A program made the translations under genes and the position numbers. Below, in pieces: positions 1 through 64,000 of a stretch of DNA of 64,000 bases (positions are counted from its first letter, which is position 1; each line of letters opens with the position of its first letter). The notes beneath the pieces were generated by a model. The model was given only the letters and a program-made list of their open reading frames with translations, did no database searches and had not been told where the DNA came from. Source of the DNA: Cyanobacteria bacterium SIG30 (GTDB lineage: Bacteria; Cyanobacteriota; Vampirovibrionia; Gastranaerophilales; Gastranaerophilaceae); assembly GCA_015152475.1 (NCBI GenBank), contig SUTW01000005.1, forward strand, positions 1-64,000. Direction: 5' to 3'.

Positions 1-832
1 ACTCTAAGTTCTTCTTTAATATTTGAATCATCAAACTCGGGAACTTTAATCGAGGCAATTTTTTCTGCCAAATATCTCAAACCTTCTCTTATAGGTTCAT
101 CATTATATTCTGGCATTTTGATGTTATTTATTTTTTCAACAAGTTCATTTAAGCTTTCTTTGATATTTGAATCATCAAATTCTGGGATATTGATATTACT
201 TATTCTCTCAACAATATCGCCCAAGCTTGCCTTAACACTTGAATCATCATATTCTGGAAATTCAACATTCTCAATTTTTTCTTTTAATTGAGATATTTCT
301 TCTCTAACATTATAAGTAACATCTTTTATATCTTCTTTTAAATCATAATTTAATTCTCTAACTTCTGATTTAATTTCATCTGCAATATCAGAAATATTGT
401 TTCTTAAATCATTATTTAATTTTTCTTCATCTATTGTTGGAATATAGATATTTCTTATTTCATCCTGAATCAAAGAAGTATTTCTTATAATTTCATCTTT
501 TGTACTTTGTCTTGTAACGTCAGATGCAATATTTAATTCATGTATTAATTCATCCTTTGTAATGTCAGGAATTTTAATATCTAAAATTCTATCTGAAATT
601 ACTCTAAGTTCTTCTTTAATATTTGAATCATCAAACTCGGGAACTTTAATCGAGGCAATTTTTTCTGCCAAATATCTCAAACCTTCTCTTATAGGTTCAT
701 CATTATATTCTGGCATTTTGATGTTATCTATTCTCTCAACAATATCACCCAAGCTTGCCTTAACACTTGAATCATCATATTCTGGAAATTCAACATTCTC
801 AATTTTTTCTTTTAATTGAGATATTTCTTCCT
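1..832 (-). repeat. 24-aa (72-bp) tandem repeats and a near-identical long direct repeat inside the giant ORF
   Basis: Bases 1-127 recur identically at 601-727. Bases 201-302 recur almost identically at 729-830, offset 528, i.e. 72 bp shorter. Units: VEFPEYDDSSVKASLGDIVERISN / INIPEFDDSNIKESLNELVEKINN / IKMPEYNDEPIREGLRYLAEKIAS / IKVPEFDDSNIKEELRVISDRILD. Confidence 0.9.
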
Positions 833-3800
833 TTATTGATGTAAATGCATTATTTGTATTTTCATTTATGTTATTTTTTAGCGCTTCTTCATCAATTTCT
901 TTTGGAAGTTTTATATTTGAAATTTCTACATTTAAAGCTTCTTTCGCGTCATTGATTTTATTTTCTAATTCATCAAGTGCGCTTTGAATTTTTGTTTCTA
1001 TTTGAAGAATTATCTCTTCTTGTTTGTCGTAAATTTTTGGAACAAGATTTATATTTGATGTGAATAATTCTTTTTGATTTTTAAGTTCTTCAAAAACTTT
1101 TTCTTCAATTTCTTTTAAGATATCATCAGTTTTAAGTTGAATTGAAGCCAAGGCTGTATTTTTTGTTTCTGAATCTTTTTCAATTCTAGCTAAATCATTT
1201 AATAAAATTCTTTGTTGGCTTTGAAGTTCATTTCTAACTTCTTGCAAAATGCTTTGACCAACATTTTCGATTCTTTGTTCTATGAATTCAGCATTTTTTT
1301 GGTTTTCTTCTTCTGTTGGTCTTAAATCTTCAATTTTTCTAATGTTTTCGGCAAAACTTTTTTGTTGAGATTCGATTTCATTTCTCAAAATTTGTGATAT
1401 ATTTTCTTCAAAACCTTTAAATTTTTCATTTAGGTCAAAAATGGTTTCTTCAGTTGTTTTATTGATTGAAGCCATTTGGGCTAAATCTTCAACAATAATT
1501 CTTTGTTGTGTTTGAAGTTCTGTTTTTATTTCTTGAGAAATAGTTTTTGAGAATAGTTCAATTCTGTCATTCAGTGAGGCAATATTTGCTTCTTCTGTTT
1601 TTTGAGAATTTGTTATTTTTAAAAGGTCAGAAACTAAAGCCTCTTGTTGGTTTTGAAGTTCTGATTTGAATTCTTGAGAAATTGTTTTTGTAAATAGATT
1701 TATTCTGTCATTTAATGCTTGAAGATTTGAATCCCTATTTTTTGGAGCATTTAAAATTCTTGAAACATCTTCAAGTAGTAATTGTTGATGTTTTTGAAAT
1801 TCTGATTTAAAATCTTGTGCAATATTTTTGACAACAAAATCAATTTGTTCATTTGATAAGTTGTTATTTTCGTTTTCTTCGTTATCTTTATTGCTTGTTA
1901 TTCTAGCAAACCCTGCAATAACGGCTTGATATTGTTTTTGAAATTCTGATTTAAATTCTTGCGTCAGAGTTTTTGACAGTAATTCAATTTGTTCATTTAT
2001 AATTGCAAGACTTGCTTCCTTTGTTTTATTGAGATTTGCAATTCTTGCAAAACCTGCATTAAATGATTGTGTTTGTTTAGATAATTCTTCTTTTAAGTTT
2101 TGGATAATATTTGTTTCAAGCAATTCAATTTGTTCTATATCAAGATTGTTTGAACCATTTTCTTCGTTTATTTTTGTTTCAAGTTTTTGTATAAGGGTTT
2201 TAATTGCAACGCTTGCATCATTGTGGATTGAAGCAAGAGCATTAACTTCGCCCAATAATTCTTTTGCAGAATGAACTTGCTGCCAGTTAATTTTATCAAG
2301 CTTGGCATTAAAATTTGTCATTTCTTCATTAAGTGCATTGGCCTGATTTTCATATAATCCATGGACCATTGAGTCAATTCTGTTTTCAAGGTCTGTGAAA
2401 CTTGTGTTTGAAAAATCGTCCATAGCAGCCATTTTTGACAAAATGTCGCCTGCTATAACATTTAGGTGTTCTGTATATTTAACAACAGATGCACTTAATG
2501 ATTCCGAGAATAATTGTTTTGTTTCATAAGTATTTGATTCAACACTATTTTTTATTGTTTCGATTTTTGAGTGCAAATTCGCTTCGTAATCACCTATTTG
2601 CTGAGTTAGTGAAGCAATTGTTTCTTTTTGTTCTCCAAATTCATCAAGAATACTTGTATTTATTGATTCAACACTTTCAGTCAAATTGTTTGAAACATCT
2701 TGCAAGTCGCGACGCAAATCTTGCGCAACATTTTGCATTACTTGCGTTTGTGTATCTTTGACTGTTTGAATAACTTTTTCAATATTTAATTTAATTTCAT
2801 CAAAAGTTAGTGAAAAATGTTTTTTGATTTCCTGATAAAGATTTGAACTGTCTGCAAGAATTCTATCTCTTGATTCGTCAAGAGTAAACATCATTTTTGG
2901 CATTATTTCATTTACTCTTTGAAGTATTTCAATGCCAGAATTCAATTCTCTTTCATTAAAACCATCTTGTATTGATTCAACAATGTCATCTAATTTTCTT
3001 GAAAGCAAATCAACTGATTTTGACATATTTTTAAGTTTGTCGTTTTTGTCGATTGATTCATCAATTCCAATTAAAGTTTCTTTTATTATATTTTCAATGG
3101 ATGTTTTTTGATTGTCGTTAATGTTTTTGAAATCATTTTTTAAATCAATAACTCCAATTAAAAGAGTTTTGATTTCCTTTTGAATTGAGTTAATTGCTTC
3201 TTCTTGGAAGTCATTTTTGATTATTTTATTATCTATAATGTCTCTTAAATCTGCAATGTTTGCGGCAACAATCTGTCTTATTTGTTCGAGATTTTTTATG
3301 TCAGCAGTTGCCAAAAGATCTTTTATTGAAGAAACTTTTTCTGCAATATTTTCGCCAAATGATTCCTTTAAGCTTGTGATATTAATTGCAAAGTTGTTAT
3401 CTAATTTCGCAATATCTTCTTTTATTTGTCTTGTTTCGTAACCTATATTTTGTTTTAGGGTGTTGTCTAAATTATTTAAACCAGTTGATAAATCCCTTAA
3501 ATTTTCTTGTAGTTTTAGAAAATTTTCATTGAATTTATCTTGTAAATTTTCATTTCCAAGAACTATTTGTCCTGTGAATGCTCTTGTTAAATCAGTTTTA
3601 ACTTCATTTGTTATTTCGTCTAGTTTTGAATTTATTCCTTTAATTACATCTTCAAGTTTGCTTATAGAGCCATCACCTTGCATTTCTAAAATTTTATTTT
3701 TTATAAATACAAGATTTTCTGTTGCTTTATCTTTTAAATTGTTATTTGATGCTTCAATATAACTTTTTAAATTGTCCAGGAATGAATTTATGGCACTTAT

Positions 3801-4580
3801 TTTATCTTCAAGTACAATAAGATCGCCTTTTGTTGTCACAACTTTTAATTGAGGCATTACGTCATTCAATTCGTTTGTTGTTTTTTGAAGTTCGGATATT
3901 GTTCTTGAAAGAGTTGATTCGTTATCAGTTATAAATTCAATAACACCATTTATGTCTTGATATTTGTGATCAATCACATTGACTGATGACACAATCATAT
4001 TTGCGGTTTTTATTATGCCGTCAAGGCGTGAATTTATATCCAAAAATGCTTGGTCATTATTTATTTTTTTAACTTCTGATATAAAATTGCCAAAATTTTT
4101 GTTTAAGATTAAAGTAACGCCTTCAAAACCTTTTGAAAGGGCAGTTAGGTCTTCCCTGATATTTTCAAAATCGGATTTATCTGTGCCTTGTTTATATAAT
4201 TCTTCAACTGAGCGTGACAGATTAACAAAAATATGTTCCTGTTCTTCAATTTTTTCTCTGACGTTATTAATTTCGTTTGAAAACTTTTTAACTTCGTAGC
4301 TAAAATTTTTAGAATCAATATTGTTTGCTAAATCTTTAATTGATTCTTCAAAATCCTGCAAGTTGTCTTGAAGATATCTGTTTCTTTCGTCGATTAAATA
4401 TCTTATGTGGTCTAAAAATTGATTTGCAAATTTTTCATTTGCATTGTCTGCAACTGTTCCAAGAGAATTTACTAGTTCGTTAAAAGCTCTGTTTAAATCG
4501 ACTTTTGTTGCAAATTGATTTTGCGAAAAGTCGTTTAATGCTTTTGTTATATTGTCTATTTTGTTCTCTATATTGCTCAA
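1..4580 (-). CDS. Giant coiled-coil/repeat protein, 3' end beyond the left window edge (at least about 1526 codons)
   Basis: Reverse-strand frame read by eye is open from a TTG start at 4580-4578 (LSNIENKIDNITKALNDFSQNQF...) to position 1. An AGAAAGG ribosome-binding site lies upstream. Frame was checked at about 4580, 2738, 605 and 5. Composition is heptad-rich in E/K/N/I/L. Missing from the ORF track, probably because no stop lies inside the window. Confidence 0.85.
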   Translation of the reverse strand, partial: MSNIENKIDNITKALNDFSQNQFATKVDLNRAFNELVNSLGTVADNANEKFANQFLDHIRYLIDERNRYLQDNLQDFEESIKDLANNIDSKNFSYEVKKFSNEINNVREKIEEQEHIFVNLSRSVEELYKQGTDKSDFENIREDLTALSKGFEGVTLILNKNFGNFISEVKKINNDQAFLDINSRLDGIIKTANMIVSSVNVIDHKYQDINGVIEFITDNESTLSRTISELQKTTNELNDVMPQLKVVTTKGDLIVLEDKISAINSFLDNLKSYIEASNNNLKDKATENLVFIKNKILEMQGDGSISKLEDVIKGINSKLDEITNEVKTDLTRAFTGQIVLGNENLQDKFNENFLKLQENLRDLSTGLNNLDNTLKQNIGYETRQIKEDIAKLDNNFAINITSLKESFGENIAEKVSSIKDLLATADIKNLEQIRQIVAANIADLRDIIDNKIIKNDFQEEAINSIQKEIKTLLIGVIDLKNDFKNINDNQKTSIENIIKETLIGIDESIDKNDKLKNMSKSVDLLSRKLDDIVESIQDGFNERELNSGIEILQRVNEIMPKMMFTLDESRDRILADSSNLYQEIKKHFSLTFDEIKLNIEKVIQTVKDTQTQVMQNVAQDLRRDLQDVSNNLTESVESINTSILDEFGEQKETIASLTQQIGDYEANLHSKIETIKNSVESNTYETKQLFSESLSASVVKYTEHLNVIAGDILSKMAAMDDFSNTSFTDLENRIDSMVHGLYENQANALNEEMTNFNAKLDKINWQQVHSAKELLGEVNALASIHNDASVAIKTLIQKLETKINEENGSNNLDIEQIELLETNIIQNLKEELSKQTQSFNAGFARIANLNKTKEASLAIINEQIELLSKTLTQEFKSEFQKQYQAVIAGFARITSNKDNEENENNNLSNEQIDFVVKNIAQDFKSEFQKHQQLLLEDVSRILNAPKNRDSNLQALNDRINLFTKTISQEFKSELQNQQEALVSDLLKITNSQKTEEANIASLNDRIELFSKTISQEIKTELQTQQRIIVEDLAQMASINKTTEETIFDLNEKFKGFEENISQILRNEIESQQKSFAENIRKIEDLRPTEEENQKNAEFIEQRIENVGQSILQEVRNELQSQQRILLNDLARIEKDSETKNTALASIQLKTDDILKEIEEKVFEELKNQKELFTSNINLVPKIYDKQEEIILQIETKIQSALDELENKINDAKEALNVEISNIKLPKEIDEEALKNNINENTNNAFTSIKEEISQLKEKIENVEFPEYDDSSVKASLGDIVERIDNIKMPEYNDEPIREGLRYLAEKIASIKVPEFDDSNIKEELRVISDRILDIKIPDITKDELIHELNIASDVTRQSTKDEIIRNTSLIQDEIRNIYIPTIDEEKLNNDLRNNISDIADEIKSEVRELNYDLKEDIKDVTYNVREEISQLKEKIENVEFPEYDDSSVKASLGDIVERISNINIPEFDDSNIKESLNELVEKINNIKMPEYNDEPIREGLRYLAEKIASIKVPEFDDSNIKEELR
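1160..2000 (-). repeat. Degenerate repeats of about 47 aa (141 bp) inside the giant ORF (approximate bounds)
   Basis: Units such as NDRINLFTKTISQEFKSELQNQQEALVSDLLKITNSQKTEEANIASL / NDRIELFSKTISQEIKTELQTQQRIIVEDLAQMASINKTTEETIFDL, spaced about 141 bp apart. Confidence 0.75.
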
Positions 4581-4611
4581 TTTTTAATACCTTTCTATAA
4601 CAATGGCAATT

Positions 4612-5628
4612 TTACACGCTTTTGTATTCTTTTTCAAAACCAAACAAAGAGCTTACGCTTTGATCATCATGGATTCTTGAGATTGCTTCACCTAAAAGTG
4701 GCGCAATGCTTAATTGAGTTATTTTTGAAGGAATATAATCGTTTCTTAAAGGAATTGTATTTGTTACAATTACTTCTTTGATTGGTGCTTCTTCTAAGCG
4801 AGATAGTGCAGGTCCTGAGAATACTGGGTGTGATGCACAAACATATACTTCCTTAGCACCTTCTCTGATTAAAAGTTTTGCAGCTTCGCATATTGTTCCT
4901 GCTGTATCTATAATGTCATCAAACATAACGCATATTTTGCCCTTTATGTCACCAATAACGTGGTCTGCAATTGCTTCATTGTGTTTAGCACGTCTTTTGT
5001 CGATGATTGCAAGTGGGCAATTTAAGTTTTTAGCAAATACTCTTGTTCTTTGAACACCGCCTGTATCAGGGCTCACTGCAACCAATTCGTCTTTTGGAAG
5101 ATTTAAATCTTTTATGTATTTAACTAAAATTGGAGTTGAATAGATGTGGTCAACCAAAATATTAAAGAAGCCTTGGATTTGCCCTGTATGTAAATCCATT
5201 GCAAGTACTCTGTTTGCACCGGCTGTAGTTAATAAATCGGCAACAAGTTTTGCGGTAATTGCTTCTCTTCCAGATGTTTTTCTATCTTGTCTTGCATATC
5301 CATAATAAGGAATAACTGCTGTGATTGTTTTGGCACTTGCTCTTTTAAATGCATCAATCATAATTAAAAGTTCAACAAGGTTTTCATTAACAGGATCACA
5401 TATTGGCTGAACTATGAAAACATCATCACCTCTTATGCTGTCTTGAACCTGAACATAAATTTCGCCATCTGAGAAATTTTTAATTATCATTGGACCAACT
5501 GATGTACCTAAATAATCTGCAATTTCTTGTGCGAGAACTGTGTTTGAACGACCTGAAAAAAGTTTAATGTCGTGAGTTGGAAGAATTTTTGCATCTAGTT
5601 CTTGCGCAAATTCAAAACCTGTTTTCAT
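4612..5628 (-). CDS. prs: Ribose-phosphate pyrophosphokinase
   Basis: FSDGEIYVQ, IPYYGYARQDRK and DDIIDTAGT PRPP-loop motifs. Confidence 0.97.
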   Translation of the reverse strand: MKTGFEFAQELDAKILPTHDIKLFSGRSNTVLAQEIADYLGTSVGPMIIKNFSDGEIYVQVQDSIRGDDVFIVQPICDPVNENLVELLIMIDAFKRASAKTITAVIPYYGYARQDRKTSGREAITAKLVADLLTTAGANRVLAMDLHTGQIQGFFNILVDHIYSTPILVKYIKDLNLPKDELVAVSPDTGGVQRTRVFAKNLNCPLAIIDKRRAKHNEAIADHVIGDIKGKICVMFDDIIDTAGTICEAAKLLIREGAKEVYVCASHPVFSGPALSRLEEAPIKEVIVTNTIPLRNDYIPSKITQLSIAPLLGEAISRIHDDQSVSSLFGFEKEYKSV

Positions 5629-6939
5629 TTAATTTATTCCTTTCTTATTTTTAACCCAATTTTTATATTCCTTTTGTTCACTACGAGTTAAGGCTAGTGA
5701 ATCTTTTTCGACATCTTTTGTGATTGACGACAATGCTCCAACAAAAGCATTTTCGTTTAATGTTACTGGTGCAACCAAAACGCAATTTGAACCAACAGAA
5801 ACACCATCTTTTAAAATGGTTTTATTTTTTTCTTTTGTTATTGAATTATAGTTGGCAGTAATGGTTCCTGCACCAATATTTACATTGTTTCCAACTTCGC
5901 TATCACCTATGTAACTTAAATGGCAAGCATTTGTTTTTTCTCCAATAGTTGCGTTTTTTAATTCAACAAAATTGCCGATTTTTGAATTGTTGCCAACGAT
6001 ACAATTGCCTCTTAAATGAGCCATAGGGCCAATTTTGCAACTTGAACCTATTTTGTTTACACCTTCTATATATGTTGATGGGAAAATGACTGTATCTTGT
6101 TCAATTATTGTTTCTGGGGAGATATAAGTATTATCAGGGTCAACTATTGTGACGCCGTCAATCATTAATTTTTTAAGGTGTTTTTTATTCATATAAGAGG
6201 TTGCAATGGCCAATTGTTCTCTTGAATTTATTCCAAAAATTTCTGTATTGTCTTTGATTACATATCCTTGCACATTCAATTGATTTTTAACTGCCCAGGA
6301 AATGATATCTGTTAAATAGTATTCATTTTGTGCATTGTTGTTTTGAAGTTCATTAAAAGCTTTTTTAATTTTGTTCCAATTTAAAAGATAAATTCCGGCA
6401 TTAACTTCCTTAATGCTTTTTTGGTCTACATCTGCATCTTTTTCTTCCACAATTGCAACAACATTATTATTGCTTCTTATAATTCTTCCATATCCAAAAG
6501 GGTTTTCAAAAATTGCAGACATGACGGTCAAGTCTGAATTATTGTCATTATGGTATTTTATAAAATCTTCAAGTGTTTCTTTTGTAATTAAAGGTGTATC
6601 GCCACACAAAATAATTACATTTCCTTCAAAATTTTTTAAATTATCAAGGCACATCATAACAGCATGCCCTGTTCCAAGTTGTTCCTTTTGTTCAACAATG
6701 GCGGTTTTTGTCGGTAATTTTGACAAATATTCTTGAACCATATCAAAACCGTGTCCCGCAACAACAATCGGTTCAATATCACCTAACGCCCTTAATACCC
6801 ATCCAACTAGTGGTTTGGAAAAAATTTCATGAAGAACTTTTGGTTTTTGGCTTTTCATTCTTGTGCCTTTTCCGGCGGCAAGAACAATTGCTTTTATGTC
6901 TTTTGAACAATTTGTCATTTTGGTCTTATTTTCCCTCAA
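5629..6939 (-). CDS. glmU: Bifunctional UDP-N-acetylglucosamine pyrophosphorylase / glucosamine-1-P acetyltransferase
   Basis: VLAAGKGTRMKSQKPKVLHE N-terminus plus hexapeptide-repeat C-terminus; start may be the internal MTNCSKD. Confidence 0.96.
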   Translation of the reverse strand: MRENKTKMTNCSKDIKAIVLAAGKGTRMKSQKPKVLHEIFSKPLVGWVLRALGDIEPIVVAGHGFDMVQEYLSKLPTKTAIVEQKEQLGTGHAVMMCLDNLKNFEGNVIILCGDTPLITKETLEDFIKYHNDNNSDLTVMSAIFENPFGYGRIIRSNNNVVAIVEEKDADVDQKSIKEVNAGIYLLNWNKIKKAFNELQNNNAQNEYYLTDIISWAVKNQLNVQGYVIKDNTEIFGINSREQLAIATSYMNKKHLKKLMIDGVTIVDPDNTYISPETIIEQDTVIFPSTYIEGVNKIGSSCKIGPMAHLRGNCIVGNNSKIGNFVELKNATIGEKTNACHLSYIGDSEVGNNVNIGAGTITANYNSITKEKNKTILKDGVSVGSNCVLVAPVTLNENAFVGALSSITKDVEKDSLALTRSEQKEYKNWVKNKKGIN

Positions 6940-7039
6940 GATTATTGTTGCATAAAGTATTCAAAAATGGTAGAAAATAGCAGATATATTAAATTTTTTT
7001 TACAAAAATATTTTGTGTTTATTTTTTGAATTTTATATT

Positions 7040-7068
7040 TTGCACCTTTTTTGCTTTTTTTATATAAT
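7040..7068 (+). promoter_or_regulatory. Sigma70-type promoter of ilvD
   Basis: TTGCAC (7040-7045), 17-bp spacer, TATAAT (7063-7068), then GGAGG RBS and ATG. Confidence 0.7.
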
Positions 7069-7091
7069 GTTTTTGATTTGGAGGAAATTAT

Positions 7092-8750
7092 ATGAAAAGT
7101 GATAACGTCAAAAAAGGTATTGCACATGCTCCACACAGAGCACTTTTATATGCTGCAGGTGTATCTAAAAAATCTATGGATAGACCATTTATTGGTATAG
7201 CAAGTTCTTTTTCTGATTTAGTTCCAGGTCATGCTTCAATGCGTGATTTAGAAAGACAAATTGAAAAAGGTATTCATTCAGGTGGTGGTCAATCATTTAT
7301 TTTTGGCGTTCCTGCTATATGTGATGGTATTGCAATGGGACATAGCGGTATGCGTTATTCGCTTCCATCTCGTGATTTAATTGCAGATTGTGTTGAAGCT
7401 GTTGCGGGTGCACATCAGTTAGACGGGCTTGTTCTTCTTACAAATTGTGACAAAATTACACCTGGTATGCTAATTGCATCATTAAGATTAAATATTCCAA
7501 CTATCGTTGTAACTGCTGGACCTTCACTTGATGGTTATTGTAAAGGCGAAACTCTTACTTTTATCAGGGGAAGTTCAGAAGCTGTTGGCAGATATAGAAT
7601 TGGCGAAATCACAGAAGAAAAACTCCATGAAATGGAGATGTGTGCTTGCCCAACTGCTGGTTCTTGTCAAGGTTTATATACTGCAAACACAATGGCTTGT
7701 TTAACTGAAGTTATTGGTATGAGTTTGCCTGGTTGTGCGTCAGCTTCAGCAGTTAGCTCTAAGAAAAAACATATTGCATTTGAATCTGGTCTTGCAATAT
7801 GCGAAATGGTTCAAAAAAATATTGTTCCAACAGATATAATTACAAGAGATTCAATCAGAAATGCTATTACTGTTGATTTGGCTTTAGGTGGCAGTACAAA
7901 TTCTATTTTGCATTTACTTGCAATTGCAAATACTGCAGGTGTTGATGTTAGTTTAAAGGATTTTGAAGAACTAAGTTTTAAAATTCCTCAAATCATAAAA
8001 CTTGATCCTTCTTCACATTTAACAATGACTGATTTTGACCGTGCAGGAGCTGTTTCTGGGACAATTAAAAATTTGTGGGGCAATACACCAGAACTTAAAA
8101 ATACAAAAAATGTCGTTGGTATAACTGTTGAAGAAATTGCAAAAAATGCTTGGGTTGACGAAAGTGTTATTAGGCCTTTGAATAATCCTATTACAACAAA
8201 TCCTGGTCTTGCAGTTCTACATGGTAATTTAGCACCAAATGGAGCTGTTATTAAACTGAGTGGTGTTTCGCCAGATTGCTTATATTTTGAAGGTAAGGCA
8301 AAAGTTTATGACAGCGAAGAAGAAGCAATGAAAGCAATCGAAGATGATGTTGTTGTTGCGGGCGATGTTGTTGTTATCAGGTATGAAGGTCCAAAGGGTG
8401 GTCCTGGCATGAGAGAAATGCTCGCACCAACATCACTTCTTGCAGGTAAAGGTCTTGGTGAAAAATGTGCGCTTATAACAGATGGTAGATTTTCTGGTGG
8501 CACAAGAGGTTTGTGTGTAGGTCATATTACACCTGAAGCTTCACAAAATGGCTTAATTGGACTTGTAAGAGATGGTGACGATATTAAAATCGATATCAAA
8601 GCGCGTTCAATTGAACTTTTGGTTGATGAAAGTGAGTTAAATAACAGAAAAGCAAACTTTACCTTAAAACCTTTAAAAGTTCAAAAAGGATTTTTGGTTA
8701 AATATGCAAAAACTGTTTCAGGTGCCGACAAGGGGGCTGTTACTTTATGA
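7092..8750 (+). CDS. ilvD: Dihydroxy-acid dehydratase
   Basis: [25 protein letters not shown] and [10 protein letters not shown] motifs. Confidence 0.97.
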
Positions 8751-9709
8751 AAGCTATAACTTTTGACGACAAATTAGAACTTGTTGATATCGAAAAACCT
8801 GTTTTAAAAAAAGGTGAAGCCTTAATTAAAACTTCAATGGTTGGTATTTGTAATACTGACTTTGAAATAACCAAAGGTTATATGGGTTACAAAGGTGTTT
8901 TGGGTCATGAGTTTGTAGGTGTCGTTGAAAATGTTTCTGATGATGAAGACAAAAATTTGATTGGCAAACGCGTTGTTGGTGAAATTAATTTAGGTTGTAA
9001 TAACTGCCAATGGTGCGCTAGCGGTCTTCAAAGACATTGCCCTAATCGCCAAACCTTAGGAATTTGGAATAAGGATGGTTGTTTTTCTGAATATTTTACA
9101 TTGCCCATCAAGAATTTATTAGAAGTTCCAGATAATGTTTCAGATAGCGAAGCTGTTATGGTTGAACCTATTGCCGCGGCTTGCGAAATTTTAGAACAAT
9201 TACATATAAAACCTATGGATAAAGTTGCAATTCTTGGTGATGGTAAGTTAGGACTTTGTATTTCGCTTGTTTTAAATGCGATGAATGTTAATTTAACTCA
9301 TATTGGAAAACATAAAGATAAGCTTCAAATTTCAAATAATGCTGGTTCAAAAATTTTAAATTTAGAAGATACCAAAAATTTAAATGCTTGTTTTGATGTT
9401 GTAATTGAAGCAACCGGTTCGGTTGGAGGTTTTGAAAAATCTTTATCTTTGGTCAAACCTCGAGGAGTATTAGTTTTAAAAAGCACAATTGCTTCAAATG
9501 AAGGATTAAATTTAGCAGGCGTTGTTGTTAATGAGATTACGGTTTTAGGTTCTCGTTGCGGGCAATTTGCACCTGCTTTGAAGCTTTTATCAGAAGGCAA
9601 AATTGATGTTAATCCTTTAATTAGTAAGATTTACAATGTCGATGATGCCATAGAGGCTTTTGAAGAAAATACAAAGAAAGAAACGCTTAAAATTTTAATC
9701 AAATTTTAA
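8747..9709 (+). CDS. Zinc-dependent medium-chain alcohol/sorbitol/threonine dehydrogenase-like protein
   Basis: [28 protein letters not shown] structural zinc site; 4-nt overlap with ilvD. Confidence 0.9.
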
Positions 9710-9949
9710 TTCGCCTTTTTCAAATTTTCTTATCATATCTGTAAAGCCACCAATATGTTTGCCATTTAAAATTATTTGAGGAACTGTGACGTCTCCTTTG
9801 ATGTTGAGGAGTTGTCCTAATTCTATTCTTTTGTTATCTTCATCATCATCTATTTTAATTTGTTTATATTTAACATTATGATTATTTAAGAACTCAAGTG
9901 CTGCCTTGCAGTAAGGACAGTAATCGACAGTATAAATTGTGTTTTGCAT
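9695..9949 (-). CDS. Glutaredoxin
   Basis: CPYCKAALEFL active site; TVPQIILNGKHIGGFTD. Confidence 0.95.
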   Translation of the reverse strand: MQNTIYTVDYCPYCKAALEFLNNHNVKYKQIKIDDDEDNKRIELGQLLNIKGDVTVPQIILNGKHIGGFTDMIRKFEKGELKFD

Positions 9950-9953
9950 AATA

Positions 9954-10460
9954 CTAAATCCTATCTAATATTTTCTGAACTTGTTCTTTTTCAACTTCAG
10001 GTATATCAGCTTTTAGGTAATCTTCAAAGAATTCTCTTGCAGATTCCATATCTCCTCTTGCCATAAATAAAACACCTAGTTTTTTATTTGCAAGCGAGAA
10101 TTTTTCATTGACAGTTATACATTTTAGATATGAACTAATTGCTTTATCAACTTCATCATTTGCTTCGTATGCCATACCAAGATTGTAATACATAATAGCG
10201 CTTTGTTGATGCAATAAAACTTCTTCGTAATTTGAGATTGCACTATTGTAATCACCTAATTCGAAATATATTCTTGCAAGTTCGTAATTTACTTCGAAAT
10301 TATCAGGTTCTTCTTCTTGCAATAGTTCTAATTGTTCAAGAGCATCATCATATCTGCAATTATCAATAAGCTCTCTTATCAAATCTATCTTTGTGATTTG
10401 AGGAATATTGTTTTGTTTTGTTTCTTTATTTTCTTGTTTGTTCATATTTTTATTATACAA
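9954..10460 (-). CDS. TPR repeat protein
   Basis: Repeated TPR helical motifs (YNLGMAYEANDEVDKAISSYLK). Confidence 0.8.
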   Translation of the reverse strand: MYNKNMNKQENKETKQNNIPQITKIDLIRELIDNCRYDDALEQLELLQEEEPDNFEVNYELARIYFELGDYNSAISNYEEVLLHQQSAIMYYNLGMAYEANDEVDKAISSYLKCITVNEKFSLANKKLGVLFMARGDMESAREFFEDYLKADIPEVEKEQVQKILDRI

Positions 10461-10481
10461 TAAAATAAAAAAGAGGTATAT

Positions 10482-11225
10482 ATGTCAGGACATTCTAAGT
10501 GGGCAAATATTAAACACAAAAAAGCTAAAACAGATGCTGCAAAAGGTGTTAGTTTTGCAAAATTTTCAAGAGAAATCATTATTTCAGCTAAAATGGGTGG
10601 TGCTGATCCTGCTGCTAATTTTAGATTAAGAACCGCAATTGATAAAGCAAAAGCTGGCGGGCTTCCAAATGACACAATTAAACGCGCTATTGAAAAAGGT
10701 GCAGGTGCAGGTTCAAGTGATAATTTTGAAGAAATTACATACGAAGGTTATGGCGCAGGCGGAGTTGCAGTTTTTGTTGAAGCCGCGACAGATAACAGAA
10801 ATAGAACAGCGGGAGATATCAGAAGCTATTTTACAAAATTTGGCGGTAACTTAGGTGAAACAGGTTGTGTTGGTTGGATTTTTGAACCTGCTGGCGTTGT
10901 TTATTTTGACAAATCTTGTAATTACGATAAACTTTTTGAAGACGGTATTGAATTTGATATTAAAGACATTGAAGATGATGAGGATAGATGGAAAGTTATA
11001 ACTTCTGTTGAAAATTTTCAATTAACAGTTGAAGGTTACGAAAAACTTGGTTATAAAATTCTTGAAAGTGATTTGGTTAGAATTCCGTCAAATTCTGTTG
11101 AAATTAAAGATGTAGACACTGCGAAAAAAGTTATGTTATTGCTTGAAAAACTTGAAGAACATGATGATGTGCAAAATGTTTATTCAAATTTTGAAACAGA
11201 TGACGAAATAATGGAAAAATTATAA
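10482..11225 (+). CDS. yebC: YebC/PmpR family protein
   Basis: MSGHSKWANIKHKKAKTDAAKG; EGYGAGGVAVFVEAATDNRNRT. Confidence 0.97.
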   Translation: MSGHSKWANIKHKKAKTDAAKGVSFAKFSREIIISAKMGGADPAANFRLRTAIDKAKAGGLPNDTIKRAIEKGAGAGSSDNFEEITYEGYGAGGVAVFVEAATDNRNRTAGDIRSYFTKFGGNLGETGCVGWIFEPAGVVYFDKSCNYDKLFEDGIEFDIKDIEDDEDRWKVITSVENFQLTVEGYEKLGYKILESDLVRIPSNSVEIKDVDTAKKVMLLLEKLEEHDDVQNVYSNFETDDEIMEKL

Positions 11226-13712
11226 TTTTTCAAAAATGTTTTCTTGAATTATCTTTATTTTATTTTGTTTATTGACTCTTATCATTTTATTTTCATGAAA
11301 GTGGTAAGAGTCAATTTTATTATCTTTGTCAATCTTAAATTTTATAGCTCCATGTTCTTTGGTTGAGAATATATGAACATTATTTAATTCAAGTGTTTCA
11401 ATTGTTTTGGGATGCGGGTGTTTATACATATTTGTGCCTGAAGAAATTATTGCATATTCAGGTTTTATTTCTTTTATCATTTTGTCATTTATTGAATCTT
11501 TTGCACCATGGTGACCAACTTTTAAAATATCAATGTCATTTGGTAAAATTGATTTTAAGTTTTCAAAGGCATAAATTCCTGCATCTGCCATAAATAATAT
11601 TTTCTTATCTTTGTATTCAACAAGGCAAATTATAGAATTTTCGTTTTCAAATTTTCTATCTTTGAAATCGGTATAAAATGTTGTTATCTTGACATCATCT
11701 TTGTTGTAAACGATTTCATTTGATTTTGGTATTTCATATGACATTTTCTTGAAATTCATATAATTTAGTGTTTCGTAAGAATTCTTGGTGTCGTAATATG
11801 ATTCTCTTATAAGAACTTTATTGACTTTTATATTTTCAAATATGTCGATAGCTCCACCTATGTGGTCATCATCAAAATGAGTTAAAATCATTAAATCAAT
11901 ATTTTTTATTGAATTATCTTTAAAATATTCATTTATAATGAGTTTTGCACTTGATATTCCTCTATATGGCAATTTGCCTGCGTCAATAAGAATATAACTA
12001 TTGTTTGGTGTTTTGATTAAGAAACTGTCGGCATTTCCGACATCAAATGCCATAATTTCAAAATCTTTGTTAGGTATTTTGATAAAAGTTAAAGTAAAAA
12101 TTAAAATAGTTATACAAATTGCTATATTAAATTTCTTATTTTTGAATTTTAGATTTAATGCATTAAAAAACAAAATTAAGAACAGATAATATAAAACCAT
12201 TTGTAAAATATTTGGCGAAGGTGTACTTATAACCGAGTGTGGTAATTCGGAAAAATAAGTTGAAATATTTAACAAACCACTTATGAAAGGTAAAGTTATA
12301 AAATCAGTTATTTTGACAATAAAATCTGAAACAAATGGAATGAGGCCAAGCATTGAACCTATAAAACCAAGGAAACTTATAACTGCAACAAAAGGCACAA
12401 CAATAATGTTTGCAAGAATGCTGTATGGAACAAAATTATTGAAATAATACATTTGAAGCGGTGCGACCCAAAGTTGCGCAATTAATGGAGTTGCAATGAT
12501 TCCTGCGATATACGCAGGTGAAATAAAATGAAGTAATCTTTTTAGGCAAGGATGCGCTTTTTGATGTTTATTTTTAAATTCAATTTCTTTTGTTTTAAAT
12601 AAATTAATTATTGGCTCACTACATATAACTAAACCTATTGTAACTAAAAATGATAATTCAAAACCGACATCAGTTAGCATTAATGGGTTAAACAATAAGA
12701 TAAGGAAACCTACAAGAAAAATTAGTGTCAAAGTGTTTGTTTGTCTGTAAATTAATTTACCAAATAATACAAACATCATCATTATGGAGGCTCTTAGAAT
12801 TGATGGCGGGAAACCTGTCATAAATGTATAAAGAAGTATAAGAAGTGCACTTGTTATAATCTTTGTTCTATAACCAAGGCCTATTAGACTTGCAATAAAA
12901 TACCAAATGAAGAAAATTATCCCGACATTTAATCCAGAAGCCGCCAAAAGATGCAATAAACCAGAATTTATAAATATTTGTTTGACATCATCCGGTGGGT
13001 TTATTGCTTCATTACCAAATACAATACCACTTATGATTTCTAGTTTTCCTTCCGGTATATGTTTTGCGTGTTTCTCAATAATATTATCTCTTGTAATATC
13101 GAGTTTTCTTAAAGTAGCCCACCAATTTTCAGAGGGTTTGTTTTTGATATTAAAAACTGGCGAATGAAGAATATTGTAATTATTATCTTTTACATAAAAG
13201 ACGCTAAAAGTATTTTTATTTTTTAAATAATGACTATAATTAAATTGTGATGGGTTGCTTGCTTCTGTTGGATTTCTTAAATTTCCTTGCAATGCAATAA
13301 AATCGCCAATTCTTACGTCTTTGAAATTCTTGTTTTCTTCATTTATGGTGACTAAAGTTTTTGAAGTTTTTATTTTTGTGTTGTTGACATTTTCTGTTTC
13401 CAGATAAAACTTCATTCTTGTTTTATTTAGACTTAATTGTGGAACAGAGATTATTCTTCCTTGAAGCGCAACATCATTTTGCGATTTTAATTTTCCTAAG
13501 AAATCATTTTCTTTGTTTTGAATTGATGTATTTATAAAGCCAAGAATAAAAATCAAATAAAAAATGATGCACAATTTTGTTGATGTAATTTTTCTTAATA
13601 TGCAAAATACTACAATAATTGTTGTTATGGTTAGAAGTATTGGCATCAAATCAAAACAAGAGCCAACTATACCTAAAATATAAAATAATGTTCCAATAAT
13701 TATGCTATTCAT
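11220..13712 (-). CDS. comEC: ComEC/Rec2 family competence protein with C-terminal metallo-beta-lactamase domain
   Basis: HLLAASGLNVG; LTHFDDDHIGG; KVGHHGAKDSIN. Confidence 0.93.
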   Translation of the reverse strand: MNSIIIGTLFYILGIVGSCFDLMPILLTITTIIVVFCILRKITSTKLCIIFYLIFILGFINTSIQNKENDFLGKLKSQNDVALQGRIISVPQLSLNKTRMKFYLETENVNNTKIKTSKTLVTINEENKNFKDVRIGDFIALQGNLRNPTEASNPSQFNYSHYLKNKNTFSVFYVKDNNYNILHSPVFNIKNKPSENWWATLRKLDITRDNIIEKHAKHIPEGKLEIISGIVFGNEAINPPDDVKQIFINSGLLHLLAASGLNVGIIFFIWYFIASLIGLGYRTKIITSALLILLYTFMTGFPPSILRASIMMMFVLFGKLIYRQTNTLTLIFLVGFLILLFNPLMLTDVGFELSFLVTIGLVICSEPIINLFKTKEIEFKNKHQKAHPCLKRLLHFISPAYIAGIIATPLIAQLWVAPLQMYYFNNFVPYSILANIIVVPFVAVISFLGFIGSMLGLIPFVSDFIVKITDFITLPFISGLLNISTYFSELPHSVISTPSPNILQMVLYYLFLILFFNALNLKFKNKKFNIAICITILIFTLTFIKIPNKDFEIMAFDVGNADSFLIKTPNNSYILIDAGKLPYRGISSAKLIINEYFKDNSIKNIDLMILTHFDDDHIGGAIDIFENIKVNKVLIRESYYDTKNSYETLNYMNFKKMSYEIPKSNEIVYNKDDVKITTFYTDFKDRKFENENSIICLVEYKDKKILFMADAGIYAFENLKSILPNDIDILKVGHHGAKDSINDKMIKEIKPEYAIISSGTNMYKHPHPKTIETLELNNVHIFSTKEHGAIKFKIDKDNKIDSYHFHENKMIRVNKQNKIKIIQENIFEKL

Positions 13713-13760
13713 TTTATTCTCAAACTTATAATATAATAATTTTTCACAAAAATTGTTTTT

Positions 13761-15326
13761 GTGTCAATTTTTTACGTGTTTTGTTTTTTATTAGTTAAGT
13801 GCACAAAAATGAATATAAAACAAATTCAAAAAACCAATAATTACAATATTTGTGTGTCATCAAGCTTGAAAGGAAATATATCTTTCAAAGGTGATACTAA
13901 AAGGACTGATACTTCAAGTAATGCTGATTTTGCTTCAAGAGAAGCTTGTGAAGGATTAAAAAGTCTTGCTTTTGCAAAAATGTCTAATAATTCCTCAGAG
14001 TTAGATAATTTAGATAGAGTTGTTTCAAGTGGTGAAAAGGCAAAAGTTTTAGTAAAAACAAGAGAAGAATTTCCTTATTATTTTTTATCAAGCATGCATG
14101 ATGCCATTGAAAATCTTGGTCAACTTAAAGTTGTTCAGCTTATTTTAAATAAAACAGAAGATGAAGGGCAAGATTATATCTATAAAGATACTGAACAAAT
14201 TTTGGGCATTGTAAATGCTTGCAAAAATCCTGATGTTTCTGAAATTGCACTTAATTTAATTGAAGAAAATGATATTTCTTTTGAGCCAGAAATTTTTGTC
14301 AAGATGAGTGATTTAAAAAATAATTCAAAAGATAAATTTGATTATGTTATTAATTCGAATTATCTTTTGCGTTATTTAGATAGTACTTTATCATTAGCTA
14401 GTTATGGGCCACGAAATTTAATTGACGAAATGGATGTAGATGAATTTCCAAAAATGGAAAAAATTATGTCTGATGTTGCAAATAAATACGGTAATAAACG
14501 CTATATAAAATCTATGGTTGATTTGTATTATATCAATCAAGATGTTTATGATTATGCAATGAGTTCAGATGTTTTACTTAAAGATTTTTTTGCTTATTCA
14601 AGAAGTTTTGAAACCAATGAAATTTTAACTGTAAATACCTTAAAAATGCTTGAAGAAAGTTGCAGGGCCAATACTGGTGGTGATAAAAATTTGAGAGCTT
14701 ATGTTTACGATAGTGATGTTTTTAACAATGAAGATAAATTAAATAAATATTTATCTCAATTTGTTGTTAAAGATGATTTTGAAGTTTATAGATGCGACAG
14801 AAACACAGGGCTTTTTGAAAATATTTCAATAGACCACACTCCGCTTGGGCGCAAAGCAAGAAGAATAATACATTCTCATCCTTTTAAATTTAAAAAAGAT
14901 TTGATTATACCAAATGATAAAAAATATTTTACGAGCGACAAAAAAAGTTTACATGAATATTTTTCAGGCAAGAAAAATCTTACATTGTCTGACGCCATGC
15001 TTATTGCAAAATATGGTGATGATAAATATTTAAATGATTTATATGAGGCAATTAAAAATGCAGAAGTAATTGATGAAAGATTTAAGTCATCAACATTATC
15101 TAAAAAGTTTGCAGATAATTGGTCATATAACAATAATGATAAAACCGCAAAAATGAAATCCAGACTTTTGGTCAAAAAGGGTTGCGAAGGCGCTTATGAC
15201 ACATCAAGAACTGGACAATTTGAATATATTTTAAATAATCATCCAAAGAAAATAAAATATCATGATGTTAAGTTTGATAGAGAAAACAATATTTTTGAAT
15301 TAATTGGAACTGTTGAAAAAAATTAA
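13761..15326 (+). CDS. Hypothetical protein; likely start is ATG 13809
   Basis: Long ORF, no recognised domain; MNIKQIQKTNNYNICVSSSLKGNISFKGD N-terminus. Confidence 0.75.
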   Translation: MSIFYVFCFLLVKCTKMNIKQIQKTNNYNICVSSSLKGNISFKGDTKRTDTSSNADFASREACEGLKSLAFAKMSNNSSELDNLDRVVSSGEKAKVLVKTREEFPYYFLSSMHDAIENLGQLKVVQLILNKTEDEGQDYIYKDTEQILGIVNACKNPDVSEIALNLIEENDISFEPEIFVKMSDLKNNSKDKFDYVINSNYLLRYLDSTLSLASYGPRNLIDEMDVDEFPKMEKIMSDVANKYGNKRYIKSMVDLYYINQDVYDYAMSSDVLLKDFFAYSRSFETNEILTVNTLKMLEESCRANTGGDKNLRAYVYDSDVFNNEDKLNKYLSQFVVKDDFEVYRCDRNTGLFENISIDHTPLGRKARRIIHSHPFKFKKDLIIPNDKKYFTSDKKSLHEYFSGKKNLTLSDAMLIAKYGDDKYLNDLYEAIKNAEVIDERFKSSTLSKKFADNWSYNNNDKTAKMKSRLLVKKGCEGAYDTSRTGQFEYILNNHPKKIKYHDVKFDRENNIFELIGTVEKN

Positions 15327-15784
15327 TTTTCAAGCAAAACTACGCAATTAGCTTCGATTGCCTGCATATTTCCAACTGCATCTAAACCTTCTTTTGTTTT
15401 TGCTTTAATTGAGACATTTTCAATGTCTGTAAACAACGCTTTTGCTATATTTTTTCTCATGTCTTCTATGTAAGGCATTAATTTTGGTTTTTGAGCAATT
15501 ATATTTGAATCTATATTTATAATTTTAAATCTGTATTTATTGCATATATTTTTTAGTAGTTCAATACTATCTGCATTTTTATATTTTTCATCTGTATCTG
15601 GAAAATGATAACCAATATCGCGCTTTGCAAGAGCGCCAAGAATTGCATCAATTATCGCATGAATTAAAACGTCACCATCAGAATGTGCTATTAAAGACTT
15701 ATCACAAGGAATTTTAATTCCGCCAAGTGTTATAAAATCACCATTTTGAAGTTTGTGTATATCGTAACCAATACCTATTCGCAT
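15323..15784 (-). CDS. ispF: 2-C-methyl-D-erythritol 2,4-cyclodiphosphate synthase
   Basis: RIGIGYDIHKL; AHSDGDVLIHAIIDAILGAL. Confidence 0.97.
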   Translation of the reverse strand: MRIGIGYDIHKLQNGDFITLGGIKIPCDKSLIAHSDGDVLIHAIIDAILGALAKRDIGYHFPDTDEKYKNADSIELLKNICNKYRFKIINIDSNIIAQKPKLMPYIEDMRKNIAKALFTDIENVSIKAKTKEGLDAVGNMQAIEANCVVLLEN

Positions 15785-16602
15785 AAGATATACCTTTCAA
15801 TTGCTTGCGCAAGACCATCTTCATTGACGTGAGGGCAAATGTAATCTGCAACTTTTTTAAGCCCTTCGCTTGAATTTTTCATAGCGATTTTTAATCCTGC
15901 ATGTAAAAGTAAATCAATATCATTGTCTTGGTCGCCTGAGGCCATAACTTCTTCTTTTTTGAAACCCCAGTATTCTCTTAAAAAATCAAGCGCAACACCT
16001 TTTGTGGCATTAATGTCGGTAAATTCACAATAATATTTATGCGATCTTACAACTGTTAATTTATCTTTATATTTCTCGCTCATTCTTCTGACTAAATCTA
16101 CGAGTTTTTCTTCATCATAAATAACAGCTAGAAGTTTGCTTACATTTCCAATTTCCACGTTATTTAAATTATCTACAATTTTGTAATCAACAAATCTTCC
16201 ATTACAGTAATCATCCATTATTTTTTTATTGTAATCATCAATGTATAAGATATCATTGTTATAAAGATGAGTGTGGATATTTTCTTCTTTTAAAGTTTTT
16301 ATAATGTCTTTAACTAAATCTTTTTTAACAGGTGCTTGCCAAAGTATTTTATCTTTGTCTCTAACCATTGCGCCTTGATAACATATAACAGGTGTTTCAA
16401 GACCAAATTGCTGAGAAACAGGATAAGCTCCGTCAAACATTCTGCCTGATGCGAGAACTACTTTAACCCCCTTTTTATTAAGTTTTAAAATTGTATTTTT
16501 CATGTAATCAGAACATGAGCAATCATATCTCAGCAAGGTGCCATCAATATCTGTTACAAGCATTTTTATCAATTTTGTGTTCTCCTTATGTTTATTATAC
16601 AA
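15775..16602 (-). CDS. Cof-type HAD-IIB hydrolase
   Basis: VTDIDGTLL; ASGDQDNDIDLL. Confidence 0.93.
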   Translation of the reverse strand: MYNKHKENTKLIKMLVTDIDGTLLRYDCSCSDYMKNTILKLNKKGVKVVLASGRMFDGAYPVSQQFGLETPVICYQGAMVRDKDKILWQAPVKKDLVKDIIKTLKEENIHTHLYNNDILYIDDYNKKIMDDYCNGRFVDYKIVDNLNNVEIGNVSKLLAVIYDEEKLVDLVRRMSEKYKDKLTVVRSHKYYCEFTDINATKGVALDFLREYWGFKKEEVMASGDQDNDIDLLLHAGLKIAMKNSSEGLKKVADYICPHVNEDGLAQAIERYILCE

Positions 16603-16637
16603 TTAAATTCAGGGAAGTAAACAAAATAGAGGTTAAT

Positions 16638-18011
16638 ATGATTGAAAGACAAAGACCAATAGAACAAGATATGGTGAAAAGAAGATCAAATTTTGATCCA
16701 GTTGAAGAAAATTTTACAGATGAACAAGCTAAACTTGAAGCTTCAAGATGCTTAAATTGTAAAAATCCTCTGTGTTCTAAGGGTTGTCCTGTAAGTGTCA
16801 AAATCCCTGATTTCATAAAACAAATTAAAGAAGGCAATTTGCAATCTGCAGGTGAAATCATAAGACAAGATAATATGTTGCCTTCTGTTTGTGGAAGAAT
16901 TTGTCCGCAAGAAAGACAATGCGAAAGTAAATGTATCTTAGGAATTAAGCAAAAGCCTGTTGCAATCGGTGCGCTTGAAAGATATGTTGGTGATAATTCA
17001 GAAGCTAAAAAAGTTGAAATAACAGAAAATAATATAAAGGTTGCAATTGTTGGTTCTGGTTGTGCTGGTATGTCTGCCGCAGCTGACCTTAGATGTGCTG
17101 GTTTTGATGTAACTGTTTTTGAAGCACTTCACGAATTAGGTGGTGTTTTAAGATATGGCATACCTCCGTTCCGTTTACCAAGAACTGTTTTGGATAGAGA
17201 AATAGCTTCTCTAAAAGAAATGGGTGTTAAATTTGAAAAAAATGTTGTTGTTGGTAAATCAATAACATTAAATCAACTTAAAGAAGAAGGTTTTAAGGCT
17301 ATATTTATTTGTTCTGGCGCAGGCCTTCCAAAAATGTTGAATATAGTTGGTGAAAATTTAAATGGTGTTTATAGCGCAAACGAATTTTTAACAAGAGTTA
17401 ATTTGATGCATGCAAACCAAGATGACACACCAACACCTTTAAAAGTTGGCAAAGTTGCTGCAATTATTGGTGGCGGAAACGTTGCAATGGATGCTGCAAG
17501 AACTGCTGTCAGAGTTGGTTTTGACGAAGTTTATATAGTATACAGAAGAACTGAGGCTGAACTTCCTGCTCGTTTAGAAGAGATTCGTCACGCAAAAGAA
17601 GAAGGAATTATTTTCAAATTCTTGCACAATCCTGCAGAAATATTGGGTGAAAACGGTTTTGTTAAATCTATGAAACTTGAAGTTATGGAATTAGGTGAAC
17701 CTGATGCAAGTGGAAGACGTCGTCCAGTTGGAACAAATACATATATTGATATGCCATTAGATACAGTTATTGTTGCACTTGGAACTGGTCCTAATCCAAT
17801 TATTCAAAAATCAGCTGAGAGTGAAAATATTGCAATTGAAACAGATTCAAAAGGTTATATTGTTATAAACGAACTTGCACAAACAACGGTAGATGATATC
17901 TTTGCAGGTGGCGATGTTGCGCCTCTTGGAGAAAGTACTGCGATTAAGGCAATGGGCGCTGGTAAACGTGCAGCTAAAACTATTATAGAGAAATTTAATT
18001 CTAATAAATGA
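16638..18011 (+). CDS. gltD: NADPH-dependent glutamate synthase small-subunit-like oxidoreductase
   Basis: CLNCKNPLCSKGCPV; VCGRICPQERQCE; IVGSGCAGMSAA; IFAGGDV. Track ORF starts at 16491, but ATG 16638 fits the family N-terminus. Confidence 0.93.
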   Translation: MIERQRPIEQDMVKRRSNFDPVEENFTDEQAKLEASRCLNCKNPLCSKGCPVSVKIPDFIKQIKEGNLQSAGEIIRQDNMLPSVCGRICPQERQCESKCILGIKQKPVAIGALERYVGDNSEAKKVEITENNIKVAIVGSGCAGMSAAADLRCAGFDVTVFEALHELGGVLRYGIPPFRLPRTVLDREIASLKEMGVKFEKNVVVGKSITLNQLKEEGFKAIFICSGAGLPKMLNIVGENLNGVYSANEFLTRVNLMHANQDDTPTPLKVGKVAAIIGGGNVAMDAARTAVRVGFDEVYIVYRRTEAELPARLEEIRHAKEEGIIFKFLHNPAEILGENGFVKSMKLEVMELGEPDASGRRRPVGTNTYIDMPLDTVIVALGTGPNPIIQKSAESENIAIETDSKGYIVINELAQTTVDDIFAGGDVAPLGESTAIKAMGAGKRAAKTIIEKFNSNK

Positions 18012-18046
18012 TATAAAAAATACATTTTAGGTTTAAAATTTTATCT

Positions 18047-18370
18047 ATGTATAATGATGATTTTGAGCTAGAAGATGCTGAACTGAAAAAAGTTGGTCTT
18101 GAACTTATGTTTTTGACTCCAGAAAAGTGTTCTCATCAAGAGGGGATAACCGTAGTTGAGCTTGCAAAATCTGTTTCATTAGATGTAGAAACAACGAGAA
18201 AGAAATTAAAAATATTACAAAATGCTGGTGTTGTAAGGGCAAAAGGAATTAATCCAAAATTTTGGAAATTTGATAATTATTTTTTTCAAAGAATGGATGA
18301 AGATGACCCAATATATAGATTATTAGTTTCTTTTGACGATGTTGATTTTGATAGGTATTTTCAATATTGA
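18047..18370 (+). CDS. Small winged-helix-like regulatory protein
   Basis: VVELAKSVSLDVETTRKKLKILQNAGVVRAKG resembles a wHTH. Confidence 0.55.
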   Translation: MYNDDFELEDAELKKVGLELMFLTPEKCSHQEGITVVELAKSVSLDVETTRKKLKILQNAGVVRAKGINPKFWKFDNYFFQRMDEDDPIYRLLVSFDDVDFDRYFQY

Positions 18371-19674
18371 TAAAAATAGGTGACATTGTAGATGTAAAAA
18401 TTGAGAAAATTGTCTATGAGGGCTATGGTTTGGCTAGAATAGATAATTTTGTTATTTTTGTTGATAATGCTGTACCTCTTGATTTATTGAAGGTTGAAAT
18501 TAAAAAAGTTAACAAAAAATTTGCTAATGCAAAAATTATTGAAATCATTAATCCTTCACCTCATAGAATTAAACCTGAATGTCATTTGTTTAATGCTTGT
18601 GGTGCTTGTAATTTACAGTTTGTTAATTATGATTTTCTTTTAAAATGCAAAAAACAAATTGTAGAAGAAGCCTTGTCTATCAAGGTTAATGATGTTATTG
18701 CGAGTCCTAAAATATTTAATTATAGATGCAAAAGTCAATATCCTGTGACTGAAACAAAAAATTCCAAAAGAGTTATTGCGGGATACTACAAACCCAAAAG
18801 CCATGAAATTGTAAATATAAAATATTGTATGGCGCAGGATAGTGTAGTTGACGAAATTATTCAATATATTAGAGATAATTGGTCTTTTGGTTGTTATGTT
18901 GAAAAAAAACATTCAGGACTTTTAAGGCATATTGTTGTTAAAAAATCTTCATCAACAAATGAAATCTTGGTTGTTCTTGTTTTAAATTCTGATAACAAAG
19001 TTGATTTAGTTGATTTTTTTGAAAATCTTACAAAAAAATTTCCTGATATTAAAGGTTGTTTGATAAATTATAATTCTGAAAAGACAAATAAAATTTTAGG
19101 TAGTAAAACAGAAACCATCTTGGGACAAAATTTTTATACCGAGATTTTGGATAATAAAACATATAAAATTGGTGCTGAAAGTTTTTTCCAGGTAAACCCT
19201 GCTTGTGCTGTTAATATTTTTAATGAAGTTAAAAAAGCAGTTAAACCTAATTCAACTGTTCTTGATTGTTATGGTGGTGTTGGTGCAATTGGTGTTTGGC
19301 TATCAGATATTGCAAAAAAAGTTACCTTAATTGAAATAAATGAAGACGCTGTTAATTTTGCGCATGAAAATTTTAAAAATAATAATGTAAAAAATTATGA
19401 AATTATACTTGGTGATGCTAAAGAAAAGTTAAATGGTTTATATGATTATGCAATTATTGATCCACCAAGAAAAGGCGCAGATTTTTCTTTTTTACAAAAA
19501 CTATCTTCAATTACGAACAACATAATTTATGTTTCTTGTAATCCTCTTACATTGGCCCGCGACATAAAAGTTTTAAAAGATTTTAACTTTGAGGTAAAAT
19601 ATGTACAACCAATAGATATGTTTCCTTTTACTTATCATATTGAAAATGTGTGTATTTTAGAAAAGAAATCATGA
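18367..19674 (+). CDS. rlmD: 23S rRNA (uracil-5-)-methyltransferase, RlmD/RumA type
   Basis: N-terminal TRAM-like region; CHLFNACGACNLQ cluster; DPPRKGAD; YVSCNPLTLARD. Confidence 0.94.
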   Translation: MIKIGDIVDVKIEKIVYEGYGLARIDNFVIFVDNAVPLDLLKVEIKKVNKKFANAKIIEIINPSPHRIKPECHLFNACGACNLQFVNYDFLLKCKKQIVEEALSIKVNDVIASPKIFNYRCKSQYPVTETKNSKRVIAGYYKPKSHEIVNIKYCMAQDSVVDEIIQYIRDNWSFGCYVEKKHSGLLRHIVVKKSSSTNEILVVLVLNSDNKVDLVDFFENLTKKFPDIKGCLINYNSEKTNKILGSKTETILGQNFYTEILDNKTYKIGAESFFQVNPACAVNIFNEVKKAVKPNSTVLDCYGGVGAIGVWLSDIAKKVTLIEINEDAVNFAHENFKNNNVKNYEIILGDAKEKLNGLYDYAIIDPPRKGADFSFLQKLSSITNNIIYVSCNPLTLARDIKVLKDFNFEVKYVQPIDMFPFTYHIENVCILEKKS

Positions 19675-20900
19675 AGAATTTTTTTATTAAAACTTTAGGG
19701 TGTAAAACAAACCAAATTGAAGGACAGCTTATTTCCCAAAATATGCTTGAAAATGGTTTTGAAAAATCGCCAACTGTGACGGATGCTGATATTTATATTT
19801 TAAATTCTTGCGCTGTTACACATCATGCAGAAGCGCAAGCTAATTATCTTTTAGGGCAGGCAAAACGCCTAAATCCAAATATAAAAACGATATTGTGTGG
19901 TTGTATGCCACAAACAAATAAAGATGATATTAAAAATGCTGATATTATTTTAGGTAATACTGAAAAATTAAATATTGTTGATTACTTAAATAAAAGTAGT
20001 GTTAACGATATTTTTAATGAAGATAAATTTAGTTTTCATATTTTAAAATCGTCTTCTTCAACAAGACCAAGCATTAAAATACAGGACGGTTGCAATAATC
20101 GTTGCGCATATTGTATTATTCCTTACGCAAGAGGAAAATCGAGATCAAATTCAATTAAAAATATATTGGACCAAATTAATACATTAAAACCAAAAGAAAT
20201 TGTTTTGACTGGGATTCATTTAGGGCAATGGGGGCAGGATTTTAATCTTAAATTAATAGATTTACTTAAAGAAATTGAAAAAACTGATATTTTGAGATAC
20301 AGGTTAGGCTCTCTTTATGTAAATGAAATTGATGATGAATTATTAAATTTTCTTTTGAATAGTAAAAAATTTTGTCCGCATTTTCATTTGTCTCTTCAAA
20401 GCATGTGTGATAAGACTCTTAAAAACATGAATAGATTTTATACTGTTGAAGATGTTTTTAATTTAACTAATAAATTAAGATTTGATGTTCCCGTTTTTAT
20501 AGGATGTGATGTTATTGTTGGTTTTCCAGGCGAAACAGAAGAAGATTTTGAAACAACTTATCATAATTTAATTAAAGCAGGCGTTAATAAAATTCATGTT
20601 TTTCCTTATTCAAAAAGAAAAGGCACAAAAGCTTATGATATGGATAATCAGGTTCAGGAAAATACAAAAACAAATAGGGCAAAAAAACTGACAATTTTAT
20701 CAACAGCACTTTATAAAAAATTTGTTAAAAGCAATATGGATTTAGAACACGAATTTATTTTTGAAAAAAAATCAATTAAGACCGGACTAAATTGCGGTGT
20801 TACAAAGAATTATATAAAAGCTTTCTTTAAAGGCGAAACTGATTTAAAAGGAAGTTTTAAGAAGATTAAATTAAAAGATGCTTATAAAATAGACTTTTAA
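19671..20900 (+). CDS. mtaB: MtaB-type tRNA methylthiotransferase
   Basis: TLGCKTNQIEGQ; IQDGCNNRCAYCIIPYARG radical-SAM cluster. Track ORF starts at 19650. Confidence 0.93.
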   Translation: MKNFFIKTLGCKTNQIEGQLISQNMLENGFEKSPTVTDADIYILNSCAVTHHAEAQANYLLGQAKRLNPNIKTILCGCMPQTNKDDIKNADIILGNTEKLNIVDYLNKSSVNDIFNEDKFSFHILKSSSSTRPSIKIQDGCNNRCAYCIIPYARGKSRSNSIKNILDQINTLKPKEIVLTGIHLGQWGQDFNLKLIDLLKEIEKTDILRYRLGSLYVNEIDDELLNFLLNSKKFCPHFHLSLQSMCDKTLKNMNRFYTVEDVFNLTNKLRFDVPVFIGCDVIVGFPGETEEDFETTYHNLIKAGVNKIHVFPYSKRKGTKAYDMDNQVQENTKTNRAKKLTILSTALYKKFVKSNMDLEHEFIFEKKSIKTGLNCGVTKNYIKAFFKGETDLKGSFKKIKLKDAYKIDF

Positions 20901-20940
20901 ATTTGTTGGTGTTTAAATTGTCTTATAGGGAGGAATTATC

Positions 20941-21981
20941 ATGATAGTTGTAATGGAACCTGGTGCTTCAGAGGCACAAATTGAAAGAGTTTCAGAATAT
21001 TTAGTTAAACATGGTTTTAAAATAAATTTAAATAGAGGTGACGTCTTAACTGTTATTGCCGCAATTGGTGATAAAAGATTGATTAACCCACACAGCATTT
21101 CATCACTTGAAGGTGTCCATGATGTTAAACTTATTCAAGAGCCTTATAAAATGGCATCAAAAAATGCTAAGGATAAAGATACTATTATAGAATTTAAAAA
21201 TGGGGTTAAAATCGGTGGAGACGCAAAACCTGTTTTGATGGTTGGTCCTTGTTCTGTCGAAAAAGATTATGAAGGACTTTTGAAGGTTGCAATTGCAGCC
21301 AAGGAAATGGGTTGTCAATTTTTAAGGGGCGGGGCTTTTAAACCAAGAACTTCTCCATATGATTTTCAAGGTCTTGAAGAAAAAGGGCTTCAATATCTTG
21401 CAAAAGCAAGCAAGGAAACAGGTCTGCTTGTTGTAACAGAAGTTATGGATACACTTGATATTCCTTTGATTTCTAAGTATGCAGACATTTTGCAAGTTGG
21501 TGCTCGCAATATGCAAAACTTTAAATTGTTAAAAGCTCTTGGTAAAATTAAAAAACCTGTTATGCTTAAAAGGGGTCCTGCTGCAACAATTAAAGAATTT
21601 TTACTTGCCGCAGAACATATTATGTATAATGGTAACCAAAACGTTATACTTTGTGAACGTGGTATTAAAAGTATTGACAGCGACTTTACAAGAAATACAC
21701 TTGATATTGCTGCAATTCCTATTATAAGAAAATATTCGCATTTGCCAATTGTTGTTGACCCTTCTCATGGTACTGGTCGTCGTTATTTGATTGAACCTAT
21801 GGGAAAAGCAGCTCTTATTGCAGGTGCTCATGGTCTTATGTTTGAGGTTCATCATGATCCTGATAACGCTTCATCGGATGGCGCACAAAGTTTGAGTATT
21901 GAGCAATTCAGAGAAGTTGCAAAAAGTTTTAATAAACTCATTGGAAGAATTGACTACGATAACAGAAATTCTAAAAATTAG
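20941..21981 (+). CDS. aroF: 3-deoxy-7-phosphoheptulonate synthase
   Basis: VGPCSVE; RGGAFKPRTSPYDFQG; DPSHGTGRR. Confidence 0.96.
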   Translation: MIVVMEPGASEAQIERVSEYLVKHGFKINLNRGDVLTVIAAIGDKRLINPHSISSLEGVHDVKLIQEPYKMASKNAKDKDTIIEFKNGVKIGGDAKPVLMVGPCSVEKDYEGLLKVAIAAKEMGCQFLRGGAFKPRTSPYDFQGLEEKGLQYLAKASKETGLLVVTEVMDTLDIPLISKYADILQVGARNMQNFKLLKALGKIKKPVMLKRGPAATIKEFLLAAEHIMYNGNQNVILCERGIKSIDSDFTRNTLDIAAIPIIRKYSHLPIVVDPSHGTGRRYLIEPMGKAALIAGAHGLMFEVHHDPDNASSDGAQSLSIEQFREVAKSFNKLIGRIDYDNRNSKN

Positions 21982-21996
21982 TTTAAATTCAATATT

Positions 21997-22025
21997 AAAA
22001 AGGCTAGATTTTTCTAGCCTTTTTA
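21997..22025. terminator. Bidirectional intrinsic terminator
   Basis: AAAAAGGCTAGA/TCTAGCCTTTTT hairpin with A and T tracts. Confidence 0.8.
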
Positions 22026-22035
22026 ATATATAAAA

Positions 22036-22108
22036 GTGCTTGGGGGGAGTTGAACCCCCGACTTTCGGCTTCGGAAGACGATACTCTATCCAACTGAGTT
22101 ACAAGCAC
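22036..22108 (-). tRNA. tRNA-Arg (anticodon CCG)
   Basis: Reverse complement GTGCTTGTAACTCAGTTGGATAGAGTATCGTCTTCCGAAGCCGAAAGTCGGGGGTTCAACTCCCCCCAAGCAC folds as a cloverleaf; loop TTCCGAA; one apparent U-C mismatch in the anticodon stem. Confidence 0.9.
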
Positions 22109-22128
22109 ACCATAATTATTGTAAATTA

Positions 22129-23325
22129 TTATGCTTTGTGGCTTGCCCGTAGCTTTTCAATTTCGTCTTGGAATGGTGATATTCTTGTAAGTTTTTCAAT
22201 TACTTCAGGCATTTTTTCAATAACATAGTCAATTTCTTCTTCAGTGTTATATTTGCTTAAAGAAAATCTTATGCTTCCGTGAAGTGATGTGAATGGAACT
22301 CCCATTGCCTTTAAAACATGGCTTGCATCTAAGCTACCAGATGTACATGCGCTTCCTGAGCTTGCAAAGATACCAAGGTCACTAAGGTGTAATAATATAA
22401 GCTCTCCTTCAACATATTGAAAACCTATATTGGTTGTGTTAACAACTCTGTTCGCACTTGTTGAATTTAATTTTGCATTGAAAACATTTTTTAAAATACC
22501 TTGTTCTAATTTATCTCTTAGATATTTTACTTTTGTTTCTTCTAATTTTAAATTTTCTTCTGCAATTTGAGCAGCTTTTGCCATACCAACTATATATGGT
22601 ACATTTTCAGTTCCGGCTCTTTTGCCTCTTTCTTGATGCCCGCCTATAATCAAAGGTGATATTATAGTGCCTGATTTGACATAAAGAGCACCAATTCCCT
22701 TTGGTGCATGGAATTTGTGTCCAGATATTATAAGAAAATCAATAGGTGCTTTGCTTACATCTATTTTTATTTTTCCTGCAGCCTGCACGGCATCTGTAAA
22801 GAATTTGGTTTGAGGGTTAATTTCCTTAACCATTTTTGCAATATTTTCAACAGGATATATAACACCCGTTTCGTTATTCGCAGTCATAACAGACACAAGT
22901 AAGGTATCTTCTTTAATTGCATTTTTTAAACTATTTATATCAAGATCACCATTTGAATCAACATCAATATATGTTACTTTGTAGCCTTTTTTTTCAAGTT
23001 CTTTGTGTAGATTCAACACGCAAGGGTGTTCAACTTTTGTTGTTATTAAATGTTTTTTATTTTTGTTTTCTTCAAGAAGCCCTTTTATTGCCATATTTGC
23101 ACTTTCTGATGCACAAGATGTGAAATATATTTCTTTTGAGCTTTTTGCACCTACAAAATCTGCAATAACTTTCCTTGCGTCTTCTATTGCCTTATGTGGA
23201 GCTTGCGCTAGTGAATACATACTTGATGGGTTGCCATAGTTTTCCTTAAAGAAAGGCAACATTGCTTCAAGTACTTTTTCATCAACTTTTGTTGTTGCAT
23301 TGTTGTCTAAATAGATTTCTTTCAT
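22129..23325 (-). CDS. nifS: Cysteine desulfurase, NifS type
   Basis: YLDNNATTKVD; SGHKFHAPKGIGALYV; SSGSACTSGS. Confidence 0.96.
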   Translation of the reverse strand: MKEIYLDNNATTKVDEKVLEAMLPFFKENYGNPSSMYSLAQAPHKAIEDARKVIADFVGAKSSKEIYFTSCASESANMAIKGLLEENKNKKHLITTKVEHPCVLNLHKELEKKGYKVTYIDVDSNGDLDINSLKNAIKEDTLLVSVMTANNETGVIYPVENIAKMVKEINPQTKFFTDAVQAAGKIKIDVSKAPIDFLIISGHKFHAPKGIGALYVKSGTIISPLIIGGHQERGKRAGTENVPYIVGMAKAAQIAEENLKLEETKVKYLRDKLEQGILKNVFNAKLNSTSANRVVNTTNIGFQYVEGELILLHLSDLGIFASSGSACTSGSLDASHVLKAMGVPFTSLHGSIRFSLSKYNTEEEIDYVIEKMPEVIEKLTRISPFQDEIEKLRASHKA

Positions 23326-24131
23326 TGTTGAACCTCTATTACAACTATGTCTTTGTCAACGTGTTCTTTAAGTTGCGCTTCGACAAAGTTTTTAAGTGTC
23401 GCAGTTGAGTTGCAACAACTTTTGCAAGCGCCAATTAATTTTACATATACTTCTTTGCCTTTTACGTCAACAAGTTCAACACCGCCACTATCTTTTGCAA
23501 GTTCAGTTGCGATTAATTTTTCTAAAACATTGTTTACTTTAAGTGCAAATTGAACTGGTGTTAAATTTGATGTTTCTATAACACCTTCTTCTTCCAATAT
23601 TTTTTTAATATTGTTTTTGCAACCACCGCACGCGCCACCTGCATATGTTGCCTCTTGTATTTCTTCAAGAGTTTTTGCACCTTTTTTAATAGCTTCAATT
23701 ATTTCGTTTTTTGAAATTCCAAAGCAATTACATATAATTTTATTTTCTTTTTTTGGTTTTTCTTCTTTGAAATAACCTTTTAGCGCATCTTCTAGTGCTT
23801 CTTTACCCATAACCGAACAATGCATTTTTGCGGGAGGAAGTCCGCCTAACATATCTGCTATATCCTGGTTTGTGATTTTTTTGGCTTCTTCTACGTGTTT
23901 TCCAATTATCATTTCTGTTAAAATGCTTGAACTTGCAACAGCTGAGCCACAACCAAATGTTTGAAATTTCGCATCTGTGATTATGCCATTTTTATCTATT
24001 TTTAAATATAATTTCAAAGCGTCTCCGCAAGATAGGGAGCCTGCTTCACCTATAGCTGTTGCATTTTTAATTGACCCTACATTTTTTGGATTTGTATAAT
24101 GTTCTTTAACTTTTTCTGAATAGTCCCACAT
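23322..24131 (-). CDS. nifU: Full-length three-domain NifU Fe-S scaffold
   Basis: IscU-like N-terminus, CNCFGISKNEI BFD-type [2Fe-2S] domain, C-terminal GACKSCCNS NifU domain. Confidence 0.95.
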   Translation of the reverse strand: MWDYSEKVKEHYTNPKNVGSIKNATAIGEAGSLSCGDALKLYLKIDKNGIITDAKFQTFGCGSAVASSSILTEMIIGKHVEEAKKITNQDIADMLGGLPPAKMHCSVMGKEALEDALKGYFKEEKPKKENKIICNCFGISKNEIIEAIKKGAKTLEEIQEATYAGGACGGCKNNIKKILEEEGVIETSNLTPVQFALKVNNVLEKLIATELAKDSGGVELVDVKGKEVYVKLIGACKSCCNSTATLKNFVEAQLKEHVDKDIVVIEVQQ

Positions 24132-24207
24132 ATTTTTCCCTCTCTATTAAATTGTAACTCAAAAATACTACTTGTATAGGGTGTTTTTTTATTAAAAATG
24201 TTCCATA

Positions 24208-24729
24208 ATGTCCAATATGGAAAAGTTTTTGCAAAATTCTTTTAAGGCCTTAAAGGCTTTTAAAATCCATAAAAACGAGGATTATACCAATAATCCGATT
24301 ACTTTTGGCGAGAATATTTTTAACCAGCAGGAAAAAGAGCCAACTTTTGTTTTTGAGCCTTCTTTTTTTGATGAACAAATTCCTAGGCTTAATGATTTAG
24401 ACAGTAATATTTTAGCAAAAAGCGGAAATGTTTTTAATATTAATAATCGAGCCGATATTGAAAAAGAGATTGAAAATATTAAAAAAATTCTTGATGATTC
24501 TGAAAAAAGCAACAGTATTTTAAAAAAAGCTTTCCCTAAACTTTATAATAGAAAACTTTTAAAATGTACCCTTAAAAGAATTGATACTTTAAGGCAGACA
24601 ACTAATTTTATAAATACAAAACAAATTCCTTTCGGGGAAAACGAAAAAAGATATAAAGAGCTTACTGAATATTTAAGTGAAATTAATTATTTGCAAGCAA
24701 AATTAAGCAAAGAACTTTATAGTAAATAG
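24208..24729 (+). CDS. Hypothetical protein
   Basis: ORF between nifU and a convergent small ORF; no recognised domain. Confidence 0.6.
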   Translation: MSNMEKFLQNSFKALKAFKIHKNEDYTNNPITFGENIFNQQEKEPTFVFEPSFFDEQIPRLNDLDSNILAKSGNVFNINNRADIEKEIENIKKILDDSEKSNSILKKAFPKLYNRKLLKCTLKRIDTLRQTTNFINTKQIPFGENEKRYKELTEYLSEINYLQAKLSKELYSK

Positions 24730-24915
24730 TTATTTAGAAGTGAATTTTCTGATACTATCTAATTTAGAATTTATAAAGCGGTCGGCAACTGCTTGTTCGT
24801 AAAGCTTTGATAATTTACTTGAAATATACATTTCTGAATTATCTCTGCAACTGCGTTTTGTTTGCAGATTATAACCAAAACTTAATATGTTACTATTTAT
24901 TGCTCTAATTTTCAT
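24730..24915 (-). CDS. Small hypothetical protein (61 aa)
   Basis: Abuts the convergent ORF exactly; N-terminus MKIRAINSNILSFGYN. Confidence 0.5.
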   Translation of the reverse strand: MKIRAINSNILSFGYNLQTKRSCRDNSEMYISSKLSKLYEQAVADRFINSKLDSIRKFTSK

Positions 24916-25119
24916 TCTTAACCTTGCATCTACTTTTTATGTGCTCTTTCATTTTAATAAAAAAACATAATATGTCAAAAAATTGCTCCGTTATTAATAT
25001 TTTGTTTATTTTTTTTTACAAATGTTAAGTTTTGTTAAATTAATATATACAAAATAAGCAACTTTTATATATCTTTTGTTTTTATTAAGATGTGAGCTAA
25101 AAAGAAAAGGATAAAGAGT

Positions 25120-25563
25120 ATGTCTTGGGTATTAGCAGATATGGTTAATCAACAATTAACAGCAAGAGAATCAGAATTTGAATTCGCTCTTATGAAATTA
25201 AGTAGCGATAAAGATTATTTTCATATGGTTCAATCATCTATACTTAATGATATAACTACTCATTATACTAATGAAAATGATTTAGTTGAACAAGAATACG
25301 AACAAAAAATGAAAGGCAAAGACCCAAGCAGTAATGAATATTTACAATTGAGTCTTGAAAAAAACTCAAAATTACAAGAATTAAATAATAGCCAAACAAA
25401 TGAAATACAAGCACATCAAGATCGTGTTGACAGAAAAGAAGTTTATTATGATTCAAGACAAGAAATGATTGAAGCTCAACTTAAAGATATTAGAGCCCAA
25501 AAAGAAACTTGGAGCGATTACAAACAAAAAGCGGTCGAAGAAGAATGTTCTTACTTTAAATAA
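25120..25563 (+). CDS. Small helical/coiled-coil hypothetical protein
   Basis: AAAAGGATAAAGAGT RBS region, own terminator downstream, helical composition. Confidence 0.75.
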   Translation: MSWVLADMVNQQLTARESEFEFALMKLSSDKDYFHMVQSSILNDITTHYTNENDLVEQEYEQKMKGKDPSSNEYLQLSLEKNSKLQELNNSQTNEIQAHQDRVDRKEVYYDSRQEMIEAQLKDIRAQKETWSDYKQKAVEEECSYFK

Positions 25564-25593
25564 AAATTAAAAATTAAAAAATATATACCTTTC

Positions 25594-25622
25594 AAGGAGA
25601 ATTTATATTCTCCTTTTTGTTT
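25594..25622 (+). terminator. Intrinsic terminator
   Basis: AAGGAGAAT/ATTCTCCTT stem followed by a T tract. Confidence 0.8.
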
Positions 25623-25630
25623 TTTTAAAT

Positions 25631-25703
25631 AAAAAAAGAGCCGTCTTAAAGGCGGCTACCAGACTTGGGGAGGAGGTTCAGATAAGGAATATTTCCTTAT
25701 CCC
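25631..25703 (-). ncRNA. Candidate small RNA: hairpin, CU-rich linker, intrinsic terminator
   Basis: Minus strand: 9-bp perfect hairpin GATAAGGAA-ATA-TTCCTTATC, linker TGAACCTCCTCCCCAAGTCTGGT, then AGCCGCC-TTTAA-GACGGCT-C-TTTTTTT. No clear promoter; strand inferred from the T tract. Confidence 0.5.
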
Positions 25704-25818
25704 TTCTTTTAATCTTTACGTCATGACTTTTAAAAAACTTTATTGATTTTTCTTTTTTTCATACAAATAAAGTAGATTGTTTTTAAATTTTAAAAATTAG
25801 TATAAATAAACATTGAAA

Positions 25819-25848
25819 AAGCTCCTATTTTAAAGGAGCTTTCAGTAA
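25819..25848. terminator. Bidirectional-looking hairpin terminator
   Basis: AAAGCTCC...GGAGCTTT hairpin with flanking A-rich tract, downstream of the minus-strand gene at 25869-26219. Confidence 0.7.
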
Positions 25849-25868
25849 ACTTAAATTTAAACTTATAA

Positions 25869-26219
25869 TTAAAATGGTTTTGTTTGATTTAGTTTATTTC
25901 TTAAATCTCTAAAACGCTGTATATCTTCTTGTGCTTTAGATGTTTCTTTAAATAAAACTTGTGCTGCTGGATGAACCATAATAATTGAATCTATATGAAT
26001 TTCCAAAAAGTCATATCTTCTTGGTGCGGCAACAGAGTTTTTTGTCATTAATTCAACATTGGTAACTGCCAAAAATCTTCTTTCGTTGTCGTTCAAAAGT
26101 TCTGTAAGTTCTCTATTTGTGCTTGCATATTTTGAAACATAAACAGTACCTTTGATATCGTGGTCTTTTGTAATTATGTAAACCTCTATTGGAGTTGTAT
26201 CTTCTCTGCTTTTTGCCAT
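25869..26219 (-). CDS. Conserved hypothetical protein
   Basis: Compact 116-aa ORF with RBS (AAGAGGTATTTAAATG on minus) and terminator. Confidence 0.7.
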   Translation of the reverse strand: MAKSREDTTPIEVYIITKDHDIKGTVYVSKYASTNRELTELLNDNERRFLAVTNVELMTKNSVAAPRRYDFLEIHIDSIIMVHPAAQVLFKETSKAQEDIQRFRDLRNKLNQTKPF

Positions 26220-26426
26220 TTAAATACCTCTTATAACTTCTCTTTTTTTATTATAGTATATTTTTTAAAATAAGGCTAGTTAATTTTTTTATATTTTTTA
26301 ATAATTGGGGCTTTTTGATAGATTTTTTCTCTTAAGTATGTTATAATTCTTAACAAAGTATCAATTATTTTATTTCAGCTGATTTGTATTTGTATAATTA
26401 CCCATGTTGTGTAAGGTTAGAAAAGT

Positions 26427-28280
26427 TTGAATTCAGAGAATAGAACAGACAAGAAAATACAGAATTCCATGAATGAAACCCTTGGCTATGAAGGCATTGG
26501 GGGATTTTCCAACCCCATAAAAAACCACGGGCTTCAAAGAACTAACAGACAAACCGTAAATAGACTCTATAGTTCATATAACAAAACAAATTCAAAAACT
26601 TATCTGCAGGATTATGCGGATTTATTAAAAGAGCTGAATGCAATTTTTGCAACCAATTTTAACAGTAATCAGCTTTTTTATTCCCTTCACAATATTTTGG
26701 TAAATCATGAATTAGTTAATTTTACGGCACTTGGTTTAGTTAGTGATTCTTCTCAATGTATAAATGTGAGATTGCTTGATAAAGCGGGTTCATCTTATAT
26801 GTCAAAAATTTTATTGACAGCGGAAGATAACTTGATTATTAAAGCTTTTAATACGAGACAAAATCAAATTAATCATGATTCTGATTTTCTTAAAATACCA
26901 TATTTATCAAAATCGCAAGTTATCGTTTTTCCACTTTTGGTAAAAGGTGATGTTCTTGGTGTTTATATAATTGGTTGTGAAAGCCAAAGTATTACTCTTG
27001 GAGTAGAGCTTTATAACTTAATTACAAGAATGATGTCTTATTTTATTCAAAACGAACAACTAAGCGAGATTGTGACAAAAAATACGGATATTGATTCGCT
27101 TACAGGTCTTGCTAATCACAAGAGTCTTCAAGAAGAATTGGCATCTCAACTTAAAATTGCTCAGCAAAATGATTCAAAAGTTTCAATTTGCTTATTTGAT
27201 ATTTTGAATATTTCCCAAATTAACCGTGAATTTGGTCACGCTAAAGGCGATGAAATTATTAAAGCTGTTGCAAATAAAATTTCTCAAAATAATAGAAATA
27301 CTGATTTTGCCGGCAGATATGGTGGCGATGAAATTGCAGTTATAATGCCAGGTGCAAGTACTGAAGAAGCAAAATATGTCGCAGAATATTTGAATTATAC
27401 AATAAGCTGTATTTATATTGATGACGTTGGACCAGTTAAAGTTAGTGCTGGTATTGCAACATATCCAGATACAACAGTGGATCAAGAAAAATTATTAATT
27501 TTGGCTGAACAAGCCATGGGTATTTCAAAGAGTAAAAGTTACGAAAGTGGCAACTCGGTTATTGTCACAAGCCAAGATGTTGATTTCTGGGATGATGACG
27601 CCCTTAAATCTTTTGCTGAAATTTTAATAAGACGTCATGCACAAATTGGTATTAACTTTGAAGAAGAACTTGTAAGTAAATTCCATGATGAAAAGATTAT
27701 ATCTAATCAACATTTACTTGAAGTTGTTAAATCTCTTGCAAGCACGATAGATGCTAAAGATACTTATACAAAAGGTCACTCAACTTCTGTTTCAAGATAT
27801 TCAGAAGCACTTGCTCGTGCAATTAATCTTCCTGAAGTTGAAGTTGAACGCATTAAACTTGGCGCACTTCTTCATGATATTGGTAAAATTGGTATTCCAG
27901 AAAACATTTTAAGAAAACCAACTATGCTTAATGATGAAGAGTGGGAAATTATGAAACAGCATCCTACAATTGGTGCTGATAAGGTTCTTGCACCAAATGA
28001 ATCATTAAGAGATTTGATTCCTATGGTTAAATTCCATCATGAACATTATGATGGAACTGGTTACCCATTTGGTTTAAAGGGTGAAGAAATTCCTTTATCT
28101 GCGCGTATTGTTTCAATCGCAGATGCTTTTCATGCGCTTGTTAGTGACAGACCTTATCGCAAGGGTTTAAGTATTAATAAAGCTTGTGAAATTTTAAAAA
28201 TGGGCGCTAATGTTCAATGGGACAGAGAATTAGTTAGACAGTTTGTTCAAATTGCGCCTTCGCTTTCAACAAGTGTATAG
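26427..28280 (+). CDS. GAF-like / GGDEF / HD-GYP signalling protein
   Basis: GRYGGDEIAVIMPG; LGALLHDIGKIGIPENILRKP; HHEHYDGTGYPFGLKGEEIPLSARI. Confidence 0.93.
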   Translation: MNSENRTDKKIQNSMNETLGYEGIGGFSNPIKNHGLQRTNRQTVNRLYSSYNKTNSKTYLQDYADLLKELNAIFATNFNSNQLFYSLHNILVNHELVNFTALGLVSDSSQCINVRLLDKAGSSYMSKILLTAEDNLIIKAFNTRQNQINHDSDFLKIPYLSKSQVIVFPLLVKGDVLGVYIIGCESQSITLGVELYNLITRMMSYFIQNEQLSEIVTKNTDIDSLTGLANHKSLQEELASQLKIAQQNDSKVSICLFDILNISQINREFGHAKGDEIIKAVANKISQNNRNTDFAGRYGGDEIAVIMPGASTEEAKYVAEYLNYTISCIYIDDVGPVKVSAGIATYPDTTVDQEKLLILAEQAMGISKSKSYESGNSVIVTSQDVDFWDDDALKSFAEILIRRHAQIGINFEEELVSKFHDEKIISNQHLLEVVKSLASTIDAKDTYTKGHSTSVSRYSEALARAINLPEVEVERIKLGALLHDIGKIGIPENILRKPTMLNDEEWEIMKQHPTIGADKVLAPNESLRDLIPMVKFHHEHYDGTGYPFGLKGEEIPLSARIVSIADAFHALVSDRPYRKGLSINKACEILKMGANVQWDRELVRQFVQIAPSLSTSV

Positions 28281-28309
28281 CTTTTGATGTATTTAAAAAT
28301 GTTAATTTC

Positions 28310-28338
28310 TTGCATGAATCTTGTATTGAAATTATAAT
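28310..28338 (+). promoter_or_regulatory. Promoter of the TPR gene, leaderless geometry
   Basis: TTGCAT (28310-28315), 17-bp spacer, TATAAT (28333-28338), ATG at 28346. Confidence 0.65.
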
Positions 28339-28345
28339 TTAATAT

Positions 28346-30046
28346 ATGTCAGACGAAGAAAAAAGTATTATCGAAAGCTCTTATGATTTTATTAAAAAGT
28401 CATTTGAACTTCGCAATTTGAAACTTTATAAAGAAGCAATCGAGATGCTATATAAAGCTTTAAATTGTGATGATATTTCGCCAAAAGATGTTGAAATTAC
28501 ATCTCAAATTGGCGATTTGTATTTTCTTTTAAAAAATTATGACAGAGCAATTGAGCAATATGAAAAAGTGTTAGAATCAGACAGACTTCACAAACACACA
28601 CTTTTCCAGATGTGCAAGATATATTTTATGCAAAAGAAATACAAAGAGGCACTTAAATTAGTCGAAGATTTATGTGCTAATTCAACTTCTCCTGAAAATT
28701 TTGTACAATATTTTAAAGTTATGTATGAACTTAATATGTATGAAAAAATGCAGGAAGTTTATAATGACTTAGACGCAGAATGTAAAAATAACGAAGAAAT
28801 TCTTTATATAATGTCATTGATTGGAACAGAACACAAATGTGATTTTCTTAAAAAAACCGTTGAAGTTAATTCAAATAATAAAGAAGCACATTTTGATTTA
28901 GGTGTTGTTTACTTTGACGAAAAAGACTATGATAATGCAAAAAAACATTTTCAAATAGTTGTTGAAAATCAAAAAAATGCAAAAGCACATAACTATTTGG
29001 GTTTAATATATCAAATTGAAGGAAAATTCCACGAAGCAATTGAAAATTTTTATAAAGCTGTTCAAATAGATAAGATTGAAGCTGAATATTTTTATAATCT
29101 TGCAAAAGCTTATATTGATATACACTGGTTTGATGAAGCGCAAACTGCTATTCAAAAATCCTTAAGGCTTGTCCAGCTTGAAAAAGACAAAAATATTGAT
29201 TTGGGACATCATTATTATATTTTTGCTTGGATTAATAAACATAAAAAAAATTATAAAAATGCGCTTTTGAATTTAGATTTGATTGATAAGAATTCAAAAA
29301 TGGCGCAAGATGCTCTTATTTTAAGATATTCCATTGATTTTGATATGGGTGATGTGATAAGCGCTAAAATAAAACTAGAAAGCCTTTACGAAAAAGAAGA
29401 AAACAAGAAAAATTTAAATCTTCTAAGTGTTCTTGGTGAAATATATAAAGAACTTAAAATGTATGATAAATCAATCAATATTTATCTTGAAGGCTTAAAG
29501 TGTTCACCTGATTCATATGACTTTTTATCAGGTATTGCAGAAGCATATATTGATTTTAAAGACTACGATAATGCAATTTTTTATACCAATAAATTAAGAG
29601 AAATTTATCCAACATCTGCTGATGCTTGCAATTCTTATGCAAGAATTTATTATCGCAAAAAACAATACAAGGAAGCTTTTGAGGAGTTAGAAAAGCTTGT
29701 TAAAATTGATACCAATAATGCGGAAGCTTTTTATTTTATGGGTCTTATTTCAAATGATTTAGATAATCCGGCTCTTGCGCAGGACTATTTGAAAATAGCT
29801 TTAAATTTAAAACCTGACAGTGCAAAATATTATGCTCAATTTGCTCGTTCATATGAACTTTTGGGAAGTTTTGATTCAGCACTTCTTTATATTAAGGAAG
29901 CAATTGATATTGTGCCTTCAGATATTAGTTTTATGAAAAAAGCAAAAGAATATTCAAATAAATTAGGTGACACAAAGGCTATGATTTTTTACGAAAATCA
30001 TATTATCAGATTGAAAAAATTATTAAGAGGTGATAAAGAAGAATAA
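28346..30046 (+). CDS. Long TPR repeat protein
   Basis: Many TPR units (AHFDLGVVYFDEKDYDNAKKHFQIVVE, AHNYLGLIYQIEGKFHEAIENFYKAVQ). Confidence 0.9.
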   Translation: MSDEEKSIIESSYDFIKKSFELRNLKLYKEAIEMLYKALNCDDISPKDVEITSQIGDLYFLLKNYDRAIEQYEKVLESDRLHKHTLFQMCKIYFMQKKYKEALKLVEDLCANSTSPENFVQYFKVMYELNMYEKMQEVYNDLDAECKNNEEILYIMSLIGTEHKCDFLKKTVEVNSNNKEAHFDLGVVYFDEKDYDNAKKHFQIVVENQKNAKAHNYLGLIYQIEGKFHEAIENFYKAVQIDKIEAEYFYNLAKAYIDIHWFDEAQTAIQKSLRLVQLEKDKNIDLGHHYYIFAWINKHKKNYKNALLNLDLIDKNSKMAQDALILRYSIDFDMGDVISAKIKLESLYEKEENKKNLNLLSVLGEIYKELKMYDKSINIYLEGLKCSPDSYDFLSGIAEAYIDFKDYDNAIFYTNKLREIYPTSADACNSYARIYYRKKQYKEAFEELEKLVKIDTNNAEAFYFMGLISNDLDNPALAQDYLKIALNLKPDSAKYYAQFARSYELLGSFDSALLYIKEAIDIVPSDISFMKKAKEYSNKLGDTKAMIFYENHIIRLKKLLRGDKEE

Positions 30047-30745
30047 TTATTCTTCTTTGTTTATTATTGCATTAATCTTTTCAATTTTTTTGTTTATTGA
30101 ATCTTCTTTGTCGATAATTTTTTTAAATTTAACTTCGCTATCTTTAATTCTGTTTGATGCATTATCAAAAGATTTATCAATATTATCCCAGTTATAATTT
30201 TTAGATGTTTTATCAAGAACTTTATATATTGTATTTATTGGTAATATTTTTAATTCGTTTTCGACTCCAATGACTGCTTGTGCGTAAGAACAACCGAATT
30301 CAAAAAGATCTTTTATCCTTATTGGATTTTTTGTAATAATTATTCCATATGGGCTTTTATTATTTTTTGGTGGCTCTATTTCAATAGATCTTGAACCTGC
30401 AATTCCTGCAAATTGAACTGTCGCACTTGAGCCTTCCGGTATTTCTATGTCTTTTTTTGTGATTACAAATTTAACGCTTATCATACCGTTTTCTTTAATG
30501 TAATTAATTTTTTCAACGTGGCCTATTGTGACCCCTAGAAATTTGACGGGTGAGCCTTTTACAATTCCGTCTACGTCTGTAAAATAAAGTGTGTGTGCAT
30601 TTTTTTCAACAAAAAATATTTTGTAACTCCAAAAAGATGCAAATCCAAGGCAAAATACAATAAAAATTAATATTAAAATCTCAATTATGTGTTCTTTTTT
30701 CACTAATACTCTATTCCTTCTCTTGCCTGTATTCCAATGTCCCAA
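30047..30745 (-). CDS. MlaD/MCE domain protein; start probably at the internal VKKEHIIEIL
   Basis: N-terminal TM; DGIVKGSPVKFLGVTIGHVEKI; AGIAGSRSIEIEPP. Confidence 0.88.
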   Translation of the reverse strand: MGHWNTGKRRNRVLVKKEHIIEILILIFIVFCLGFASFWSYKIFFVEKNAHTLYFTDVDGIVKGSPVKFLGVTIGHVEKINYIKENGMISVKFVITKKDIEIPEGSSATVQFAGIAGSRSIEIEPPKNNKSPYGIIITKNPIRIKDLFEFGCSYAQAVIGVENELKILPINTIYKVLDKTSKNYNWDNIDKSFDNASNRIKDSEVKFKKIIDKEDSINKKIEKINAIINKEE

Positions 30746-31269
30746 TAATGTTTTATTGGTTTAATTTCAGATACAAGGTGAGCAATTTCAATGATTTTTG
30801 GATGTGCATTTCTTCCAGTTAAAACGACTTCTATATTTTTTGGCTTGTTTTTCAATGTATCCAACATTTCTTCAATATCTATTAAGCCAAGTTCGATAGC
30901 TATATTTGCTTCATCTAATATAACTAATTGAAATTCTTCGTTTTTAATGGCGTTTTTTGCATATTGCCAGCCTTTTTGTATTTCTTCTCTATCTTTTTCG
31001 TTTTGATTATTTTTATAAACGATTCTGTCTAAGCCAGCGTTTATTATTTTAAATTTATTTTTAATGTGGGGAGTTAAATTCTGAAATGATGCAAGTTCGC
31101 CATAATTATTTCCGCCTTTTGTGAACATAACAACAAGTACACTCCAATCACGTCCTAATGCCCTTAGGGCAAGTCCTAATGATGCAGTAGTTTTGCCTTT
31201 TCCTTCTCCTGTATAAACCTGTATATAGCCTATTTGGTCAAAATTTGGATTATGTAATTTATCTTGCAT
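30703..31269 (-). CDS. cobO: Corrinoid (cob(I)yrinic acid a,c-diamide) adenosyltransferase
   Basis: VYTGEGKGKTTASLGLALRALG; VILDEANIAIELGL; VLTGRNAHPKI. Confidence 0.95.
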   Translation of the reverse strand: MQDKLHNPNFDQIGYIQVYTGEGKGKTTASLGLALRALGRDWSVLVVMFTKGGNNYGELASFQNLTPHIKNKFKIINAGLDRIVYKNNQNEKDREEIQKGWQYAKNAIKNEEFQLVILDEANIAIELGLIDIEEMLDTLKNKPKNIEVVLTGRNAHPKIIEIAHLVSEIKPIKHYWDIGIQAREGIEY

Positions 31270-31289
31270 ATAAAAATTATACCATGTTA

Positions 31290-33128
31290 TTATTTGATGT
31301 AAATTTCTTCTAGGTTATATAAAGCACCACTTAATGGTGTTGGATTTATGTTTCCAAATTTCTTTCTGATTGCAACAATATTTATTGGAGAATAAAGATA
31401 AAGCATAGGTTTTTCTTCATATATTATTTCTTGATATCTGTCATATAGTGCTTTTCTTTTTTCAAATTCTAATTCTATTGAAGCCTTATTGTATATTTCA
31501 TCTAATTCTTTTTCAAAAGCCAGTTTTTTGGTATTTGTTTCGTTTTCTTTTCTTTGATTAAATAGATGTAAAACACCCATTGAATGCCAAACATTGTAAC
31601 CGCTATGTGGTTCAAAAGGATTTGATGTGAGGGAAATTATAACTGTTTCAAAATCCATTGTGTTTGTTAATTTATTTACTAATGTGTTAAATTCAATGGG
31701 CTTAAAATTAACTTTTATGCCAATTGAAGCTAAATCATCTTTTATGCTGACGCCAGTTGCTTCTCTTTGAGTGTTGCCCGCATTAGTCATAAGTTCAAAT
31801 TCAACCTTATTGCCATATTTATCATATAGGTTTTTATCTTTTAAGATGTAGCCTGATTCTTTTAAAAGTTTTTTTGCATATTCGATATCTTGTTTGTGTC
31901 CTTTTGCAATTTTCTCATTTAAAAACAAACTTTTTGGACTTTCTGCTGAGAATAAGGGTTGTCCAACTCCATATAAAATATTTAAAACCAAATTGTCTCT
32001 GTCAATAGCGTAATCTATGGCACTTCTGAAATTTTTGTCCTGGAACCATTTTTGCTTAATTGGGTCAACGTAAAATTTGCCTTTTTCATTTTTTCTGTCA
32101 TTTAAATTAAAAGCCAAAAAAGAAGTGTTTGTTGTCGCACCAAGATTATATAACTTGTAATCACTGTTTTTTTCTTGCATTTTATATTTTGAAATCATTG
32201 AACTTTGAAGGGTTACAATGTCAATTTCACCTGCTTCAAATTTTATCATTTCATTATTCAAATCACCCACAATTAAAGTTACCCAATAATCAAGATAAGG
32301 CAGTTTTTCATCTTTTTTGTTTATCAAGTAATAATTCGGGTTTTTTTCAAAAATTACTCTTTGAGCCGGTACGTATTCTTTTAATTTAAATGCTCCGCTT
32401 ACAACAAAATCTTTTGGATTAGTTGTTGTTGAATAAAAACTATTAAAATAATTTTTCCCTTTATCTGTTGCCTTTTTAAAAACATGTTTTGGTGCTATTG
32501 GGATTGATAAATTTCTTAAAAATGGTGCAAAAGGAGTTGGAGTCTCGAATTTTATTTTGTATTTGCCAATTTTTTCAACAGTTGGCAATTTCCCATTTAC
32601 ATATAGCGAATCTCTTGTGCTTGTGTTTCCAAAACCTCCAAAAACAATGGTGTTGAATGTGTAAACAACGTCATCTGCTGTGATTTCAACCCCATCAGAC
32701 CATTTTATACCATGTCTTAATTCAACAATATAGGTTTTATTGTCTGGTAAAATTTCAATATTTTTTGCAAGTTTAACTTCAATTTCGCCATTTATTGGAT
32801 TTGTTGTTAATAAACCATCATACATTATATCTGCCATCGAGCTTGATGTGGCATCGTTTGAAACATAAGTATTAAATGTTTTTGGTCCTTCGCCTATTGT
32901 TGAGGTAATAATTCTTCCACCAAATTTTCCAACATCAGATGTTGTTACAAGATAATCGACTCCATCTATTGTTTTTGTATATTTTGCAATATTTTTTGGA
33001 ATTACTTGTTCCAATTTTTCTTCTTGTGAATAATTTTCAATGTCGTAACCTAAGTCTTTTTTGATACAGGATTTAAGACAGAAAAATATCAAAATAAATA
33101 TTAAGAAAATGTACAATATTTTTTTCAT
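31290..33128 (-). CDS. ABC transporter peptide/oligopeptide substrate-binding protein
   Basis: Signal peptide/lipobox-like N-terminus; LRHGIKWSDGVEITADDVVYTF (SBP_bac_5). Confidence 0.92.
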   Translation of the reverse strand: MKKILYIFLIFILIFFCLKSCIKKDLGYDIENYSQEEKLEQVIPKNIAKYTKTIDGVDYLVTTSDVGKFGGRIITSTIGEGPKTFNTYVSNDATSSSMADIMYDGLLTTNPINGEIEVKLAKNIEILPDNKTYIVELRHGIKWSDGVEITADDVVYTFNTIVFGGFGNTSTRDSLYVNGKLPTVEKIGKYKIKFETPTPFAPFLRNLSIPIAPKHVFKKATDKGKNYFNSFYSTTTNPKDFVVSGAFKLKEYVPAQRVIFEKNPNYYLINKKDEKLPYLDYWVTLIVGDLNNEMIKFEAGEIDIVTLQSSMISKYKMQEKNSDYKLYNLGATTNTSFLAFNLNDRKNEKGKFYVDPIKQKWFQDKNFRSAIDYAIDRDNLVLNILYGVGQPLFSAESPKSLFLNEKIAKGHKQDIEYAKKLLKESGYILKDKNLYDKYGNKVEFELMTNAGNTQREATGVSIKDDLASIGIKVNFKPIEFNTLVNKLTNTMDFETVIISLTSNPFEPHSGYNVWHSMGVLHLFNQRKENETNTKKLAFEKELDEIYNKASIELEFEKRKALYDRYQEIIYEEKPMLYLYSPINIVAIRKKFGNINPTPLSGALYNLEEIYIK

Positions 33129-33196
33129 ATCTTGATTTTAACATAACTTCTTGCTATAAAACCATTAGACGATAAAACTCCCCAAAGGAACAATAG

Positions 33197-34021
33197 ATGC
33201 GAATTTTAGTTACAGGTTCAACAGGTTTGTTAGGTCAAGAGCTTTGTCCCATGCTCGAAAGAGAAGGGTGGCAATTTTGGGCTACAAACAGCAAGATTTT
33301 TGATGTAACAAATGAAAAAGCAATCAAAGAAATTATGGACAGAGTTTCTTTGGACTTTATTATTCATTTGGCTGGTTATACAAATATGGACCAAGCCGAA
33401 ATTGAACAGGAAACTGCTTATGCTGTTAATTACAGAGGCACTAAGAATTTAGCAAAAATTGCAAAAAAGCATGATGTTCCAATTTTGTATATAAGTACAG
33501 ATTGTGTTTTTGATGGAAATCGCAATACGCCATACAAAACAACTGATGCGACTAACCCTATAAGTGTTTATGGTCGTTCAAAACTTATGGGTGAAGAGGC
33601 GATTAAGGAATTGTGTTCAAAATATTATATTATTAGAACAAGTTGGCTTTATGGCAGTGGTGGCAAAAATTATGTTGATGCCATGCTTACCTTTTCATCT
33701 TTAATGGGTGAGATAAATGTTGTTGATGACCAAATTGGAAGTCCTACTTGGACAAGAGATTTGTGTAATGAAATTATAAAAATTATCAAAGAAAATAAAC
33801 CATTTGGAACTTATCATATAACTTCATCTGGCGCAACAAATTGGAGTAATTTTACAAAGAAAATTTATGAAATTAAAAAGCGTCCAACAAAAGTTAATTC
33901 AATTGATAAAAGCGATTTTATAAGACCTGCAAAACGTCCTAAGTTTTGTGTTATGGATACATCCGTTGAACTTCCTAATTGGGAGGAATCCTTGGAAAAT
34001 TATCTTATTGGCAAATACTAG
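33197..34021 (+). CDS. rfbD: dTDP-4-dehydrorhamnose reductase
   Basis: ILVTGSTGLLGQEL; STDCVFDGNRNTPY; NPISVYGRSKLMGE. Confidence 0.93.
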   Translation: MRILVTGSTGLLGQELCPMLEREGWQFWATNSKIFDVTNEKAIKEIMDRVSLDFIIHLAGYTNMDQAEIEQETAYAVNYRGTKNLAKIAKKHDVPILYISTDCVFDGNRNTPYKTTDATNPISVYGRSKLMGEEAIKELCSKYYIIRTSWLYGSGGKNYVDAMLTFSSLMGEINVVDDQIGSPTWTRDLCNEIIKIIKENKPFGTYHITSSGATNWSNFTKKIYEIKKRPTKVNSIDKSDFIRPAKRPKFCVMDTSVELPNWEESLENYLIGKY

Positions 34022-34023
34022 GG

Positions 34024-34052
34024 TTGAAGATTGTTAAAAAATTTGTTATAAT
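34024..34052 (+). promoter_or_regulatory. Promoter of pilin copy 1
   Basis: TTGAAG (34024-34029), 17 bp, TGTTATAAT extended -10 (TATAAT 34047-34052). Confidence 0.65.
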
Positions 34053-34100
34053 AACAATATAAATTTTGTTGCGAATAGAATTAAGAAAGGTATAGAATTT

Positions 34101-34928
34101 ATGAAAAAAATAAACTTTAACCTCGGGGGGGGGGCAACTAATAGATTAAAAGCTTTCACCTTAGCAGAAGTACTTATTACACTTGCCATTATTGGCGTTG
34201 TTGCAGCACTTACTATACCAGCAGTTGTTGCAAATTACAAAAAAACAGAAATTGAAACACAATTAAAAAGCACATATTCAATTTTATCTAATGCTCTTAA
34301 TTTAGCAATTAAAGATTACGGACCAGCTTATACTTGGTCTATTGAAAGGCAAGGGAGTAGTAATAAAAATGCAGAATTATTTTTAAAGCAATATTTTGTG
34401 CCATATTTAAAAGTGGCTAGAGATTGTGGTACTTCAAATGAAGGTGAATGTAAACATCAAATTTATGCACTTGGCGGTGGTAAATTTAATTATGGATATG
34501 GTGGTAATCCAAGTGAAAATTTTGCAAAAATTTATTTGGCAAATGGAACATATATAGGTTCTAATGTATCATCTGAGGGTGACAAATTTGTGCAATTGCA
34601 ATTCTTTATTGATGCAAATGGTCATAAAAAACCTAACCAAGTTGGTGTTGATATTCATTTTCTTGCATTAAATTTAAGCCCACCTACAAAAACAACTTCT
34701 AAACGTGGTTATAGATTTTCAGTTGTTGGTGGCAATACAATAGCTGAATCTATTAAATATAGTTCTTACGGTTGCCAAAAACCTTCGACATCAGCTGATG
34801 GTGGCTTTGGTGTTTATTGCGCAAGTGTTTTGTTTGCAAACGGTTGGAAAATCCCATCAGTTGACGAATATGTTCAAATGGCAGGCGGAGATGAAAATTA
34901 CAGGGCAAAATATCCTTGGAATTTCTAA
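34101..34928 (+). CDS. Prepilin-like protein copy 1, G10 tract, in frame (ON)
   Basis: MKKINFNLGGGATNRLKAFTLAEVLITLAIIGVVAALTIP; C-terminus NGWKIPSVDEYVQMAGGDENYRAKYPWNF. Confidence 0.93.
   Translation: MKKINFNLGGGATNRLKAFTLAEVLITLAIIGVVAALTIPAVVANYKKTEIETQLKSTYSILSNALNLAIKDYGPAYTWSIERQGSSNKNAELFLKQYFVPYLKVARDCGTSNEGECKHQIYALGGGKFNYGYGGNPSENFAKIYLANGTYIGSNVSSEGDKFVQLQFFIDANGHKKPNQVGVDIHFLALNLSPPTKTTSKRGYRFSVVGGNTIAESIKYSSYGCQKPSTSADGGFGVYCASVLFANGWKIPSVDEYVQMAGGDENYRAKYPWNF
34125..34134 (+). repeat. Poly-G tract, 10 nt, in leader codons of copy 1
   Basis: cctc-GGGGGGGGGG-caactaatag. Confidence 0.95.
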
Positions 34929-34946
34929 AAATAAATTTTTTCTTTT

Positions 34947-34977
34947 AAGTGCCTGAAAAATCAGGCACTTATTTTAT
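34947..34977 (+). terminator. Intrinsic terminator of pilin copy 1
   Basis: AAGTGCCTGA-AAAA-TCAGGCACTT-ATTTTAT. Confidence 0.85.
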
Positions 34978-35044
34978 ATATAAACTTGTCATTTGACTAT
35001 TTTTAAATTAAAATCATGGTAGTTGTTATATTCAAGAGGGTGTT

Positions 35045-35977
35045 TTGGAAGTTAAATTTGCAAATAGTTATTTTAACGAATTACTTGATATTAAAAATAA
35101 CTATGCACCTTTTTTTGAAAAATTGAAAGCCGAAATTGAAGAAGATGATTTAGCTGAATTGTTTAATTATTTTTTAAATAATGTCCGAGATTCTTTTATT
35201 ACAAAAGTGGTTATTGTTGAAATAAATAAGTTAAACAACAAAAAAAATCTTCAAAGCCTTTTAGATTTCATTTTAACCAAAAAAGATTCTGATTATGATG
35301 AAGGGTTGAATGTTTGTGATTTGACTTCTCTTAAAATTCTTTGTGTAAAAACAATTTCTAATTACAAAGATAGAAGTGCCGTTGTTCCAATTTTATATTG
35401 TTTGAACAATAAAAGTGAAAATTACAAATTCAGGCTTGCAGCAGCTGAAGCGCTTGGAAAAATTGGCGATAATAGCGCTGTTGATTCGTTAATCAAAATT
35501 GTTAAAGACGAAGATGAAAAATCTGTTTATGTTAGAGAATCCGCAGCTCATGCACTTGGTATTTTGGGTGATATGCGTGCAGTCGAGCCTTTTTTGGATA
35601 TTTTAGAGGGTAAAAAAAGTTTTTTGGACAAATTTACTTTTTTAAAAGAAAAAGTTTTAGAGGCGTTAGGACATCTTAACGTTGATGGAAACAAAAGGGC
35701 AAAAGATGCTTTTTTAAACGCTCTTCAAGATTCTTGTGCGCAAGTTAGGTTAAATGCTCTTGAATCTATTTCGAATGCAAATGTTGTTGACTTGTTTGAT
35801 GATGTTAAAGAGTTATTAAATGATGAGGACGATGATGTTGCAAAAGCTGCTGTTGTAGTGCTTTACAATTTGTCAGACAGAAGAATTTTAGATGAAATTC
35901 TGGACAATCGAAAACTAAAACAATGTTGCAGAGACCAAGCTCAAGAAATTATAGAGGAATATGAGGAAGATGAATAA
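35045..35977 (+). CDS. HEAT-repeat protein
   Basis: RLAAAEALGKIGDNSAVDSLIKIVKD; RESAAHALGILGDMRAVEPFLDIL. Confidence 0.9.
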   Translation: MEVKFANSYFNELLDIKNNYAPFFEKLKAEIEEDDLAELFNYFLNNVRDSFITKVVIVEINKLNNKKNLQSLLDFILTKKDSDYDEGLNVCDLTSLKILCVKTISNYKDRSAVVPILYCLNNKSENYKFRLAAAEALGKIGDNSAVDSLIKIVKDEDEKSVYVRESAAHALGILGDMRAVEPFLDILEGKKSFLDKFTFLKEKVLEALGHLNVDGNKRAKDAFLNALQDSCAQVRLNALESISNANVVDLFDDVKELLNDEDDDVAKAAVVVLYNLSDRRILDEILDNRKLKQCCRDQAQEIIEEYEEDE

Positions 35978-36590
35978 AGCTGTTATTCTTTTATCTGGCG
36001 GGCTTGATTCTTACGTAAGTTTAGATATTGCAAAAAAATATTACGATATTTCTTTAGCTTTAACTTTTGATTACGGGCAAGAAGCATTTGAGGATGAAAA
36101 AATTGCATCTGAAAAAATGGCTCTTAAGTATAATTTAGAACATAAAATAATAAAACTTCCTTTTTTATCCGAAATTAAGGGAGATAGTGTTTGGGTGCCT
36201 AATCGAAATGGGCTTTTTTTAAATATTGCAGGAAGCTTCTGTGATGCTAAAAATTATGATGCGATAATTATTGGTGCAAATAAAGAAGAAGCAAAGGAAT
36301 TTCCTGATAATTCTCTTGAATTTATAAACAATACAAATAAAACTTTTGCTTATTCAACAAAAAATGGCACAAAGGCTGTTGCTCCTTTGATTTTAATGGA
36401 TAAAGAAGAAATTATTTCTTATGCAATAAAAAATAATTTAGATTTTTCTTTAATTAAAAGTTGTTATGATTCAAAAAATAATTCTGGCAAGCGTCATTGC
36501 GGGGTTTGCCCGTCTTGCTTAAAATTAAAAAACGCAATTTTAAAATTAAAAAGAGAAGATTTGTTGAGTATACTTGATTTTGAAATATAG
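35961..36590 (+). CDS. queC: 7-cyano-7-deazaguanine synthase-like protein
   Basis: AVILLSGGLDSYVSL; C-terminal CYDS...CGVCPSCLKLK zinc site. Confidence 0.85.
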   Translation: MRKMNKAVILLSGGLDSYVSLDIAKKYYDISLALTFDYGQEAFEDEKIASEKMALKYNLEHKIIKLPFLSEIKGDSVWVPNRNGLFLNIAGSFCDAKNYDAIIIGANKEEAKEFPDNSLEFINNTNKTFAYSTKNGTKAVAPLILMDKEEIISYAIKNNLDFSLIKSCYDSKNNSGKRHCGVCPSCLKLKNAILKLKREDLLSILDFEI

Positions 36591-37907
36591 TTATTTTAAT
36601 AAATAATCTATTAATTTATTTGTGTCGCTTATATTTTTTTCTAAGGCAATGTCTGCGATAGTGGTTTTATTTTCAAGCATTTTTAATGATTCAAGTAATA
36701 AAATTTTATCTTCTTGATTGTTTAATGAATCGAATGCGATTTTAAATAATTTTTTAGTTACCTTAAATGCATCAATTCCTTTGTAATTATATGCAAGGCC
36801 AAATTTTGCACTATTTATAATAAGTTCTTTTAAAGTATCATAGCCAAAATCTAGATAAGACAAAACACTTTCCATGGTTTCTCTTTTTGAAAAGATACCT
36901 TTGTAAAATGCGCAAAGTGCTAAAACCATATCTATTTTTTGGCTGTCGTGATTTCTGATTTCTATATAATTTTTTAAACGTACATCAGGGAATGTTAAAC
37001 TTGAATGCAAGATGTAGTCATTTAAGTTGGCACTATGGCCCTTGTAGCCATTTTGCATAAAATCTTCAAAAGTCATTTCTTCTTTTATAATTATTTTTTC
37101 ATTGTTTCTTTCAATAAAAAGCATTGGAACTTTTATAATTGAATCAATATAATCTATGAATTTCGCATCGTTATTTTTTAAAATGTTTTTATAAAAAATT
37201 CCGCATCTTTTTTTATCTGTATCAAGCCAGGCGTTAGCCCTATAACTTTTATAGCCATTTATCTTATTGTTTCTTATATAAGAGTTTGCAAAAAAACCTG
37301 TTGAAAATGGAGAAACCATAATTGACGTTTTTAATTTTAACATTGCGTCATCTTCATTTTTATAATCAAAATTTACTTGAATTCCTGCAGTTTCTTTCAT
37401 CATTACACTATAAAGTTTACCGCCAAAATTTTCAAAGAAATTTTGCATAATTAAATATCTGTCTTTTTTAACTATTTCTGTGTTTTCATATGTTGAATAT
37501 GGAGTGAGGCCAATTGGGGCAAAAATTACATCATATTTTTGTGCAATTGAGCCAAGTTTTCCCCATATTTCTTCATTTTTTTCACTTATTTCTTTTAAAT
37601 CTTTTTCTGCTTCAAGCGAAATTTCAAATTGCCCGCCAGGCTCTAAAGATATTGAATTTTTGCCGTTAAGTGCACCTATTATAACGTCATTATCTTTTAA
37701 TATTTTCCAATCATTCAAAAGTGCAAATTGTTCAATTATTTTTTTAATATCTTCATAATTTGCATTTTTATAAGTATTCTTATTTAGTGAAATTTTTTCC
37801 CATTCTATGCCAATTTTGAAGTCGCATTCTTTTTTGCATCCCTTTTTGTAATATTCAATAAGGTCTTCTTTTGTTAAAGATATTATTTTTTCTTTTGTGT
37901 TTAACAT
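36591..37907 (-). CDS. Glutamate-cysteine ligase, GCS2/plant-like type
   Basis: GIEWEKISL; ISLEPGGQFEIS; MMKETAGIQVNFDY; YRANAWLDTDKKRCG. Confidence 0.88.
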   Translation of the reverse strand: MLNTKEKIISLTKEDLIEYYKKGCKKECDFKIGIEWEKISLNKNTYKNANYEDIKKIIEQFALLNDWKILKDNDVIIGALNGKNSISLEPGGQFEISLEAEKDLKEISEKNEEIWGKLGSIAQKYDVIFAPIGLTPYSTYENTEIVKKDRYLIMQNFFENFGGKLYSVMMKETAGIQVNFDYKNEDDAMLKLKTSIMVSPFSTGFFANSYIRNNKINGYKSYRANAWLDTDKKRCGIFYKNILKNNDAKFIDYIDSIIKVPMLFIERNNEKIIIKEEMTFEDFMQNGYKGHSANLNDYILHSSLTFPDVRLKNYIEIRNHDSQKIDMVLALCAFYKGIFSKRETMESVLSYLDFGYDTLKELIINSAKFGLAYNYKGIDAFKVTKKLFKIAFDSLNNQEDKILLLESLKMLENKTTIADIALEKNISDTNKLIDYLLK

Positions 37908-37962
37908 ATTAAAATTCTAACATGACAATCAAAAATCTTTTTATCCTTTTGGCTAGTCTATA

Positions 37963-37990
37963 TTGATTATAGATAATTACATCATATAAT
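37963..37990 (+). promoter_or_regulatory. Promoter of rsmA, leaderless geometry
   Basis: TTGATT (37963-37968), 16-bp spacer, TATAAT (37985-37990), ATG at 37997. Confidence 0.55.
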
Positions 37991-37996
37991 ATTTTT

Positions 37997-38866
37997 ATGG
38001 ACAAAGAATCTTATATAAGACGAGTAAAAGGTTTCAGAACCAAAAAAACTTTAGGACAAAATTTTTTAATAGATTATAGTGCTATTGAAAAAATTTTAGA
38101 ATATGTTGACCCTTGTGATGATGTTGTTGAAATTGGTGCTGGTGTTGGCTTTGTGACCGAGGAATTAGTTAAAAAGGCAAAAAGTGTAACGGCAATTGAA
38201 ATTGACAAAGATGCAATAAAAATTCTTGAAAAAAATTGCAAATTTTCAATTCTTAATAAAGAAAATTCTTGTGATTTTAAAATTATTGAACAAGATATTT
38301 TGAAAACTGATTTATCGCAATTTAAGAAAGACAAAGAGCTTAAAATCGTTGCAAATATTCCATATTATATTACAAGTCCAATTCTTGCTCATTTGCTTGG
38401 TGAAATTGACGACATCAATAATAAAAATAGAAATTCTATATCTGAAATTATTTTAATGGTTCAATATGAAGTTGCAAAAAGACTTGTTGCTTCTGAAAAA
38501 TCTGAAAACATTAAAGATTACGGTCTTTTGTCTATTTTGGCTCAATTTTGGGCAGATGTTGAGATTATAAAAAAAGTATCTAAATATTCTTTTTATCCTG
38601 CACCAAAGGTTGATTCAGCGCTTGTTAGATTGAGAATAAATAAAAATCCAAAAGTTGAAGTTACTCCATTTTTGAGAAAAACAATCAAAGCTTCTTTTTC
38701 AACTAGAAGAAAAAATATCAAAAATTGTCTTCAAAATGCCTCTTTTTTAGGGGTTGAAGATGCTCTTCAATCTTGCAATATTGATTTAAATACAAGAGGC
38801 GAAAAATTATCTATTCAAGATTTTTCAAATCTCTCAAAGGCTTTATATGAAAAAAGTAAAAATTAG
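37997..38866 (+). CDS. rsmA: 16S rRNA dimethyladenosine transferase
   Basis: KTLGQNFLID; VVEIGAGVGFVTEEL; VANIPYYITSPIL. Confidence 0.97.
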   Translation: MDKESYIRRVKGFRTKKTLGQNFLIDYSAIEKILEYVDPCDDVVEIGAGVGFVTEELVKKAKSVTAIEIDKDAIKILEKNCKFSILNKENSCDFKIIEQDILKTDLSQFKKDKELKIVANIPYYITSPILAHLLGEIDDINNKNRNSISEIILMVQYEVAKRLVASEKSENIKDYGLLSILAQFWADVEIIKKVSKYSFYPAPKVDSALVRLRINKNPKVEVTPFLRKTIKASFSTRRKNIKNCLQNASFLGVEDALQSCNIDLNTRGEKLSIQDFSNLSKALYEKSKN

Positions 38867-39650
38867 TGCTCCCTGCAAAATTAATTTAAATCTTAAAATT
38901 AAAGGAATCCTTGAAAACGGTTTTCACGAGATTGAAAGTATTATGCAAACGGTTGACTTGTTTGATTATTTAACTATTGAAAAATGTGAATTAGATAGTT
39001 TAAATAATCAAAAATTCAATGTTTTTCTTGATGGAACAAAAAAAGAAATACTTTCTTATGGCGAATCTAATATCGTTTATAAGGCTTCAAAACTTTTTTT
39101 TGAAACAACTGGAATTGAAGCTTCTATTAAAATTTTTATTGAAAAAAATATTCCAATATCCGCAGGTCTTGCAGGTGGAAGTACTGATGCAGCCGGTGTT
39201 TTGTATGGTTTGAATGAATTATTTAATAAACCTTTAAACGAAAGAGATTTACTTGATTTATGTGAAAAATTAGGTTCTGATTTAAATTTTTGTTTACTTG
39301 GGGGTAGAGCCTTAGTTAAAGGCAGAGGCGAAGTTATTGAAAAACTTGATTTTGAGCCTTTTAATTTGACTATTGTAAAACCCAAAAATTTATCAATTAG
39401 CGCAAAAGAAGCTTATCAAAAATTTGATATATCAAAAGGTGTTTCAAATCTTGATAATGATTTAGAATGGGCACTTTTACCATTTTATAAAGAACTACAA
39501 TACCTAAATAGTCTTGGTTTAAAAATGTCTGGTTCCGGTAGTGCTTATTTTAAAATTGGTGATTTTGATTATGAATTTAATTCGTCATTTGAAGTTTTTA
39601 AAAACTTAAATGCAATTCCAGATGGCGTTTCACTTATTGAATGTTTGTAA
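38847..39650 (+). CDS. ispE: 4-diphosphocytidyl-2-C-methyl-D-erythritol kinase
   Basis: APCKINLNLKI; PISAGLAGGSTDAAGVL; LKMSGSGSAYF. Confidence 0.96.
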   Translation: MKKVKISAPCKINLNLKIKGILENGFHEIESIMQTVDLFDYLTIEKCELDSLNNQKFNVFLDGTKKEILSYGESNIVYKASKLFFETTGIEASIKIFIEKNIPISAGLAGGSTDAAGVLYGLNELFNKPLNERDLLDLCEKLGSDLNFCLLGGRALVKGRGEVIEKLDFEPFNLTIVKPKNLSISAKEAYQKFDISKGVSNLDNDLEWALLPFYKELQYLNSLGLKMSGSGSAYFKIGDFDYEFNSSFEVFKNLNAIPDGVSLIECL

Positions 39651-39665
39651 AATCGCTTTCTACCC

Positions 39666-39693
39666 TTGAAACATCTTGAAAAAATGTTATAAT
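39666..39693 (+). promoter_or_regulatory. Promoter of pilin copy 2
   Basis: TTGAAA (39666-39671), 16 bp, TGTTATAAT (TATAAT 39688-39693). Confidence 0.65.
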
Positions 39694-39744
39694 AAAAATG
39701 TAGGATATTTTTTAAATACGGTAATTAAGAAAGGTATAGAATTT

Positions 39745-40576
39745 ATGAACAAATATAACTTTAATCTCGGGGGGGGGGGCATCTAGAAGTTTAAAAGCTT
39801 TCACCTTAGCGGAAGTTTTAATCACACTCGCTATTATTGGTGTTGTTGCAGCTCTCACAATTCCGTCAGTCATTACAAATTATAAAAAAACGGAACTGGA
39901 ATCAAAAATAAAAACTGCATATTCAATATTATCAACAGCGCTTAACCTTGCAATTAAAGATTATGGACCAACTGATACTTGGGATATAACTAAAGTTGGC
40001 ACTGCCACCGAAACAACAGAGCAAGCTTTAAAAAAATATTTTATACCATATTTAAAAGTTGCAAAAGAGTGCGGAAAATCTCAAGAACCTGAATGTGTTT
40101 ACGAATTTTCATCATTGGGTGGTGGAATATTTGTTAATGCTAACACTGGTACAACGCCACATTATTCACGTATTTATTTAACAAATGGAACCGTAATACA
40201 AATGGTTATGGCGAGCAATAATAATAAGGTAACGCAATTAGCAATGCTTGTTGATGTAAATGGTCTAAAAAAACCAAATCAGCTTGGAGTCGATATACAA
40301 TATTTTGTAATTCCAACAAGAACAGTTGAAAATCAACCAAAACTTAATTATCAAGTTGCAATAGCTTCAGCTGGTGGAAATAGTGATTATATTTCTAATA
40401 TAACTCATAATACAAAAGGTTGTAAAAAATCTTTAACAAAAATCGATAGTGCGCTTGGCACGGCTTGTACCTATGTTTTAAGAAAAAACGGTTGGAAAAT
40501 TCCTTCAGTTGATGAATATGTTGAAATGGCAGGTGGGGATGAACAATATCGAGCTTTGTACCCTTGGAATTTCTAA
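39745..40576 (+). pseudogene. Prepilin-like protein copy 2, G11 tract, frameshifted (phase-OFF rather than decayed)
   Basis: ATG 39745 gives MNKYNFNLGGGGI*. Deleting one G restores MNKYNFNLGGGASRSLKAFTLAEVLITLAIIGVVAALTIP... in the frame of track ORF 40115-40576. Confidence 0.9.
39769..39779 (+). repeat. Poly-G tract, 11 nt, in leader codons of copy 2
   Basis: atctc-GGGGGGGGGGG-catctagaag. Confidence 0.95.
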
Positions 40577-40595
40577 AAACATGATTAAAAACGTA

Positions 40596-40621
40596 AAAGC
40601 CCCAAAATCAATTGGGGCTTT
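40596..40621 (+). terminator. Intrinsic terminator of pilin copy 2
   Basis: AAAGCCCCAA...TTGGGGCTTT hairpin; T tract is short. Confidence 0.75.
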
Positions 40622-40639
40622 AAATTTGCCCAAACCCTC

Positions 40640-40667
40640 TTGAAACATCTTAAAAAAATGTTATAAT
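40640..40667 (+). promoter_or_regulatory. Promoter of pilin copy 3
   Basis: TTGAAA (40640-40645), 16 bp, TGTTATAAT (TATAAT 40662-40667). Confidence 0.65.
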
Positions 40668-40710
40668 CAAAATATAGATTTAATATGGAGCGTGAAAGGA
40701 TTTTTAAATT

Positions 40711-41503
40711 ATGTACAGAATTAATTTAAATTGCGGGGGGGGGGGCATCTAGAAGTTTAAAAGCTTTCACCTTAGCAGAAGTTTTAATCACACTTGCTAT
40801 AATCGGCGTTGTTGCAGCATTAACTATTCCATCAGTTATAACGAATTATCAAAATCAAGAAAGAGTTGCAGCACTTAAAAAAACTTTTAGCGCTATTGCG
40901 AATACGACAAATCTTGCAATCAATGAACACGGACCAATTTCAGGCTGGGAAATTGGCAAGGATAATAATGGCAAGGATTCAGAAGATTTTGCAAATAAGT
41001 ACTTAATTCCATATCTTAGAGTTGCAAAAAATTGCGGAACTAGGTCAGATGGCGAATGTGCTTATGAGTATTATAGTTTGAGTGGTTCTGGTCCAAGTAC
41101 TTTTCCTGATACCTACACCAAATTCTATTTATCTGATGGCGCATTGGTTTTTTTAAGAACAAACAATAAGGAAACATCTAATGGAAAACAATTACAGGGT
41201 CAAATCACAATAGATGTAAATGGCAATAAACCTCCAAACAAAATAGGGTTAGATGTTTTTCGTTTTTACTATATGATTTATGGTGCTGGAAAATATTTTG
41301 GTGGGAAATTGATTCCAAGCTTTGGAGTTTCTGATACTGTTGAGACATCAATAAATAACGAAACAGCTGGGTGCAACAAATTAGCGAATGGAATTCGTTG
41401 TTCTCATGTAATTATGGTAAATGGCTGGAAAATTCCAACTAAGGATGAATATGTTAAAATGGTAGGCGGTAATGAAGAATACCGTGCTTTATATCCTTGG
41501 TAA
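40711..41503 (+). pseudogene. Prepilin-like protein copy 3, G11 tract, frameshifted (phase-OFF)
   Basis: ATG 40711 gives MYRINLNCGGGGI*. Minus one G restores MYRINLNCGGGASRSLKAFTLAEVLITLAIIGVVAALTIP...; downstream ORF 41078-41503 is in the restored frame. Confidence 0.9.
40735..40745 (+). repeat. Poly-G tract, 11 nt, in leader codons of copy 3
   Basis: attgc-GGGGGGGGGGG-catctagaag. Confidence 0.95.
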
Positions 41504-41525
41504 AAAAACTTAATTCTATATTCTT

Positions 41526-41552
41526 GCGCCTTATTTATTAAGGCGCTTTTTT
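41526..41552 (+). terminator. Intrinsic terminator of pilin copy 3
   Basis: GCGCCTTA...TAAGGCGC-TTTTTT. Confidence 0.85.
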
Positions 41553-41575
41553 ATTTAAAAATTTTATTATCTCCC

Positions 41576-41604
41576 TTGAAACTATTTAAAAAATTTGTTA
41601 TACT
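41576..41604 (+). promoter_or_regulatory. Promoter of pilin copy 4
   Basis: TTGAAA (41576-41581), 17 bp, TGTTATACT (TATACT 41599-41604). Confidence 0.65.
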
Positions 41605-41652
41605 AACAATATAAATTTTGTTGCGAATAGAATTAAGAAAGGTATAGAATTT

Positions 41653-42409
41653 ATGAACAAATATAACTTTAATCTCGGGGGGGGGGGCATCTAGAAGTTT
41701 AAAAGCCTTTACTCTTGCCGAAGTACTTATCACATTAGCTATCATTGGCGTTGTTGCGGCACTTACTATTCCATCAGTTGTATCGCATTCAAGAAGAACT
41801 GAAATTGAATCAAAGCTTAAAAAATCATATATGGTTTTATCTCAAGCAGTTAATCTCGCAATTAAGGATTATGGTCCTGTTTCAGGTTGGAATTTTCCAG
41901 ATGGTAGTAATCCACAAGATATCAGACAATTTGCTAATACTTATTTTGCTCCTTATTTGAAAATTGCAAGGGATTGCACAAAAAGCAATCATCCTGATTG
42001 TAATTATTCTGGCAAGAATTTGAGTGGTTATAAACTTTTGCATAACAATTCAGACGGTACTTATGCTTCTTATTATTTGGCTGATGGTTCATATATTGAG
42101 TTTAAATTCAATGTGGATAAAGTTCAGTTTTTTGTTGACTGCAATGGTAACAAAAAACCAAATGTTTTAGGATATGATTTATTTACAGTTAGTATTAGGC
42201 AGCAACCTAATGATATTATTAAATATCCACTTAGTGTGGGGTATATTAATGAAAAAACTTTTTCTGGGAATACTTCTTGCGCGACAGGCGGTAATGGAGC
42301 TTATTGTCTGACGCTTATTGTATCTAATGGTTGGAAAATACCAAGCAAAGATGAATATGTTAGAATGGGCGGGGACATTACTAAATATCCTTATAATGGC
42401 CTTTATTAA
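41653..42409 (+). pseudogene. Prepilin-like protein copy 4, G11 tract, frameshifted (phase-OFF)
   Basis: ATG 41653 gives MNKYNFNLGGGGI*. Minus one G restores ...LKAFTLAEVLITLAIIGVVAALTIPSVVSHSRRTEIESKLKKSYMVLSQAVNLAIKDYGP...; track ORF 41831-42409 is in the restored frame. Confidence 0.9.
41677..41687 (+). repeat. Poly-G tract, 11 nt, in leader codons of copy 4
   Basis: atctc-GGGGGGGGGGG-catctagaag. Confidence 0.95.
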
Positions 42410-43118
42410 CACCTAATCCAAAAAGTGCAAAATCATATTTGATAGGGTCACTTGAATCAAATTCTTTTAATTTGTCTGTTAATTCAATGACGGCTTTAAT
42501 GTCGTTTGAATTTCTTTTTAGCAAATTGTATTCTCTTGATAATCTTGCAACATGTACATCTAACGGAATTAAAAGTTCTGATGGTTTTTTAAAATCCCAT
42601 ATGCCTAAATCAACTGGACCTTTTCTTATCATCCATCTTAAAAACATATTGTATCTTTTTTGTGCGCCACCTTTTGATGGATTTGATATCATAAAACAAA
42701 AACCCATAGGGCAGTTATTTGGATTGTTTTTGTAGAAATAATCACAAACTACTTGTGTACCTTTGGAAAATAACTCTTCAAGCGAGCTTTTGTCTTTTGT
42801 GTATAGTTTGTTTAAAATCGCAAATATGTCATATAAGTCTTCGTTTTTGCAAAATCTGTAATTTATATCTTTTATAAGGTTTTTTTCTTTTTCAAAGTTT
42901 TCAACAAAATTATATGGTTGCATATCGATTTTTTTGAACAGTTCATCAAGTTTTTTTATAAACTGTTCTCTTTTACCATAAGCAAACATTGCACTTATAA
43001 AAGCTGATATTTCAATATCTTTTTTGTTTTTAAAAAGGTGCGGAAATTGAATCGGGTCATCTTTTATAAAATCTTTTGTTTCGTATATTTTAACTAAATT
43101 ATCAAGTTTCTTTTTCAT
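42381..43118 (-). CDS. TIGR02757-like conserved protein
   Basis: DPIQFPHLF; FMISNPSKGGAQKRYNMFLRWMIRKGPVDLGIW; LIPLDVHVARLSREYNLLKR; 3' end overlaps pilin copy 4. Confidence 0.85.
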   Translation of the reverse strand: MKKKLDNLVKIYETKDFIKDDPIQFPHLFKNKKDIEISAFISAMFAYGKREQFIKKLDELFKKIDMQPYNFVENFEKEKNLIKDINYRFCKNEDLYDIFAILNKLYTKDKSSLEELFSKGTQVVCDYFYKNNPNNCPMGFCFMISNPSKGGAQKRYNMFLRWMIRKGPVDLGIWDFKKPSELLIPLDVHVARLSREYNLLKRNSNDIKAVIELTDKLKEFDSSDPIKYDFALFGLGVNKGHYKDI

Positions 43119-43570
43119 CTTATTTTTTCAAAATATTCTTTTAAAATTTGGTCACATTCTTTTTCTTTTATGCCGCCAAAAACTTTTGTGTCGTTTTTTA
43201 AAAGTGTTCTTAAATCAATTTTGCCATTGAATGCTCCATATAAATTGTCGTATGAACCAAAATAGACATTTTTAATCCTTGCATTTAATATTGCCCAAGC
43301 GCACATGGGGCAAGGTTCTAGTGTTACAAATAAAGAACAATTTAAAAGTCTCCAATTTTTAATTTTTTTACAAGCTTTTTTGATTGCCATTATTTCGGCG
43401 TGTGCTGTCGGATTTTTTAATTTTTCTTTTTCATTATGTGCTTTTGCGATTATATTTTTATTTTCGTCAATAATAACGCAACCAACAGGTAAATCTTCAC
43501 CTGATTTTTTTGCTTCTTTAAGTGCAAGATTCATATAATATTCAATATCGTTTGTATCTATATTTGGCAT
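43115..43570 (-). CDS. tadA: tRNA-specific adenosine deaminase
   Basis: PTAHAEIMAIKKACKK; LEPCPMCAWAIL. Confidence 0.93.
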   Translation of the reverse strand: MPNIDTNDIEYYMNLALKEAKKSGEDLPVGCVIIDENKNIIAKAHNEKEKLKNPTAHAEIMAIKKACKKIKNWRLLNCSLFVTLEPCPMCAWAILNARIKNVYFGSYDNLYGAFNGKIDLRTLLKNDTKVFGGIKEKECDQILKEYFEKIR

Positions 43571-43572
43571 TA

Positions 43573-45243
43573 TTATTCGTTATTATTTGTGTCGTTAAAG
43601 GTCAAAGTAACCGTGAAACCTTCGTCAGTTGAAGATAATTGTACATCAATTCCCATTGCATTTGATATACCTTTTACAATGTATAAACCAAGTCCGGTGC
43701 CTCTTGTTGTTCTTGTGAGTTCAGAATCGACTCTTACAAATTTGTCAAAAAGCTTGTTCAAATTATTTGATTCTATTTTGTCGTGTGAGTTAAAGAAAGT
43801 TACAACATTTTTGCCATTTATTTTTTTTGCTTTAATTATAATTGGGGAATTATCTTTGTTGTATTTGATTGCATTTTCACAAAGGTTTATTAAAACCTGC
43901 ATCATTCTATCTTTATCTACATAAACTGGCGCAATGTTTTCATCAACTTCAATTTGTATATTATTTTCTTTAAAATTAGTTTGAAATACAGCATCTTCAA
44001 GCATTTTTCCTAAATCTTCAAAATCCAAATTAAATTGCAATCTAAAACTTTCAATTTCAGGAATAACCAGTAAATCTTCAACCATTCTTGAAAGTCTTTG
44101 TGCTTGTTCTTTTATTATTTTAAGAGATTTAATTTTTGTATTTTCATCTATTACGATATCTTGTCTTAAAAGACGACTTGAATAACCAACGATATTTGTT
44201 AATGGAGTTCTGAATTCATGGCTTGTGGCACTAACTAAATTTGTCCTAAAACCATCTAGTCTTTGAAGTTCCAAATTCTTTTTTGACAATTCTTTGTATG
44301 ATTGTGCAATTTTTTTTGCCATATAGTTAAATTCTTTTGCAAAAAAAGTTATTTCGTGCGGGGTAAAAATATTTTTTAAAAGGTGGATTTTTCTGTCATA
44401 ACTACCTTTTGAAATTGCCGTTACGCCTTTGATTAATTGGCGCATATTTACATACAAATAGAAATTGTATATAAAAACAACAATCATAATACATAAGCCA
44501 GATATCGAAATCGCCAAAATAATTCTAAGCCTTGCTGCGTTAATTGTTGTTTTTGTAATTTGTTCAGTTGTGTTTACAATGATGCTCCAACCAGGATTTT
44601 TTATTTTATAGTAAGCCATTGGCTGGTTTTTGATTTCACCAAAAAGCTGTGCTTGATTTTCGCTTTTTAAATCAGGAAGTTTACTTACAATATATTTTAA
44701 ATCTTTTTTGTCTTGGTTGTTTGTTGCAATTAAGCTATTATCTGAATCAAGAAGATAAATTTGTCTTTTTTCTTTCTTAATACTTTCTGTTAAAATTCCA
44801 TTTATGCTTGATAATTCTATCGTTCCTGCCAGTACACTATCACTACTAAATGGAACATAAATTTTTATTGTAGAGTTTTCTGGTTCAAATGTGTATTCAC
44901 CAAGGGCTTTTTCTTTGCCTATTATTTTAATGCTTTCAAAATCGTTATATTTGTGCGTTATTTCTTTTAAATAATCTTCCCTTTCGTGATGATTAAGATA
45001 TTTTAAAGTGCTGGAAATCTGAGATAGTTTTTTGTTGTTATCTAAAAGATACGTTTCAATGTTTTGACCTAAATATTCGGATAATAAAAGAGCACTGTAA
45101 TTTAATTCTCTTCTAACTGAATGTTGAGAGACATTCGAAATAATTATACCACTTGCAATTGATGGAATTACAACTGCAAAAAACAAGACTATCATAAATT
45201 GTTCAACAATTCTAAGTCTTCTCATTTTATTCTCCAAATCCAA
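43573..45243 (-). CDS. Membrane sensor histidine kinase
   Basis: SATSHEFRTPLTNIVGYSSRLL H-box; N-box LINLCENAIKY; GTGLGLYIVKGI. Confidence 0.95.
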   Translation of the reverse strand: MDLENKMRRLRIVEQFMIVLFFAVVIPSIASGIIISNVSQHSVRRELNYSALLLSEYLGQNIETYLLDNNKKLSQISSTLKYLNHHEREDYLKEITHKYNDFESIKIIGKEKALGEYTFEPENSTIKIYVPFSSDSVLAGTIELSSINGILTESIKKEKRQIYLLDSDNSLIATNNQDKKDLKYIVSKLPDLKSENQAQLFGEIKNQPMAYYKIKNPGWSIIVNTTEQITKTTINAARLRIILAISISGLCIMIVVFIYNFYLYVNMRQLIKGVTAISKGSYDRKIHLLKNIFTPHEITFFAKEFNYMAKKIAQSYKELSKKNLELQRLDGFRTNLVSATSHEFRTPLTNIVGYSSRLLRQDIVIDENTKIKSLKIIKEQAQRLSRMVEDLLVIPEIESFRLQFNLDFEDLGKMLEDAVFQTNFKENNIQIEVDENIAPVYVDKDRMMQVLINLCENAIKYNKDNSPIIIKAKKINGKNVVTFFNSHDKIESNNLNKLFDKFVRVDSELTRTTRGTGLGLYIVKGISNAMGIDVQLSSTDEGFTVTLTFNDTNNNE

Positions 45244-45940
45244 AAGGAGTTAGTTTGTAGCCTACATTTAAAACTGTATGCAAGTATTTTGGATTTCTTG
45301 TGTCGATTTCAATTTTTTGTCTTAATCCACCTACATGAACTCTTACCATTCTTACATCTTCGTCACTTCCGTAACCCCAAACCTCATCGAGTAAAGTTGC
45401 AAGGTTAACAGGTGAATTCATGTGTTGCATTAAACAATAAAGTATTTCAAATTCAGTTGGAGTTAATTTTACTTTTTTATCTAAAATAACAGCCTCTAGC
45501 GAATCAGGTAAAATTTCAATGTCGCCCGCTCTTAAAATTTCTTTTGCATTTTGCGCTTTGCTATCTTCATTTCTTCTAAGCAATGCTCTTATTCTAAGTA
45601 AAACTTCTTGAATTTCAAATGGCTTTACAAGATAATCATCTGCGCCACAATCAAAGCCTGCTGTTTTATCTACGATACTTCCTTTTGCAGTGAGCATTAG
45701 AATGGGGATATTTTTCTTTATAAGTCTAATATTTTTACAAACGTTATAACCGTCCATTTTTGGCATCATAACGTCTAAAAGGATTAAGTCATAGTTGTTT
45801 TCAAGTGCTTTTTTAAGACCTTCTTCGCCATCTTTTGCACTATCTGTTTTATAGCCACTTGACGAGATGTCAAATTCGAGAAGTTCTCGAATTTGCTCAT
45901 CATCATCAACTATTAATATTCTTTTGTTTGTTTTGTCCAT
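45227..45940 (-). CDS. OmpR/RpaB-family response regulator
   Basis: ILIVDDDEQIREL; LILLDVMMPKMDG; C-terminal winged helix. Confidence 0.96.
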   Translation of the reverse strand: MDKTNKRILIVDDDEQIRELLEFDISSSGYKTDSAKDGEEGLKKALENNYDLILLDVMMPKMDGYNVCKNIRLIKKNIPILMLTAKGSIVDKTAGFDCGADDYLVKPFEIQEVLLRIRALLRRNEDSKAQNAKEILRAGDIEILPDSLEAVILDKKVKLTPTEFEILYCLMQHMNSPVNLATLLDEVWGYGSDEDVRMVRVHVGGLRQKIEIDTRNPKYLHTVLNVGYKLTPFGFGE

Positions 45941-45942
45941 TC

Positions 45943-46920
45943 TTATTTTGTTATTCCGTTAAACATTTCTTTGATGCCATCAACTGAACTTAATATGCCA
46001 GTTGCTTCATATGGCATATAAACTATTTTGTTGTTTTCGCCACTTGTTATATCACGAAGTGTTTCAAGATATTTCATAGCAATTAAATATTTGTCAGGTT
46101 GTCCTTTATTTGCTATTGCATCAATTATATTTTTGATAGCTTCTGCCTCACCATTAGCTTCTAAAATTCTTGCTTGTTTTTGACCGTCTGCCTTTAAAAT
46201 TGCAGCTTCTTTTTCACCTTGTGCTTGTTGGATTTGACTTTCCTTTATACCTTCAGCCTCTAGAATTCTTGCTTGTTTTAGACCTTCGGCTTCCAAAATA
46301 GCTGCACGTTTGTCACGTTCTGCTTTCATTTGTTTTTCCATTGAATTTTGAATTTCGCGAGGTGGAGTAATATCTTGAAGCTCAACCCTTGTTACTTTGA
46401 CACCCCATTTGTTTGTTGCTTCATCTAAAATTGTTCTCAATTTTGTATTTATGTTGTCACGTGAAACAAGAGTTGTGTCTAAATCCATTTCACCTATAAC
46501 GTTTCTTAAAGTTGTTTGAGTTAATTTTTCAATTGCTTCAGGTAAATTTTCAATTTCGTAAACTGCTGATTTTGCGTCAACAATCATATAATATAATAAA
46601 GCGTTAATTGAAATTGTTACGTTATCTTTTGTAATTACGTTTTGACGTGGAAAATCGTAAACAGATTCTCTTAAATCAATTCTGTCCGTATAACTATATA
46701 TTGGATAAAATTCACCGGTTACCGTTTTTACAATTTTTTTGCTTCTAAAAGGACGTGGTGCATCAATAACTGGAACAATAAAGTTTAATCCAGGTGTTAA
46801 TGTTTTATGGTATTTACCAAGTCTTTCAATAATTATTTCTTGTTTTTGATTAACGATTTTTATTGACATAACAAGGTATGCAATAACAAAAATCAATACT
46901 AACAAAATAAAAAATGCCAT
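45943..46920 (-). CDS. SPFH/stomatin-like band 7 protein
   Basis: TM plus EIIIERLGKYHKTLTPGLNFIVPVID; AERDKRAAILEAEGLKQ. Confidence 0.95.
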   Translation of the reverse strand: MAFFILLVLIFVIAYLVMSIKIVNQKQEIIIERLGKYHKTLTPGLNFIVPVIDAPRPFRSKKIVKTVTGEFYPIYSYTDRIDLRESVYDFPRQNVITKDNVTISINALLYYMIVDAKSAVYEIENLPEAIEKLTQTTLRNVIGEMDLDTTLVSRDNINTKLRTILDEATNKWGVKVTRVELQDITPPREIQNSMEKQMKAERDKRAAILEAEGLKQARILEAEGIKESQIQQAQGEKEAAILKADGQKQARILEANGEAEAIKNIIDAIANKGQPDKYLIAMKYLETLRDITSGENNKIVYMPYEATGILSSVDGIKEMFNGITK

Positions 46921-46930
46921 TTTTCCTCCT

Positions 46931-47350
46931 TTATACTTTTTTTACAAACATTATCATGTTTTCTTGTTTTATAATTTTTACTGTTTCGTCTTTTGCAATA
47001 AAGCTGTTATCAACACTTTTTGCAGGCCATATTTCGTCATAGATTTTAATTTTTCCACCATCTTCTTCTTTAATTTCGTCTGTCACTTTTGCATCTCGTC
47101 CAACATAACTTGATTCTTCAGTATTGCTTTTATATTGTCTTAACATATAAGGGCGAAGTGCCAATATGCAAAATATTGATATTATCGTAAATATTGAAAT
47201 TTGTGCCCAATATAAATTTGGGAAAAAATACGCAATGCAAGATGCAAAAAATGCGCCCGCTGCAAGATTTAAGAAGAATAAACTTGGAATGGCTAATTCA
47301 AGAAATAATAATATAAATCCACTTATAGCCCAAATTAAGTATATTTGCAT
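46931..47350 (-). CDS. NfeD-like membrane protein
   Basis: TM helices plus C-terminal OB-like domain (YVGRDAKVTDEI), adjacent to SPFH gene. Confidence 0.88.
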   Translation of the reverse strand: MQIYLIWAISGFILLFLELAIPSLFFLNLAAGAFFASCIAYFFPNLYWAQISIFTIISIFCILALRPYMLRQYKSNTEESSYVGRDAKVTDEIKEEDGGKIKIYDEIWPAKSVDNSFIAKDETVKIIKQENMIMFVKKV

Positions 47351-47403
47351 TTTATCTCCTTTTTAGAAAAGTATATTTTTTTTCAAATTAACTGTCAAGA
47401 ATA

Positions 47404-48669
47404 TTAAATTGTGTCAAAACCTGTGAATTTTCTTAGAACTTCAGGCACAACAATTGTTCCATCTTCTTGTTGGAAATTTTCGCAAATTGCTGCAAATGTT
47501 CTTCCAACAGCAAGACCTGAACCATTAATTGTGTGGACAAATTCTAATTTGCCTGTTTCTTTGTTTCTGTATTTTAAGTTAGCTCTTCTTGCCTGATAAT
47601 CACCAAACCAAGAACAGCTTGAAATTTCTTTATAAGCATCATATGAAGGCATCCAAACTTCAAGGTCAAAGCATTTTTTTGCAGAAAAACCAATGTCACC
47701 TGTGCAAAGTTCAACAACTCTGTATGGTAATTCTAAAAGTTCAAGAACTTCTTTTGCATCTTCGGTTAATTTTAAATGTTCTTCTCTTGCTTCTTCGGGT
47801 TTTGTTAATTTTACAAGTTCAACTTTGTTAAATTGGTGTTGACGGATTAAACCTCTGCTATCTTTTCCTGCTGAACCTGCTTCGCGTCTAAAACATGGAG
47901 TGTATGCAGTAAGAAGTTTTGGAAGTTCGTCTTCGGTTAAAATTTCTCCACTATACATATTTGTAACCGGAACTTCAGCGGTTGGAATTAAGAACAAATC
48001 TTCTTGTTCACATTTAAACATATCTTCTCTGAATTTTGGAAGTTGTCCGGTTCCTGTCATTGCATTTGAGTTAACTAAAACTGGCGGAAGAATTTCTTCG
48101 TAACCATGTTTTTGAGTATGTAATTCAAGGAAGAAGTTTATAATTGCGCGCTCAAGTGCTGCACCTTTTCCTCTGTATAAAGCAAATCTTGTGTGTGCAA
48201 GTTTTACACCTTTTTCGAAATCTACCATATTTTTTTCAACACATAAATCCCAGTGCGGTTTTAATTCATAAGGTTTTCTTGTTGGTTCACCCCAAGTTGA
48301 AACAACTGGGTTTGCGCTATCATCAGAGCCTATAGGTGTTTCTTCTGCTGGTGTATTTGGTATGTATAATAACGCTTCACGTTGTTCGTTATCCAAAAGT
48401 GCTTGTTTTTCTTCAAGTTCTTTTATTTTGTCACCTAGAATACGAACTTCTTCCTGAATAGCATCTGTGTTTTCACCATTTTTTTTCATTAAGCCAATTT
48501 TTTGAGATTCATTTTTTCTTTTTGCCTTTAATTCATCTGCTTCAAATTGCGCCTGACGACGTTTTGCGTCAAGTTCAAGGACTTTATCTATTGATAAGTC
48601 TGGATTTCTTCTTTTTAAAAGTTCGTTAATTTTTTCTGGGTTTTCACGTACAACTTTGATGTCAAGCAT
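47404..48669 (-). CDS. serS: Serine-tRNA ligase
   Basis: [63 protein letters not shown]. Confidence 0.97.
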
Positions 48670-49393
48670 TTTTTTGTTCCTTATAAATTTTGTCTAAATA
48701 CATTTTTAATTCTTTTAATTGTTTTGGTTTAATTGGTTTGATTGCATTTTTAGGTAAACCATTTATAGAAATTATTGCATGTTTTACCCTTTTTAAATGT
48801 ATCACATCAAAACCAAAATGTTTAAACATTTTTCTTATTTGACGATTTAATCCTTGGTAAAGGGTTATTTCAAGGGTAGTTTCATTTCTTTTACTTTCAA
48901 TTATTTCACTATCGCACCAAGCAAATTTGCCGTCTATTTTTATTCCCTTTGCAAATTCTTCAAGGTGTTCCATTTTGACTTTGCCATTTACTGTAACTTT
49001 GTATAATTTTGGGATTTTTATAGATGGATGTGTCATTCTGTTTATAAAATCACCATCATTAGTCATGATTAAAAGACCTGTTGAATCTTTATCTAAACGT
49101 CCAACTGGTTTAAGATGATGTAATTCTTTTGGAATTAAATCATAAATTGTTTTTCTTCCTTTTTCATCGCTTTTTGTTGTTATGTAACCTGCCGGTTTAT
49201 AAAATTTGTAATATTCAAAATCTTGTTTTTTTAAGACTTTACCATCCACCTCAACAATATCTTTTGTTCTTATTTCAAAGCCAAGCATAGTTATAACTTT
49301 TCCATTTACTTTTACTTTGCCGTTTATTATAAGTTCGTCAGCTTTCCTTCTTGAACAAAATCCACATTGCGATATGTATTTATTTATTCTCAT
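48662..49393 (-). CDS. RluB/RsuA-family pseudouridine synthase
   Basis: S4 domain; [31 protein letters not shown]. Confidence 0.93.
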
Positions 49394-49411
49394 AGCTTAA
49401 ATTTTAACATA

Positions 49412-49437
49412 AAAAAAGAGGCTTTAACCTCTTTTAA
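49412..49437. terminator. Hairpin terminator
   Basis: AAAAAAAGAGG-CTTTAA-CCTCTTTT. Confidence 0.65.
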
Positions 49438-49679
49438 ATTTCTATAAATAATTTTCTTCCAACAATATTTGGTTTGTTATTATAGTAGCCTGCAAAATAA
49501 CCACCTTCAACGGGTCTATTTTTTGCATAATTTAAATAATTATTTCTGTTTGAATTTATAAATACATTATTTGTGCTTTTGCTAAATGGGTTTGCATTTT
49601 TTTCTTGTACTGCCTGAATTTCTTTTGCAGGTGGTTGATATAAAGTTTTTGAAATTAATGATACAAAATTTGAAAACAT
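49434..49679 (-). CDS. Small hypothetical protein (81 aa)
   Basis: MFSNFVSLISKTLYQPPAKEIQAV...; GGGGAAAG RBS upstream on minus; terminator follows. Confidence 0.6.
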   Translation of the reverse strand: MFSNFVSLISKTLYQPPAKEIQAVQEKNANPFSKSTNNVFINSNRNNYLNYAKNRPVEGGYFAGYYNNKPNIVGRKLFIEI

Positions 49680-49931
49680 TCTTTCCCCTTATTTTGATTG
49701 ACTATGTTTTTTTAATGTTTTTTACTTAAATGTCAATATTATTATTAAACAACTTTACAAAATAAAAATAAATACTTTTTATGAAAAATCCTCTTTTTAA
49801 AGGGCAAAAATCTTTTTTGTAGTATTTCTTAACAAAAAAGTATAAAAAAAGTAAAGTTCATGCTACGATGTTTTTAAGGATAATAGTATAAATATTTTAT
49901 TCATATAATATAAATGCTATAACCTCAGCGT

Positions 49932-51506
49932 TTGACAGTATATAAGAGGTGTAGGACAATTAGAAACGATATTACAGTATACTTACTATATATAGTAGAG
50001 TTATTTTTAGCAGTTTTGGCAATTGTTTTTGCTGTGCTTTTCGGAAGACAAAAAGCAAAGGTTGAAACACTTAGAGATAGTGCCAAAGATTATGAAAAAG
50101 AGTTTGTTAAACGAACTGAAATTATTAGAAAAGAAGCTTTAATTACTGCAAAAGAACAACTTCATAATGAAAGACAAAGTTTTGAAAATGAAGTGAGAAG
50201 CAGACGTGAAGAAATTTCGAGAGTTGAAAATAAGCTTGCAATAAGAGAAGATCAAGTCGAAGAAAAAATGCAAAAAGTTACTGACAAGCAGTATGAACTT
50301 GATAAGAAATACGATGAATTAATTGATAAAGAAGATTATTTGGCAGAAATTGTTGACAAGCAAACTCAAGAACTTGAAAGAATTTCTCAAATGTCTAAGG
50401 ACGAAGCTAAAAATCAGTTATTTACTCAATTAAATAACGAACTTGCAGCAGAAAGAGTTCAGGTTATTAGAGAAAGCGAAATTAAAATAAAAGAAGCATG
50501 TGATGAAAAAGCTAGAGAATTTCTTTCTCAAGCTATGCAGAAATGTGCTGTTGAACAGGTTATTGAAAATTCTGTAAACGTTGTTTCTCTTCCATCAGAT
50601 GAGATGAAGGGAAGAATTATTGGACGCGAAGGAAGAAATATTAGAACACTTGAAACGATTACTGGTGTTGATTTAATTATTGATGATACACCTGAGGCAG
50701 TTGTTATTTCTTGTTTTGATCCTGTTCGTCGTGCAATTGCAAAATTGACTCTTGAAACGCTTATTGCTGATGGCAGAATTCATCCAAGCAGAATTGAAGA
50801 AACTTACGAAAAATCTAAAAATGATATTGAAAACAAAACAAGACAGGAAGGCGAAAGAGCTGCAACTGATCTTGGAATTATGAACCTTAACAGAGAGCTT
50901 ACAAAAACTCTTGGACGCTTATATTATAGAACAAGTTATGGGCAAAATGTTTTAAAACATTCAATTGAAGTTGCACAACTTTCAGGAATGTTAGCTGCCG
51001 AACTTGGAGTTGATGTGTATAGCGCAAGACGTGCCGGGCTTTTACATGATATAGGAAAGGCAGTTGACCAAGAACAAGAAGGTACACACGTACAACTTGG
51101 CGTCGAGCTTGCAAGAAAGTATGGCGAAAATGAAGAAATTGTTCATGCTATTGAAGCTCATCATGATGATGTTGCTGTAAATTCAATGCTTGCAGCTATT
51201 GTTAAAATTGCCGATACCTTATCAGCAGGTCGCCCAGGTGCAAGACGCGATACATTAGATGTATATATTAAACGTCTTAAGAAGTTAGAAGAAATTGCAA
51301 ATAGTCAAGAGGGCATCAAGCAATCATTTGCAGTTTCTGCCGGCAGAGAAGTTAGGGTTATTGTTCAACCTAATATTTTCGATGATATGGCGGCAGAAAA
51401 ACTTGCAAGAGACATTGTTGCACGTATCGAAAATGAGGTTGAATACCCAGGACAAATCAGAGTAACTGTTGTCCGTGAAGTACGTGTTACAGAAATTGCA
51501 AAATAA
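49932..51506 (+). CDS. rny: Ribonuclease Y; true start uncertain
   Basis: N-terminal TM, coiled coil, KH (GRIIGREGRNIRTLE) and HD (RRAGLLHDIGKAVD) domains. Confidence 0.95.
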   Translation: MTVYKRCRTIRNDITVYLLYIVELFLAVLAIVFAVLFGRQKAKVETLRDSAKDYEKEFVKRTEIIRKEALITAKEQLHNERQSFENEVRSRREEISRVENKLAIREDQVEEKMQKVTDKQYELDKKYDELIDKEDYLAEIVDKQTQELERISQMSKDEAKNQLFTQLNNELAAERVQVIRESEIKIKEACDEKAREFLSQAMQKCAVEQVIENSVNVVSLPSDEMKGRIIGREGRNIRTLETITGVDLIIDDTPEAVVISCFDPVRRAIAKLTLETLIADGRIHPSRIEETYEKSKNDIENKTRQEGERAATDLGIMNLNRELTKTLGRLYYRTSYGQNVLKHSIEVAQLSGMLAAELGVDVYSARRAGLLHDIGKAVDQEQEGTHVQLGVELARKYGENEEIVHAIEAHHDDVAVNSMLAAIVKIADTLSAGRPGARRDTLDVYIKRLKKLEEIANSQEGIKQSFAVSAGREVRVIVQPNIFDDMAAEKLARDIVARIENEVEYPGQIRVTVVREVRVTEIAK

Positions 51507-51508
51507 AA

Positions 51509-52312
51509 ATGTCAAATGATTACAAAATTCTTTTTCTAGGTGATATTGTTGGCCGCCCAGGAAGAAAGATAGCTCAAAAATTCATATCAGAACAAAAGGT
51601 TAACTATGATTTAGTGATAGTTAATGTTGAAAATGCTTCACATGGTTTTGGTTTAACCAAAAGAAATCATGATGAATTATTTGAATGTGGAATTTCTTGT
51701 ATGACATCTGGCAACCATATTTGGGATAAAAAGGATGTTTATGAATATATAAATACATCAGAAGCACTTATAAGACCACTTAATTACCCAAAAATTGTAA
51801 CAGATGGTGTTGGTTATAGAATTTACGATAACAACATTGTTGTTGTTAATCTTCTTGGCAGAACTTTTATGCAACCTGTTGATTCACCGTTTGAGGTTTT
51901 TGATAATTTGGTTGAAAAACTTGGAAAAGATAAATTTTATATAGTAGATTTTCATGCAGAAGCTACTGCTGAAAAAATTTGTTTTGGAACATATTTGTCT
52001 CAAAATGTTTCAGGTGCATTAATTGGTACTCATACTCATGTTCAAACTGCTGATGAAAAAATCTTAAATAACAGATTTGCACATATAACAGACGCTGGCT
52101 TTACAGGCTCTTATGATGGTGTTATTGGTATGCAATTTGAAAATTCATATAAATTTATGACAACTTTAATTCAAGAAAGATTTGAAGTTCCGGAGCACGT
52201 TTCAAAATATCAAATCAATGGTTGTGAAATAATTTTAGATTTAAATAATAATGTTGCAAAAAGTATTAAAAGAATAAATGAAGTGTGTGAGGTTGCAGAA
52301 AATGAAAATTGA
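51509..52312 (+). CDS. ymdB: YmdB/TIGR00282-family metallophosphoesterase
   Basis: ILFLGDIVGRPGR; MTSGNHIWDKK; GTHTHVQTAD. Confidence 0.95.
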   Translation: MSNDYKILFLGDIVGRPGRKIAQKFISEQKVNYDLVIVNVENASHGFGLTKRNHDELFECGISCMTSGNHIWDKKDVYEYINTSEALIRPLNYPKIVTDGVGYRIYDNNIVVVNLLGRTFMQPVDSPFEVFDNLVEKLGKDKFYIVDFHAEATAEKICFGTYLSQNVSGALIGTHTHVQTADEKILNNRFAHITDAGFTGSYDGVIGMQFENSYKFMTTLIQERFEVPEHVSKYQINGCEIILDLNNNVAKSIKRINEVCEVAENEN

Positions 52313-53162
52313 TTTACATATACACACTAATTATTCAGATGGTTCATTGAGCCCAGAACAAATTGTCGATACAGCATTAGCTGAAAACATGGATGTTATT
52401 GCAATAACGGATCACGATAACGTGCTTGCTTATGATTATGCAGTTAAATATGCTAATAATATTTTACAAAATGCTGATAAGAAACTTGAAATTATTAGAG
52501 GCGTTGAAATTAATACAATTTATAAAGATTTTGAAGTTCATATTTTGGGTTACTTTATGGATGTCGAAAATGAAGATTTTAAAAATATGCTTAAAGTGCA
52601 ACAGCAAGCCCGTGTAACTCAAGCAAAAGAAATTATTAAACTTTTGAACAAAAAAGCTGGAATAAAAATAAAATTTGATGATGTTAAAAAACTTGTTGCA
52701 GAAAATGGTAGTATTGGCCGTCCTCATATTGCAAGAGCCATAACATCTGTTGGCGGAACAAGCAATGTGTCTGAAGCATATGAGAAATACATAAACAATA
52801 ATTCTCCAGTTTATGTTCAAAGAAAAACAGTCAGCCCGCATGAAGCAGTTGAAATAATTTATGAAGCTGGCGGAATTCCTGTTTTTGCGCATCCAATCGA
52901 TGTTGATATATCTGAACAACTTATCAAAGAACTTATAAATTATGGCCTTAGAGGCATTGAAGCTTACCATAGAAAACACACTCCTGCTGTTGTTGAATAT
53001 TATTCTTCTCTTGCGGAAAAATTTGGTTTAATAATTACCGGAGGTTCAGATTTTCACGCTCCATCATTTATGAACGGAAAAATTTTAATGGGTAAAAATT
53101 TTGTTCCGTCTTGGGTTTATGACGAACTTCTCAAAGAAAAAAGAAGAAGAGAATTAGTTTAA
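52302..53162 (+). CDS. PHP domain phosphoesterase
   Basis: MKIDLHIHTNYSDGSLSPEQI; ITDHDNV; GGSDFHAP. Track ORF starts at 52278. Confidence 0.93.
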   Translation: MKIDLHIHTNYSDGSLSPEQIVDTALAENMDVIAITDHDNVLAYDYAVKYANNILQNADKKLEIIRGVEINTIYKDFEVHILGYFMDVENEDFKNMLKVQQQARVTQAKEIIKLLNKKAGIKIKFDDVKKLVAENGSIGRPHIARAITSVGGTSNVSEAYEKYINNNSPVYVQRKTVSPHEAVEIIYEAGGIPVFAHPIDVDISEQLIKELINYGLRGIEAYHRKHTPAVVEYYSSLAEKFGLIITGGSDFHAPSFMNGKILMGKNFVPSWVYDELLKEKRRRELV

Positions 53163-53250
53163 TTTTTATATCCTTATTAAGATTGTATAAAGAAATCTAA
53201 AAAAATACATTTTTTGCCATATAATGAAAATGTTATTTAGGAGATAAAAA

Positions 53251-53550
53251 ATGCAAGCAGTTTTAACAAAAACACAAAATGATATGGCAGAAATTTTTAC
53301 TTTACTTGAAGAAGCAGACAATAATACAAAGAATGAAGTTGAAAACAGTATAGTGGAAATGGGTGCATCTATTGTTGAGGCTTTAGTTTTATGTTTAAAA
53401 AATTTAACTGGTCTTGCAAGAGGTATAGCTGCAATGAGTCTTATTAGAATTGGACAAGATGCGATTGCTCCTCTTCGTCATGAAGCTATGCGTAATAAAG
53501 ATTTTGCTTGGGTTGCAGATTATCTAATTTCTGAAATCGAATGCAAATAA
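53251..53550 (+). CDS. Small HEAT-like repeat protein
   Basis: VENSIVEMGASIVEALVLCLKNLTGLARGIAAMSLIRIGQDAIAPL. Confidence 0.8.
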   Translation: MQAVLTKTQNDMAEIFTLLEEADNNTKNEVENSIVEMGASIVEALVLCLKNLTGLARGIAAMSLIRIGQDAIAPLRHEAMRNKDFAWVADYLISEIECK

Positions 53551-53575
53551 AAAATTAAACAAAAATTATTCTTCT

Positions 53576-53602
53576 AAGCGAACTTAATGTTCGCTTTTTT
53601 AT
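53576..53602 (+). terminator. Intrinsic terminator
   Basis: AAGCGAAC-TTAAT-GTTCGCTT-TTTT. Confidence 0.85.
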
Positions 53603-53744
53603 TATTTATCCTCCAAAACTATAATGCTTAAAAATTATCTTTTATGGCAATGAACTAAAAAGATAAAAATTGCATAATCTTTTTATGAAAACAAAAACGT
53701 TTTCAAGAAACGTGTAGATATATTTTCATTAAAAAGGAGGAAAA

Positions 53745-55616
53745 ATGAAAATTAAAAATTTTATTATGGGTGCAACCGTGGCGGCTTCCTTATTTGCGCT
53801 TACGGTACCCGTTTCTTATGCGGCTTGCGATAAAGGCTGTCCTGTTCCAGAGGAGATGAAAGCTCCTTGTGCTCAGGAGTGTTCAAAAGACAAGGTTCAA
53901 CCTTGCAATTCGCAATGTACAAGATGTAATGAACTTCAAGATGATTGTAATTGTCCAAAAGAAATTACAACAGGTGCCGCTGCAAACATTTGTGACACTA
54001 ACAAAATGACAACACAAATTTATGCTTATCCAAATTCGGTTTATGGAAACTCGAAAGCTTCTGTTGTTGGCGAAGATAATAACGCAACAATTTTTGCCGA
54101 CCAAATTGGAGCTTCCCGTGGTGTTTTTGTTGAAAACACTGACTGTTTAACTGGCGCTGCAGCACCTGTTATTGGTGATACTTGTTTTGATGCAGATGAA
54201 ATCAATATGCCTTGTGGTTGCGATAAAAATACCGATACAATAAATATTCAGTCACCAACTTCAATTGAGGCCACTAAAAACTCAATAGAACCACTTAAAT
54301 TAAATGGGAATATGACTGGTGGTGCATCAAGTTTGACCGAATATTATCCAGATGTTCCTGATAATCATTGGGCAGCACCAGAGATAGACAGATTAACTGA
54401 AAAATGTGTTCTTGCAGGTTATCCAGATGGTTATTTCAAGCCAAATCGTTCTATTACTCGTGCAGAAGTTGCTTCAATGTTAGTCAAAGGTTATAACCTT
54501 GAAGATACTCCATTGAGTTCCGAAGGTAATTTTGCTGATGTTCCAAATTGTCACTGGGCGCATGATTCTATTAATAAAGCAGCCACAAATGATATGATTG
54601 AAGGACACAATGGCAAGTTTATGCCAAATAAAAATATTACTCGCGCAGAGGCTTTAACTATGGTTTCAAAAGGTGTAAATTGTCCTATGGACTGCGAAAA
54701 AGCTGATGAGATTTTATCTCAATATTCAGATTCTTCATCAATTCCATCTTGGGCAAAAGAACCAATTGCTAAAGCTATTCAAAATGGCGCGTTAGATAAT
54801 ATGCCAAATAGTTCAAATTTAAACCCTAATAAAAAAGCATCTCGTGCAGAAGTTGCTTCTATGCTTCAAAATATGAGAATTGCAGGTGGATATGATTCTT
54901 CTGTAAGATCTGCTTGTGGTGCTGCACCAGTTGCAAAATCATTTGTACATAAAGAGACAAAAGTTTCAATTCCAACACTTGAACTTACAATGAATGATAT
55001 GATAAATTCAAAAAACGCAAATGTTGGAGAACAGTTTGCTGCAACAACAGTAAATCCTATTACAATTGGTTCGACTACTTATCCAGCAGGTTCTAGAGTA
55101 AATGGTAAAATAGTTGAAGTTATTAGACCTACAAAAAATAACAAAGGTGCTATTAAATTATCATTTAATGAAATTGTTGGTTGTGATGGGGAAAAATATG
55201 CACTGCCAAAACAAATTCTAACAGCAAGGGTTCATAATGCAGAGAGCGTGAATGGATTTGCAAGATTCTTGCAATGGCCATTTACCTGGACAGGTTCTTT
55301 GATAGGTACAACGGGTAGAACCATTGGCGGTATGATTGCAGGTGTTTCAAATGCTGCGGAAAACGTTATGGATAACTTTGGTACAGGTACGTCAGAATTA
55401 TTAACTGGCCAATTTAAAGCCTCAGGGCGTAGTTATCAGGATTCTGCAAAAGCACTTGTTAAAGCACCAGTTGATGTAACAAGAACTGCCTTATCTGGTA
55501 CTTTAGGATTATTCCAAACAACAACTGATGAAATTGCTTATCTTGTAGACAAAGATGGTTTCCCTTTGTCTCAGGTAAATCCAAAACAAAAAATAACAAT
55601 TGCTTTTGGCGAGTAA
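53745..55616 (+). CDS. Secreted SLH-domain protein with Cys-rich N-terminus
   Basis: Signal peptide; CDKGCPVPEEMKAPCAQECSKDKVQPCNSQCTRCNELQDDCNC; SLH motifs YPDVPDNHWAAPEIDRLTEKCVLAGYPDGYFKPNRSITRAEVASML and FADVPNCHWAHDSINKA...ITRAEALTM; strong AAAGGAGG RBS. Confidence 0.9.
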   Translation: MKIKNFIMGATVAASLFALTVPVSYAACDKGCPVPEEMKAPCAQECSKDKVQPCNSQCTRCNELQDDCNCPKEITTGAAANICDTNKMTTQIYAYPNSVYGNSKASVVGEDNNATIFADQIGASRGVFVENTDCLTGAAAPVIGDTCFDADEINMPCGCDKNTDTINIQSPTSIEATKNSIEPLKLNGNMTGGASSLTEYYPDVPDNHWAAPEIDRLTEKCVLAGYPDGYFKPNRSITRAEVASMLVKGYNLEDTPLSSEGNFADVPNCHWAHDSINKAATNDMIEGHNGKFMPNKNITRAEALTMVSKGVNCPMDCEKADEILSQYSDSSSIPSWAKEPIAKAIQNGALDNMPNSSNLNPNKKASRAEVASMLQNMRIAGGYDSSVRSACGAAPVAKSFVHKETKVSIPTLELTMNDMINSKNANVGEQFAATTVNPITIGSTTYPAGSRVNGKIVEVIRPTKNNKGAIKLSFNEIVGCDGEKYALPKQILTARVHNAESVNGFARFLQWPFTWTGSLIGTTGRTIGGMIAGVSNAAENVMDNFGTGTSELLTGQFKASGRSYQDSAKALVKAPVDVTRTALSGTLGLFQTTTDEIAYLVDKDGFPLSQVNPKQKITIAFGE

Positions 55617-55635
55617 AACATTTGTTGTTTTTTGG

Positions 55636-55668
55636 TGGTGTACTTAAATTAAGTACACCACTTTTTTA
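55636..55668. terminator. Bidirectional terminator between SLH gene and valS
   Basis: TGGTGTACTTAA/TTAAGTACACCA then CTTTTTTATTT. Confidence 0.8.
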
Positions 55669-58248
55669 TTTCAAATCATTGATAATTTCTTGTATAGAAT
55701 TTATTTCAAGTTCTATTTCTTTTATTGAATCTTTTGTTTTTTGTACAACTTCACAAGGTGCAGATTTCACAAAATTTTCATTATTAATTCTGGCTGTTAA
55801 TGAATTTAATTCTTTTTGCAATTTTTCAATTTTTTTATTTTGTCTTGCAATTTCTTCATTTAAGTCAATAAGACCTTTTAGTGGAATTGCAAATTTTACG
55901 CTTCCAACAGTTGCGCTTGCACTTTGTTTAGGCATTTTTTCTGAATTAGAAAACTCTACTTCTTCAACTTTTGCAAGTTTTTGTAAATACGGTATAACTT
56001 CTTCAAGCAGTTTTTTGTCTGCATCAGTTACAATATTGATTTTTGTTGAAAGTGGTATATTGAAGCTTGCTCTGACATTTCTTAAAGCTCTTATTGTTTC
56101 AAAAACAAATTCCATTTGTTTTGCTTCGTTTTCAAATGATAATTCATCTTTATAAACAGGATATTCAGTAAGCATTATAGCCTCTGTTTTATTTGGCATA
56201 AGTTGATAAATTTCTTCTGTGATATGTGGCATAATTGGATGCAACATTTTTAATGTTTGTTTTAAAACATAAACCAATACACCTTCATTTTTTTGAACTT
56301 TATTTAATTCAAGATACCAATCGCAAAGATCACTCCAGAAGAAATCATATAAAATGTTTGCAATTTCTCCAATTCTGTAGTTTTTAATATTTTCATTTAC
56401 AAGTTTTGCGGTTTTGTTTAATTTATGCAAAATCCATTTATCTGCAATATTAAGGTTTTCAAGTTTTTCTTTTCCGTCACCTTCTAAATTCATTAATACA
56501 AAACGCGATGCGTTCCAGATTTTGTTTGCAAAGTTTCTACCATATTCAAAGCGTTCATCTGAAACTTTTATGTCTTGTCCACCATAAGTGCATAAACTTG
56601 TAAGTGTGAAACGAAGCGCGTCACAACCATATTTGTCAATAATTTCAACAGGGTCTATGGTGTTTCCTTTTGATTTAGACATTTTTTGTCCGTGTTCATC
56701 TCTTATAAGTCCATGGATATATACAGTTGAAAATGGTGCTTGTTTAGTGAATTCTAGCCCCATTGTAACCATTCTTGCAACCCAGAAGAAGATAATATCA
56801 AAACCTGTAACAAGAGTTGTTGTTGGATAGAATTTTTTATAATCTTCTGCATCTGTATTTGGCCAGCCCATTGTTGAAAATGGCCACAAGCCTGATGAAA
56901 ACCAAGTGTCTAAAACGTTTGTGTCTTGAACGTAATTTTCGGGATCAGGATTTTCAAGTGCGACAACCATTTCGCCAGTTTGTTTGTGGTAATAAGCTGG
57001 AATTTGGTGCCCCCACCATAATTGGCGAGAAATACACCAATCGCGTATATTTTCCATCCACATTAAATAATTTTTTTCCCATCTTTCAGGAATAAATTTA
57101 ATACGACCATCTTTAACGGCTTTAATTGCTTCTTTTGCCAAAGGTTCCATTTTGACAAACCATTGTTCTGACAAAAGTGGTTCAATTGTTGTGTTGCAAC
57201 GTTGGCATTTTCCAACATTGTGTTCTAGATTATTTATTTTGATAAGTGCTTGTTGTTTTTCAAGCATTTCAACAGTTTTTATTCTTGCTTCTTCTCTTGA
57301 TAATCCGTGCAATTCATTTGGAACTTCTGGACAAGCTTTCATTTTGCCTTCACCGTCTATAACCCAAATTGGATTTAAATTATGGCGCTTGCCAACTTCA
57401 AAGTCGTTAGGGTCGTGTGCAGGTGTAATTTTTAGGGCACCTGTTCCAAAACTTCTATCTACATAATCATCTGCAATAATTGGGATTTGTCTGCCTGTAA
57501 GTGGCAATACACATGTTTTTCCAATTAAATCTTTGTATTTATAATCATCAGGATGTACAGCAATTGCAACATCACCAAACATTGTTTCTGGTCTTGTAGT
57601 TGCAATAACGATTGCACCCATTTCATCTTTTAGTGGGTAAGATATTTCCCACAAATGTCCTTGTTCTGTTTCATATTGAGTTTCAATATCTGAAATTGCA
57701 CTTTGGCATCTTGGACACCAGTTTACAATGTATGCGCCTTTATAAATTAAACCTTTGTTGTATAAATCAACAAAAACTTTTTTAACAGCTTTTGAGCAAC
57801 CTTCATCTAGTGTAAAGCGTTGACGTGAAAGGTCAAATGAAGCTCCTAATCTTTTAAGTTGACCCAAGATTCTTGATTTATGAGTGTTTGCCCAGTCCCA
57901 AGTTGTTTCAATAAATTTTTCTCTGCCTAAATCGTGGCGGGTTTTGCCTTCTTTTGCAAGTTGTTTCTCGACAACGTTTTGGGTTGCAATTCCAGCGTGG
58001 TCGCAACCTGGCAACCATAATGCTTCGTAGCCTGACATTCTGTGATATCTGACCAAAATATCTTGAAGAGTTTCATCAAGTGCATGACCCATATGCAAAA
58101 CACCAGTAACGTTTGGTGGCGGTATGACTATTGAATATGGTGGCTTGTCTGATTTATTGTCAGCTTTAAAAAAGCCATTATCTTCCCAAAATTTATAAAT
58201 TCTTTCTTCAACTTCTTTTGCATTGTAAACTGTTGCTAATTCTTTCAT
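55666..58248 (-). CDS. valS: Valine-tRNA ligase
   Basis: PPPNVTGVLHMGHALDETLQD; GCDHAGIATQ; KMSKSKGNTIDP. Confidence 0.97.
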   Translation of the reverse strand: MKELATVYNAKEVEERIYKFWEDNGFFKADNKSDKPPYSIVIPPPNVTGVLHMGHALDETLQDILVRYHRMSGYEALWLPGCDHAGIATQNVVEKQLAKEGKTRHDLGREKFIETTWDWANTHKSRILGQLKRLGASFDLSRQRFTLDEGCSKAVKKVFVDLYNKGLIYKGAYIVNWCPRCQSAISDIETQYETEQGHLWEISYPLKDEMGAIVIATTRPETMFGDVAIAVHPDDYKYKDLIGKTCVLPLTGRQIPIIADDYVDRSFGTGALKITPAHDPNDFEVGKRHNLNPIWVIDGEGKMKACPEVPNELHGLSREEARIKTVEMLEKQQALIKINNLEHNVGKCQRCNTTIEPLLSEQWFVKMEPLAKEAIKAVKDGRIKFIPERWEKNYLMWMENIRDWCISRQLWWGHQIPAYYHKQTGEMVVALENPDPENYVQDTNVLDTWFSSGLWPFSTMGWPNTDAEDYKKFYPTTTLVTGFDIIFFWVARMVTMGLEFTKQAPFSTVYIHGLIRDEHGQKMSKSKGNTIDPVEIIDKYGCDALRFTLTSLCTYGGQDIKVSDERFEYGRNFANKIWNASRFVLMNLEGDGKEKLENLNIADKWILHKLNKTAKLVNENIKNYRIGEIANILYDFFWSDLCDWYLELNKVQKNEGVLVYVLKQTLKMLHPIMPHITEEIYQLMPNKTEAIMLTEYPVYKDELSFENEAKQMEFVFETIRALRNVRASFNIPLSTKINIVTDADKKLLEEVIPYLQKLAKVEEVEFSNSEKMPKQSASATVGSVKFAIPLKGLIDLNEEIARQNKKIEKLQKELNSLTARINNENFVKSAPCEVVQKTKDSIKEIELEINSIQEIINDLK

Positions 58249-58327
58249 TTTATTGACCTTTCTTTATATATAAAGAATACCATAAACATATTTGTATTAA
58301 ACCTTTCTGGCAATTTTATTTTTTTTC

Positions 58328-59560
58328 ATGTTTATAGTTAATATGAGGATAAATCCAGTAATAAATTTTCAAATAAATAAAAATTATTTTAGGCCTTCTT
58401 TTTCTAATAATTTACTTTTGGGTCAAAATCATAAAATAATGGATTCTTTTGAAAAAACACCTTGTTTGGACAATTATCCTTTAACAAAAAAATATGGATT
58501 GAATTTAGATGATATCGAGATTAAATCGATAAATCCTATTTCTATAAATAGAAAACAAAAAGCGATTTTTGTTGAGAAGTTGCTTGAAGCGCATGAGCTT
58601 GCAAAGAAGAATGTTGAAACTGGAAATATTGTTCAACTTGGTTTTGCAAGTAATTTATGTTTGTCGGATAACACTTGGCATTTAGCAACTAACTTCAACA
58701 ATACAAGAAATGATGTTTCATCAATTTGTGGTGAACGATCTGCAATTATTGTGGCTTACAATGATTTTTTAAAACAATTAATCAAAAATGATGACAATTT
58801 ATTAAAACAAGATGATTTTAAAATTAAATATCTTGCTATGTCGAGTGCAAAAAACATAGGCGAAGATTCCAATGCTTCAGCACCTTGTGCTGACTGTTTG
58901 AGTTGGTTAAATACTACACGTTTTTTAGATGATGAAACAAAAATTATATTTTTTACAAAAGACAACCAAAACAATAAACTATTGCTAGAATTCAAAACTT
59001 TAAAAGAAATTTTACCAATGCGAGGAATTGATTTAATTGACTCAAAAGCAGATATCGAACTTAACGAAATGCCTTTTGTTTACAGTGATGATGCAAAACG
59101 TATTCTTGATGAAAATAGACTTACCAATGAAGATATTTTAAATACTTTAATGGAAGCTAAAAGTGCTTATAACGATGACGATTTTACTTCCTACTCTAAT
59201 CAAAAAATTGGTGCTGGAATTTACACTAATGGTAAATTCTATAAAGCATCAAAAGTTGATTGGTCAAAACGTTGGTTTGTTGAACCAGTAGAATTTGCTA
59301 TTGCTAAATCTATTGAAGATTTTAATAAATATGTTATGCCTGAAATTATTGCTTATTATGGTGATAATGAAACAAGATGTGAAAGTACTTTTGTTGATGA
59401 TGGAATAGTAAGTCTTAAAACACTTGGAAGAATTAAAGCGGTTGACAAGGATAATGAATCACTTATTGTAACAATTAATAATAATGACGAAATTGATGTG
59501 CGTTCAATTAACGATTTTATACCCAAAAAGTCAACTTTTAAGCAATCTTATTTGAAATAA
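58328..59560 (+). CDS. Tandem cytidine-deaminase-fold protein (catalytic plus degenerate domain)
   Basis: SSICGERSAIIVAYN...SAPCADCLSWL zinc ligands; second copy AYNDDDFTSYSNQKIGAGIYTNGKFYKASKVDWSKRWFVEPVEFAIAKSI lacks the Cys ligands. Confidence 0.75.
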   Translation: MFIVNMRINPVINFQINKNYFRPSFSNNLLLGQNHKIMDSFEKTPCLDNYPLTKKYGLNLDDIEIKSINPISINRKQKAIFVEKLLEAHELAKKNVETGNIVQLGFASNLCLSDNTWHLATNFNNTRNDVSSICGERSAIIVAYNDFLKQLIKNDDNLLKQDDFKIKYLAMSSAKNIGEDSNASAPCADCLSWLNTTRFLDDETKIIFFTKDNQNNKLLLEFKTLKEILPMRGIDLIDSKADIELNEMPFVYSDDAKRILDENRLTNEDILNTLMEAKSAYNDDDFTSYSNQKIGAGIYTNGKFYKASKVDWSKRWFVEPVEFAIAKSIEDFNKYVMPEIIAYYGDNETRCESTFVDDGIVSLKTLGRIKAVDKDNESLIVTINNNDEIDVRSINDFIPKKSTFKQSYLK

Positions 59561-59628
59561 TTCAAGTGCCAGTTGGTTTTATTCTTTAGGCTATTTTTTC
59601 TTATGCAAAATTTAAGTAATCTTTTTAA

Positions 59629-61017
59629 ATGAAAAAAAATTTTGTATTTTTTTTATTATATATATTTTTTTCATGTTTTTTGCCTGTTTTTTCACAGGAT
59701 AAAACGCCTTTTTGTGAGTTAGATTACGAAGCTGAAGTTATAAAACAACTTGATATTACGCCTGTTTATATTGATTTAAGAGAATGTATAACTATTGCAA
59801 TTTTAAATAGTTCACTTCTTAAAAGTTCCTATTCTCTTTATGAGAGCAAAGATTTTGAATACAAATATTCTCTAACAGGATTTTTGCCTCAAATTGGGCT
59901 TAGGGCTTATACTTCTTTTATAAAAGGACAATTATTGGTTGGTGGTGCTTTAATTGCGGACCTCAACGAACAAGCCTTGTTTGGTGCAATTTATTTAAAA
60001 CACGACTTGACTAATGGTGGCAAATTGTTTTTTGAAATTTTATCTTCTAAAAATTTAAAAAAAGCTCAGTATTATAATTATCAAGGCACTTTTGAACAAT
60101 TGCTTTATGAAACCGCAATTTCATATTATGAATTAATTCAGGAAAAATTGTTTATACAAAATCTTTTAACAGCACTTTGCGAAAGAAAATATCAATATGA
60201 AATTACAAAAGCACGCTATGAAGTTGGTGAAGGTGAAAAATACGATGTTTTAAGAACACAAATTGAAGTGAAACAAAATGAAGCAGAACTTATTGACGCA
60301 ATAGTTAAATTTAGAATCAAGCAAGCTCATCTTGCAACTTTGATTGGGTTAGATGCAACAAGTTCAATTATGCCCATTGAAAAAGATATTAAGCAGTATC
60401 ACCTTTTAGGTAATTTAACAACAAATGAAATTTATGAAAATGCCATTAAAATTTTACCCAACATTAAAAAACAAGAAGCAGAAATTGCTTCCTTAAAGAA
60501 CCAAAGAAATCAAAATTTTTCAGATATTATACCTAAATTTTCATTTGACCTTACATATTCTTCGCAAGGTACGGTAAAATTAGGTAGCTTACCAAACGCA
60601 ACCGCCACGATAAATGTTGATATTCCATTTGGAGACAGGATTTTACTTGGAACAATTGCAAAATATAAAGCTTTAGACAAGCAAATTAAAGCTCTTGAAT
60701 ATAAACTTGTATATGAAAAAAATGTTGTTAGAGAAAACATATTGACGTCATTTGAAACATCAAAAAAAACTTTAGAAAAAATTTCAATTTTAGAAACACA
60801 ACATGATCTTGCAACAAAATCTCAAGATATAGTAAGTATGAAATTTTTTGAAGGTGAGGAAGAACTTTTAAATGTCATACAAAGCCAAACACGTAAAACC
60901 CAGACAGAACTTGAATTATCCAGAACCAAAGTGGCATATAATATCAGTCAACTTGAACTTCTTTATTTTTCAGGACTTATTAGTGTTGAAAATATTTTAA
61001 ATGGTTATTCACCCTAA
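59629..61017 (+). CDS. TolC-family outer membrane efflux protein
   Basis: Signal peptide; [59 protein letters not shown]. Confidence 0.88.
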
Positions 61018-61055
61018 TTGGCATTTGTGTTAAAATTATTTTAAAGAGGAAGATT

Positions 61056-62141
61056 ATGATTAAATTTTTGGATTTATATAAAATTAACAAAGAACATGAA
61101 GAAGAAATAAAGGTTGCAATCGACAGAGTTTTAGAAAGTGGTTGGTATATTTTAGGCGAAGAAAATAAAAATTTTTGCTCTAATTTTGCTAAATTTTGTG
61201 GAGTTAAACATTGTATAGGTACTGCAAATGGTCTTGATGCTTTATCTTTAATTATAAAAGCTTATGGTTTTAGTGAAGGTGATGAAATTATTGTTCCAGC
61301 AAACACTTATATAGCTTCGATTTTGTCAATTTCAGAAAATGGTTGCACGCCAGTTTTGGTTGAACCTGATATTAATACATATAATATAAATCCTGATTTA
61401 ATTGAAGAAAAAATCACCTCTAAAACTAAAGCTATAATGGTTGTTCACCTTTATGGTGAAGCTGTTAAAATGAATAAAATTTTAGAAATTGCAAAAAAAT
61501 ATAATTTAAAGGTTATTGAAGATTGTGCACAAGCTCATGGTGCAAAAGATAATGGCATAAGGGTTGGAGCCTTAGGTGACGCTGCTGCTTTTTCTTTTTA
61601 TCCAGGGAAAAATCTAGGGGCTCTTGGTGATGCCGGTTGTATTACCTGTAATGACGACGACCTTGCCAAAAAAATTGAAGCTTTAAGAAATTATGGCTCA
61701 CATATTAAATATCAAAATTTATATAAAGGTGTTAATTCAAGACTTGATGAAATGCAGGCTGGCATTTTAGATGTTAAATTAAAACATCTTGATGAAGATA
61801 ATTTAAAAAGAGAAAAAATTGCAAAAATTTATTTAGAAAATATTAAAAACCCAAAAATAACTTTAAAGAAAAATGCTTTAGGCGAATTTAATGTTTGGCA
61901 TGTTTTTCCTGTTCTTGTTCAAGATAGAGATGATTTTCAAAAATATTTAACTGAAAATGGTGTTCAAACTGTTATCCATTATCCAATTCCACCACATAAG
62001 CAAGAAGCATATCGTGAATTTAATCATTTAAGTTTGCCAATTACGGAAAAAATCCACAAAGAAATAATCTCGCTCCCAATTTCTCAAGTTATGAGCGAAG
62101 AAGATGCTTATGAAGTTTGCAGGATAGTTAATTCTTATTAA
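61056..62141 (+). CDS. DegT/DnrJ/EryC1/StrS-family aminotransferase
   Basis: [47 protein letters not shown]. Confidence 0.95.
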
Positions 62142-63300
62142 CCTTGTTTCTTTTCTTTAACATTTTTTGTTGAAAATCTTTATCATGTTGGAATTTATAA
62201 CCGTCATAAAGAGTCTTTGACAACATGTTTGCAAAACGTCTGTGCCCGCTCCAATAAGATGTGTGTGCTACGGTAAAAATGCGTCCTGACCAATAAGATT
62301 TGCTATATATAAATCCTGTCGGATTTTCAAATTTGTATCCTAAAAGATTTTCAATTTCTCGATATGTCAGAGTATCTCCTGTTGTAAAGCCAAGAGGATC
62401 TTCTTTGAAATTGGCAGTTATTTTAAACATTCCATTTTCAATCATGTATTTAAGTAAATATTTATTATAAAAATTTATTTCATAATCTGGATCACCTAAA
62501 TCTGAATAAAATAAAATGAGTGGGTTTGCAAAACCAATTGTTCCTAAGATTGCACCCTCTGGCGCACAATATTTTTCCGTTACTTCATCAATTTTTGAAT
62601 AATTTTTAATTAAGTTTTGGTTATTTTTGTCTAAAATTAAATGACCTGCCGTTGTAACTGTTCCCATATTTCCGTATCTTATAGCAGACATACATGTATT
62701 TTTCCTAGGATTTTTTAAAACGTAATTTATAACTTCATTATCAACATTTAGATATTTAAAAATTCCTTCAATATTTATGTATGGAATTTTATTAAACAAA
62801 TATTCGTAATTTACAAAGTTCCCGGCACTATATCCCATTAAGACGCTTTTGTTGCCTTTTTGCCATTCGGCTTTTACCATTTCATTCAATTCATCCAGAA
62901 TTGGCAACATATTGTGTGTTTTTTGAACCCAGATTGCATCGTGCATATATTTTGCAATTAATGTTCTTGCTATAGCCGAACCAAGTGCATTAAAGTCATT
63001 TGAAAAATCAAGTTGTCTTTCGACAAATTCAAGGTCTGTTTTGCTTTTATCGCCCCAAAAAAATATTACAGGTTTTTCATTTATACTATATTTGTTTAAG
63101 GTTAAATTTTTCTTTTTTTCATTTTTGATTTTTTTGATTATGGAAGGGTGTAATTTTTTTTCAATTCCATTCATAAACCAATTTTTCATTTTTTCATTGT
63201 TGTTATTCGAGCCATTTATATAGATAAGGCTTATGTTTTGGGCGTTAACCGCAAGTGTTGTTATAAAAAATATTAAGACTAATGCTATAACTTTTTTCAT
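62128..63300 (-). CDS. Secreted alpha/beta-hydrolase-like hypothetical protein
   Basis: Signal peptide [31 protein letters not shown] nucleophile-elbow motif. Confidence 0.65.
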
Positions 63301-63303
63301 TTT

Positions 63304-64000
63304 TTACTCCCAATAAATTTTTATTGTTGCGTGTTCTATATTTTCGCCACTTTTTAAATTATGCAGAGTATAACCATTTTCGATTTGCGTTTGAATTTCA
63401 ACTTCTTGATTTTCTAAAGTTGCTTCTTTTTTGAAATCTATATCAATTCCTTTTATTGATTTTTCTTTTATAAATTCTACATTAAGGCTTTCAAGTGCCC
63501 ATTTTATGTAATTTGAATTGTTGACGTGTCCATTTAAATCAATATCATCATACATTATTTTTATATTTTGAGTTTTATCAATTCTTTCTATTGTTGGCAC
63601 TTTGTCAAAATCAGCATCAAATGCCGTTGTTTCTGTTAATTTTGGAAATTCTAAAACTTTATAAGGAATTATCGGGCGCTTTTTATTTATGTCTATCATA
63701 ACCCATAAACTTGAAGCCACCATTGCGTCTTTGCCATTTTCTTTTTGTATTTTAAAATCACGTCTGCAAGTTATTCCTGATGATATAACAGGCCATGTTA
63801 AAACTTTAATTTCTTCCCATGAATTTATTTTTTCAAAAAATTTTAATCTGTATTTTATAACAAACCAGGCAAGTCCTTTTGAATAGACATCACTAAAACC
63901 GAATCCATAACTTTCAGCATTTATGTAGGCAACATCTTCTAAAATATGAAACATTGCATTTGGTTTTAATTCATTGTTAAAATTAACATCTGAGCTTTTA
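63304..64000 (-). CDS. Acyl-ACP thioesterase, 5' end probably beyond the right window edge
   Basis: Hotdog-fold motifs; DDIDLNGHVNNSNYIKWALE. Frame stays open upstream of ATG 63954 (KSSDVNFNNELKPNAMFHILEDVAY). Confidence 0.85.
   Translation of the reverse strand, partial: KSSDVNFNNELKPNAMFHILEDVAYINAESYGFGFSDVYSKGLAWFVIKYRLKFFEKINSWEEIKVLTWPVISSGITCRRDFKIQKENGKDAMVASSLWVMIDINKKRPIIPYKVLEFPKLTETTAFDADFDKVPTIERIDKTQNIKIMYDDIDLNGHVNNSNYIKWALESLNVEFIKEKSIKGIDIDFKKEATLENQEVEIQTQIENGYTLHNLKSGENIEHATIKIYWE

Follow-up and report, generated by a model that had tools for sequence, protein, structure and literature searches.

What is the long minus-strand reading frame at the left edge of this contig, and what could a giant protein of this kind do in the cell? 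The window, that is, the whole stretch of 64,000 nucleotides analyzed here (G000:C8:1-64000), starts with the first base of contig C8 in the genome of a Candidatus Gastranaerophilales bacterium (1.49 Mb, 18 contigs). The original prediction was that the minus strand is open for about 4.58 kb from a TTG start with a ribosome-binding site, 31 nt from prs and in the same direction, that it leaves the left edge, and that its product is almost entirely coiled coil with layered repeats and no enzymatic domain.

Coding status and the assembly break

Reading the sequence confirmed the frame and its setting. The frame reaches base 3 without a stop, over 1526 codons; the TTG lies 31 nt after the prs stop, and glmU, prs and the giant ORF are codirectional (Table 1). 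The short plus-strand ORFs opposite the giant ORF are antisense shadows. The giant ORF itself was indeed missing from the ORF track, because its frame is open at the left sequence end.

A congener (G002; locus L111, CANQDZ010000012.1, Candidatus Gastranaerophilales isolate Lapin-005) has a complete, collinear orthologue of 2151 aa, whose start codon, 26 nt beyond prs, is likewise an alternative one (not ATG). The window protein is 68% identical to it over residues 1 to 330, 40% over residues 331 to 830, 57% over residues 831 to 1230 and 62% over the last ~200 residues. The corresponding Ka/Ks values are 0.22 for the N-terminal part, 0.40, 0.28 and 0.20 for the C-terminal part, with synonymous differences near saturation (pS, 0.57 to 0.64); prs, for comparison, gives 0.03. 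The collinear, complete ORF in the congener and the Ka/Ks of 0.20 to 0.40 mean that the giant ORF is not a chance frame, and the comparison demonstrates that the predicted ORF does encode a protein and is kept by purifying selection. An untranslated antisense or degenerate frame might have been suspected from its absence from the ORF track, but that omission is explained by the open frame end, and both the Ka/Ks values and the conservation over about 40 genera speak against it. We regard this reading as refuted as far as the sequence permits, its remaining probability being negligible.

Where is the rest of the protein? The original prediction looked to a leftward extension of the contig for the stop and the C-terminal domains. 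The extension itself is blocked, since the first 127 bases repeat a segment further in and the assembly stopped inside that repeat; the C terminus was nevertheless located, on contig C11 (4927 bp) of the same genome. C11 contributes 510 codons to the stop in the same frame and direction as the giant ORF. Its piece starts with SDIADEIK, which is residue 1397 of the window protein. The window protein breaks off within a later copy of the repeat, at a point 70 residues before the C11 start point, so that the joined protein has at least 2,106 aa (~240 kDa). Directly after the stop, C11 carries a 156-aa ORF that is 66% identical to the congener's 157-aa ORF, and the congener's gene order (glmU-prs-2151-aa ORF-157-aa ORF) matches that of the window plus C11. 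This synteny supports the C8-C11 join.

The left end of C11 (L006:1-382) consists of 48-bp tandem repeats, perfect or nearly so, whose minus-strand sequence is MALGEEGGDSERTVTT and which are open in several frames; it is another repeat-caused assembly break. Because the repeats of the giant gene break assemblies, metagenome-assembled genomes will easily lack the gene or have it truncated.

Table 1. Locations of the giant ORF, its parts and associated features. Plain numbers are window positions; residue numbers are those of the window protein.
Feature	Location	Strand	Remarks
Giant coiled-coil ORF	3..4580	-	TTG start at 4580; 1526 codons within the window, no stop
Shine-Dalgarno-like AGAAAGG	4590..4596	-	9 nt upstream of the TTG of the giant ORF; read from the sequence
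prs, ribose-phosphate diphosphokinase	4612..5628	-	Context gene
glmU	5629..6939	-	Context gene; first of the glmU-prs-ORF run
Conserved N-terminal module (A1), residues 1-240	3861..4580	-	At or near the start of homologous ORFs
ATKVDL motif, residues 24-29	4494..4511	-	Beta-layer consensus-like; AF2 helix break
TTKGDL motif, residues 249-254	3819..3836	-	Second beta-layer-like motif; AF2 helix break
47-residue repeats, residues 801-1180	1041..2180	-	Copies near 812, 860, 907, 957, 1004, 1048 and 1099
24-residue [IV]x[IVM]PE[FY]DD repeats, residues 1181-1526	3..1040	-	Genus specific
Exact repeat of 601-727	1..127		Contig C8 ends inside the repeat
Join to C-terminal part	295..393		98/99 bases match the C11 right end, G000:C11:4829-4927
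C-terminal continuation of giant ORF	L006:3394-4926	-	L006 is contig C11
Small conserved protein	L006:2915-3385 (-); L040:11465-11938; L042:2494-3000		No Pfam match
260- to 280-aa protein of the glcD locus	L058:15625-16428; L193:1936-2730; L207:12425-13237

Conserved ends, repeats and predicted fold

Comparison of the homologues demonstrates that both ends of the predicted protein are conserved and that the rod between them grows and shrinks through repeat turnover. The layering of the repeats is real by repeat-lag analysis against shuffled sequences. The best lags are 7 residues (residues 1 to 330), 29 and 11 (331 to 830), 47 (801 to 1180) and 24 (1181 to 1526); those of 47 and 24 lie far above shuffles, and those of the first two regions only slightly above. 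The 24-residue repeats, with their IxIPExxD breaks, correspond to a 72-bp DNA repeat at 99 to 257. Such IPE repeats are essentially limited to the window's genus, which suggests that the middle has been rebuilt lineage by lineage.

The window part of the protein contains no cysteine, has 30% large hydrophobic residues and carries a net charge of -107. Its hydrophobic periodicity is strong (z = 18.6 over the whole window protein, with a period of 3.64), being heptad-like in residues 1 to 250 (3.44), hendecad-like in residues 251 to 750 (3.66 to 3.68) and mixed elsewhere. AF2 models of residues 1 to 600 and of the congener's last 600 residues, built with 2 to 3 sequences, are all helix at low confidence (pLDDT, 46 and 41), with helix breaks at the ATKVDL, TTKGDL and IPE sites. 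Together these results support a giant, helical, repetitive and coiled-coil-like protein, as originally predicted. On the periodicity and the all-helix models, the protein very likely has the 80 or more coiled-coil residues that define coiled-coil-rich proteins (CCRPs; PMC7002697). Its highest 19-residue hydropathy is 0.92, in keeping with the solubility of CCRPs, and no membrane segment was found in the window protein.

Pfam scans of the giant protein and its homologues gave no model above cut-off, which agrees with the predicted lack of an enzymatic domain, and searches of PHROGs and PDB sequences returned generic coiled-coil similarity only. The nearest Pfam model in all five long homologues scanned was Apolipoprotein (PF01442; E values of 1e-5 to 1e-11, sub-cut-off). 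Could its amphipathic helices then coat membranes or lipid in the manner of apolipoproteins or perilipins, instead of self-associating as a coiled coil? The whole-protein period lies near the 11-residue helix repeat, as such a coat would have it. However, the matches are far below the curated gathering cut-off of 90 bits (26 to 44 bits; 27.1 bits for the window protein), 30% large hydrophobics suits the 2-in-7 or 3-in-11 cores of coiled coils and is low for lipid-binding helices, and residues 1 to 250 are heptad-like. We therefore consider a lipid coat improbable.

The two ATKxDL-type motifs raise another question, since they resemble the beta-layers known from trimeric alpha/beta coiled coils, which in some cases form part of trimeric autotransporter stalks (PMC4786415). 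L040 has TTKGDL at the same site, and L041 has ATKDDI there. A trimeric, adhesin-like extracellular or surface fibre would fit these motifs as well as the repeat-driven length variation, which is common in adhesins. Yet the beta-layer consensus also occurs in nonsecreted proteins, and neither end carries a recognizable export or attachment signal: no signal peptide was recognized from the hydropathy profile (N terminus, MSNIENKIDNITKAL), and Pfam scans of both ends found no anchor domain, SLH or sorting motif. A surface fibre thus seems highly improbable. A strong claim of an alpha/beta coiled coil was also considered and reduced to a weak structural hint, because the enrichment of the motif is modest (16 occurrences versus 4.7 in shuffles, over 39 related, nonindependent proteins).

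Distribution and gene neighbourhood

Alignments of the N-terminal end (A1; 17 sequences) and the C-terminal end (A2; 10 sequences) served as search profiles. A2 matched 58 of the 60 genomes of the same family, in 40 of 41 genera, and A1 matched 45 of the 60; the family genomes nearly always hold a single long frame of ~800 to 2,870 codons (assembly-broken copies are shorter). A class-wide search matched only four genomes in other families, all of them weakly (no E value better than 4e-6) and within short frames, and a phylum-wide search with A1 matched other families in only three genomes, again weakly and in short frames. In nearly all complete homologues read, including distant members, the A1 match starts at residue 1 or close to it, and the A2 match runs to the last residue or close to it; because the profiles fall at opposite ends of the ORFs, these matches are not random cross-matching of coiled coils. 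Our searches show one copy of the giant gene per genome in almost every sampled member of one Gastranaerophilales family.

The profile search detected no homologue in genus g8 (two genomes). Hence, the giant gene is either not strictly indispensable or has diverged beyond detection there. A diverged copy kept at glcD in the g8 genomes was looked for and not supported.

The prs-adjacent locus had been put forward for a conservation check, and adjacency to prs turned out to be limited to a few genera; elsewhere the giant gene lies by UDG, glcD or other genes. The order glmU-prs-ORF is found in the window's genus and in L046, where no UDG-superfamily gene intervenes. The order is glmU-prs-UDG-ORF in L043, L045 and L141, and UDG-ORF without prs in L194, L197, L218, L219 and L220. 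The UDG call rests on Pfam in L045, on similarity to the L045 protein in L194, L197 and L218 to L220, and on size and position alone in L043 and L141. In many other genera the giant ORF and the start of a glcD-like gene share ~10 to 16 bp (35 at most), and a 2-oxoacid:ferredoxin oxidoreductase operon lies divergent to the giant ORF. A functional meaning of the prs adjacency was considered and rejected, as most Gastranaerophilales prs loci have no giant gene alongside. Since the giant gene has moved between metabolic neighbours that differ between genera, the neighbourhood says little about function.

These distributions bear on the idea of a phage or mobile-element tape-measure-like protein, for which the ruler-like anatomy and a weak PHROG tape-measure match in 1 of 10 members (E = 4e-4) could be cited. 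Against it stand a near-universal, single-copy family gene with housekeeping neighbours and the metabolic, chromosomal surroundings of the fetched loci, in which no phage genes were recognized nearby. The chance of such an origin is, in our estimate, very slim.

In the window's genus, a small conserved protein of ~156 to 168 aa directly follows the giant ORF; in L042 it lies near the giant ORF, beside a GHL10 gene. At the glcD locus, a 260- to 280-aa protein without a Pfam or NCBIfam match lies near the giant ORF and is conserved across genera. Elsewhere in the window, the plus strand encodes a 623-aa protein that matches the S-layer homology (SLH) domain three times (53745-55616), a 566-aa TPR-repeat protein (28346-30046) that adjoins a GGDEF/HD-type c-di-GMP protein (26427-28280), and a 521-aa ORF with a GTG start and no Pfam match (13761-15326).

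Possible role and known systems

We propose that the giant protein is a cytoplasmic coiled-coil rod that acts as a scaffold or spacer, a reading to which we give a probability of about 0.55. The protein would stay in the cytoplasm and oligomerize in parallel through its coiled coil; its conserved ends may bind partners, other copies of the giant protein, the membrane or the nucleoid, and the rod between them would set a distance or build a filament-like network. A rod of 2,100 aa that is helical throughout would measure about 0.3 µm, given the helix rise of 0.15 nm per residue. A structural role at the scale of the cell is plausible because this length is comparable with the width of a described Gastranaerophilus cell, 0.5 µm (PMC5877343). 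Several points count against the proposal: coiled coil alone is no predictor of polymerization (PMC7002697), the low pLDDT of the AF2 models gives no hold on oligomer state or end structure, the metabolic neighbours indicate no process, and g8 has no detected homologue. Of the roles originally suggested, filament and scaffold stand, still as suggestions, with conserved ends and an elastic middle in their favour, and the surface fibre is disfavoured, since no signal peptide or membrane segment was recognized.

Might the protein instead be an intermediate-filament-like cytoskeletal protein, whose molecules join head to tail and side by side into shape-determining filaments, like crescentin or the coiled-coil-rich proteins of cyanobacteria? 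The long coiled-coil rod, with its interruptions and its short, conserved modules at either end, would suit this, filament-forming CCRPs exist in related photosynthetic cyanobacteria (PMC7002697), and the best PDB match of the A2 profile is crescentin (E = 0.001). However, chemoreceptor coiled coils score about equally, the match is at the generic coiled-coil level with no single stretch significant, and the giant protein is 2 to 6 times longer than crescentin. We consider such a filament protein unlikely.

A bolder version of the scaffold reading, possible though doubtful, is that of a lineage-defining Gastranaerophilales scaffold whose ends sit on fixed partners and whose length evolves freely, which would make it a new bacterial cytoskeletal or ruler family. 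If so, the rod, at up to ~2,900 aa, could when extended span much of the cell width.

Our literature search turned up no relevant work on coiled-coil proteins from Gastranaerophilales or Melainabacteria, and the family appears to be undescribed; its general kind is that of the bacterial coiled-coil-rich proteins. The protein is nearly core to a common lineage of gut bacteria, the nonphotosynthetic relatives of cyanobacteria, and would give a way into the cell biology of Gastranaerophilales, so far unstudied. Being single-copy and family-confined in our searches, the gene would also serve as a marker.

How does the giant protein compare with known systems? Alpha/beta coiled coils, exemplified by Tcar0761, DUF1640 and trimeric autotransporter stalks, contain beta-layers of the consensus [aliphatic]-A-T-K-[polar]-[DE] as hexad or nonad insertions (PMC4786415). 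FATKVD (residues 23 to 28) and VTTKGD (248 to 253) resemble this consensus, and the AF2 helix breaks there; unlike in those proteins, there are just two near-match sites in 1526 residues and no consecutive nonads. With Apolipoprotein A1/A4/E (PF01442) the giant protein shares amphipathic helices and a near 11-residue periodicity, but it is bacterial, acidic and several times longer. From crescentin and the filament-forming cyanobacterial CCRPs (PMC7002697) the giant protein differs in its much greater length, in end modules without clear homology to theirs, in its limitation to one family and in its strong repeat-driven length variation. Like them, however, it is predicted to be soluble and nearly all coiled coil, with an interrupted rod and without an enzyme domain.
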